A DNA stretch of 33,078 nucleotides, taken from NCBI GenBank assembly GCA_020629205.1, contig JAHDDV010000006.1, forward strand, positions 7,379 through 40,456, in the 5' to 3' direction. The notes beneath the pieces were generated by a model. The model ran no database searches and had not been told where the DNA came from. It worked only from the letters and a program-made list of their open reading frames with translations. Below, in pieces: positions 1 to 33,078 of the stretch; the first letter of the stretch is position 1; each line of letters begins with the position of its first letter. Origin of the DNA: Chitinophagales bacterium. GTDB taxonomy: Bacteria > Bacteroidota > Bacteroidia > Chitinophagales > UBA2359. The position numbers and the translations under genes were made by a program.

Positions 1-1296
1 AAAGCCTACGTCCTTGATTTGAGTAGTGGTGCCTTGACTCCAATAGGAAAAGAAGCGCAAGAAGCCTATGTTTTTCCTGCAGATTGGCTGGATGATGATC
101 GAAATATCTTAATTGGCACTTCGGTGGGCTCTGACTTTGTTAAGCTCGCCCACTATGATCTAAAGACTGGAGAGACCAAAATTGTACATTCGGATATTAA
201 TTGGGACATTTCTGATTTTGCGATGAATCATGATCGAAGTCTCGTGGTCTTCGTTCTTAATGAAAATGGCGTTTCGCAGCCATATAAAATGAAGACTAGT
301 GACTTGAGTATCGAGCCCATAAACTTCTTGCCTTTTGCCGGCCAGATGAGATCCTTAAAATTTCATCCCAACAGAGATGAGCTGGCTTTTACTTTTGGTA
401 CCAGCAACATCCCGGGAGATGTCTTCTCCTACAATTTTGATAAGGGTAAACTTCAACGATGGACAGACAGTGAGGTAGGTGGTCTGGATGTGTCGACGTT
501 TCCCACCCCGAAGCTGATTGAGTATCCAACATTCGACAAGGTTGGGACGGAGCAAAGGAAGATTCCAGCCTACATTTATAAGCCATTTCGAAAAGGTCCC
601 CATCCTGTCATCATCAATATACACGGCGGCCCGGAAGCTCAGGCAAAACCCTATTTCAGCTCTTTTAACGGACTTTTGGCTAATGAACTGGGTATATGCG
701 TGATTGTGCCCAATGTCCGTGGATCCGATGGCTATGGAAACGAATACCTGAAGTTGGACAACGGTTATAAGAGAGAAGATTCTGTAAAGGACATAGGTGC
801 TCTTCTTGATTGGATTGAGCAACAGGAGGATTTGGACGCTAGCAAAGTAGCTGTGCAGGGAGGTTCTTACGGAGGATATATGGTCTTGGCTTCTATGATC
901 CACTATAACGATCGAATCAAATGTGGTATTGAAAATGTGGGTATCAGCAACTTTGTCACTTTTCTGAAAAATACGAAGGACTACCGCAGAGACCGGAGAA
1001 GGGTGGAATATGGGGATGAGCGAGATCCCAGAATGGAGGCATTCCTTCAGAAGATTTCGCCCTTGACCAATGCTGACCAAATCACCAGCCCTTTGTTCGT
1101 AATTCAAGGAGCCAATGATCCTCGTGTCCCTCGTTCTGAAGCAGAACAAATTGTGGAGGCAGTACGGGAAAATGGGGGAGATGTATGGTATCTGCTAGCT
1201 ATGGACGAGGGCCATGGCTTCAGAAAGAAAGGCAATCAAATGCGCAGTCGTGAAGCAATTGTGCAATTCTTGACAAAGTTTCTGCTCGACGAATAG
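1..1296 (+). CDS. S9 family prolyl oligopeptidase-type serine peptidase (5' partial)
   Basis: The frame is open at the left edge, so the start and most of the N-terminal beta-propeller lie outside the window. The visible first third (to about nt 500) has propeller-like repeats; the rest is the alpha/beta-hydrolase catalytic domain of the S9 family. The nucleophile elbow GGSYGG has its Ser at nt 865-867, the catalytic Asp is in GANDPRVP (nt 1117-1119) and the His is in DEGHGF (nt 1213-1215), so the triad is complete and correctly ordered. The oxyanion-side HGGPEAQ motif (about nt 620-640) also fits. The likely role is hydrolysis of short peptides, in the periplasm or cytoplasm; the missing N-terminus prevents any statement about a signal peptide. 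It ends with TAG and is followed by 282 bp before pntA, so co-transcription is not obvious. Confidence 0.9.
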
Positions 1297-1578
1297 ATGT
1301 CGTAATACTACTTTTCATATTTACTGGCTACACCTTTAGGATTTACGATGAGTATCATACCTAAAAATAGAGAATTGTGTCTTATATTAAGGCTGGTTAT
1401 TGCCTAAGCTTGCCGCTGCGTTGCGCTTGAGCTTTAGCAACATCCATGATTAGTGCTGCATTGGGTAGTACTAGAATACATCAGCATTTGAGTGTTGCAG
1501 CATTTTCTGCTAGTGAACGCATTGCTCAAGGAGGTGGGCAGGTTTGCTTATCAGGCTGATGTCAAGGACCAAAGAGAC
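1297..1578. other. Intergenic region upstream of pntA
   Basis: This 282-bp gap lies between the S9 peptidase and pntA. The pntA frame stays open upstream to about 1492, but that extension (hydrophobic, then KDQRD) does not look like the start of the family. A weak bulged stem, CTAAGCT (1404-1410) with AGCTTTAG (1430-1437), lies in a GC-rich patch without a T-tract. I found no convincing TAnnTTTG promoter box. Confidence 0.4.
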
Positions 1579-3117
1579 ATGAAAGTAGGAATCCCCACCG
1601 AGCTGAGCGAGCAGGAATGCCGTGTCGGCGCGACGCCCAAGACCTTGAAGCGACTGATGAAGCAGGGCTTTGAGGTATACATCCAAAACGGAGCCGGCTC
1701 TAGAGCCAATTTTCAGGACAGTCAATATCAAGCTGCTGGAGCTACTATGGTCTCCTCGAGCGAAGAACTGTATCGACTTTGCGATATCATTCTCAAAGTG
1801 CAAGCCGTGCAAGAGGAAGAGATCGACCTAATGCACAAGGGTCAGGTTGTCTTGAGCTATTTGAATCCCGCTCAAAATTTGCCATTGCTGGAGAAGCTGG
1901 CAGAGAAGGGAGTCAATGCAATAGCCATGGATGCCATTCCTCGAATTTCCCGAGCGCAGAAGATGGACGTCTTATCCTCGATGGCTAATATTGCCGGGTA
2001 CAGAGCGGTTATTGAAGGTGCAAATCACTTTGGTCGATTCCTAAATGGCCAAATAACGGCAGCAGGCAAAGTCAATCCTGCAATTGTACTGGTGATTGGT
2101 GCTGGTGTAGCTGGATTGGCTGCCATTGGAACAGCCAGGTCACTGGGTGCTATTGTTCGGGCCTTTGATACCCGAATGGAGGTAGCAGAACAAATCGAAA
2201 GCATGGGGGCAAGCTTTCTCACCGTGAATATCGAGGAGGATGGGTCTACTGATTCAGGTTACTCCAAGGTGATGAGTAAAGCCTTTATTGAAGCCGAAAT
2301 GGCCCTGTTCAAAGAGCAGGCGAAAGAAGTTGATATCATTATTACAACTGCTCAAATTCCTGGAAGAGAAGCGCCAAAATTGATTCTGGACTATCATGTG
2401 GCTGCAATGAAGCCAGGTTCCGTTATTGTTGATCTGGCCGCTTCATCCGGAGGTAACTGTACACTCAGCAAGCAGGGTGAGGTAATTCAAAGCGACAATG
2501 GAGTGACGATTCTCGGAAAGCTGGATCAACTGCCAACACAAGCTAGTCAACTATATGGTAATAATCTATGCCATTTGCTTGATGACATGGGAAAAGCAGA
2601 GAACTTCAAGATCGATATGGATGACGCAGTAGTGTCTCGCGCTATGGTTACTCATGACGGCAAAGTAAAATGGCCTCCTGAACCACTTCCGGTAAGCCCA
2701 CAAAAGAAACAGGTAAAACCCAAACAAGCTCCTGAATCACCAAAGGTAAATGAGGAAGAGATAGGCAGAAAGAAGGGGCGTAAAACAGCCCTTAGTTTGG
2801 CGATCATTGGTGGCTTATTATTTTTGGTGAGTCTCTTTGCTCCAGGAGAATTTATGCAACATCTTACGGTTTTTGTGCTGTCTGTTTTCATTGGATGGCA
2901 GGTAATCTGGAATGTATCGCATTCCTTGCATACACCCTTGATGGCTGTCACAAACGCCATTAGTGGAATCATTATCATTGGAGGTCTATTGCAAACGACC
3001 AATGATATTAGTAATCCCGTAACCATCCTTGCATTCATAGCAATCCTCGTGGCAAGTATTAATATCGTCGGTGGGTTTGTTGTGACACATCGCATGTTGA
3101 AAATGTTTAGAAAGTAG
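1579..3117 (+). CDS. pntA: NAD(P) transhydrogenase subunit alpha
   Basis: Subunit of the inner-membrane proton-translocating transhydrogenase, which transfers hydride between NADH and NADP+ using the proton gradient. I chose the ATG at 1579 because it gives MKVGIPTE, the standard N-terminus of the family, and 512 residues, close to the E. coli protein (about 510). Domain I (roughly 1-380) carries the NAD-binding stretch [21 protein letters not shown] charged Pro/Lys-rich linker (about 385-415) follows, then four hydrophobic segments at the C-terminus (domain II part). This is the E. coli-like fused alpha layout, not the split PntAA/PntAB seen in many bacteria. The gene ends 3 bp before pntB, so the two are surely co-transcribed and translationally coupled. 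The frame is open upstream to 1492, which automated calling might take as a longer start. Confidence 0.95.
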
Positions 3118-3120
3118 CCC

Positions 3121-4512
3121 ATGATATCCACACAAATTCAGCTTGCATCCTATCTCTTTGCCAGTATCCTCTTCATCCTAAGTCTGGGAGGTTTGTCTTC
3201 TCAGACTTCGGCCAAGCGTGGAGTCCTTTACGGAATTGTAGGGATGATCATAGCCATCTTGTCGACTATTCTCGGGCAAGGGGTTTCGGGTCATATTTAC
3301 ATCATCCTTGCCATAGCCATCGCCTCTGTGATCGGCTTGTCTTTAGCGAGAAAGGTGGAGATGACCTCCATGCCTCAGTTAGTTGCCATCTTACATAGTT
3401 TTGTGGGCCTGGCTGCCGTGCTTGTTGGGTTTGGATCCTATCTCGATCCTAAGACACAGGCACTTACCGGTGTAGAACACAGCATCCATCTGGTCGAGAT
3501 TTTTATCGGTGTATTCATCGGAGCAATTACCTTTACTGGCTCTGTGGTTGCTTGGGGAAAACTTGAAGGACGTATCAGGTCCAAGCCACTCATATATCCC
3601 GGTAGGCATATGGTCAACATTCTACTGGTGCTGGTCTGTGTCGTACTTGCCGTGCTATTTACGATGGCTTCGGGCACCACTGGCATGATCTACCTCCTGA
3701 TCATGACAGCTATTGCGTTCTTTATCGGCGTCATGATGGTCATGGCGATCGGGGGAGCCGATATGCCTGTGGTGGTATCTATGCTCAATTCCTACTCTGG
3801 CTGGGCGGCTGCAGCAGCTGGTTTTATGTTGGGCAATGATCTGCTGATTGTTACTGGAGCCTTAGTTGGTAGCTCAGGGGCTATCCTGTCTATCATCATG
3901 TGTGAGGCCATGAATCGTTCTTTCTTTTCGGTCATCTTTGGCGGCTTCGGGGCGACTCCTACAGGGCCTGCCAAAGCTGTAGATGGGGAGGTCACTGCCA
4001 TGGATCATTCAGAGGTTGCTGACTTGCTTGAAGCGGCGCAATCCGTTGCGATCGTGCCTGGCTACGGAATGGCTGTAGCGAAGGCGCAGTTTCCGGTGAA
4101 GGATATGGTGGAGAATCTGCAAGCCAAAGGTAAGCTTGTACGTTTTGGTATCCACCCGGTAGCAGGTCGCTTGCCTGGGCATATGAATGTTTTGCTGGCT
4201 GAGGCTAATTTGCCCTATGACATTGTTCTGGAAATGGAAGAGATCAATGAAGATTTGGAACAGACTGATCTGGTCTTGGTCATTGGCGCTAATGATATTG
4301 TGAATCCCGGAGCCCTGGATGATGAAAATAGCCCGATTTACGGCATGCCTGTCCTGGAAGTCTGGAATGCCAAAGATGTAATTGTTATGAAACGATCTAT
4401 GGCCACAGGCTATGCAGGTGTACAGAATCCCTTGTTCTTTAAGGACAATACGAACATGCTATATGGAGATGCCAAAGACAGTGTCTCAAAGATCAATGCC
4501 TTACTGAATTAG
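3121..4512 (+). CDS. pntB: NAD(P) transhydrogenase subunit beta
   Basis: Partner of PntA: it supplies the remaining membrane helices (domain II) and the NADP(H)-binding domain III. It has 463 residues, almost the same as E. coli PntB. About eight to nine hydrophobic segments fill residues 1-265, including the conserved [17 protein letters not shown] region. Domain III follows with [30 protein letters not shown] and [10 protein letters not shown], which form the NADP-binding site. The ATG starts 3 bp after the pntA stop. No third gene belongs to this operon by family; the next gene begins 74 bp downstream and is unrelated. Confidence 0.96.
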
Positions 4513-4586
4513 TATACGATCAAATCTAGCTTTAGAAAAATTTTGTTTGCTGACAATTGTCACTAGTCTCAGTCGTTTGTAAAAGC

Positions 4587-5297
4587 ATGCAGCACCCTTC
4601 TACACATCTTTTCCTCATTCTATTGTTTTTTTGTTTCCTATTGATTAGCTGTCGAAGCGAAAGTCCTAAAAAGCCTAAGCCGCTTGTAAAGCAAGTACAT
4701 GAAGTACAGCCTCGCGCAAAGCCAGCAGCAGAAATTCCCCCGGTTGATCCGGTGGAGCATTGGGCTAAGTACCAGCAACTCAAGAAGCAAATTGCCAGCG
4801 AAAGAAAGCAGCTCAAGAACAAGGCAGAACTAGAATCTTACCTCTGCGAAATGTTGGTTGATTCTGTATTCAGTTATTGGGTAGGTACTCCATGGGATTT
4901 CAATGGCCACACAGAGCGGCCTCGTGATGGGGAAGTTGCTTGTGGTTACTTTGTAAGCACGACGCTTCGAGATGTCGGTCTGAACCTGAATCGTTTTAAG
5001 ACTGCTCAAAAGGCGGCAGCCGACATTGTTAAGCAATTGTCTCGAGCGGGAAGCATTGAGCGATTAGTGGATGTACGAGAGCTGGAAGCCTATATGGACA
5101 AAGCTGGCGAAAACAAATTGCTTGTTGTTGGTATGGACTATCATGTTGGCTTCCTGTACAAGAGAGAGGGCAAGCGTTACTTTGCGCATTCTTCTTATGT
5201 GGATCGTTACGGTGTGCAGGTTCAATTACTGAAAGATTCCGAGGCTTTATTTATGACTCAATCCTGGATTGTCGGTCAGGTGGATTTGGCTGCTTAG
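4587..5297 (+). CDS. Lipoprotein with NlpC/P60-like Cys-His-His pattern
   Basis: A 236-residue protein of unassigned function. The ATG at 4587 is chosen because it puts a lipoprotein signal directly at the N-terminus: hydrophobic residues 8-20 then the lipobox LISC with Cys22. Residues 25-50 are a Pro/Lys/Ala-rich linker and 60-85 a charged helix. The C-terminal domain (about 90-236) contains GTPWDFNGHTE, then Cys119 in VACGYFVS at a helix start, His186 in MDYHVGFLY, and His201 in FAHSSY. That order and spacing resembles the Cys-His-His triad of NlpC/P60 cell-wall peptidases. I infer a membrane-anchored papain-like hydrolase; the similarity is by pattern only. The gene converges with the MocR regulator. 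Confidence 0.7.
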   Translation: MQHPSTHLFLILLFFCFLLISCRSESPKKPKPLVKQVHEVQPRAKPAAEIPPVDPVEHWAKYQQLKKQIASERKQLKNKAELESYLCEMLVDSVFSYWVGTPWDFNGHTERPRDGEVACGYFVSTTLRDVGLNLNRFKTAQKAAADIVKQLSRAGSIERLVDVRELEAYMDKAGENKLLVVGMDYHVGFLYKREGKRYFAHSSYVDRYGVQVQLLKDSEALFMTQSWIVGQVDLAA

Positions 5298-5355
5298 CGA
5301 ATCTATCATCTCCTTAAAGATGCTGATTTTTGGATTATGCTTCCTACTTTGTTTT

Positions 5356-5493
5356 GCGTGAGGGATAGGCGCGGTATGAGCCGCCGGCCAGAGCGACTGA
5401 GGCATGTGCCAGGGGGGCTCCGACGTAGGAGGAGACCGCCTGGCGCATAAGCCGAAGCGCGCTGGACAAGGTGAGTGAGAGCAGATAGCCCGA
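5356..5493 (+). ncRNA. GC-rich structured intergenic element (possible structured RNA)
   Basis: This sits in the 277-bp gap between convergent genes and is much more GC-rich than its flanks. It begins GCGTGAGGGATAGG and ends GCAGATAGCCCGAC. A long hairpin is visible: ATGTGCCAGG (5404-5413) pairs with CCTGGCGCAT (5439-5448, one G-U), is extended by GGC (5401-5403) with GCC (5451-5453) across an AA bulge, and encloses a small CTCC/GGAG hairpin (5418-5421 with 5428-5431). From memory, similar gAGGGAT...TAGCCCGAC end sequences recur in intergenic regions of Bacteroidota, which would fit a conserved RNA or dispersed element. I cannot verify that here. No coding frame is convincing. Strand is assigned only from that recollected end order. 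Confidence 0.45.
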
Positions 5494-5551
5494 CCTACAG
5501 GGCGCATGCTTTATTAGTTTTTGTTTAAATGTATTTCCTGCGCCCTGTAGG
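5494..5551. terminator. Perfect 13-bp inverted repeat between convergent genes
   Basis: CCTACAGGGCGCA (5494-5506) and its exact reverse complement (5539-5551) are separated by 32 bp of AT-rich loop. It directly abuts the structured element on its left and lies 24 bp from the MocR stop. The position between convergent genes suggests a bidirectional terminator, though neither side has a long T-tract. It could also be the end of a dispersed element. Confidence 0.45.
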
Positions 5552-5574
5552 GCACGCCCAAAAAGAGATAAGGT

Positions 5575-7050
5575 TCAATGGATTAAGAGTCCCTTTAATA
5601 TTTTTACTACACTGATCGCTTCTGCTCGACTGATGGAAGCGAAGCCCATGCGAATGCCCAGTATGCCACTTTGCTCCAGGCTTTGTTCAGGACTGCCGAT
5701 ATAAAGTCCTTTTGCTGCTGCCCGTTTTGATAAGTTTTTGTAATTGGAAGTGGGTTTGAATTCTACCCAGACTGCCAGCCCGCCTTCTGGTCGATTGAAG
5801 TAGACCTGATCACCGAGTTCGCTTTGCAGTAAATCACAAAAATGGTCACGACGGTCTTTGTAAATGAGTAAGGCTTTGCGAAGGAATCTTCTCAGTTCGC
5901 CTTCTTGCATCATGAGACCCAGAGCTCGTTCCATCAGGATATCGCCTTGGCGGTCGATAAAACGGCGGGTGTATGTTAAGTGTTGAATGACGTTTTTTGG
6001 AGCAACAATGTAGCCGATTCTAAAGGCTGGTACGAGGCATTTGCTGAAGGAACCAGTGTAGACGACAGAGCCACTTGTGTCTATGCTCATAAGCGGCAAA
6101 ATGGGGCTGCTCTTGTAATGAAAGTCAAAGTCGTAATCATCTTCCAGAACGGCGAAGCGATGCTTCTTTGCCAACATCAATAACCGCATTCGTCTATTGC
6201 CGCTGAGAGAAACTGTGGTCGGATGATGATGATGTGGGATGATGTATACTGCTCGGATTTTTTTCTTTTGGCAAACTGCCTCCAGAGCATCGACATCAAG
6301 CCCTTCATCGTCGACTGGAATAGGTGCTATTTCGCCCCCAAAGTGTTCGACGATCTTGTTGACACTTTGGTAATTGTTTCTTCCCAAAGCGACAATATCT
6401 CCAGGCCGGAGGAGGTTTTTGAAGAAGAGATAAAAGCCCATCATGCTGCCTCGTGTGATTAGAATATTGTCTGTTTCTACATTGATCCCACGAGTTTCGG
6501 AAAGGTATTTCTTGAGTTCTGATTTGAGTAATGGGTAACCCGATATTTGCCAGGTGTAGTCTAATTTTGATCGTGTCTTGTGCTTGAAACCAGAGCGGTA
6601 GTGTCGACCCAGGGCCTCAATAGGTGCAAGGCGTACATCTGGACAACCGTCGTCGATAAACATTTGAAAGTTGCCAAATTTGTGTATGTCGTAAGTCTTG
6701 GGAATTTCCGAATTTTGTGCCAGGGAGAAGCTTGATTTTAGTAAAGGGGAATTGAAATGTGCGTTTTCTTTGATCTTTCTTGCCTTGGCAATGGGAAGGT
6801 TTTCTACAACAAAGTTTCCCTTGGCAGGAACACTATTGAGCCAGCCTTGAGCTTGCAATTCTTCGTAGCTTTTTATGATGGTATTTCGATGAACGGAAAG
6901 CTGCTGTGACAGGCTTCTGGAGCCTGGAAGCTTCAGTCCCGGCTTGATGGCTCCTTGAAGAATTTGCTTGATGAGCGCGTTAGAAATCTGAACATAGATG
7001 GGAGTGGAGCATTTGTGATTCAGCTTTATCATTGATTTGTAGGGTAACAT
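5575..7050 (-). CDS. MocR-family transcriptional regulator (GntR HTH + aminotransferase-like domain)
   Basis: A PLP-dependent regulator of the GabR/PdxR type. Residues about 8-85 form a GntR winged helix (PIYVQISNALIKQIL, then LPGSRSLSQQLSVHRNTI). Residues about 125-490 form a fold-I aminotransferase-like domain. Lys337 in GSFSKCLVPAFRIGY is the expected Schiff-base lysine, D304/D305-Y306 in EDDYDF contact the PLP ring, and Arg467 in GIRMGF is where the family binds an effector carboxylate. All key residues are present, so it should bind PLP and probably an amino acid or amino acid-like ligand. The start is either the ATG at 7050 or the in-frame ATG at 7032 (MIKLNHKC), which matches the usual N-terminus better. 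It is divergent from the GNAT gene, a typical arrangement for MocR proteins and their target. Total length of 491 fits the family. Confidence 0.92.
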   Translation of the reverse strand: MLPYKSMIKLNHKCSTPIYVQISNALIKQILQGAIKPGLKLPGSRSLSQQLSVHRNTIIKSYEELQAQGWLNSVPAKGNFVVENLPIAKARKIKENAHFNSPLLKSSFSLAQNSEIPKTYDIHKFGNFQMFIDDGCPDVRLAPIEALGRHYRSGFKHKTRSKLDYTWQISGYPLLKSELKKYLSETRGINVETDNILITRGSMMGFYLFFKNLLRPGDIVALGRNNYQSVNKIVEHFGGEIAPIPVDDEGLDVDALEAVCQKKKIRAVYIIPHHHHPTTVSLSGNRRMRLLMLAKKHRFAVLEDDYDFDFHYKSSPILPLMSIDTSGSVVYTGSFSKCLVPAFRIGYIVAPKNVIQHLTYTRRFIDRQGDILMERALGLMMQEGELRRFLRKALLIYKDRRDHFCDLLQSELGDQVYFNRPEGGLAVWVEFKPTSNYKNLSKRAAAKGLYIGSPEQSLEQSGILGIRMGFASISRAEAISVVKILKGLLIH

Positions 7051-7052
7051 AA

Positions 7053-7096
7053 CTGGTCTGTTTAGATTGCATAAACCGGCACTTTAAGTAGACCAG
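7053..7096. promoter_or_regulatory. Candidate MocR operator: inverted repeat CTGGTCT...AGACCAG
   Basis: In the MocR/GNAT divergent gap, CTGGTCT (7053-7059) is repeated as its exact reverse complement AGACCAG (7090-7096). Read on their own strands the two half-sites extend to CTGGTCTnnTTAnA, 11 of 14 positions identical. One half-site is just inside the MocR start and the other lies about 9 bp before the GNAT promoter box. MocR regulators bind two spaced half-sites near their own promoter, so this is the obvious candidate operator. Binding itself is inferred. Confidence 0.5.
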
Positions 7097-7104
7097 CAAT
7101 GTAG

Positions 7105-7112
7105 TAGTTTTG
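7105..7112 (+). promoter_or_regulatory. Candidate -7 box TAGTTTTG for the GNAT gene
   Basis: Exact match to the Bacteroidota -7 consensus TAnnTTTG, about 80 bp before the acetyltransferase ATG and next to the right half of the CTGGTCT inverted repeat. No clear -33 TTG was found at the usual spacing, and a regulator-assisted promoter would fit that. Confidence 0.4.
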
Positions 7113-7192
7113 GAGCATCAAAGCAATTGAAAATTTGCAGTCGGGTTAAGAATGGTCCGAAGGCTGATAATAATTTAACCAAAGCAAAAATC

Positions 7193-7804
7193 ATGGAAAA
7201 GCTGAATTTTGAGAAGACTTACACTTTGGAGAACTATCGTGTTCTGCTGCGCCCTCTGGCTATGAGCGATATGGATTACTTGTTGCCATTTGCCTTAAAG
7301 GAACCGGATCTGTGGACTTATTCTTTGAAATCTGCCGGTAGCCGGGAACAGATGCAGGCCTATTTTGAAGCGGCCATGCAAATGAAGCAAGCGGGGACAG
7401 CTTATCCCTTCATTGTGTACGATAAGATGACTGGGGAGTATGCAGGTAGCACGCGGTTTTATGATTACAGTGCGGAACATAATGTTGCAGATATTGGTTA
7501 TACCTGGTACGGCAAACGATTTTGGGGGACTTTGCTGAACAAGAATTGTAAGTTTTTATTACTGCAATTTGCTTTTGAGCAACTAGGATTGGACCGAGTG
7601 GGCTTTAGAGCGGATAACAATAATGCCCGTAGTATTGCAGCAATGAAAAGTCTTGGATGTAAAGTGGAGGGTTTGCTGCGAAGTCACTTCAAGAGTCAGC
7701 ATGGGAGAAGGGACAGCATTATGTTGAGCATACTTAAGGAGGAGTGGAATTCTGGCCTCCGTGATCAACTTGCTGAGCGGATTGCAGCTGATAAATTAGT
7801 ATAG
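7193..7804 (+). CDS. GNAT family N-acetyltransferase (RimJ/RimL type)
   Basis: A 203-residue acetyl-CoA-dependent N-acetyltransferase of the Acetyltransf_3 (RimJ/RimL/SpeG-like) group. The ATG at 7193 gives MEKLNFEKTYTLEN followed at once by the first strand RVLLRPLAMSDMDYL, as expected; the frame is open 22 codons further upstream but without family-like sequence. Motif A is GYTWYGKRFWGTLLNKNCKFLLLQFAFEQLG, in which the usual Q/RxxGxG/A pyrophosphate loop is the weaker KRFWGT. Motif B is RVGFRADNNNARSIAAMKSLGCKVEG, which is typical. The target (protein N-terminus, amine or antibiotic) cannot be told from sequence. It is divergent from the MocR regulator, so regulation by that protein is a reasonable inference. 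A strong terminator-like hairpin lies 141 bp downstream. Confidence 0.88.
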   Translation: MEKLNFEKTYTLENYRVLLRPLAMSDMDYLLPFALKEPDLWTYSLKSAGSREQMQAYFEAAMQMKQAGTAYPFIVYDKMTGEYAGSTRFYDYSAEHNVADIGYTWYGKRFWGTLLNKNCKFLLLQFAFEQLGLDRVGFRADNNNARSIAAMKSLGCKVEGLLRSHFKSQHGRRDSIMLSILKEEWNSGLRDQLAERIAADKLV

Positions 7805-7944
7805 AAATAGTCTTGTTATTCTGCCAGAAGGAGTAGATGAATTTGTAATATGGTTCGGACAAATTGCAAAGTTTCCCTATGTTTACCCCTAAGAGAAGTG
7901 GGTAGAGTGCTCTGAGTAAGGCAAGTATTTGAATTTCAAGCAAG

Positions 7945-7982
7945 AAAATGGGCTCCTCCACTATTGGGGGACCCATTTTTTT
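7945..7982 (+). terminator. Rho-independent terminator downstream of the GNAT gene
   Basis: AAAATGGG (7945-7952) pairs with CCCATTTT (7972-7979), with further pairing of CTCC against GGGG inside, followed by a run of T (7976-7982). It would end GNAT transcription after a 3' untranslated stretch of about 140 bp. Confidence 0.75.
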
Positions 7983-8079
7983 ATTTAAATATTGTGTTTT
8001 CTCTCTTATGAATTGCTTTGAATTTTCAAGTGACTACCAGGAGAGAACAAGTCTAAGAGATGTTATAAATTATCGTGCT
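7983..8079 (+). other. Spacer between two terminator-like hairpins; possible 25-codon reading frame
   Basis: The 374-bp gap 7805-8178 has no gene of normal size. Between its two hairpins an ATG at 8008 opens a 25-codon frame ending at TAA 8083-8085, inside the second hairpin stem. There is no good ribosome-binding site and no recognisable motif, so coding is doubtful. Confidence 0.2.
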
Positions 8080-8121
8080 AAATAAGGGTGCTCAGGCTTT
8101 ACCGGGGTACCCTTATTTTTT
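8080..8121 (+). terminator. Second terminator-like hairpin, upstream of the TPR gene
   Basis: AAATAAGGGT (8080-8089) pairs perfectly with ACCCTTATTT (8109-8118), followed by a T-run up to 8121. It stands 58 bp before the ATG of the TPR protein, so it is either a second terminator for upstream transcription, the end of a short RNA, or an attenuator in the TPR gene leader. Confidence 0.65.
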
Positions 8122-8178
8122 TAGCTTCTGCGAGAAAAATGCCACTAATTCCACAAAAAGTCAGACTTTTGATAGATT

Positions 8179-9084
8179 ATGAGACAAATTACAATGTTTA
8201 TTCTTCTATTAGTCGTAAGTGTTTGGTCCTGTGCTCAAGATGCGCCCACAGCTATCGACTACACAGAGAAGGAGTTAAAAACCATACAATTGTTTGAGCG
8301 TATGGATCTTCAAGGTGTCGATTTGTCTGGGCCTTTGATGTATGGCTACTTTTTTCTTGGATCAGACAAGGGGCAACTGGAGTCGATGTCCTCCTCGCTA
8401 CAATCGGCGGGATATACACAGGTTAATCTTTCAGAAGCAGAGAACGAGCAATTTTTTCTTCATCTACAGAAAGTGGAGCAAATGTCAGGGCAAAGCATGG
8501 TTAATCGCAGTGTCGAGCTAGAGTCTCTCTGTTCCGAGTATAGGGGAGCAAGTTATGATGGATGGGACGTTGGGGCTGTGGATCCGATGGCAGAACTTAC
8601 TACTATGACTCAATTCGAGCAGGGTATAGCGAAAGTCGCAGATGCGGATTTGTTTGAACGCTCTATGCGGATTTTCGATCAAGAGCTGTATGAGCATGCA
8701 AAATTTGCCTTTAATCTATGTATTGAGAAGGAAATTCAACAAGATACCGCCTACTATAAGCGAGCCTTTTGCGAGTTGCAAATGGGAGATCGAGATCAGG
8801 CAATACAGAGTTGGAAGAAGGCCGTTGAATTGAATCCTGGCTATGAAAAAGCCATCTTCAATCTGGCAGCGACTTTCTATGATATTCTTGACTTCGATGC
8901 TTGCATTCAGCATTATGAAAAGGTATTGGCATTGAATCCGAATAATGATCAGGCTTGGTATGGCATAGCCGCAGCTCAGTATGGCCAAAAAGACCACGAA
9001 GCAGCAAAGGCAAGCTGTCAGAAAGCCCTGGAGCTGAATCCTCAAAATCTGCTGGCTCGGCAAATGATGAAGTACTTTCGCTAA
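8179..9084 (+). CDS. TPR repeat protein with N-terminal signal peptide
   Basis: A 301-residue exported protein, probably a lipoprotein or periplasmic protein: the N-terminus MRQITMFILLLVVSVWSCAQD has a charged start, a hydrophobic core and a Cys at position 18. The lipobox VWSC is imperfect because Trp at -2 is unusual. Residues 25-155 are not recognised. Residues about 165-300 contain three to four tetratricopeptide repeats, with clear units AFCELQMGDRDQAIQSWKKAVELNP, FYDILDFDACIQHYEKVLALNP and AAQYGQKDHEAAKASCQKALELNP. TPRs mediate protein contacts; the partner is unknown. The gene has its own leader with a hairpin and converges on the ABC permease gene only 14 bp away. Confidence 0.85.
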   Translation: MRQITMFILLLVVSVWSCAQDAPTAIDYTEKELKTIQLFERMDLQGVDLSGPLMYGYFFLGSDKGQLESMSSSLQSAGYTQVNLSEAENEQFFLHLQKVEQMSGQSMVNRSVELESLCSEYRGASYDGWDVGAVDPMAELTTMTQFEQGIAKVADADLFERSMRIFDQELYEHAKFAFNLCIEKEIQQDTAYYKRAFCELQMGDRDQAIQSWKKAVELNPGYEKAIFNLAATFYDILDFDACIQHYEKVLALNPNNDQAWYGIAAAQYGQKDHEAAKASCQKALELNPQNLLARQMMKYFR

Positions 9085-9091
9085 GGGTCCA

Positions 9092-9105
9092 GGCCTCTTT
9101 AGGCC
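9092..9105. terminator. Short hairpin at the convergent TPR/permease junction
   Basis: GGCCT-cttt-AGGCC is a perfect 5-bp stem with a 4-nt loop that overlaps the last codons of the permease gene and follows the TPR stop by 7 bp. It has no T-tract, so termination here is only suggested by position. Confidence 0.25.
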
Positions 9106-11633
9106 AGCTCATTTCTTAATACCTCCAAGGGTGGTTTGTTCAAGACCTCGCGACTGTTGAGCAGTCCTATAATGAGTGTAAGTCCAACTACCAAACAGAA
9201 GACCAATATAATTGGCCACCAATTTAGCTGATACTTGAGATTTAATTGAAGAGTAGCCAAGAGATAGCTACCTACAATCGAGATCAAGATGCCTGTAGCG
9301 GCGGACAGTGATCCTATCAGCAGGTATTCGGTAGCATTGATTTTCAGGATTTGATTTCTTGAAGCCCCAATGGTACGCAGAAGTACACTTTCTCTGATGC
9401 GCTGATATTTGCTTAACATCAAAGAGCTCAGTAGTACGATCAAGCCAGTCATGATGCTGAATCCAGCCATGAACTGAATGATGTAGGAAACCTTAGTAAC
9501 AATTTCATTCGCTGCCTGAAGGATGGAACCAAGATCGACTACAGACACGTTGGGGAATGCCTTGACAACCTTCGAACGGTAACTGGCCATAGTGGCGGTG
9601 TCGGGAGTTTTGGTAACAAGTACTTGAAACTGTGGCGCTTCTTCCAGCACTCCTTTGGGGAATACGATGAAGAACCTCGCTTGCATGTTTCGAAAATCTA
9701 TCCTGCGGATGCTGCTGACATATGTTGGTATCCGGGTTCCCTGAACATTATAGACCACTTCATCTCCGATATCGACACCTAGCCCATCAGCATAACGTTC
9801 ATCCAGACTTATGAAGATACTGTCTTGCCCTTCTTCGTAATTGCCTACAAAATTGCCGCGCAGCAGTTCTTCAAATTGATCGACCGTATCTCTATAAGTG
9901 ACTCGCGCTTCTCGATTGATCACCCAGTCTTCGACATTGCTGGTGCTGTCAGCAACCCATTCGGATTTGCTACGTCCTTTCCATTCGCTTAATTCCATCG
10001 TGACAATGGGAACCTGCTGGATCAAAGGCAGACCCATATCCTCAGTCAGCTTAGCAAGCTCTTCTTTTTGGCTGTTTTCGATGCCGTATAGAATCATATT
10101 GGGCTGATTGCCTGCGTCCATTTGCGCAACATTTTCCAGCAGCAATCCCTGAACAATAAATAGCGTAGTAAGCACAGCTGTCCCAAGGCCAATCGAGATA
10201 AGTAGAGTTTGCGTCTGATTATTGGGTCTATATAGATTAGCAAGTCCTTGGCGCAGAACGAAGCTCCATTGTGTTGGAAAAAACTTACGAACCAAGAACA
10301 TGATCAATTTGGAGACAAGAAAGAGTATAAGGAACGCAGCCAAAAGAGATGCGGTGAAAATTCCCGCGTTAATGAAATTGCCGGTCAATTTCCATAGAAA
10401 GGCCATGATGCTCCCAACGATAGCCACATAGGTGAGGTACTGGGCCAGATCTCGACCCGAAACATCCTCCTCGAAAGAAGCACGCAGTGTTCTTAGTGGG
10501 CTAATATTCCGCACAGCAAGTAAGGGTACCAGTGCAAAGAGCACGGTGATGACAGTACCAATAATTAGGCCTTCGAGTATGGCTTTCCAGGAGATCGCGC
10601 TCTTGACCGTTACTGGCAGAAAATCGCTGAGAATGATAGGTAATACAAATTGAATCAATGATCCAAGAGCTGCGCCTATGAGAACTCCAAATACGCCCAA
10701 ACCAAAAATCTGCAAGAAGTACACAGTAAAAGCATCCGTACCTTTCATGCCCAAACAACGAAAGATAGCAATGGAAGAAATCTTGTTCTTAACGTAGATC
10801 AACACGGAACTAGCTACACCAATGCATCCAAGTAAGAGGGAAACCAATGCCACTAGATTCAAGAAGTAATTCAAGTAATCAAATGCCTGATTCAGACTGC
10901 GTTTCCGGCTTTTCACCGTTTCCATTCGCACTTGAGCATTTTTGTAGGCCTTGTTTCTTCTTTTTACCCAATTGTCAATGTCAAAGGATGCAGGCACCAT
11001 GCTGTAGTGCGCATAATCTACCAGACTTCCCGGCTGCACAAGTCCGGTCTCCTCCATGTATTGCAAGGGGATGTACACAGCGGGAGCAAAGGTTGCACTG
11101 ACACCTGCGCTGCCGAAGGCATTCTTGAGGTTCCCGGCTATCACAAATTGAGCGTTGCCCAGCTTGATGCTATCACCTACATTTAGGCCATATTGGAGCA
11201 TCACACCATTGTCTACGAGGGCAGATTTAGATTGCTTGAATGATGTTGCTGCTTCGGCAGGTGTTGTTACCAGTGTGCCGTAAAAGGGAAAGTCACCCTC
11301 GAGCGCCTTAACCCGCATGAATTGTGTTTCGTCAACACTTGGTAGGTATGCCATGGAAAGTAGCTCTACCTCCTTGGCTTGTTTTCCCGGCAGAGAATCG
11401 ACGGCAGACTGAATTGCTGGGTTCAAAGGAGAATCGCCAGTAATGGCCAGATCTGCGCCAAGCAAAGTGGCGGCTTGACGATCAATATCTTTAAGCAGGT
11501 TGTAGTTAAAGGAATTGATGGCCACTAAAGCTGCGATACCGAGAATGATGGAGGACATAAACAGAAAGAGCTTGCCTCTGTTTTTTCTACTGTCTTTTCT
11601 AGCGGTATTTAGAAGAAAACTAAACTTGCTCAT
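9099..11633 (-). CDS. ABC transporter permease, FtsX/YbbP type
   Basis: An inner-membrane permease of 844 residues with two FtsX-like domains, the size and layout of the YbbP family. There is one N-terminal membrane segment (about 25-45), a large periplasmic region (45-250), four to five segments between about 255 and 450, two near 475-510, a second periplasmic region (510-700), and three segments at the C-terminus. I chose ATG 11633 (MSKFSFLLNTARKD) because the frame upstream of it lies inside the ATPase gene. The two genes overlap by 14 bp, so they are translationally coupled. Transporters of this type usually do mechanotransmission or lipid/lipoprotein extraction, not small-molecule import. 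The divergent TesA-like esterase repeats the ybbAP/tesA arrangement known in E. coli and supports this assignment over LolCE or MacB. Confidence 0.88.
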   Translation of the reverse strand: MSKFSFLLNTARKDSRKNRGKLFLFMSSIILGIAALVAINSFNYNLLKDIDRQAATLLGADLAITGDSPLNPAIQSAVDSLPGKQAKEVELLSMAYLPSVDETQFMRVKALEGDFPFYGTLVTTPAEAATSFKQSKSALVDNGVMLQYGLNVGDSIKLGNAQFVIAGNLKNAFGSAGVSATFAPAVYIPLQYMEETGLVQPGSLVDYAHYSMVPASFDIDNWVKRRNKAYKNAQVRMETVKSRKRSLNQAFDYLNYFLNLVALVSLLLGCIGVASSVLIYVKNKISSIAIFRCLGMKGTDAFTVYFLQIFGLGVFGVLIGAALGSLIQFVLPIILSDFLPVTVKSAISWKAILEGLIIGTVITVLFALVPLLAVRNISPLRTLRASFEEDVSGRDLAQYLTYVAIVGSIMAFLWKLTGNFINAGIFTASLLAAFLILFLVSKLIMFLVRKFFPTQWSFVLRQGLANLYRPNNQTQTLLISIGLGTAVLTTLFIVQGLLLENVAQMDAGNQPNMILYGIENSQKEELAKLTEDMGLPLIQQVPIVTMELSEWKGRSKSEWVADSTSNVEDWVINREARVTYRDTVDQFEELLRGNFVGNYEEGQDSIFISLDERYADGLGVDIGDEVVYNVQGTRIPTYVSSIRRIDFRNMQARFFIVFPKGVLEEAPQFQVLVTKTPDTATMASYRSKVVKAFPNVSVVDLGSILQAANEIVTKVSYIIQFMAGFSIMTGLIVLLSSLMLSKYQRIRESVLLRTIGASRNQILKINATEYLLIGSLSAATGILISIVGSYLLATLQLNLKYQLNWWPIILVFCLVVGLTLIIGLLNSREVLNKPPLEVLRNELA

Positions 11634-12333
11634 CGACAATGCTTTGCTGTGTTTGACCTGTTTTCTCATCAGAGATGATATGTCCGCCTTTGAGTCTTAT
11701 GATTCTTTGCGTTTGTCGGGCAAGCTCCAAATCATGCGTAACGATAACCAATGTGGTTCCCTGTTCGCGATTGAGGTCAAACATGAGTTTTTCGATTGTC
11801 CCACTCGTATCATCGTCAAGGTTTCCGGTCGGTTCATCGGCAAACAGTATCCTTGGTTCATTGCTGAAAGCCCTGGCCAGGGATACACGCTGCTGTTCCC
11901 CTCCCGACAGCTGACTTGGATAGTGATGATGACGGTCAGCTAAGCCCACACGCTCCAACAAATTCATAGCTACATTTTTTGCCCCCGATTTCCCGTGAAG
12001 CTCCATAGGGATCATGATGTTCTCAAGAGCACTAAGTGTTGGGATCAGCTGAAAATTTTGAAAGATAAAGCCAACATATTGGTTACGGATCTCGGCTCGT
12101 TGATCCTCGTTTAGCGAGTTAAGTGTTTGCCCACAAAGCTCAACCGTTCCTGAACTGGCACGATCGAGGCCGGCACAGAGTCCTAGCAAGGTTGTCTTTC
12201 CGCTACCAGAAGAACCGACAATAGACACAGTTGCGCCTTCTTCAATTTCAAAATTGATATCCTGTAATACTCGCAGTGACTTACCACTGCTATTGTACTC
12301 CTTATGCAGCTTATCTATTCGTAGGATACTCAT
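11620..12333 (-). CDS. ABC transporter ATP-binding protein, YbbA/LolD type
   Basis: The 237-residue ATPase partner of the permease downstream. All nucleotide-binding motifs are intact: Walker A GSSGSGKT (40-47), Q-loop Q92, signature LSGGEQQR (142-149), Walker B ILFADEP (162-168), D-loop GNLDD, and switch His200 in IVTHD. The ADEPTGNLD sequence is typical of the LolD/MacB/YbbA/FtsE group. The ATG at 12333 starts MSILRIDKLHKEY, standard for the family. Its 3' end overlaps the permease start by 14 bp. The gene is divergent from the TesA-like lipoprotein across 158 bp that must contain both promoters; I could not settle on either. Confidence 0.93.
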   Translation of the reverse strand: MSILRIDKLHKEYNSSGKSLRVLQDINFEIEEGATVSIVGSSGSGKTTLLGLCAGLDRASSGTVELCGQTLNSLNEDQRAEIRNQYVGFIFQNFQLIPTLSALENIMIPMELHGKSGAKNVAMNLLERVGLADRHHHYPSQLSGGEQQRVSLARAFSNEPRILFADEPTGNLDDDTSGTIEKLMFDLNREQGTTLVIVTHDLELARQTQRIIRLKGGHIISDEKTGQTQQSIVDEQV

Positions 12334-12491
12334 GAGCTTCTGGGCTTAATTTTGCACTTTTGGGCAATCAGATCACAATACAGCTTAACAAGATTCAGCC
12401 TAATAAGTTGCCTCGAATTTGACATTTAGCTTTTCTTGGGATAATAAGCCATTTCTGCCTTTTCTGCACTGCGGTTTATTATCTTGCGAAC

Positions 12492-13190
12492 ATGAATAAT
12501 GTGCGAATTAACGCCGTGCTTTTTTTGCTAATACTCAGTTTCTTTGCTTGTCAGACCTCAGATTCCAAAAGCGCAAAGTCTGAAGCAAAGTCCAGCAAGA
12601 AAGAGAAAGTGGTCAACAAGGAGGCAAATGATTCAACCAAGGAGAAGTTTATTCTCTTTTTCGGTAATAGCTTGACTGCTGGTTACGGCCTCAAGGAAGA
12701 AGAAGCCTTTACAGCTCATATCCAGAGTAAAATAGACGAATTGAATCTGGACTACAAGGTTGTCAATGCAGGTTTGAGTGGAGAAACAACTGCCGGAGGC
12801 AAGGGTCGAATTAATTGGGTGTTGAAACAGCCTGTGGACGTATTTGTACTTGAATTGGGTGGCAATGATATGCTCCGAGGGCTTCCATTCGAAGAGACTG
12901 AAAAGAACCTTCGAGCTATCTTTCAAGAGGTCCGGAAGAAAAAGCCTGAGGCAAAATTGGTGCTTGCGGGTATGATGGCTCCTCCCAATATGGGACAAGA
13001 TTATGCAAAGGGCTTTTCAGCCGTATACCCAAAGCTAGCTAAGGAATTTGAGGCAGCCTTCATTCCTTTCCTATTGGATGGAGTAGCTGGGGATCCAAAA
13101 CTAAATCAAGCGGATGGCATACATCCTACAGCGGCAGGCCAAAAGATCGTGGCAGAGAATGTCTGGAAAGTATTGAAACCCTTGTTGTAG
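12492..13190 (+). CDS. tesA: TesA-like SGNH/GDSL esterase, lipoprotein
   Basis: A 232-residue arylesterase/lysophospholipase of the SGNH superfamily. Residues 1-20 are a lipoprotein signal ending FFAC (Cys20), and 21-50 are a Ser/Lys-rich linker, so the enzyme is tethered to a membrane facing the periplasm. E. coli TesA is soluble periplasmic. The catalytic core begins at 52. Block I reads FFGNSLTAGYGL, with Ser60 as nucleophile but Asn in place of the Asp of GDSL. Block II is VNAGLSGETT, block III GGND (Asn125), and block V DGIHP (Asp208, His211), so the catalytic residues are complete. The substrate is inferred to be a lysophospholipid or thio/aryl ester. It is divergent from the YbbA/YbbP-like transporter genes, the same neighbour relation as in Proteobacteria. 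Confidence 0.9.
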   Translation: MNNVRINAVLFLLILSFFACQTSDSKSAKSEAKSSKKEKVVNKEANDSTKEKFILFFGNSLTAGYGLKEEEAFTAHIQSKIDELNLDYKVVNAGLSGETTAGGKGRINWVLKQPVDVFVLELGGNDMLRGLPFEETEKNLRAIFQEVRKKKPEAKLVLAGMMAPPNMGQDYAKGFSAVYPKLAKEFEAAFIPFLLDGVAGDPKLNQADGIHPTAAGQKIVAENVWKVLKPLL

Positions 13191-13229
13191 CATATTGAGG
13201 TTTATGATCACTTTCGTATATCCCATATC

Positions 13230-15134
13230 ATGAATGTGCAATACAACAGCCTCTTGACAGAAGAGGATATTAGCTTGTTTCAGGCCGGAATGCATACCTC
13301 GCTATACGAAAAGATGGGTGCGCAAATATGTGATCATGAGGGTCAGTCCGGCCTGCAGTTCACCGTCTATGCCCCAATGGCTAAGCGAGTTGAAGTCATG
13401 GCTGATTTCAATGCTTGGGACAGCCAGCATCACCAGCTTTACCGAAGGGCTGACTACTCCGGAATCTGGGAAGGATTTATTGCAGGGGTGGGTAGTGGAG
13501 CTCTGTATAAGTATCGTATCTATTCGAGCAGAGACGATAAGATTCGAGAAAAAGCAGATCCCTTTGCCTTTCACACCGAAATGATGCCCAAGTCTGCTTC
13601 GGTGGCCTGGAATCTCGATTTTGATTGGTCGGATGATGCCTGGATGGCAACAAGAGGCAAACGACAAGCAATTGATCAGGCGATCAGCATCTACGAACTG
13701 CATATTGGCAGTTGGAAGAAGGAGAAAGGGGAGTCCTTATCTTATAAGGTATTGGCAGGACAATTGGTAGATTATCTGCTGGACATGAACTTCACTCATG
13801 TAGAGTTTTTGCCGCTAACGGAGTATCCCTATTATCCCTCTTGGGGCTACCTTCCTACCAGCTTTTATGCACCGACTTCTCGCTTTGGATGCCCACAGGA
13901 GTTGATGTATCTGATTCAGCAACTTCATCGAGCTGGAATAGGCGTGTTTCTGGATTGGGTGCCTGGGCATTTTTCGCAAGATGAGTTTGCATTGGTGGAT
14001 TTTGACGGATCACCCTTATTCGAACATCCTGATCCAAGAAAGGGCAAGCATCCTGATTGGGGCAGCTTAGTGTTCAATTACGAGCGCAATGAAATTCGGT
14101 CATTTCTTCTGTCCAGCGCTCATTTTTGGCTTCGGTATTACCATCTTGACGGGCTTAGAGTGGACGCAGTTACTTCGATGTTGTACCTGGACTATTCGCG
14201 AGGACCGGGAGACTGGGAGCCCAATGATCTAGGGGGAAATGAGTATCTGGCTGCGGTGGAGTTTCTGCAAAAGTTGAACACCAGCGTCTACGGAGAATTT
14301 CCTGATGTGCATATGATTGCTGAAGAGTCGACTAACTACCCAGGGGTAACAGCAGCAGTTCATGACAATGGTCTGGGCTTTGGTTTCAAATGGATGATGG
14401 GCTGGATGAATGATGTATTGCGCCATTTCCCGAGAGATCCCATCTTTCGAAAGCATCATCGAAATGAGCTGACCTTCTCCTTCACCTACATGTACAATGA
14501 GAATTACATTATGCCCTTGTCGCATGATGAAGTAGTGCATGGCAAGTCTTCTATGATCTATAAGATGTACGGAGATGAGTGGCAAAAATTTGCCAATCTA
14601 CGGCTATTGTACGGCTACATGTACACTCATCCGGGCCTTAAGTTGCTCTTTATGGGTGCAGAATTTGCGCAGACTTACGAATGGAATTTCGATCATGAGC
14701 TGCGATGGGACTTGCTACAGTACGATGCTCATCTTGGTGTACAAAACCTGGTCAGGGATCTCAATTCTTTGTACAGAAGGGAAAAAGCGCTGCATCAATT
14801 GAATTTTGATCCGGATGGTTGGCAATGGGTAGATTTTGATGATCCAGAAATCGATATTCTTTGCTTTTTACGGCATTCAGAGACAGAGGTACTGTTGGTG
14901 ATTTGTAACTTTGCCCCGCTGAATTTTGAAAGCTACGAGGTAGGGGTGGAGCAGGAGTCTAAGTGGGAGGAAGTTTTCAATTCCGACAAGCGAGACTATT
15001 GGGGGACGGGCTTCTTAAATGAATCTGTGATTAGTTCAGAGGAGGAAGCTTGTCATGGATTTGAACATAAGATCAAGGTGAAAGTACCTCCACTAGGTGT
15101 TTCGATTTTAAAACGAAGGGAGCTAGAAGAATGA
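13230..15134 (+). CDS. glgB: 1,4-alpha-glucan branching enzyme (GH13)
   Basis: Makes the alpha-1,6 branches of glycogen. It has 634 residues: an N-terminal CBM48-like domain (about 30-130, FTVYAPMAKRVEVMADFNAW), the GH13 barrel (about 150-520), and a C-terminal beta domain. Catalytic residues are visible: nucleophile Asp312 in GLRVDAVTS, acid/base Glu365 in MIAEESTNYPGV, and Asp433 in PLSHDEVVHGK. It lacks the extra N-terminal domain of E. coli GlgB, common for the shorter type. The ATG at 13230 follows the TesA-like gene by 39 bp, so read-through from that gene is possible. The stop TGA overlaps the glgA start (ATGA), showing tight translational coupling. It is the first gene of the glycogen operon. 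Confidence 0.96.
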   Translation: MNVQYNSLLTEEDISLFQAGMHTSLYEKMGAQICDHEGQSGLQFTVYAPMAKRVEVMADFNAWDSQHHQLYRRADYSGIWEGFIAGVGSGALYKYRIYSSRDDKIREKADPFAFHTEMMPKSASVAWNLDFDWSDDAWMATRGKRQAIDQAISIYELHIGSWKKEKGESLSYKVLAGQLVDYLLDMNFTHVEFLPLTEYPYYPSWGYLPTSFYAPTSRFGCPQELMYLIQQLHRAGIGVFLDWVPGHFSQDEFALVDFDGSPLFEHPDPRKGKHPDWGSLVFNYERNEIRSFLLSSAHFWLRYYHLDGLRVDAVTSMLYLDYSRGPGDWEPNDLGGNEYLAAVEFLQKLNTSVYGEFPDVHMIAEESTNYPGVTAAVHDNGLGFGFKWMMGWMNDVLRHFPRDPIFRKHHRNELTFSFTYMYNENYIMPLSHDEVVHGKSSMIYKMYGDEWQKFANLRLLYGYMYTHPGLKLLFMGAEFAQTYEWNFDHELRWDLLQYDAHLGVQNLVRDLNSLYRREKALHQLNFDPDGWQWVDFDDPEIDILCFLRHSETEVLLVICNFAPLNFESYEVGVEQESKWEEVFNSDKRDYWGTGFLNESVISSEEEACHGFEHKIKVKVPPLGVSILKRRELEE

Positions 15135-16564
15135 AAAGAGTATTACATGTCAGCACGGAGTGCTATCCAGCGGCAAAGGCCGGGGGAATGGGTGACGTGG
15201 TAGGGGCATTGCCAAAGTATTTCCCGGAGCAGGACATTCAAGCCTCAGTGGTAATTCCACGATACGACCTTCCTTGGTTTCAGGAGCAACCCTTTGTATC
15301 TGTTTATCAAGGCTTATTCTATTTAGGGCTGGAGCCTGTACAGTATGAGATATTGGCTCTCGATTCTGGTATTCTAGGCTATCCATTCTACTGTGTCAAC
15401 ATACCTGGGAAGTTTGATCGCAACTCTGTCTATTTGGCCGACAATGGCGAGGGTTTTCGCGATGAGCTGCAGCGTAACATTAGTTTTCAACGAGCGGTAC
15501 TACATTGGTTGAATGACAGTGGAATTGGGTTTGATTTGGTGCATTGCCACGATCATCAAGCAGGATTGATACCCTTCTTCATGAAGCATGGCTATGAATT
15601 CAAACGACTGCGGAGGATGCCATCCTATCTGACCATTCACAATGCCGCCCATCACGGCCTCATGCCCTGGTCGGCAAGACACCTACTGCCTGATTTTCAC
15701 GACAATGATGGTGGCTTGTTGGAATGGGATTCGGTCATTAACTCTTTAGCCGCCGCAATCAAATGTTGTTGGCGATTTAGTACCGTATCACCGAATTACC
15801 TGACTGAGATTCAGGATCGACTCCCCTCCTTGAATACTTTGCTTAAAGATGAATGGGCAAAATCACGAGGAATATTGAACGGCATTGATACCACAGTTTG
15901 GAATCCAAGAACAGATCCAAAAATCAAGCAAAAGCTAGGGCGATCCTGGAAGCAATTTAAAGGCAAGAACAGAGACTATACTTGTCGAGAGCTTGGGCTA
16001 GATCCGGATTTGCCGCTCTTTGTATTTATCGGTCGGTTGGCTCAGCAGAAAGGGGCAGATCTGATTCCTCCGGCGATCGAGGAAGTTCTGGCCAGAGGTG
16101 GTTCGGCCAACTTCATTATACTTGGGACAGGAAGTAAAGACATCGAAGCAAAGCTGCAGGAATGTCAGCAACGTCATGATAGCAGGGTTAAGTCACTGCT
16201 AATGTATAGTGAAGACGTTGCACATCAATTGTATGCCTCGGCTGACTTTCTCTTAATGCCATCCAGATTCGAACCTTGTGGACTCAATCAGATGTTTAGC
16301 ATGTATTATGGAACCATCCCAATTGTGCGGTCCACAGGTGGTCTCATCGATACGGTAAAGGACATAGGAGAAAAGGGTTGCGGCATTCGATTCAATGATG
16401 CTACTTCCAGCGATTTGGCCAATGCCATTGTGCGTGGCTTGATGCAATATGCCGATCAGAAAGGCTTTGCAAAGTTGATTCGCAAGTGTGCCAAGCAAGA
16501 TAATTCCTGGCAACAATCGATCAGCATCTATGCCGAGGAGTATAGAATGTTGTGGTCAGTGTGA
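15131..16564 (+). CDS. glgA: Glycogen synthase (GT5)
   Basis: Extends alpha-1,4-glucan chains from ADP-glucose in the cytoplasm. The 477 residues match the family. The N-terminal ADP-glucose motif KAGGMGDV is at 16-23 (family KxGGLxDV), the N-terminal Rossmann domain includes HCHDHQAG, and the C-terminal domain has FIGRLAQQKG and SRFEPCGLNQM with Glu381, the equivalent of the E. coli catalytic-site Glu377, followed by STGGLIDTV. The start ATG overlaps the glgB stop by 4 bp. GlgC follows 44 bp downstream and supplies the ADP-glucose. Confidence 0.96.
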   Translation: MKRVLHVSTECYPAAKAGGMGDVVGALPKYFPEQDIQASVVIPRYDLPWFQEQPFVSVYQGLFYLGLEPVQYEILALDSGILGYPFYCVNIPGKFDRNSVYLADNGEGFRDELQRNISFQRAVLHWLNDSGIGFDLVHCHDHQAGLIPFFMKHGYEFKRLRRMPSYLTIHNAAHHGLMPWSARHLLPDFHDNDGGLLEWDSVINSLAAAIKCCWRFSTVSPNYLTEIQDRLPSLNTLLKDEWAKSRGILNGIDTTVWNPRTDPKIKQKLGRSWKQFKGKNRDYTCRELGLDPDLPLFVFIGRLAQQKGADLIPPAIEEVLARGGSANFIILGTGSKDIEAKLQECQQRHDSRVKSLLMYSEDVAHQLYASADFLLMPSRFEPCGLNQMFSMYYGTIPIVRSTGGLIDTVKDIGEKGCGIRFNDATSSDLANAIVRGLMQYADQKGFAKLIRKCAKQDNSWQQSISIYAEEYRMLWSV

Positions 16565-16608
16565 ATCAATCAAGAAATTCACGATATTGACAAAAACAAA
16601 AAGGCACT

Positions 16609-17898
16609 ATGAGTATTCAAAAGACAGTTGCAGTAATCCTTGGAGGAGGAGAGGGTAGGAGGTTGTATCCCTTAACCGCGGACCGTTCTAAACCGGCCGT
16701 TCCTATATGTGGGAAATACCGTTTGATTGACATACCGATAAGCAATTGTCTGAATTCTGATTTACGAAGGATGTTTGTGTTGACACAATTTAATTCCGCC
16801 TCACTAAATCGGCATATTCGCACAGCCTATCATTTTGATACCTTCTCCAGCGGTTTTGTTGATCTCCTGGCCGCAGAGCAGACCAGGAGCAATCAGGGAT
16901 GGTTTCTCGGTACAGCAGATGCTGTAAGACAGTCTTTCCCAAAGTTTACGGCCTTGGACTACGATTATATGATGATCCTATCTGGCGATCAACTATATCA
17001 GATGGATTTTCGGGATGTTATAGCCCGGCACCAGGCCACCGGAGCCGACTTGACAGTAGCTACTATTCCCGTAAATGCGGAGGATGCTACTGGCTTTGGA
17101 ATCATGAAAGTCGACAAGGAGGACACCATTGTTAATTTTGTCGAGAAGCCTTCAGCGGAAGAACTCCCAAATTGGAAATCCCCTCTGGACGCTAAGTTTA
17201 CCAGTGGAGGCAAAGACTATCTGGCCTCAATGGGTATCTATGTATTCAGTCGTGAGGCTATGTTCCGATTATTTGATGAACGGCCTTCGGCACTGGATTT
17301 TGGAAAAGAGCTAATCCCATTTGCCGTCAACTCCGATAGCTATAAGGTCGCAAGTTACCCTTTTGGAGGCTATTGGACCGATATTGGGAGCATTTCAAGC
17401 TACTTTGCGGCAAATCTGTACTTGACCTCTTATCTTCCCGCCTTCAATATGTATGATAATGTCAATCAGATTTATACCAGAGGTAGAATGCTATCACCTT
17501 CAAAAATATTTGGGACGCGATTGACACATGCCTTAATTTCGGATGGTTGTATTATCCATGCTGATCGGGTCTCTCATAGTGTCATCGGTATTCGCTCGCG
17601 AATAGGCCAGGGTACGGTGATCAACCAATCAATTGTATCAGGTAATGACTATTATCAGGCCCTGAACAAAATGAAAGAAGAGCCTGATAAGCTGCTTGGC
17701 ATTGGCAAGAATTGCTACATTGAAAGGGCAATCCTTGATAAAAACGTAAAAATTGGAAATGATGTGTCTATTGTTGGACATAGGAGTCTGAAAGATCAGG
17801 ATGAAGCCCTCTACACCATAAAAGACGGGATCATCATTATCAAACGAGCAGCGGTCATACCAGATGGCACAAGCATCGGTAGACCGATTAGTGGATGA
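16609..17898 (+). CDS. glgC: Glucose-1-phosphate adenylyltransferase
   Basis: Makes ADP-glucose from ATP and glucose-1-phosphate, the committed step of glycogen synthesis. It has 429 residues, as usual. The N-terminal nucleotidyltransferase motif GGGEGRRLYPLT (12-23) leads into RSKPAVPICGKYRLIDIPISNC; SGDQLYQMDF and FVEKP mark the sugar-phosphate and metal site. The C-terminal third is a left-handed beta-helix with hexapeptide-like repeats (SRIGQGTVINQSIV, KNVKIGNDVSIV), the usual oligomerisation and regulatory part. The ATG is preceded by an A-rich stretch instead of a strong Shine-Dalgarno, typical of Bacteroidota. It is third in the operon glgB-glgA-glgC-GH31. Confidence 0.96.
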   Translation: MSIQKTVAVILGGGEGRRLYPLTADRSKPAVPICGKYRLIDIPISNCLNSDLRRMFVLTQFNSASLNRHIRTAYHFDTFSSGFVDLLAAEQTRSNQGWFLGTADAVRQSFPKFTALDYDYMMILSGDQLYQMDFRDVIARHQATGADLTVATIPVNAEDATGFGIMKVDKEDTIVNFVEKPSAEELPNWKSPLDAKFTSGGKDYLASMGIYVFSREAMFRLFDERPSALDFGKELIPFAVNSDSYKVASYPFGGYWTDIGSISSYFAANLYLTSYLPAFNMYDNVNQIYTRGRMLSPSKIFGTRLTHALISDGCIIHADRVSHSVIGIRSRIGQGTVINQSIVSGNDYYQALNKMKEEPDKLLGIGKNCYIERAILDKNVKIGNDVSIVGHRSLKDQDEALYTIKDGIIIIKRAAVIPDGTSIGRPISG

Positions 17899-17934
17899 GA
17901 ATCGCCTATTTGCGATTGAAAAAAATAGAAAGAC

Positions 17935-20343
17935 ATCGAAAAGTTAGAACCCACAGAACCTCAACAGAAAGAATTTTATCCAGGAAAGATCACCGGACAT
18001 AAGTGGAAGGGACACTACCTGGAAATTACTACAGATAACAAGCTTCGGCTTCGGATTTACGTATTGGAAGCCAGCATATTTCGTTTCCGTTATGCTACAA
18101 ACCTCCTCTTTGAGGAGGACTTCAGCTATGCTATCAATCCGGGTTACCGACCTGGGTATCCAGTTCCACAATTGGAGGAGACAGATCAGCATCTATTGAT
18201 TAGCACAGAACAATTACGTTGTGTAGTCAACAAGAGCAATCTGAAAATCACCATGTTGGACAGGGATTATCATATCCTTTGTGAAGACGAAAAGGGCTTT
18301 CATTGGGAAGTGCATCCCCAGTTCGGTACCGATATCGTTCAAACTAGCAAGAAAGTACAGGAAGAAGAGGCATTCTTTGGTCTGGGCGATAAGGCAGCTG
18401 ACCAAAACCTGAAATCGCAGCGCTTCACTAACTGGGGAACAGATACATATGGCTTTGGCAAGAAGTCTGACCCACTCTACAAAAACATCAATTTCTACTA
18501 TGGATACCATCATGAAAAGGCTTATGGTATCTTCATGGATAATAGCTTTAGATCCTTCTTTGATTTCGGTTCCGAGCGAGCTGATGTTTGCAGCTTTTGG
18601 GCAGACGGAGGGGAGATGAACTACTATTTCATTGGAGGTCCGGCTTTAATGGATGTGGCCCTTCGGTATGCCTTGCTGACAGGCACTCCAGAAATGCCGC
18701 CCTTATGGGCTCTTGGCTATCAGCAATGCAAGTGGTCATATTATCCGGAGGCCAATGTACGAGAAATTACCAGTAAGCTACGCGAATACAAAATCCCCTG
18801 CGATGCCATTTATCTTGACATTGATTACATGGATGGGTTTCGATGCTTTACCTGGGATAAGGAGAAATTTCCTGATCCCAAAAAAATGATAGCGGATTTT
18901 GCAGATGATGGCTTCAAGACCATGGTTATCATTGATCCCGGAATCAAGATTGACTTTGATTACAGCGTATTCACCGAAGCACTGGAAAAGGGTTACTTCT
19001 GTCGACGTTCCGACGGAGCTTATGCGCAAGGGAAAGTCTGGCCAGAAGATTGCCTTTTTCCTGACTTCACCAGAGCAGATGTAAGAGAATGGTGGTCAAC
19101 ACTTTTTGAAGGTTTGATCAAGGATCAGGGTGTAGCGGGAGTCTGGAATGATATGAACGAACCCGCTCTCTTTGAAGTGGAAAGCAAAACCATGCATCTG
19201 GATGTCCGCCATGATTATGATAATCATCCCTGCAGCCACAGAAAGGGACACAATGTCTATGGCATGCAGATGGCCCGGGCTACCCTTGCCGGGGTCAAGA
19301 GCTTTGCAGGAGATAAACGCCCGCTGGTAATAACGAGATCAGGCTATAGTGGCTTTCAGCGATTTAGCTCGACCTGGACAGGCGATAATGTGGCTACTTG
19401 GGAGCATTTGGAAATTGCCCATTTGCAGTGCCAGCGATTGGCCATTTCCGGAGTATCTTTTAGCGGCTCAGATGTGGGTGGATTTACCGAGCAACCAAGT
19501 GGCGAATTGTATGCCAGATGGGTCGCATTAGCTGCATTCCATCCCTTTTTCCGAACCCACTCCTCTGGAGATCATGGCGATCAGGAGCCTTGGTCCTTTG
19601 GAGAGGAATATATGGACTATGCAAGAGTATTTATCAACTTGCGCTATCGCTTGCTTCCCTATTTCTACACTTGCTTCTTCCAGCATCACCGCTTTGGTCT
19701 TCCGATGTTGCGTCCAATGCTCTTTAATGAAGGAGTATCCAATCAGAAATTTGTGGATCGCTCGGATGAGTGCATGTTAGGGGATCATCTTTTGTTTTGT
19801 CCGGTTCTTAAAGAAGGTGCGCAAAGCCGTTCTGTCCTGCTGCCCGAAGGGGATTGGTTTGACTATTGGACCAATAAGAAGTACTCAGGAGGTAAATCTT
19901 ACAAGATTTCTGCTCCCCTTGATCGAATTCCCTTGTTTGTTAAAGCTGGAGCAGCGATCCCGCACTTTCCGCTCATGCAATATGTAGGAGAGACCAGAGT
20001 CGAAGAGTTGAAGCTGCAAGTCTATTATGCCCAAGGAGAGCATCAAAGCAAACTATATGCCGATGCCAATGACGGTTATGCCTATCAAAAACAACAGTTT
20101 AGATGGTCGGAGTTTCTGCTTAAGGCCAATGATGATAGAAGTAGTTTCGAACAGAGTCTCACGGGAGATTTCGAGCCAGAGTATGCTCAGATCCGAATTG
20201 AGTTTATAGGATTTCCCCAACAACCTGATACGGTGGAGGTTGACGGGCATGTATTAGAAGCTCATTCTATGGAGGGCCAAAATATTTTCTTTGTGAATGT
20301 GAACTCCGCGTTCAAGAAAATACTACTTTTGCACCGATTTTGA
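17935..20343 (+). CDS. GH31 alpha-glucosidase, probable AUC start
   Basis: Hydrolyses terminal alpha-glucosidic bonds, here probably in glycogen or maltodextrin turnover. GH31 landmarks: nucleophile in GVWNDMNEP (Asp406 in this numbering, nt 19150), acid/base in WTGDN (Asp484, nt 19384), and FFRTHS in the active-site rim. No signal peptide is seen, so it is cytoplasmic, next to glgB/A/C. The start is odd. The first conventional start codon in frame is TTG at 18064, but the 43 codons before it read as coherent family-like N-terminal sequence (EFYPGKITGHKWKGHYLEITT). The frame is closed by TAG at 17926. Between them there is no ATG, GTG or TTG; ATC at 17935, preceded by AGAAAG, gives IEKLEPTEPQQKEF and 802 residues, about the usual length. 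I take 17935 as the most likely start, with an AUC codon or a base change as explanation. Confidence 0.85.
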   Translation: MEKLEPTEPQQKEFYPGKITGHKWKGHYLEITTDNKLRLRIYVLEASIFRFRYATNLLFEEDFSYAINPGYRPGYPVPQLEETDQHLLISTEQLRCVVNKSNLKITMLDRDYHILCEDEKGFHWEVHPQFGTDIVQTSKKVQEEEAFFGLGDKAADQNLKSQRFTNWGTDTYGFGKKSDPLYKNINFYYGYHHEKAYGIFMDNSFRSFFDFGSERADVCSFWADGGEMNYYFIGGPALMDVALRYALLTGTPEMPPLWALGYQQCKWSYYPEANVREITSKLREYKIPCDAIYLDIDYMDGFRCFTWDKEKFPDPKKMIADFADDGFKTMVIIDPGIKIDFDYSVFTEALEKGYFCRRSDGAYAQGKVWPEDCLFPDFTRADVREWWSTLFEGLIKDQGVAGVWNDMNEPALFEVESKTMHLDVRHDYDNHPCSHRKGHNVYGMQMARATLAGVKSFAGDKRPLVITRSGYSGFQRFSSTWTGDNVATWEHLEIAHLQCQRLAISGVSFSGSDVGGFTEQPSGELYARWVALAAFHPFFRTHSSGDHGDQEPWSFGEEYMDYARVFINLRYRLLPYFYTCFFQHHRFGLPMLRPMLFNEGVSNQKFVDRSDECMLGDHLLFCPVLKEGAQSRSVLLPEGDWFDYWTNKKYSGGKSYKISAPLDRIPLFVKAGAAIPHFPLMQYVGETRVEELKLQVYYAQGEHQSKLYADANDGYAYQKQQFRWSEFLLKANDDRSSFEQSLTGDFEPEYAQIRIEFIGFPQQPDTVEVDGHVLEAHSMEGQNIFFVNVNSAFKKILLLHRF

Positions 20344-20396
20344 CAAAAGGCTAGCAAGTGAATGGTATTTGCGCCTTGAAATTTTTGACAAAGAAG

Positions 20397-21107
20397 ATGA
20401 AGGAGCAATACAAAAAGTGGTATTCCCCCACTTTAAACATGGACACAGAGCTACTGATTTTTGGACACTCCGGTAAGCCGGTCATCCTGTTCCCGACCAC
20501 GAAAGGTGCACACTATGAGAATAGGGACTTCAAGATGCTGGAAGCAGCAAAGTGGTTCATCGAAAAGGGAATGATTACTGTCTATTGTCCATCTAGTGTT
20601 GATGCCCACAGCTGGTACAATAAATCAATTCCGCCTGCAGAACGCGTAAAAAACCATATCTGGTACGATCGATTCATCCTCAATGAAATCGCCATACCGG
20701 CCATGCAGCGGTCTGGCCATTACAAGATTTGTGCGGCTGGACCTAGTTTTGGAGGCTTTCACGCGCTCAACTTCGCCTTCAGACATCCGGACAAAGTGAG
20801 TCACCTCATGTCCATGAGTGGAGCTTTTGAAGTCAAGAGCTTTGTCGACAACTACTATGACGAAAACGTCTATTTCACCAATCCGGTCGACTACATGCCC
20901 AATAACAATCACCCTGATCTTTGGCGTATGAACATCGTATTGGGAGTGGGTGAGCACGATATTTGCTTGGATGCCAGCCGACGAATGTCCGGCATCCTTA
21001 GCAAGAAAGGAATCAGTCATTGGCTGGACATCTACAAAGGAGAAAAGCATGATTGGCCGCTTTGGAGAAAGATGTTCCCCAAGTACATTTCGCACATGAT
21101 GCACTAA
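20397..21107 (+). CDS. Esterase-family alpha/beta hydrolase
   Basis: A 236-residue cytoplasmic hydrolase of the putative esterase (PF00756-like) group. ATG 20397 (MKEQYKKWYSP) is preferred to GTG 20358 because the family begins with this KWYSPxL segment. The catalytic triad is apparent: Ser117 in GPSFGG, Asp188 in GVGEHD, His218 in GEKHDWPLW. The FGHSGKPVILFPTTKG segment provides the oxyanion strand. Its exact substrate is unknown; members of this fold also include acyltransferases. It is the first of four same-strand genes with two ATP-grasp proteins and an amidotransferase-like protein, 54 bp after the GH31 gene and 28 bp before the next, so it may release or transfer an acyl product made by the ligases. 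Confidence 0.82.
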   Translation: MKEQYKKWYSPTLNMDTELLIFGHSGKPVILFPTTKGAHYENRDFKMLEAAKWFIEKGMITVYCPSSVDAHSWYNKSIPPAERVKNHIWYDRFILNEIAIPAMQRSGHYKICAAGPSFGGFHALNFAFRHPDKVSHLMSMSGAFEVKSFVDNYYDENVYFTNPVDYMPNNNHPDLWRMNIVLGVGEHDICLDASRRMSGILSKKGISHWLDIYKGEKHDWPLWRKMFPKYISHMMH

Positions 21108-21135
21108 TAAGCAATCGAAAATAATTCCATAAGCA

Positions 21136-22293
21136 ATGAAGAAAATAGGAATACTGTTTGGACAGGAAGACACCTTTCCAAATGCTTTTATCGAAAGAGT
21201 AAACTCAAAGAACATCAAAGGGATCACTGCCGAAGCAGTGAGAATTGATGTGGTACAGCAAAACGCGCCTTTGGATTACGCGGTGATTATTGACCGAATT
21301 TCTCAGGATGTACCATTCTATCGGGCAGCATTAAAAAATGCCGCTATGACTGGTACAGCCGTCATCAATAACCCATTCTGGTGGTCCGCCGACGAGAAGT
21401 TTTTCAACAACTGTCTCGCTGAGAAGATCGGCGTACCTGTCCCAAAGACAGTACTGCTGCCTTCCCATCACCGACCAGATGATACCTCAGAAAAGTCGTT
21501 TCGAAATCTGGTATTCCCAACGGATTGGGAATACATCTTTGACTACATCGGATTCCCGGCCTACATGAAGCCTTATTCCGGTGGAGGTTGGAAGAATGTC
21601 TACAAGATTAATGATCCTGGACACCTTTTCAGTACCCATGCGGAAACTGGCCAATTGGTCATGATGTTGCAAGAGGAAATCGTCTTTGACCACTACTTCA
21701 GAAACTACTGTCTGGGTGGTGATCGAGTGCTGGTAATGCCTTATGAGCCAAGAAATCCACACCACCTACGTTACAAAGTGGACAATCCTTGTACAGACAA
21801 GAAGATCCTGAAGAAAGTAGAGGAATTGACCATCAAGCTTAACCAGGCGCTCGGATATGATTTTAATACTGTTGAGTTTGCAGTAAGAGATGGCATACCT
21901 TATGCTATTGATTTCTGTAACCCTGCTCCGGACGCAGATCGTCACTCTGTCGGTGAAGAGAATTTTGAGTGGATTGTGGAGAATGCAGCCAACTTTGCCA
22001 TCGAAAAAGCACAGCAGCACAAGGAAGGTAAGATGAACTTGACCTGGGGTGAGTTCATGTCTGATTCTGTACAAACTAAGCCGGTCAAAAGAGTCGTCCG
22101 CAAGCTTAGAAAGGTTACCAAGAAAACGGAAGCCAAGCCAGTAGCAAAGAAAGCAGCAAGCAAGAAAGTTGCTGCTAAGAAAGCGAGCCCTAAGAAGTCG
22201 ACTGCTAAAAAAGCAACGGCAACTAAGACCAAGACCGCTGCTAAAAAAGCCGCTCCTAAGAAGCGAGCTACGGCAACTGCGAAGAAGAAGTAG
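21136..22293 (+). CDS. ATP-grasp carboxylate-amine ligase (RimK-like) with histone-H1-like tail
   Basis: A 385-residue protein in two parts. Residues 1-310 are an ATP-grasp ligase: an N-terminal Rossmann-like substrate domain (MKKIGILFGQEDTFP), ATP-binding Lys145 in FPAYMKPYSGGGW, the hinge MMLQEEIVFDHYF, and metal ligands Glu247 (NTVEFAVRDG), Asp259 and Asn262 (AIDFCNPAPD). Such enzymes join a carboxylate to an amine through an acyl-phosphate. Residues about 315-385 are extremely basic: 26 Lys and 17 Ala among the last 71 residues with one acidic residue, in repeated AKKA/SPKK/AAKK units like eukaryotic histone H1 or chlamydial Hc1. The tail may bind nucleic acid or another polyanion, or be the substrate of modification. 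No frameshift is needed to read it. The cluster context suggests a small-molecule amide ligase. Confidence 0.85.
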   Translation: MKKIGILFGQEDTFPNAFIERVNSKNIKGITAEAVRIDVVQQNAPLDYAVIIDRISQDVPFYRAALKNAAMTGTAVINNPFWWSADEKFFNNCLAEKIGVPVPKTVLLPSHHRPDDTSEKSFRNLVFPTDWEYIFDYIGFPAYMKPYSGGGWKNVYKINDPGHLFSTHAETGQLVMMLQEEIVFDHYFRNYCLGGDRVLVMPYEPRNPHHLRYKVDNPCTDKKILKKVEELTIKLNQALGYDFNTVEFAVRDGIPYAIDFCNPAPDADRHSVGEENFEWIVENAANFAIEKAQQHKEGKMNLTWGEFMSDSVQTKPVKRVVRKLRKVTKKTEAKPVAKKAASKKVAAKKASPKKSTAKKATATKTKTAAKKAAPKKRATATAKKK

Positions 22294-22296
22294 ATA

Positions 22297-22389
22297 GCTT
22301 ATATTCGCCCCAAAAGTGGCGCATTTAAGCAAGGATATGTATCTTGTGTAGCTAGGACAGAAGTTAGCGACTATCTGCTTCTGTCCTGG
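22297..22389. promoter_or_regulatory. Two hairpins in the leader of the amidotransferase-like gene
   Basis: The 186-bp gap between the ATP-grasp and amidotransferase-like genes holds two stems. The first is GCTTA (22297-22301) with TAAGC (22326-22330), enclosing CGCC/GGCG (22306-22309 with 22318-22321). The second is a perfect 10-bp stem, AGGACAGAAG (22354-22363) with CTTCTGTCCT (22378-22387), extended by a G-U and a C-G pair, with a 14-nt loop. Neither is followed by a T-run. They could reduce read-through, process the mRNA or protect an end. Confidence 0.45.
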
Positions 22390-22479
22390 ACTACCAAGAG
22401 TTTGGGATCTTGAGACAAAGAGCTTGCGCTCTGGATATCTTCTGCCTGAATTTCTGATGTTCATTCTAATACGGTTCTG

Positions 22480-23304
22480 ATGAAGCAAAAGAAACTGCAA
22501 TTGGCTGTCCTCAATATGTACGCAGGACAGGAAAACAAAGGCATGGGCTGCATTCGGGAAATTGTCTCCCGATACGATAATCAGCTCGAAATGACAGAGT
22601 TTGATGTCCGGGTAACTGATGACGTACCAACCATCGATTACGATCTGTATATCTCTTCCGGTGGTCCCGGCAATCCGTTGGAAGGCAATGGAATTTGGGA
22701 CCGGAAATTTGGCGCCCTTTTGGATCAGGTACTTGCCTTTAATACACAAAGCAATAGTCGAAAAAAGTACTTCTTTCTCATCTGCCATTCTTTTCAAATG
22801 GCATGTGCGCATCTCAAGCTAGGAGATATCACCAAACGTCATTCAACCTCCTTTGGGGTTCATCCTGTGCATAAAACAGAAGCTGGTGATTTGGACCCGA
22901 TTCTACACGGTTTGCCAGATCCCTATTATGCCGTTGATAGCCGTGACTGGCAGTTGATTCAACCCAATCTGGATCATTTCGCTGATCATGGCGCTACCAT
23001 CTTGTCGCTGGAGAAGATTCGCGATCATGTGGCCTATGAAAGAGCAATCATGGCGGTGCGTTTTTCAGATGAAATGGTCGGTACCCAGTTTCACCCGGAA
23101 GCGGATTCGGAAGGCATGCTTTGGTACATGAGACAAGAAGAAAACAAACGAAAGATTGTTCACACTTTTGGTGAAGACAAGTACCTCCTAATGATGGAGC
23201 GTTTATTAGACCCAGCAAAAGTGGAGTTGACGCAAAACAGTATTCTACCCAATTTTATCGAAACAGCCATCGAAAAGCTGTCCATTGAATTGGTAAACTC
23301 CTAG
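22480..23304 (+). CDS. Class I glutamine amidotransferase-like protein
   Basis: A 274-residue protein with the GMP-synthase-type class I GATase fold. The triad can be placed at Cys102 in LICHSFQ, His205 and Glu207 in GTQFHPEAD; SSGGPGNP (59-66) is the usual oxyanion region. The nucleophile elbow is atypical: the family pattern GxCxGxQ reads LICHSFQ, so both glycines are replaced. The extra C-terminal 60 residues are not recognised. It may hydrolyse glutamine to supply ammonia, or, like the PuuD branch, hydrolyse a gamma-glutamyl amide directly. It is 9 bp upstream of the next gene, so they are co-transcribed. Confidence 0.82.
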   Translation: MKQKKLQLAVLNMYAGQENKGMGCIREIVSRYDNQLEMTEFDVRVTDDVPTIDYDLYISSGGPGNPLEGNGIWDRKFGALLDQVLAFNTQSNSRKKYFFLICHSFQMACAHLKLGDITKRHSTSFGVHPVHKTEAGDLDPILHGLPDPYYAVDSRDWQLIQPNLDHFADHGATILSLEKIRDHVAYERAIMAVRFSDEMVGTQFHPEADSEGMLWYMRQEENKRKIVHTFGEDKYLLMMERLLDPAKVELTQNSILPNFIETAIEKLSIELVNS

Positions 23305-23313
23305 CCCAAGCTC

Positions 23314-24513
23314 ATGCACTCTCAGGCACGTCAGCAATTCAATACTAAGTTCACAGAAGAACAATACCAGAAACTGCTGAGTTCATTGGCAGTTAATCAT
23401 CGCTCAGTGGGGCCTTGCTTCCGAGTGTCCGAAACCCCGGTCTTTATCCCGCGTGCCCTCAAGGAGACGCTGCTGGAAGCCTGCGAAGAAATAGGTTCTA
23501 TCATTTTTGAACCCGACTTCAAAGCCCGTACCAATGGAGCCCTGGAAAGGGGAGGAGTCTTTGTCCCCAATGAAGATGATCATTGCCCTTTTATCCAAAT
23601 GGACTTCGGAATTTGCAAGCTCGAAGATGGTACTTTGCTGCCTCAGTTGATCGAGGTTCAAGGCTTTCCTTCTCTGTATTGCTTTCAGGATGTTTTGGCA
23701 GCTTCTTACCAAAAGCACTTTGATGTGCCTGAGCAGTTTTCGCATCTTCTGGGAGGAATAGACTCCAATGAGTACGTCGAGATGTTGCGAAGCATCATTG
23801 TGGCTGAAGCCAATCCAGAAAATGTAGTCATCCTGGAGGTTGAACCAGAGAAGCAAAACACCCTCATCGACTTCATCTTTACAGAAGCTAAGCTAGGTAT
23901 CACAACCATCTGTATCAGCGATCTGATCAAGAAAGACAAAAAGCTCTACTATAAGAATGAAGAGGGCAAAGACATTCGAATTGATCGCATTTACAATCGG
24001 GTGATTTTTGATGAATTGCATAAGCGCGATGACCTCGAACGCTCCTTTTACTTTCACGAAGAAGTGGAGGTTACCTGGGTCGGACATCCTGCCTGGTTTT
24101 ACCGCATCAGCAAGTACATCTTACCATTAATAGAAAGTAAATACAATCCTCCAAGTTTGTTTGTGGATCAGTTGGAAAAGTATCCGGATGATTTGGACCA
24201 ATACGTGCTGAAGCCGATTTTCTCCTTCGCCGGAAGCGGAGTCAACTTAAACATCACGGCCAAAGATCTCGATGCTCTTGAAGACAAAAGCAATTACATC
24301 CTGCAACGCAAAGTCCAATACGATGCGCTGATTCCCACCCTCGACGATCCGGCAAAATGTGAGGTCAGAATGCTGCTGCTCTGGCCAAAGGATCTCAATC
24401 GACCAATTGTTGTCAACAATTTAGTACGTCTCACAAAAGGGGATATGGTAGGCATCAAATTTAATAAGGACCGCACCTGGGTTGGTGGTAGTGTTGGATT
24501 TTTTGAAAAATAA
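23314..24513 (+). CDS. ATP-grasp-like ligase resembling glutathionylspermidine-synthetase fold
   Basis: A 399-residue protein without a confident family name. The C-terminal third shows ATP-grasp signatures: Lys300 in YVLKPIFSFAGSGVN, a hinge-like YILQRKVQYDALIP, Arg352 in CEVRMLLLWP and Asn368/369 in VVNNLVRLTKG. The order of parts, an early acidic-site strand QLIEVQGFPSL, then WFYRISKYILPLI, then the KP...G loop, resembles the glutathionylspermidine synthetase/YgiC fold, where W..NK..LP and the same KPxxxxxG loop occur. I infer an amide-forming ligase. No signal peptide. It follows the amidotransferase-like gene by 9 bp, and an arginine-decarboxylase-like gene lies downstream, so an amine substrate is plausible. 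The stop is followed directly by a dispersed repeat. Confidence 0.65.
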   Translation: MHSQARQQFNTKFTEEQYQKLLSSLAVNHRSVGPCFRVSETPVFIPRALKETLLEACEEIGSIIFEPDFKARTNGALERGGVFVPNEDDHCPFIQMDFGICKLEDGTLLPQLIEVQGFPSLYCFQDVLAASYQKHFDVPEQFSHLLGGIDSNEYVEMLRSIIVAEANPENVVILEVEPEKQNTLIDFIFTEAKLGITTICISDLIKKDKKLYYKNEEGKDIRIDRIYNRVIFDELHKRDDLERSFYFHEEVEVTWVGHPAWFYRISKYILPLIESKYNPPSLFVDQLEKYPDDLDQYVLKPIFSFAGSGVNLNITAKDLDALEDKSNYILQRKVQYDALIPTLDDPAKCEVRMLLLWPKDLNRPIVVNNLVRLTKGDMVGIKFNKDRTWVGGSVGFFEK

Positions 24514-24700
24514 GGAGCCCAGCTGCAATGGCTCGCTCCAATACCCGTCTTGCTCTCCGCTAATATTCGGCACCTGCCTGCTTGTTCCTGCTTCCCTGCC
24601 TGCCGTCTCTCCGCATGCGCTCCGAGCCATCATGCAGGGGCAGTCACTGGCGCATGCAGGCACCTCATTCCGCTGCGATCAAGGCTATTTTTCACTGCCT
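24514..24700 (+). repeat. Dispersed intergenic repeat, copy A
   Basis: Starts right after the stop of the ATP-grasp-like gene with GGAGCCCAG. Conserved boxes shared with copies B and C, in order: CTCCGCTAAT, CTCCGCATGCGCTCCGAG (near 24608-24625), GGCAGTCAC (near 24639), and ATTCCGCTGCG before GGCTAT (24683). The copies differ at many positions and by small indels. It is GC-rich compared with the flanks. The reading frame across it resembles the frame across copy B only because the DNA is homologous; it is not a gene. Confidence 0.7.
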
Positions 24701-24794
24701 GAAGCACGTGGCAAGGGGCGGATGGCTATTCGTATGAAAATTTCTGCTGGATAAATCTCAATTTGCCCAAAAGCTACGGAGAAAGGCCGGTGAT

Positions 24795-24971
24795 CAATAG
24801 CCCAGATCGGACCGGATATGAGTGGCCCTGATGCCGTGGTGACTGCCGGATGGCTGCTGGCTCGACGATAGGAGAGACAGCAGACACCCTGCAGGAACAG
24901 GCAGCTGGGACAGGAATAGAAGGGGAGAGCTGGACGACCGGTTGATCGAGGCAGTGCCGCTGAGCTCCAAA
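24795..24971 (-). repeat. Dispersed intergenic repeat, copy C (inverted relative to A)
   Basis: On the minus strand this reads TTTGGAGCTCAGCGGCA, then CTGTCTCTCC, CGAGCCAGCAGCCATCC, GGCAGTCACCACGGCATCAG and GGGCTATTGAT, matching copies A and B in the same order. It shares the 603-bp gap with copy A in the opposite orientation, about 100 bp apart. It is followed by A-rich sequence (24967-24983). The remainder of the gap, 24984-25116, is AT-rich and should hold the promoter of the decarboxylase gene, but no strong box is visible (a weak TAATTTAA lies at 25084). Confidence 0.65.
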
Positions 24972-25116
24972 AAAATCATAAAAAAAGACTGCCCAATTTC
25001 CTTCCAGGGAGAACGAGAAAATCTGTAAATTTCTTTCCTTTTGTGGCTTGTTTATCCGCAATTATTGCCATTTTTGTCGGCACTAATTTAATGCATTTTC
25101 AACCGCAGGATGCGCC

Positions 25117-26529
25117 ATGAAAAACACCTATTTTGATCTTATCGATCAGAGCTATCTATTTCCTCAGGTAGGATTTGATTTACAAGATGGCGATCTCACT
25201 TTTTACGGTATTTCCCTCAAATACCTGATCAAAAAATATGGTACTCCATTCAAGCTGATGTATTTGCCGCGGATAGGTCAGCAGATTCGCAGGGCTCGAA
25301 ACCTGTTTAATCGTGCGATAAAGAAGCACAATTACAAAGGCAAATACCACTATTGTTATTGTACCAAGTGCTGCCATTTTTCGCATGTGCTGAAGGCTGC
25401 TTTGAAGGAGAAAGTGCACTTGGAAACCTCTTCCTCTTTTGATATTGATCTGATTTACAGACTGGTGAAAGAAGGAGACCTCAGCAAAGACACTATCGTC
25501 GTGCACAATGGCTATAAGACAGATGATTACTTGCGAAAGATTCTGGATTTGGGACGAAGTGGATTTAAGAATTCGATTCTTGTACTCGACTCCAAGACAG
25601 AGGTGATGCGCCTAAAGACGCTTTGTCAAGGAACGGATACTGTTGTAAAGGTAGGCATAAGGATGGCTATTCAGGAAGAGCCGCAGTCCTCCTATTACAC
25701 TTCAAGATTGGGAATTCCGGCTGCTGAAATTTTGGATTTTTTTGAACAAGAGATCGAGGGAGATGATCAGCTCAAACTGGAGATGGTACACTTCTTCATT
25801 GATTCGGGGATCAAAGACAATATGTACTACTGGGGGGAGTTTCAGAAGGCACTGAAGCTTTTTGTAGAGCTCAAACAGAGATGTCCTGAATTGCATGCGC
25901 TCAATTTGGGTGGAGGATTCCCAATTCGTAACAATCTGGGATTCAAATACGACTACGAGGCTGTTATCAACGAGATTGTCGGCGGTATCAAATCCGTTTG
26001 TGATGAAGCCAATATCCAGGAGCCGGACATCTTTACGGAGTTTGGGAAGTACACTGTTGGTGAAAGTGGGGCAATTATTTTCTCGGTGTTGGAGCAGAAG
26101 CAGCAAAACGATACTGAACTCTGGTACCTGGTAGACAATAGCCTTATGAATACCATTCCGGACGCCTGGTCTATATTTGAAAAATTTATTCTACTTCCAA
26201 TCAATAAATGGGACAATGAATATGCACGAGTAAGCATTGGTGGAATTAGTTGTGATCACAACGATTACTACAATTCTGAAGATATGAATCAACAGTTGTT
26301 TTTGCCGACTTATGAACCTACAGAGGAGGAGCCCTTGTACATTGGCTTTTTTCACACAGGGGCTTATCAGGATTCCATCAGTGGTTATGGCGGTATCAAA
26401 CATTGTCTGATTCCTGCACCAAAGTTGATTATGATCGACAAAAACGAGAAAGGCGACTATATCGATACCGTCTATCGCAATGAGCAGACGGTAGAGGAGA
26501 TGCTGGATATTCTAGGTTATCTGAAGTAG
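25117..26529 (+). CDS. Arginine decarboxylase-type PLP enzyme (fold III)
   Basis: A 470-residue fold-III PLP decarboxylase of the Orn/DAP/Arg family, cytoplasmic. The N-terminal barrel has the PLP lysine Lys84 in YCYCTKCCHF and the glycine loop LNLGGGFPI (262-270). The C-terminal beta domain has Cys379-Asp380 in GGISCDHND (catalytic Cys and specificity Asp region) and HTGAYQ (413-418) with the Tyr that contacts PLP. In this lineage proteins starting YFDLIDQSYxFP are generally taken as biosynthetic arginine decarboxylase (agmatine for polyamines); that is family knowledge, and carboxynorspermidine or diaminopimelate decarboxylase are weaker alternatives. The usual EPGR-type phosphate-binding segment reads TEFGKYTV. 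Its own promoter must lie in the repeat-bearing gap upstream. A strong bidirectional hairpin follows. Confidence 0.85.
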   Translation: MKNTYFDLIDQSYLFPQVGFDLQDGDLTFYGISLKYLIKKYGTPFKLMYLPRIGQQIRRARNLFNRAIKKHNYKGKYHYCYCTKCCHFSHVLKAALKEKVHLETSSSFDIDLIYRLVKEGDLSKDTIVVHNGYKTDDYLRKILDLGRSGFKNSILVLDSKTEVMRLKTLCQGTDTVVKVGIRMAIQEEPQSSYYTSRLGIPAAEILDFFEQEIEGDDQLKLEMVHFFIDSGIKDNMYYWGEFQKALKLFVELKQRCPELHALNLGGGFPIRNNLGFKYDYEAVINEIVGGIKSVCDEANIQEPDIFTEFGKYTVGESGAIIFSVLEQKQQNDTELWYLVDNSLMNTIPDAWSIFEKFILLPINKWDNEYARVSIGGISCDHNDYYNSEDMNQQLFLPTYEPTEEEPLYIGFFHTGAYQDSISGYGGIKHCLIPAPKLIMIDKNEKGDYIDTVYRNEQTVEEMLDILGYLK

Positions 26530-26537
26530 GAAGCTTT

Positions 26538-26580
26538 GAAAAAAAAAGACGGCCGCAAAGCATGCTGCCTGCGACCGTCT
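26538..26580 (-). terminator. Terminator between convergent decarboxylase and TonB receptor genes
   Basis: AGACGG (26547-26552) pairs with CCGTCT (26575-26580), continuing across a mismatch into CGCA/TGCG. On the minus strand the stem is followed by a run of nine T, a textbook terminator for the TonB receptor gene. The hairpin also lies 17 bp after the decarboxylase stop and may serve both directions. Confidence 0.8.
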
Positions 26581-26604
26581 ATCGATAGTCAGTATAAATC
26601 CAAA

Positions 26605-29600
26605 CTAGTTGAAGATCAACCTCAAACCTACACGCATTCTCCATCGGGAGAGGCGGTCGTTGGTGAAGAAGCGATCATCCCCACTTTGGGTTTCGTTGAA
26701 AGTGAAGGTAGGTGTCACACCATCATCATCATATCCTTCAAAGCTGATAATTTCGTAGGCAAATGGATTGCTATAGACCACACCGGCCTTTGAAGAAATC
26801 AAGTTGCCAAGGTTGAATATATCAAAGCTTGCCTGAAGCTTGTACCCACGTTCAGCACCAACATAACCGATGTTCTGAAGGATCTTCAGATCAAACATAT
26901 TGGTAAATGGTGTGCGATTCATGTTCTTTTCTGCATACTCACCGCGGTGATCCGCAAGGTACTCGTCGTCTTTAATGTATTGGTCCAGGGCATCCCATTG
27001 TTGATCCGGACTTTCTCCTGCATCATTTTCTACAAGTACAATATCTCCTTCATTGGCTGGAATGTAAATCAAGGAGCGGTTGCGACTAGTGCTGCCTGTT
27101 TCGTTATTGATATTTCTTCCATCACGAGAACCATAAACGTAGCTGAAAGGAGCACCCGACTGCCCATTGTAAAAGAGAGAGAAAGTGGTACCAAATGCTT
27201 CGGATCCTCCCCAGTTTGCCGTGTATCCAAGGCTACCTACGATACGATGTGCCTGGGCAAAATCAGATACACCGAGTGCAGCATCATTACGCCCATCTAC
27301 ATGGAATGCACCTCTCCATTGTGAAGAGTTTTGAGAACTTGAACCTTCGTGAATGGAGAAAGAGTTACCGTAGTTATAAGCTAGACTTATACTAATGGCA
27401 TTATCGCCCAATTTGCGATCGTAGCCGATGTTTCCACCGAGATTGTAGCTGTATCCTTCATTGGTATTGGTCGCCAGGTAAACTGCGGAGTAAGTAGGGT
27501 CAATGTCTGTTCGAGTATAGATCGGACGATCATCACCGCCATTACTCCAATTGAAGTCCACGGTATTGTCGCTATTGATGTTTTGGTAAAAGACATTGTT
27601 CAAGGTCTTGGAATACATCAAGTCGATTCCAGCAAAGAAGCCATTGCCCAAATTGTGGTCAAGGCCAAGGCTGGTTCTAAACAACTGCGGGTATTTGAAA
27701 TCTGAAGCAAAGAGATCCATCTGTCCTGAAGGGACTGTGAAATCCGGATTAGTAGGCTGAGCTTCAAAGTCTCCATTGAACACCATATCTTCTGGCGTCA
27801 GATCATCCTCATCGACTCCACCGATCGTCAGACCATTGTTGGAATAGGCACCAGCCGGCCATACAAATGGAATGCGGCTGGTAAAGATTCCTAAACCACC
27901 TCGAAGCCTTGTTTGATCTGCCAATCTGTAAGTGAAACCAAGTCTTGGAGAGAACATAAGCTGACCTTCTGGCATGGCTCCTGCCTTCGCGCCTTCTGTG
28001 TCATACTGTCCTTCGATGGCTGGCAATGCAGTGGAGTTGAAGTACTCATCCGTAGTAGGATCATCCAAAATAATCGGCACGTCTACGCGTAGTCCCACAG
28101 TCAAATTGAAGTCATCGCTCAATTGCATTTCATCCTGAGCGTACAGACCAATTTGTAGCGCCGTAAACTCTGCACCCGCATCTGATCCATCCCCTGTCTT
28201 TTCATCAACCAAGGAGTAAGATCTGGTATAAGCACTGGCTGGAAGACCGGTCAAGAATTGTGAAAGGGAGTCGTATTCGTATACACCGTAGTTTTGACGA
28301 ATAAACAGGTTATAGAAATTGCTCAGCTCATTATGTGTTCCAACAGTAAAGGTATGCTTGCCTCGATACAACTTGAGGTTATTTGTAACCGTAAAGATCG
28401 TTTGATCCAATTGATTGGCGGTAGAAAATTGCTCCGATCCGATTCTGATTCCACCCTCACCATCATCGATGTCCAGATAAGGGAAGTTGCCTCCGATTGG
28501 ATCACGATCATCTCGTACACTTGTGATACCAAGGATGAAATTGTTGGACATGGTATTGCTCAGCATCGAGTTCAATTCTGCGGCAAAGGAATTTGTCGTT
28601 GATGGGAAGTAGACCCCATTGTTCTCAAAATTGATCGTGCCGTTATTGCTGCCATTAACATTGGTTTGCTCAGCTTTTGTAAACTGATGTCTCAGAGAAA
28701 GCTTGTGCTGGTCGCTCAGGTTGATGTCCAGTTTTCCGAAGAGCTTTAGCCCATCTAGCTTATCAGATTTACTTAGAAAGCCTCCCGGATCGTAGTCATA
28801 AGTATTTTGAAGCAGATTGCTCAATGATTCTAATTCAGCCTGCGTGGTGTTTCCTTCATAGCTGGCAAAGTCAAAAGGCACCGGTGTTTCATCCCGCTGA
28901 ATTTCCACGTTACCAAAGAAGAAGACCTTGTTTTTTACCAATGGGCCACCAACAGATGCACCATAAAGCTTGTTGCTAAACTCATCTAATTTCTCGCGCT
29001 CGGAATCAAGACTTTCAGAAATCGTTTTGTTGGTTTTTCCAGCCAGATTTTCATTTTGCATGTAGTAGTAGATATCACCCATCCACTTATTGGTACCGCT
29101 TTTTGTCACCGCATTGATTCCTGCACCGGCAAATCCACCAAGTGTAACGTCATAAGGAGACACCACTACCTGCACTTGATCCAGCACAAAAAGGCTGACA
29201 GGAGAGATCCCTGTTTGTCCACCATTGGTTCCTGATGCAGAAAGTCCAAATACATCATTGTTCACCGCACCATCGATGTAGATGGCATTGTAGCGGTTGT
29301 TGATCCCTGCAACAGAAAATCCACCATCAAAGGTTGTAGTTGCCTGCGGGGTCAATCGCGTAAAGTCAAATAGGCTATTCGTCAGCGTCGGCAAAGTTTC
29401 CAATTCCTCTGTCGATACCTGCGTTCTGGTACCAGAGTTTTCACCGCCGCTACCCGAGGAAGCCACCACTTCAATCGTCTCTAGTTCCTGAGCCGAGGTG
29501 CTCATCACATAATTGCGTTTTTGCTGCTCGCCCAACCGTAAGTAGACTGGCGACTCGAAGAGATCCTGAAAACCTACATAAGTAAGTTTAACCTCATAAG

Positions 29601-29826
29601 GTCCACCCACTTTCAATCCATTAAGTCGGTAGTTGCCATCAAGATCGGTGACAGTGCCATAGACTGCCCCGGTAGACCCATTGGTGACGACCACATTCAC
29701 ACCAATCAAAGCTTCGCTATTCGTGTCTACCACCTTTCCGACCAGGGAAGAGGTAGTGACACCTTGACCGACCGCAAAAGTTGGTATAAGGATCATCAGA
29801 ATAAAAAAGTAAAAATTCCTGTGCAT
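26605..29826 (-). CDS. TonB-dependent receptor with CarboxypepD_reg domain (Oar-like)
   Basis: A 1073-residue outer-membrane receptor. ATG 29826 is chosen because it opens directly into the signal peptide MHRNFYFFILMILIPTFAVGQ; the open frame upstream lacks such a feature. Residues about 25-110 are a carboxypeptidase regulatory-like beta-sandwich (LVGKVVDTNSEALIGVNVVV...VTDLDGNYRLNGL), followed by the plug (about 115-260, with SLFDFTRLTPQATTTFDGGFSVAGINNRYNAIYIDG) and a large beta-barrel ending in RMRVGLRLIFN with the C-terminal aromatic residue pattern. The Oar-type plug and the absence of a SusD partner set it apart from glycan SusC receptors. The substrate is unknown; Oar proteins have been linked to protein or peptide export and uptake. 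The gene stands alone, with its own terminator. Confidence 0.93.
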   Translation of the reverse strand: MHRNFYFFILMILIPTFAVGQGVTTSSLVGKVVDTNSEALIGVNVVVTNGSTGAVYGTVTDLDGNYRLNGLKVGGPYEVKLTYVGFQDLFESPVYLRLGEQQKRNYVMSTSAQELETIEVVASSGSGGENSGTRTQVSTEELETLPTLTNSLFDFTRLTPQATTTFDGGFSVAGINNRYNAIYIDGAVNNDVFGLSASGTNGGQTGISPVSLFVLDQVQVVVSPYDVTLGGFAGAGINAVTKSGTNKWMGDIYYYMQNENLAGKTNKTISESLDSEREKLDEFSNKLYGASVGGPLVKNKVFFFGNVEIQRDETPVPFDFASYEGNTTQAELESLSNLLQNTYDYDPGGFLSKSDKLDGLKLFGKLDINLSDQHKLSLRHQFTKAEQTNVNGSNNGTINFENNGVYFPSTTNSFAAELNSMLSNTMSNNFILGITSVRDDRDPIGGNFPYLDIDDGEGGIRIGSEQFSTANQLDQTIFTVTNNLKLYRGKHTFTVGTHNELSNFYNLFIRQNYGVYEYDSLSQFLTGLPASAYTRSYSLVDEKTGDGSDAGAEFTALQIGLYAQDEMQLSDDFNLTVGLRVDVPIILDDPTTDEYFNSTALPAIEGQYDTEGAKAGAMPEGQLMFSPRLGFTYRLADQTRLRGGLGIFTSRIPFVWPAGAYSNNGLTIGGVDEDDLTPEDMVFNGDFEAQPTNPDFTVPSGQMDLFASDFKYPQLFRTSLGLDHNLGNGFFAGIDLMYSKTLNNVFYQNINSDNTVDFNWSNGGDDRPIYTRTDIDPTYSAVYLATNTNEGYSYNLGGNIGYDRKLGDNAISISLAYNYGNSFSIHEGSSSQNSSQWRGAFHVDGRNDAALGVSDFAQAHRIVGSLGYTANWGGSEAFGTTFSLFYNGQSGAPFSYVYGSRDGRNINNETGSTSRNRSLIYIPANEGDIVLVENDAGESPDQQWDALDQYIKDDEYLADHRGEYAEKNMNRTPFTNMFDLKILQNIGYVGAERGYKLQASFDIFNLGNLISSKAGVVYSNPFAYEIISFEGYDDDGVTPTFTFNETQSGDDRFFTNDRLSRWRMRVGLRLIFN

Positions 29827-29937
29827 AATAGAATATTTGGTTTGCGAAGATAAACTCAGCTGCAAAGGTCCGTATTAATAATAAAAGTGACGTTAATTTA
29901 ACATTAAGCCCACTGTGGTTTTTGAGAGCTGTGTTAT
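29827..29937. other. AT-rich upstream region of the TonB receptor gene
   Basis: About 110 AT-rich bases that should hold the receptor promoter on the minus strand. The best match is TATCTTCG (plus-strand 29843-29850), one mismatch from TAnnTTTG, without a correctly spaced TTG. Weak evidence only. Confidence 0.25.
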
Positions 29938-30150
29938 TTGGAGCACGGCAGTGTGCACACGTGGCAGCCACCTACACGTGCTCCGCTAATACTCAGCACT
30001 CTGCTAGCTGTTCATGCCGGAGCCAGTCTGTCTCTCCGCTGCGCTCCGAGCCAGCCCGACTCTGGCATTCACCACGCTATCAGAGCACTTCGTTCCGCTG
30101 CGCCCGCGGCTATGTTTCAACGTCATTGCTCGCTCCACTGGAGTTCTAGC
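29938..30150 (+). repeat. Dispersed intergenic repeat, copy B
   Basis: Between the divergent ends of the TonB receptor promoter region and the TRIC gene 3' end. It contains TTGGAGCACGGCAG, GCTCCGCTAATACTCAGCAC, CTCCGCTGCGCTCCGAG (30033-30049), GGCATTCACCACGCTATCAG (30064-30083), GTTCCGCTGCG and GGCTATGTTT (30108-30117), the same order as copies A and C. The short reading frames over it are translation of repeat DNA. Confidence 0.7.
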
Positions 30151-30154
30151 ACCA

Positions 30155-30182
30155 GACACTAAGCACTAGACACTAGACACTA
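30155..30182 (+). repeat. 7-bp tandem repeat GACACTA, four units
   Basis: Four consecutive 7-bp units, GACACTA-AGCACTA-GACACTA-GACACTA. The last unit contains the stop codon (TAG on the minus strand) of the TRIC-family gene. It directly follows repeat copy B, which may include it as its end. Confidence 0.8.
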
Positions 30183-30788
30183 GCTTCTTGCTGAAAACTT
30201 CAAAGACCAGCCACGACTCACTGCCAGATAGCGAATGCAGATAACGGTAAGAATAGAAAGTAGAACATTGAGATTCTTGACAGGACAGACCTGACTGAGC
30301 ATCAGGTAAACTAAACCGCCTGCGAGACAGGCACTTGCATAGATTTCTCTTCGGAAAATCAGGGGCACTACATTGGTGAGCACATCTCGAATTACGCCAC
30401 CAAATACAGCGGAGACCATGCCCATCAAGAGCGCAACTGATGTGGGCAAGCCAGCAGCCAGTGTTTTTTCCAATCCCAGGATGGTGAAGAGCGCAATTCC
30501 CACGGTATCAAAAAAGAAAAGACTTCGCCTCAACTTGAGGATCGGCTTCTTGAAAAAGTAGCTGAGTACGAGGGCGAAGGCAATGATCCACAGGTAGTTA
30601 GTATCCAGCATCCAACCCACCGGAGTCTCGCCAATGAGCATGTCGCGCAAGGTGCCGCCACCTACGGCAGTGACTAAACCGATAAATGCGGCACCTACTA
30701 CATCGAAGTCATTATCGATGGCCGTCATGACACCACTGATTGCAAAGACCAGTGTTCCGATTAAATCCAGTGCATAAATCCAGGTCAT
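30180..30788 (-). CDS. TRIC family cation channel (UPF0126/YadS-like)
   Basis: A 202-residue inner-membrane protein with about seven hydrophobic segments, built as two homologous halves. Each half has the family glycine-rich motif: GGGTLRD at 43-49 and GGVIRD at 130-135. Bacterial TRIC proteins form trimeric monovalent cation (K+) channels; older annotation is UPF0126. The ATG at 30788 begins MTWIYALDLIGTLVFAISG, the standard N-terminus. It is divergent from the YgiQ gene with 94 bp between the starts. Its stop codon lies in the GACACTA tandem repeat, so the last residues (FSARS) could vary with repeat changes. Confidence 0.93.
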   Translation of the reverse strand: MTWIYALDLIGTLVFAISGVMTAIDNDFDVVGAAFIGLVTAVGGGTLRDMLIGETPVGWMLDTNYLWIIAFALVLSYFFKKPILKLRRSLFFFDTVGIALFTILGLEKTLAAGLPTSVALLMGMVSAVFGGVIRDVLTNVVPLIFRREIYASACLAGGLVYLMLSQVCPVKNLNVLLSILTVICIRYLAVSRGWSLKFSARS

Positions 30789-30882
30789 TTCTCTGCCAGG
30801 GAATTTTTGGCAAGAACCGGAAAAAAGCCAGCATAAATGACCAATTATAGGACAATCAGGCCAATTGCTGTACCTTTATTGT

Positions 30883-32793
30883 ATGGATCCTAATACAGAT
30901 GAATCGAGATGGCTGCCCATTACCTGGAAGCAAGTGCAAGCCCGAGGCTGGGAAGAGCTGGATGTGGTCATCATATCTGGTGATGCCTATGTCGATCATC
31001 CGGCCTTCGGTTCCGCAGTGATTGGTCGCATCATTGAGTCCGAGGGCTTGAAAGTGGCTATCGTACCTCAACCCAATTGGCAGGATGACCTGCGAGATTT
31101 CAAGAAGATGGGTAAGCCCCGTTTGTTCTTCGGGGTTACGTCGGGTTGTATGGATTCTATGGTCAATCACTACACCGCCTCGCGTCGTCGTAGATCGACA
31201 GATGCCTATACGCCGGGTGGAATCTCTGGACATCGGCCAGATTATGCCGTTAGTGTTTATACCAAAATACTCAAGCAATTGTACCCTGATGTGCCAGTTC
31301 TAATTGGGGGAATCGAAGCTTCGCTTCGTCGAGTGACACACTATGACTATTGGTCCAATAAGCTCTTTCCTTCTATCCTGGAGTACAGCAAAGCCGACAT
31401 GCTGGTCTATGGAATGGGGGAGATGCCCTTGCGCACCATCATTCGAAGAATGTTGGCTGGAGAAAGGATGGAGGATATCAAGGATGTGATGCAGACTGGC
31501 TATTTGGTAAAGAAAGAAACTGATATACCTGAGTACAACAGAGACTCCACCTATCTGGCTTCCCATGAGACCTGCTTGCGAAACAAAAAGCTTTTTGCGG
31601 CCAATTTCAAGCATATAGAAAAGGAGTCCAATAAAGTACAGGCGGTCAGATTAATCCAAAAGGTCAAGAGCAAGTTTCTGGTGATCAATCCGCCGTATCC
31701 GCCCATGACCGAATCCGAAATCGATACTTCTTTCGATTTGCCTTACACGCGCATGCCTCACCCGAAGTATGCCAAACGTGGTCCGATTCCAGCCTATGAG
31801 ATGATCCGCTTCTCGGTGAATATGCACCGTGGTTGTTTTGGCGGTTGTAGCTTTTGTACCATATCGGCGCACCAAGGCAAGTTCATTGCAAGCCGCTCGG
31901 AAAAGTCCATTCTAAAGGAGGTCGAGCAGATCACCAAAATGCCTGATTTCAAAGGATACATCTCTGACTTAGGTGGCCCCTCTGCCAATATGTACAAAAT
32001 GAAAGGCAAGATTCAGTCGATTTGTGATCGCTGTGTAAGCCCTTCTTGTATTCACCCGGTTGTCTGTAGTAATCTCGATACCAGTCATAAGCCAATGACG
32101 GAGATATACAAGAAAGTAGACGCCAATCCAAAAGTGAAAAAGGCCTTTGTATCCAGCGGCATTCGCTATGATCTATTGGTCGAAGATTACAACAAGAATC
32201 ACGATGATAGCTTGGATGAGTATATGGAGCAAGTCGTTTGCCGGCATGTTAGCGGACGATTGAAAGTGGCTCCTGAACATACCTCTGATGATACATTGCG
32301 GATTATGCGAAAGCCCTCGTTCAAGCATTTTCGATCCTTCAAAAAGAAGTACGATCACTTCAACAAGAAACACAACTTAAATCAACCACTGATACCATAC
32401 TTCATTTCCAGTCACCCCGGCTGCAAGGAAGAAGACATGGCTAATTTGGCTGCGGATACCAAGGAGTTAGGGTTCAGATTGGAACAAGTGCAGGATTTTA
32501 CTCCTACACCAATGACAGTTGCGACAATCATTTACTATACAGGTTTTCATCCCTACAGTCTTGATCCGGTCTATACAGCCAAACGCAAGCACGAAAAGAA
32601 GAATCAGCATCAGTTCTTTTTCTGGTACAAACGTGAGAATCGCCGACAGATCAAGGAGAAGCTACTAAAACTCGGTCGGGAGGATTTGGTGGAACGCATA
32701 CTGGGCGAACATCAGAAGAAGACGAAGCAGGAGTTTATTCGATCAAAGGCCAAGAAGAAGCGAAAGAGACATAAGAGCAAGAAAGGATTATGA
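30883..32793 (+). CDS. ygiQ: YgiQ family radical SAM protein
   Basis: A 636-residue radical SAM protein of unknown substrate. ATG 30883 (MDPNTDESRWLPITWKQ) is chosen over the TTG at 30865 since the family begins with WLPxTxxE/QxxxRGW. The N-terminal domain (15-200) has SGDAYVDHPAFG and GGIEASLRRVTHYDYW, hallmarks of YgiQ. The radical SAM cluster is Cys318, Cys322 and Cys325 in RGCFGGCSFC. A second cysteine group (C381, C384, C389, C395 in CDRCVSPSCIHPVVC) could hold an auxiliary metal site. The C-terminus has a family DUF3362-like part and a very basic tail (KKKRKRHKSKKGL). Translation apparently begins close to the possible TACCTTTA box at 30871, too near to be its promoter. Confidence 0.94.
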   Translation: MDPNTDESRWLPITWKQVQARGWEELDVVIISGDAYVDHPAFGSAVIGRIIESEGLKVAIVPQPNWQDDLRDFKKMGKPRLFFGVTSGCMDSMVNHYTASRRRRSTDAYTPGGISGHRPDYAVSVYTKILKQLYPDVPVLIGGIEASLRRVTHYDYWSNKLFPSILEYSKADMLVYGMGEMPLRTIIRRMLAGERMEDIKDVMQTGYLVKKETDIPEYNRDSTYLASHETCLRNKKLFAANFKHIEKESNKVQAVRLIQKVKSKFLVINPPYPPMTESEIDTSFDLPYTRMPHPKYAKRGPIPAYEMIRFSVNMHRGCFGGCSFCTISAHQGKFIASRSEKSILKEVEQITKMPDFKGYISDLGGPSANMYKMKGKIQSICDRCVSPSCIHPVVCSNLDTSHKPMTEIYKKVDANPKVKKAFVSSGIRYDLLVEDYNKNHDDSLDEYMEQVVCRHVSGRLKVAPEHTSDDTLRIMRKPSFKHFRSFKKKYDHFNKKHNLNQPLIPYFISSHPGCKEEDMANLAADTKELGFRLEQVQDFTPTPMTVATIIYYTGFHPYSLDPVYTAKRKHEKKNQHQFFFWYKRENRRQIKEKLLKLGREDLVERILGEHQKKTKQEFIRSKAKKKRKRHKSKKGL

Positions 32794-32797
32794 TGGC

Positions 32798-33078
32798 TCA
32801 TTGTTTGACAAAACGGAGCCTTGTTCCATTCGAATTGCTTAAGACATAGGCCCCAGCACTAAGTCTACTTACATCAATAGGACAGGCAATTGAAGGGGGG
32901 CAGTCACCCTGAAGCACCTTTTGTCCTTTAAGGCTATAGATTTCATAGTGATATTCCATTCCCTCTGGCCGCAATTCAATACGCAATTGATCCTCAACAG
33001 GATTTGGGTACAAGAAAATCTGGTCAGCCAATTCGATCTCCTCTATAGTAACTGAAGTTGTGTTATAGTAGACGGAAA
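32798..33078 (-). CDS. C-terminal fragment with T9SS type A sorting domain (5' partial)
   Basis: The frame is open to the right edge, so only the last 93 codons are in the window. They begin in a linker and then read IFLYPNPVEDQLRIEL ... YEIYSLKGQKVLQG ... IDVSRLSAGAYVL ... FVKQ, the standard type IX secretion system C-terminal sorting domain (about 75 residues). The parent protein is therefore exported through the outer membrane by the Por system; its main function is outside the window. It converges with ygiQ, with only 4 bp between the two stops, so the 3' ends are tightly packed and no terminator is visible. Confidence 0.9.
   Translation of the reverse strand, partial: SVYYNTTSVTIEEIELADQIFLYPNPVEDQLRIELRPEGMEYHYEIYSLKGQKVLQGDCPPSIACPIDVSRLSAGAYVLSNSNGTRLRFVKQ

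Follow-up and report, generated by a model that had tools for sequence, protein, structure and literature searches.

Among the described systems that come closest to the locus reported here are ligases of the ATP-grasp fold, which is also used by kinases and in the modification of ribosomal proteins by RimK. YgiC and YjfC of E. coli and glutathionylspermidine synthetase (Gss) have the whole of their fold in common with ATPG2, the second ATP-grasp-like protein of the locus (Z 24 to 26 over ~345 residues), as well as the ATP-binding motif YVxKPIFS. However, they are only 12-13 % identical to it, the SREG loop of YgiC is replaced by SFAG in ATPG2, and the E. coli ygiC and gss genes, unlike ATPG2, are not part of a multi-ligase run. 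The first ATP-grasp protein, ATPG1, has a fold in common with RimK, LysX and ArgX (Z 18 to 20.6) and likewise a metal-site-like E...DxxN pattern, but the identity is only 14-18 %, and the ATPG1 run contains no LysW-like carrier. The L-amino acid ligases (BL00235, 4wd3) are matched by a third ligase, ATPG3 (nearest 4wd3, E 1.9e-18), which differs from them in that an esterase gene and an M17 peptidase gene cluster with it, and which is encoded outside the stretch studied here. A further described arrangement resembles the locus in that a ligase of the glutamine-synthetase fold is encoded beside a GATase-fold protein with a possible hydrolase role; it involves a different ligase family and different phyla, whereas the present set has two to three ATP-grasp ligases and esterases in addition, and the ligase gene GCS2 is missing from the window. 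In the E-64 cluster of fungi, the glutathione-synthetase-fold ATP-grasp enzyme Cp1B couples an acid to an amino acid (PMC12568646). That cluster resembles ours in being a small ligase cluster and in the match of Cp1B (9cjn) to the ATPG2 fold at Z 22.4, but it belongs to other organisms, Cp1B is 14 % identical to ATPG2, and the cluster has a second ligase of the ANL type and a dedicated oxygenase (PMC12568646).

None of the profile libraries that we searched names a pathway for the present gene set, and our literature search found no paper on it. A survey from 2009, which reportedly dealt with ATP-grasp and glutamine-synthetase-like amidoligases, lay outside that search and may predict part of the set.

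Results

The window, that is, the whole stretch of 33,078 nucleotides that was analysed, contains EST, ATPG1, GAT and ATPG2 in this order at positions 20397-24513, all on the + strand (Table 1). The five reading frames of the original prediction, these four and a neighbouring decarboxylase, were all found in place, and the four cluster genes are intact. The intergenic gaps are 28 nt (EST-ATPG1), 186 nt (ATPG1-GAT) and 9 nt (GAT-ATPG2), while 603 nt separate ATPG2 from the decarboxylase. The start of EST was set at the ATG at 20397 because the conserved N-terminus of its relatives, MKExYxKWYSP, matches there; the GTG at 20358 is a mechanical ORF start only and was rejected on the same ground. 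Promoter and terminator consensus hits were no commoner than in shuffled sequences.

Table 1. Features of the locus, in window coordinates.
Feature	Position	Strand	Description
EST	20397..21107	+	236 aa; cytosolic alpha/beta-hydrolase, PF00756 putative-esterase type; triad Ser117-Asp188-His218
ATPG1	21136..22293	+	385 aa; RimK/LysX-fold ATP-grasp ligase; catalytic core ~1-310, then Lys/Ala-rich tail
ATPG1 C-terminal tail, residues 311-385	22066..22290	+	Lys/Ala-rich, histone-H1-like composition
GAT	22480..23304	+	274 aa; class-I glutamine-amidotransferase fold; Cys102-His205-Glu207
ATPG2	23314..24513	+	399 aa; circularly permuted ATP-grasp; YgiC/YjfC, glutathionylspermidine and eukaryotic glutathione synthetase fold
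Decarboxylase ORF	25117..26529		fold-III PLP type, nearest arginine decarboxylases

The arrangement of these genes is conserved well beyond the window, in which ATPG1, GAT and ATPG2 are adjacent on the same strand with EST upstream, an order that matches that of the relatives. Around ATPG1, 80 named genome loci were compared, and GCS2, a ligase gene that the window lacks, was found nearby in 74/80, GAT in 68/80, and EST and ATPG2 in 66/80 each. The run EST-ATPG1-GCS2-GAT-ATPG2 occurs in this fixed order in 59 of the 80 loci, in records of Flavobacteriales, Cytophagales, Sphingobacteriales and Saprospiraceae, and the gaps between its genes have medians of 9 to 46 nt; in 64 loci EST adjoins ATPG1, at a median distance of 32.5 nt, and GAT and ATPG2 are neighbours (median gap 9 nt). 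Cultured carriers are found, for example, in Pedobacter, Dyadobacter and Algoriphagus. Across 296 genomes, all from Bacteroidota, ATPG1 is present in 108, and both ligases occur in 89, ATPG1 alone in 19, ATPG2 alone in three and neither in 185. This association holds at p ~1e-6 even when counted by family, a count that lessens but does not remove the bias by which genome numbers, through common ancestry, overstate independent events. ATPG1 and ATPG2 lie no more than 6 kb apart in 49 of the 89 genomes, from 15 families, and hence the arrangement is far beyond chance; in the other 40 they are unlinked, yet both present. The homologues of the four genes are thus not scattered but keep their linkage across orders of Bacteroidota, as expected of the undescribed functional unit that had been proposed, and none of the four proteins reaches the threshold of any family whose reaction is known. 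EST passes the threshold of PF00756 (29.7 bits, cut-off 22), and its predicted catalytic triad is invariant in 23/23 aligned homologues.

The decarboxylase is of fold III, as had been suggested, and its nearest solved structures are arginine decarboxylases, but it scores only 161 bits against SpeA (TIGR01273), where the cut-off is 624. It is present in every good-quality relative, and in 12 same-family or same-order loci no cluster gene was found near it. Therefore, it is a bystander outside the module, and its inclusion as a fifth member was rejected.

For ATPG2, the anticipated ATP-grasp fold was confirmed, in its circularly permuted YjfC/YgiC/glutathione-synthetase form. The best structural matches are peptide-spermidine ligases, namely YjfC (Z 25.9, rmsd 3.6, 345 residues) and YgiC (Z 25.5), followed by homoglutathione synthetase (24.5) and by Gss and human glutathione synthetase (24.4 each). 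The protein is below the cut-off of Pfam GSP_synth (PF03738; 17.8 vs 29.3 bits), and a profile comparison with YgiC/Gss aligned the ATP-binding stretch alone, at a probability of 18.7 %. The top matches would be consistent with a polyamine or agmatine conjugate, for which ATPG2 would join the amine to a peptide supplied by the other ligases, and GAT and EST would hydrolyse the conjugate; so would ATPG4, the circularly permuted ATP-grasp protein that replaces ATPG2 in some lineages and matches the putative glutathionylspermidine synthase 3n6x over its full length (E 9.9e-10). Nevertheless, we consider such a product unlikely, as the glutathione synthetases score nearly equally, so that the acceptor could be an amino acid, GSP_synth is missed, no polyamine gene accompanies the module, and in relatives the decarboxylase shows no linkage to it. 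For the originally predicted product, whether built on agmatine, a polyamine or another amine, the evidence goes no further than the fold of ATPG2, which is just as much that of the glutathione synthetases.

GAT passes the class-I glutamine amidotransferase family PF00117 (27.8 bits, cut-off 22.8), and its Cys, His and Glu residues are invariant in 24/24 aligned sequences. PF00117 was the sole Pfam match at E up to 0.01 and Peptidase_C26 gave none, which speaks against the proposed PuuD type. Class-I GATases frequently feed ammonia to a partner ligase instead of hydrolysing a product, as in carbamoyl phosphate synthetase, and an amidated peptide is known in the osmolyte N-acetylglutaminylglutamine amide. 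The complete triad and the position of GAT next to ATPG2 would be in line with a similar glutamine-dependent amidation, in which GAT passes ammonia from glutamine to one of its ATP-grasp partners and a small-peptide carboxamide is made. We regard this as improbable, however, given that the place of GAT is taken, and only in genomes that lack it, by an M29 aminopeptidase, an enzyme that would hardly provide ammonia from glutamine, and that 29 genomes have both ligases but neither GAT nor M29. The replacement by M29, though known from six genomes only (within the run in 5/6), suggests a hydrolytic GAT, which probably acts on the product as a thiol hydrolase.

ATPG3, the M17 peptidase, a second esterase (EST2) and GCS2 are absent from the window and were for this reason missed in the original prediction. 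GCS2, the fifth gene of the run, is a YbdK-type carboxylate-amine ligase (542 bits vs a cut-off of 371) that is usually, but not universally, located between ATPG1 and GAT. PF04107 (GCS2) had no match in the host genome, in a genus-mate (G296) or in a further family member (G308), and a GCS2 hidden in the window was ruled out by the short ATPG1-GAT gap and the lack of a copy in the whole genome; hence, the product of this lineage may be a variant. All 66 carriers of ATPG3 also have ATPG1, and ATPG3 occurs in 0/188 genomes without ATPG1. EST2, M17 and ATPG3 lie together on another contig of the host genome (C425, 4.3 kb), and in 17-18 named loci ATPG3-M17 adjoins the cluster, although M17 aminopeptidases are general enzymes whose linkage may have another cause. 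Deep lineages have the run EST-ATPG1-ATPG4-GAT-EST2, to which ATPG3 is added in one of them. The YbdK type of GCS2, the glutathione-synthetase fold of ATPG2, the resemblance of the peptidases to those of glutathione turnover and a weak match of EST2 to S-formylglutathione hydrolase might together indicate a second low-molecular-weight thiol, made by gamma-glutamyl-cysteine-like synthesis through GCS2 and ATP-grasp extension, and served by S-formylglutathione-hydrolase-like esterases. This is very unlikely, as BshC of the bacillithiol pathway is present in 291/296 genomes and bacillithiol derivatives are known in Bacteroidetes (PMC6282198), so that a thiol is already supplied, and the lineage of the window is without GCS2.

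The predicted RimK-like nature of ATPG1 was borne out at the level of the fold, with RimK at Z 20.6 (rmsd 2.9 over 261 residues) and LysX/ArgX at 19.8. A tagging role, in which ATPG1 would act RimK-like on a protein C-terminus or LysX-like on a carrier protein and the tag would be trimmed by the peptidases, would suit this fold but is highly improbable, since ATPG1 scores far below the RimK family cut-off (TIGR00768; 34.3 vs 143.4 bits), the short gaps of the run leave no room for a conserved carrier or precursor gene, and the remaining ligases are of small-molecule types. The Lys/Ala-rich tail of ATPG1 is found only in part of the relatives, and from this distribution it is predicted to be dispensable for the core reaction.

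Several other readings were rejected. The same short gaps speak against a RiPP or graspetide cluster with a conserved precursor, PADLOC gave no match to a defence system for six proteins, and spread by plasmids was dismissed as ATPG1 had no match in 72,556 plasmid records. A tie to the upstream glycogen genes and GH31 was likewise not upheld, because glg genes flank the cluster in few loci (L032, L168, L039), and this neighbourhood is taken as chance or weak.

Discussion

We think it reasonably probable that the window holds, in these four genes, part of a conserved cytosolic amide-ligase/hydrolase module by which a small non-ribosomal peptide or pseudopeptide is both made and turned over. The ATP-grasp fold would also be compatible with other roles, such as that of RimK on ribosomal proteins, so that a small-molecule product is probable rather than proved. 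The module is evident from linkage, co-occurrence, folds, intact catalytic residues and gene replacement, from which we infer every reaction, the order of the steps and the substrates. ATPG3, encoded elsewhere in the genome, and in most lineages GCS2 would join the first building blocks, and ATPG1, in a RimK/LysX-like manner, would add a residue onto a carboxylate activated as acyl phosphate. ATPG2, or ATPG4 in lineages without it, might then activate the C-terminal carboxylate and link it with either an amino acid or an amine, by analogy with the reactions of YgiC/YjfC, glutathionylspermidine synthetase and glutathione synthetase. GAT, or M29 in its place, could cleave amide bonds of the product or by-products together with M17, and EST and EST2 may take off an ester, thioester or amide-linked acyl group.

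The module may be of use for biocatalysis, as it offers new stand-alone amide ligases, and the linkage data narrow the choice of genes for deletion and of enzymes for assay to a short list. ATPG1 is present in over one third of the sampled Bacteroidota genomes (108/296), most of which hold much of the module. We tentatively propose, as a possibility somewhat short of even, a phylum-wide pathway of four amide-ligase families with dedicated peptidases and esterases, by which a large part of free-living Bacteroidota would make an undescribed intracellular small peptide acting as an osmolyte, redox or signalling compound. If the product is indeed a common metabolite, Bacteroidota, which dominate many soils and waters, contain a compound that has escaped notice.

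Conservation of the gene cluster across Bacteroidota

The co-occurrence of the two ATP-grasp genes, ATPG1 and ATPG2, with GAT, which encodes a class-I glutamine-amidotransferase-fold protein, reaches across many families of the phylum. Among the same 296 Bacteroidota genomes, ATPG1 was found in 108, ATPG2 in 92 and GAT in 71; 89 carry both ATP-grasp genes, 19 ATPG1 alone, 3 ATPG2 alone and 185 neither, and ATPG1 and GAT occur together in 69. The family-level table, whose four cell counts were taken by hand from the genome searches, gave both genes in 26 families, only ATPG1 in 10, only ATPG2 in 0 and neither in 15 (p about 1e-6). ATPG1 and ATPG2 lie at most 6 kb apart in 49 of the 89 co-carrying genomes, from 15 families, and are apart yet both present in the remaining 40. 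A named-genome scan yielded 80 loci around ATPG1, which contain the carboxylate-amine ligase gene GCS2 (74), GAT (68), the esterase gene EST (66) and ATPG2 (66), with the order EST-ATPG1-GCS2-GAT-ATPG2 in 59, where the median gaps run from 9 to 46 nt. That these genes function together is close to certain. The cluster is flanked by glgA-glgC in L168 and by glgC in L032.

Coordinates of the features discussed, in window positions
Feature	Position	Strand	Description
RraB-like/TPR protein	8179-9084		RraB-like domain N-terminally, TPR repeats C-terminally
Glycogen operon and GH31	13230-20343	+	glgB-glgA-glgC, then GH31 alpha-glucosidase; ends 53 nt upstream of EST
EST	20397-21107	+	PF00756-type esterase
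ATPG1	21136-22293	+	RimK/LysX-fold ATP-grasp; 28 nt after EST
GAT	22480-23304	+	Class-I glutamine-amidotransferase fold; 186 nt after ATPG1
ATPG2	23314-24513	+	Circularly permuted ATP-grasp; 9 nt after GAT
Decarboxylase	25117-26529		Begins 603 nt past ATPG2

Identity of the encoded proteins

The five open reading frames of the original prediction were all found intact and in place. The start of EST was placed at the ATG at 20397 because homologues have a common N-terminus from that point; its triad residues Ser117, Asp188 and His218 are the same in all 23 aligned homologues, and Cys102, His205 and Glu207 of GAT are kept in 24 sequences. In profile searches no protein of the run reached the cut-off of a family of known reaction: EST and GAT exceed those of PF00756 and PF00117, both broad families, while ATPG1 scored 34 bits against the RimK family (cut-off 143) and ATPG2 17.8 bits against GSP_synth (cut-off 29.3). 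The predicted structures are confident (mean pLDDT 93.0 for ATPG2 and 84.6 for ATPG1), and Foldseek was also run on both. ATPG1 matches RimK (Z 20.6) and LysX/ArgX (19.8). For ATPG2, Z values of 24 to 26 were obtained with YjfC, YgiC, E. coli glutathionylspermidine synthetase and the homoglutathione and human glutathione synthetases, all of them tied or nearly so. These modelled folds support ATP-dependent carboxylate-amine ligation and indicate no particular substrate.

Residues 311-385 of ATPG1 form a Lys/Ala-rich tail, which varies from zero to more than 150 residues across 80 relatives and is not needed for the core. This tail terminates in a helix-hairpin-helix-like stretch in 2 of the 80 (L106, with KIEGIGPKI, and L125), which is odd for a small-molecule ligase.

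GCS2 belongs to the YbdK-type carboxylate-amine ligases (PF04107; 542 bits to the NCBIfam carboxylate-amine ligase model, cut-off 371) with the solved relative 1r8g. PF04107 had no match in the window's genome, its genus-mate G296 or the family member G308, while carriers from other families do have it. Although the window's genome is 90.8 % complete, the same absence in these relatives makes it likely that the lineage has truly lost the gene. In L130, L135 and L158 a gene of about 205 aa, Uma2-type nuclease-like by eye, lies between ATPG1 and GCS2.

Membership and function of the module

The decarboxylase had been proposed as a pathway member of the arginine type. Its nearest relatives are indeed arginine decarboxylases; membership did not hold up, as no module gene lies near it in 12 same-family or same-order loci (several on short contigs) and all 25 good-quality relatives carry it. 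Its position next to the run is most likely due to chance.

In many loci the cluster is bordered by genes for a second PF00756 esterase (EST2), for an M17 leucyl aminopeptidase and for ATPG3, whose nearest known enzymes are L-amino acid ligases. ATPG3 occurs in 66 of the 296 genomes, all 66 with ATPG1, and in the window's genome EST2-M17-ATPG3 stand side by side on a 4.3 kb contig (C425). Two ATPG3-like genes each were seen in G030, G125, G219, G272 and G290. Seven loci come from lineages that have ATPG1 and GAT and no ATPG2; here the place between ATPG1 and GAT is taken by a different circularly permuted ATP-grasp, ATPG4, a homologue of 3n6x. EST2 comes after GAT in three of these loci, with ATPG3 next in one.

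In several loci an M29 aminopeptidase occupies the position of GAT. The six genomes in which it was found all carry ATPG1 and ATPG2 and lack GAT (exclusion among the 89 genomes, p 0.003, uncorrected for ancestry); it adjoins ATPG2 in five of them and lies elsewhere in G208. The replacement of a GATase-fold protein by a peptidase suggests that GAT hydrolyses an amide and does not supply ammonia. In another family, a thiol peptidase of GATase-like type next to a GCS2-sized ligase was observed earlier (PMC2588565).

A literature search found no paper on this gene set, one older survey lying outside its scope. The presence of BshC in 291 of the 296 genomes makes a second thiol a less likely product of the module. 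The best reading, which we consider reasonably probable, is that the genes synthesise and break down a small peptide-like compound; ATPG2 may use either an amino acid or an amine as acceptor, neither being favoured by the data.
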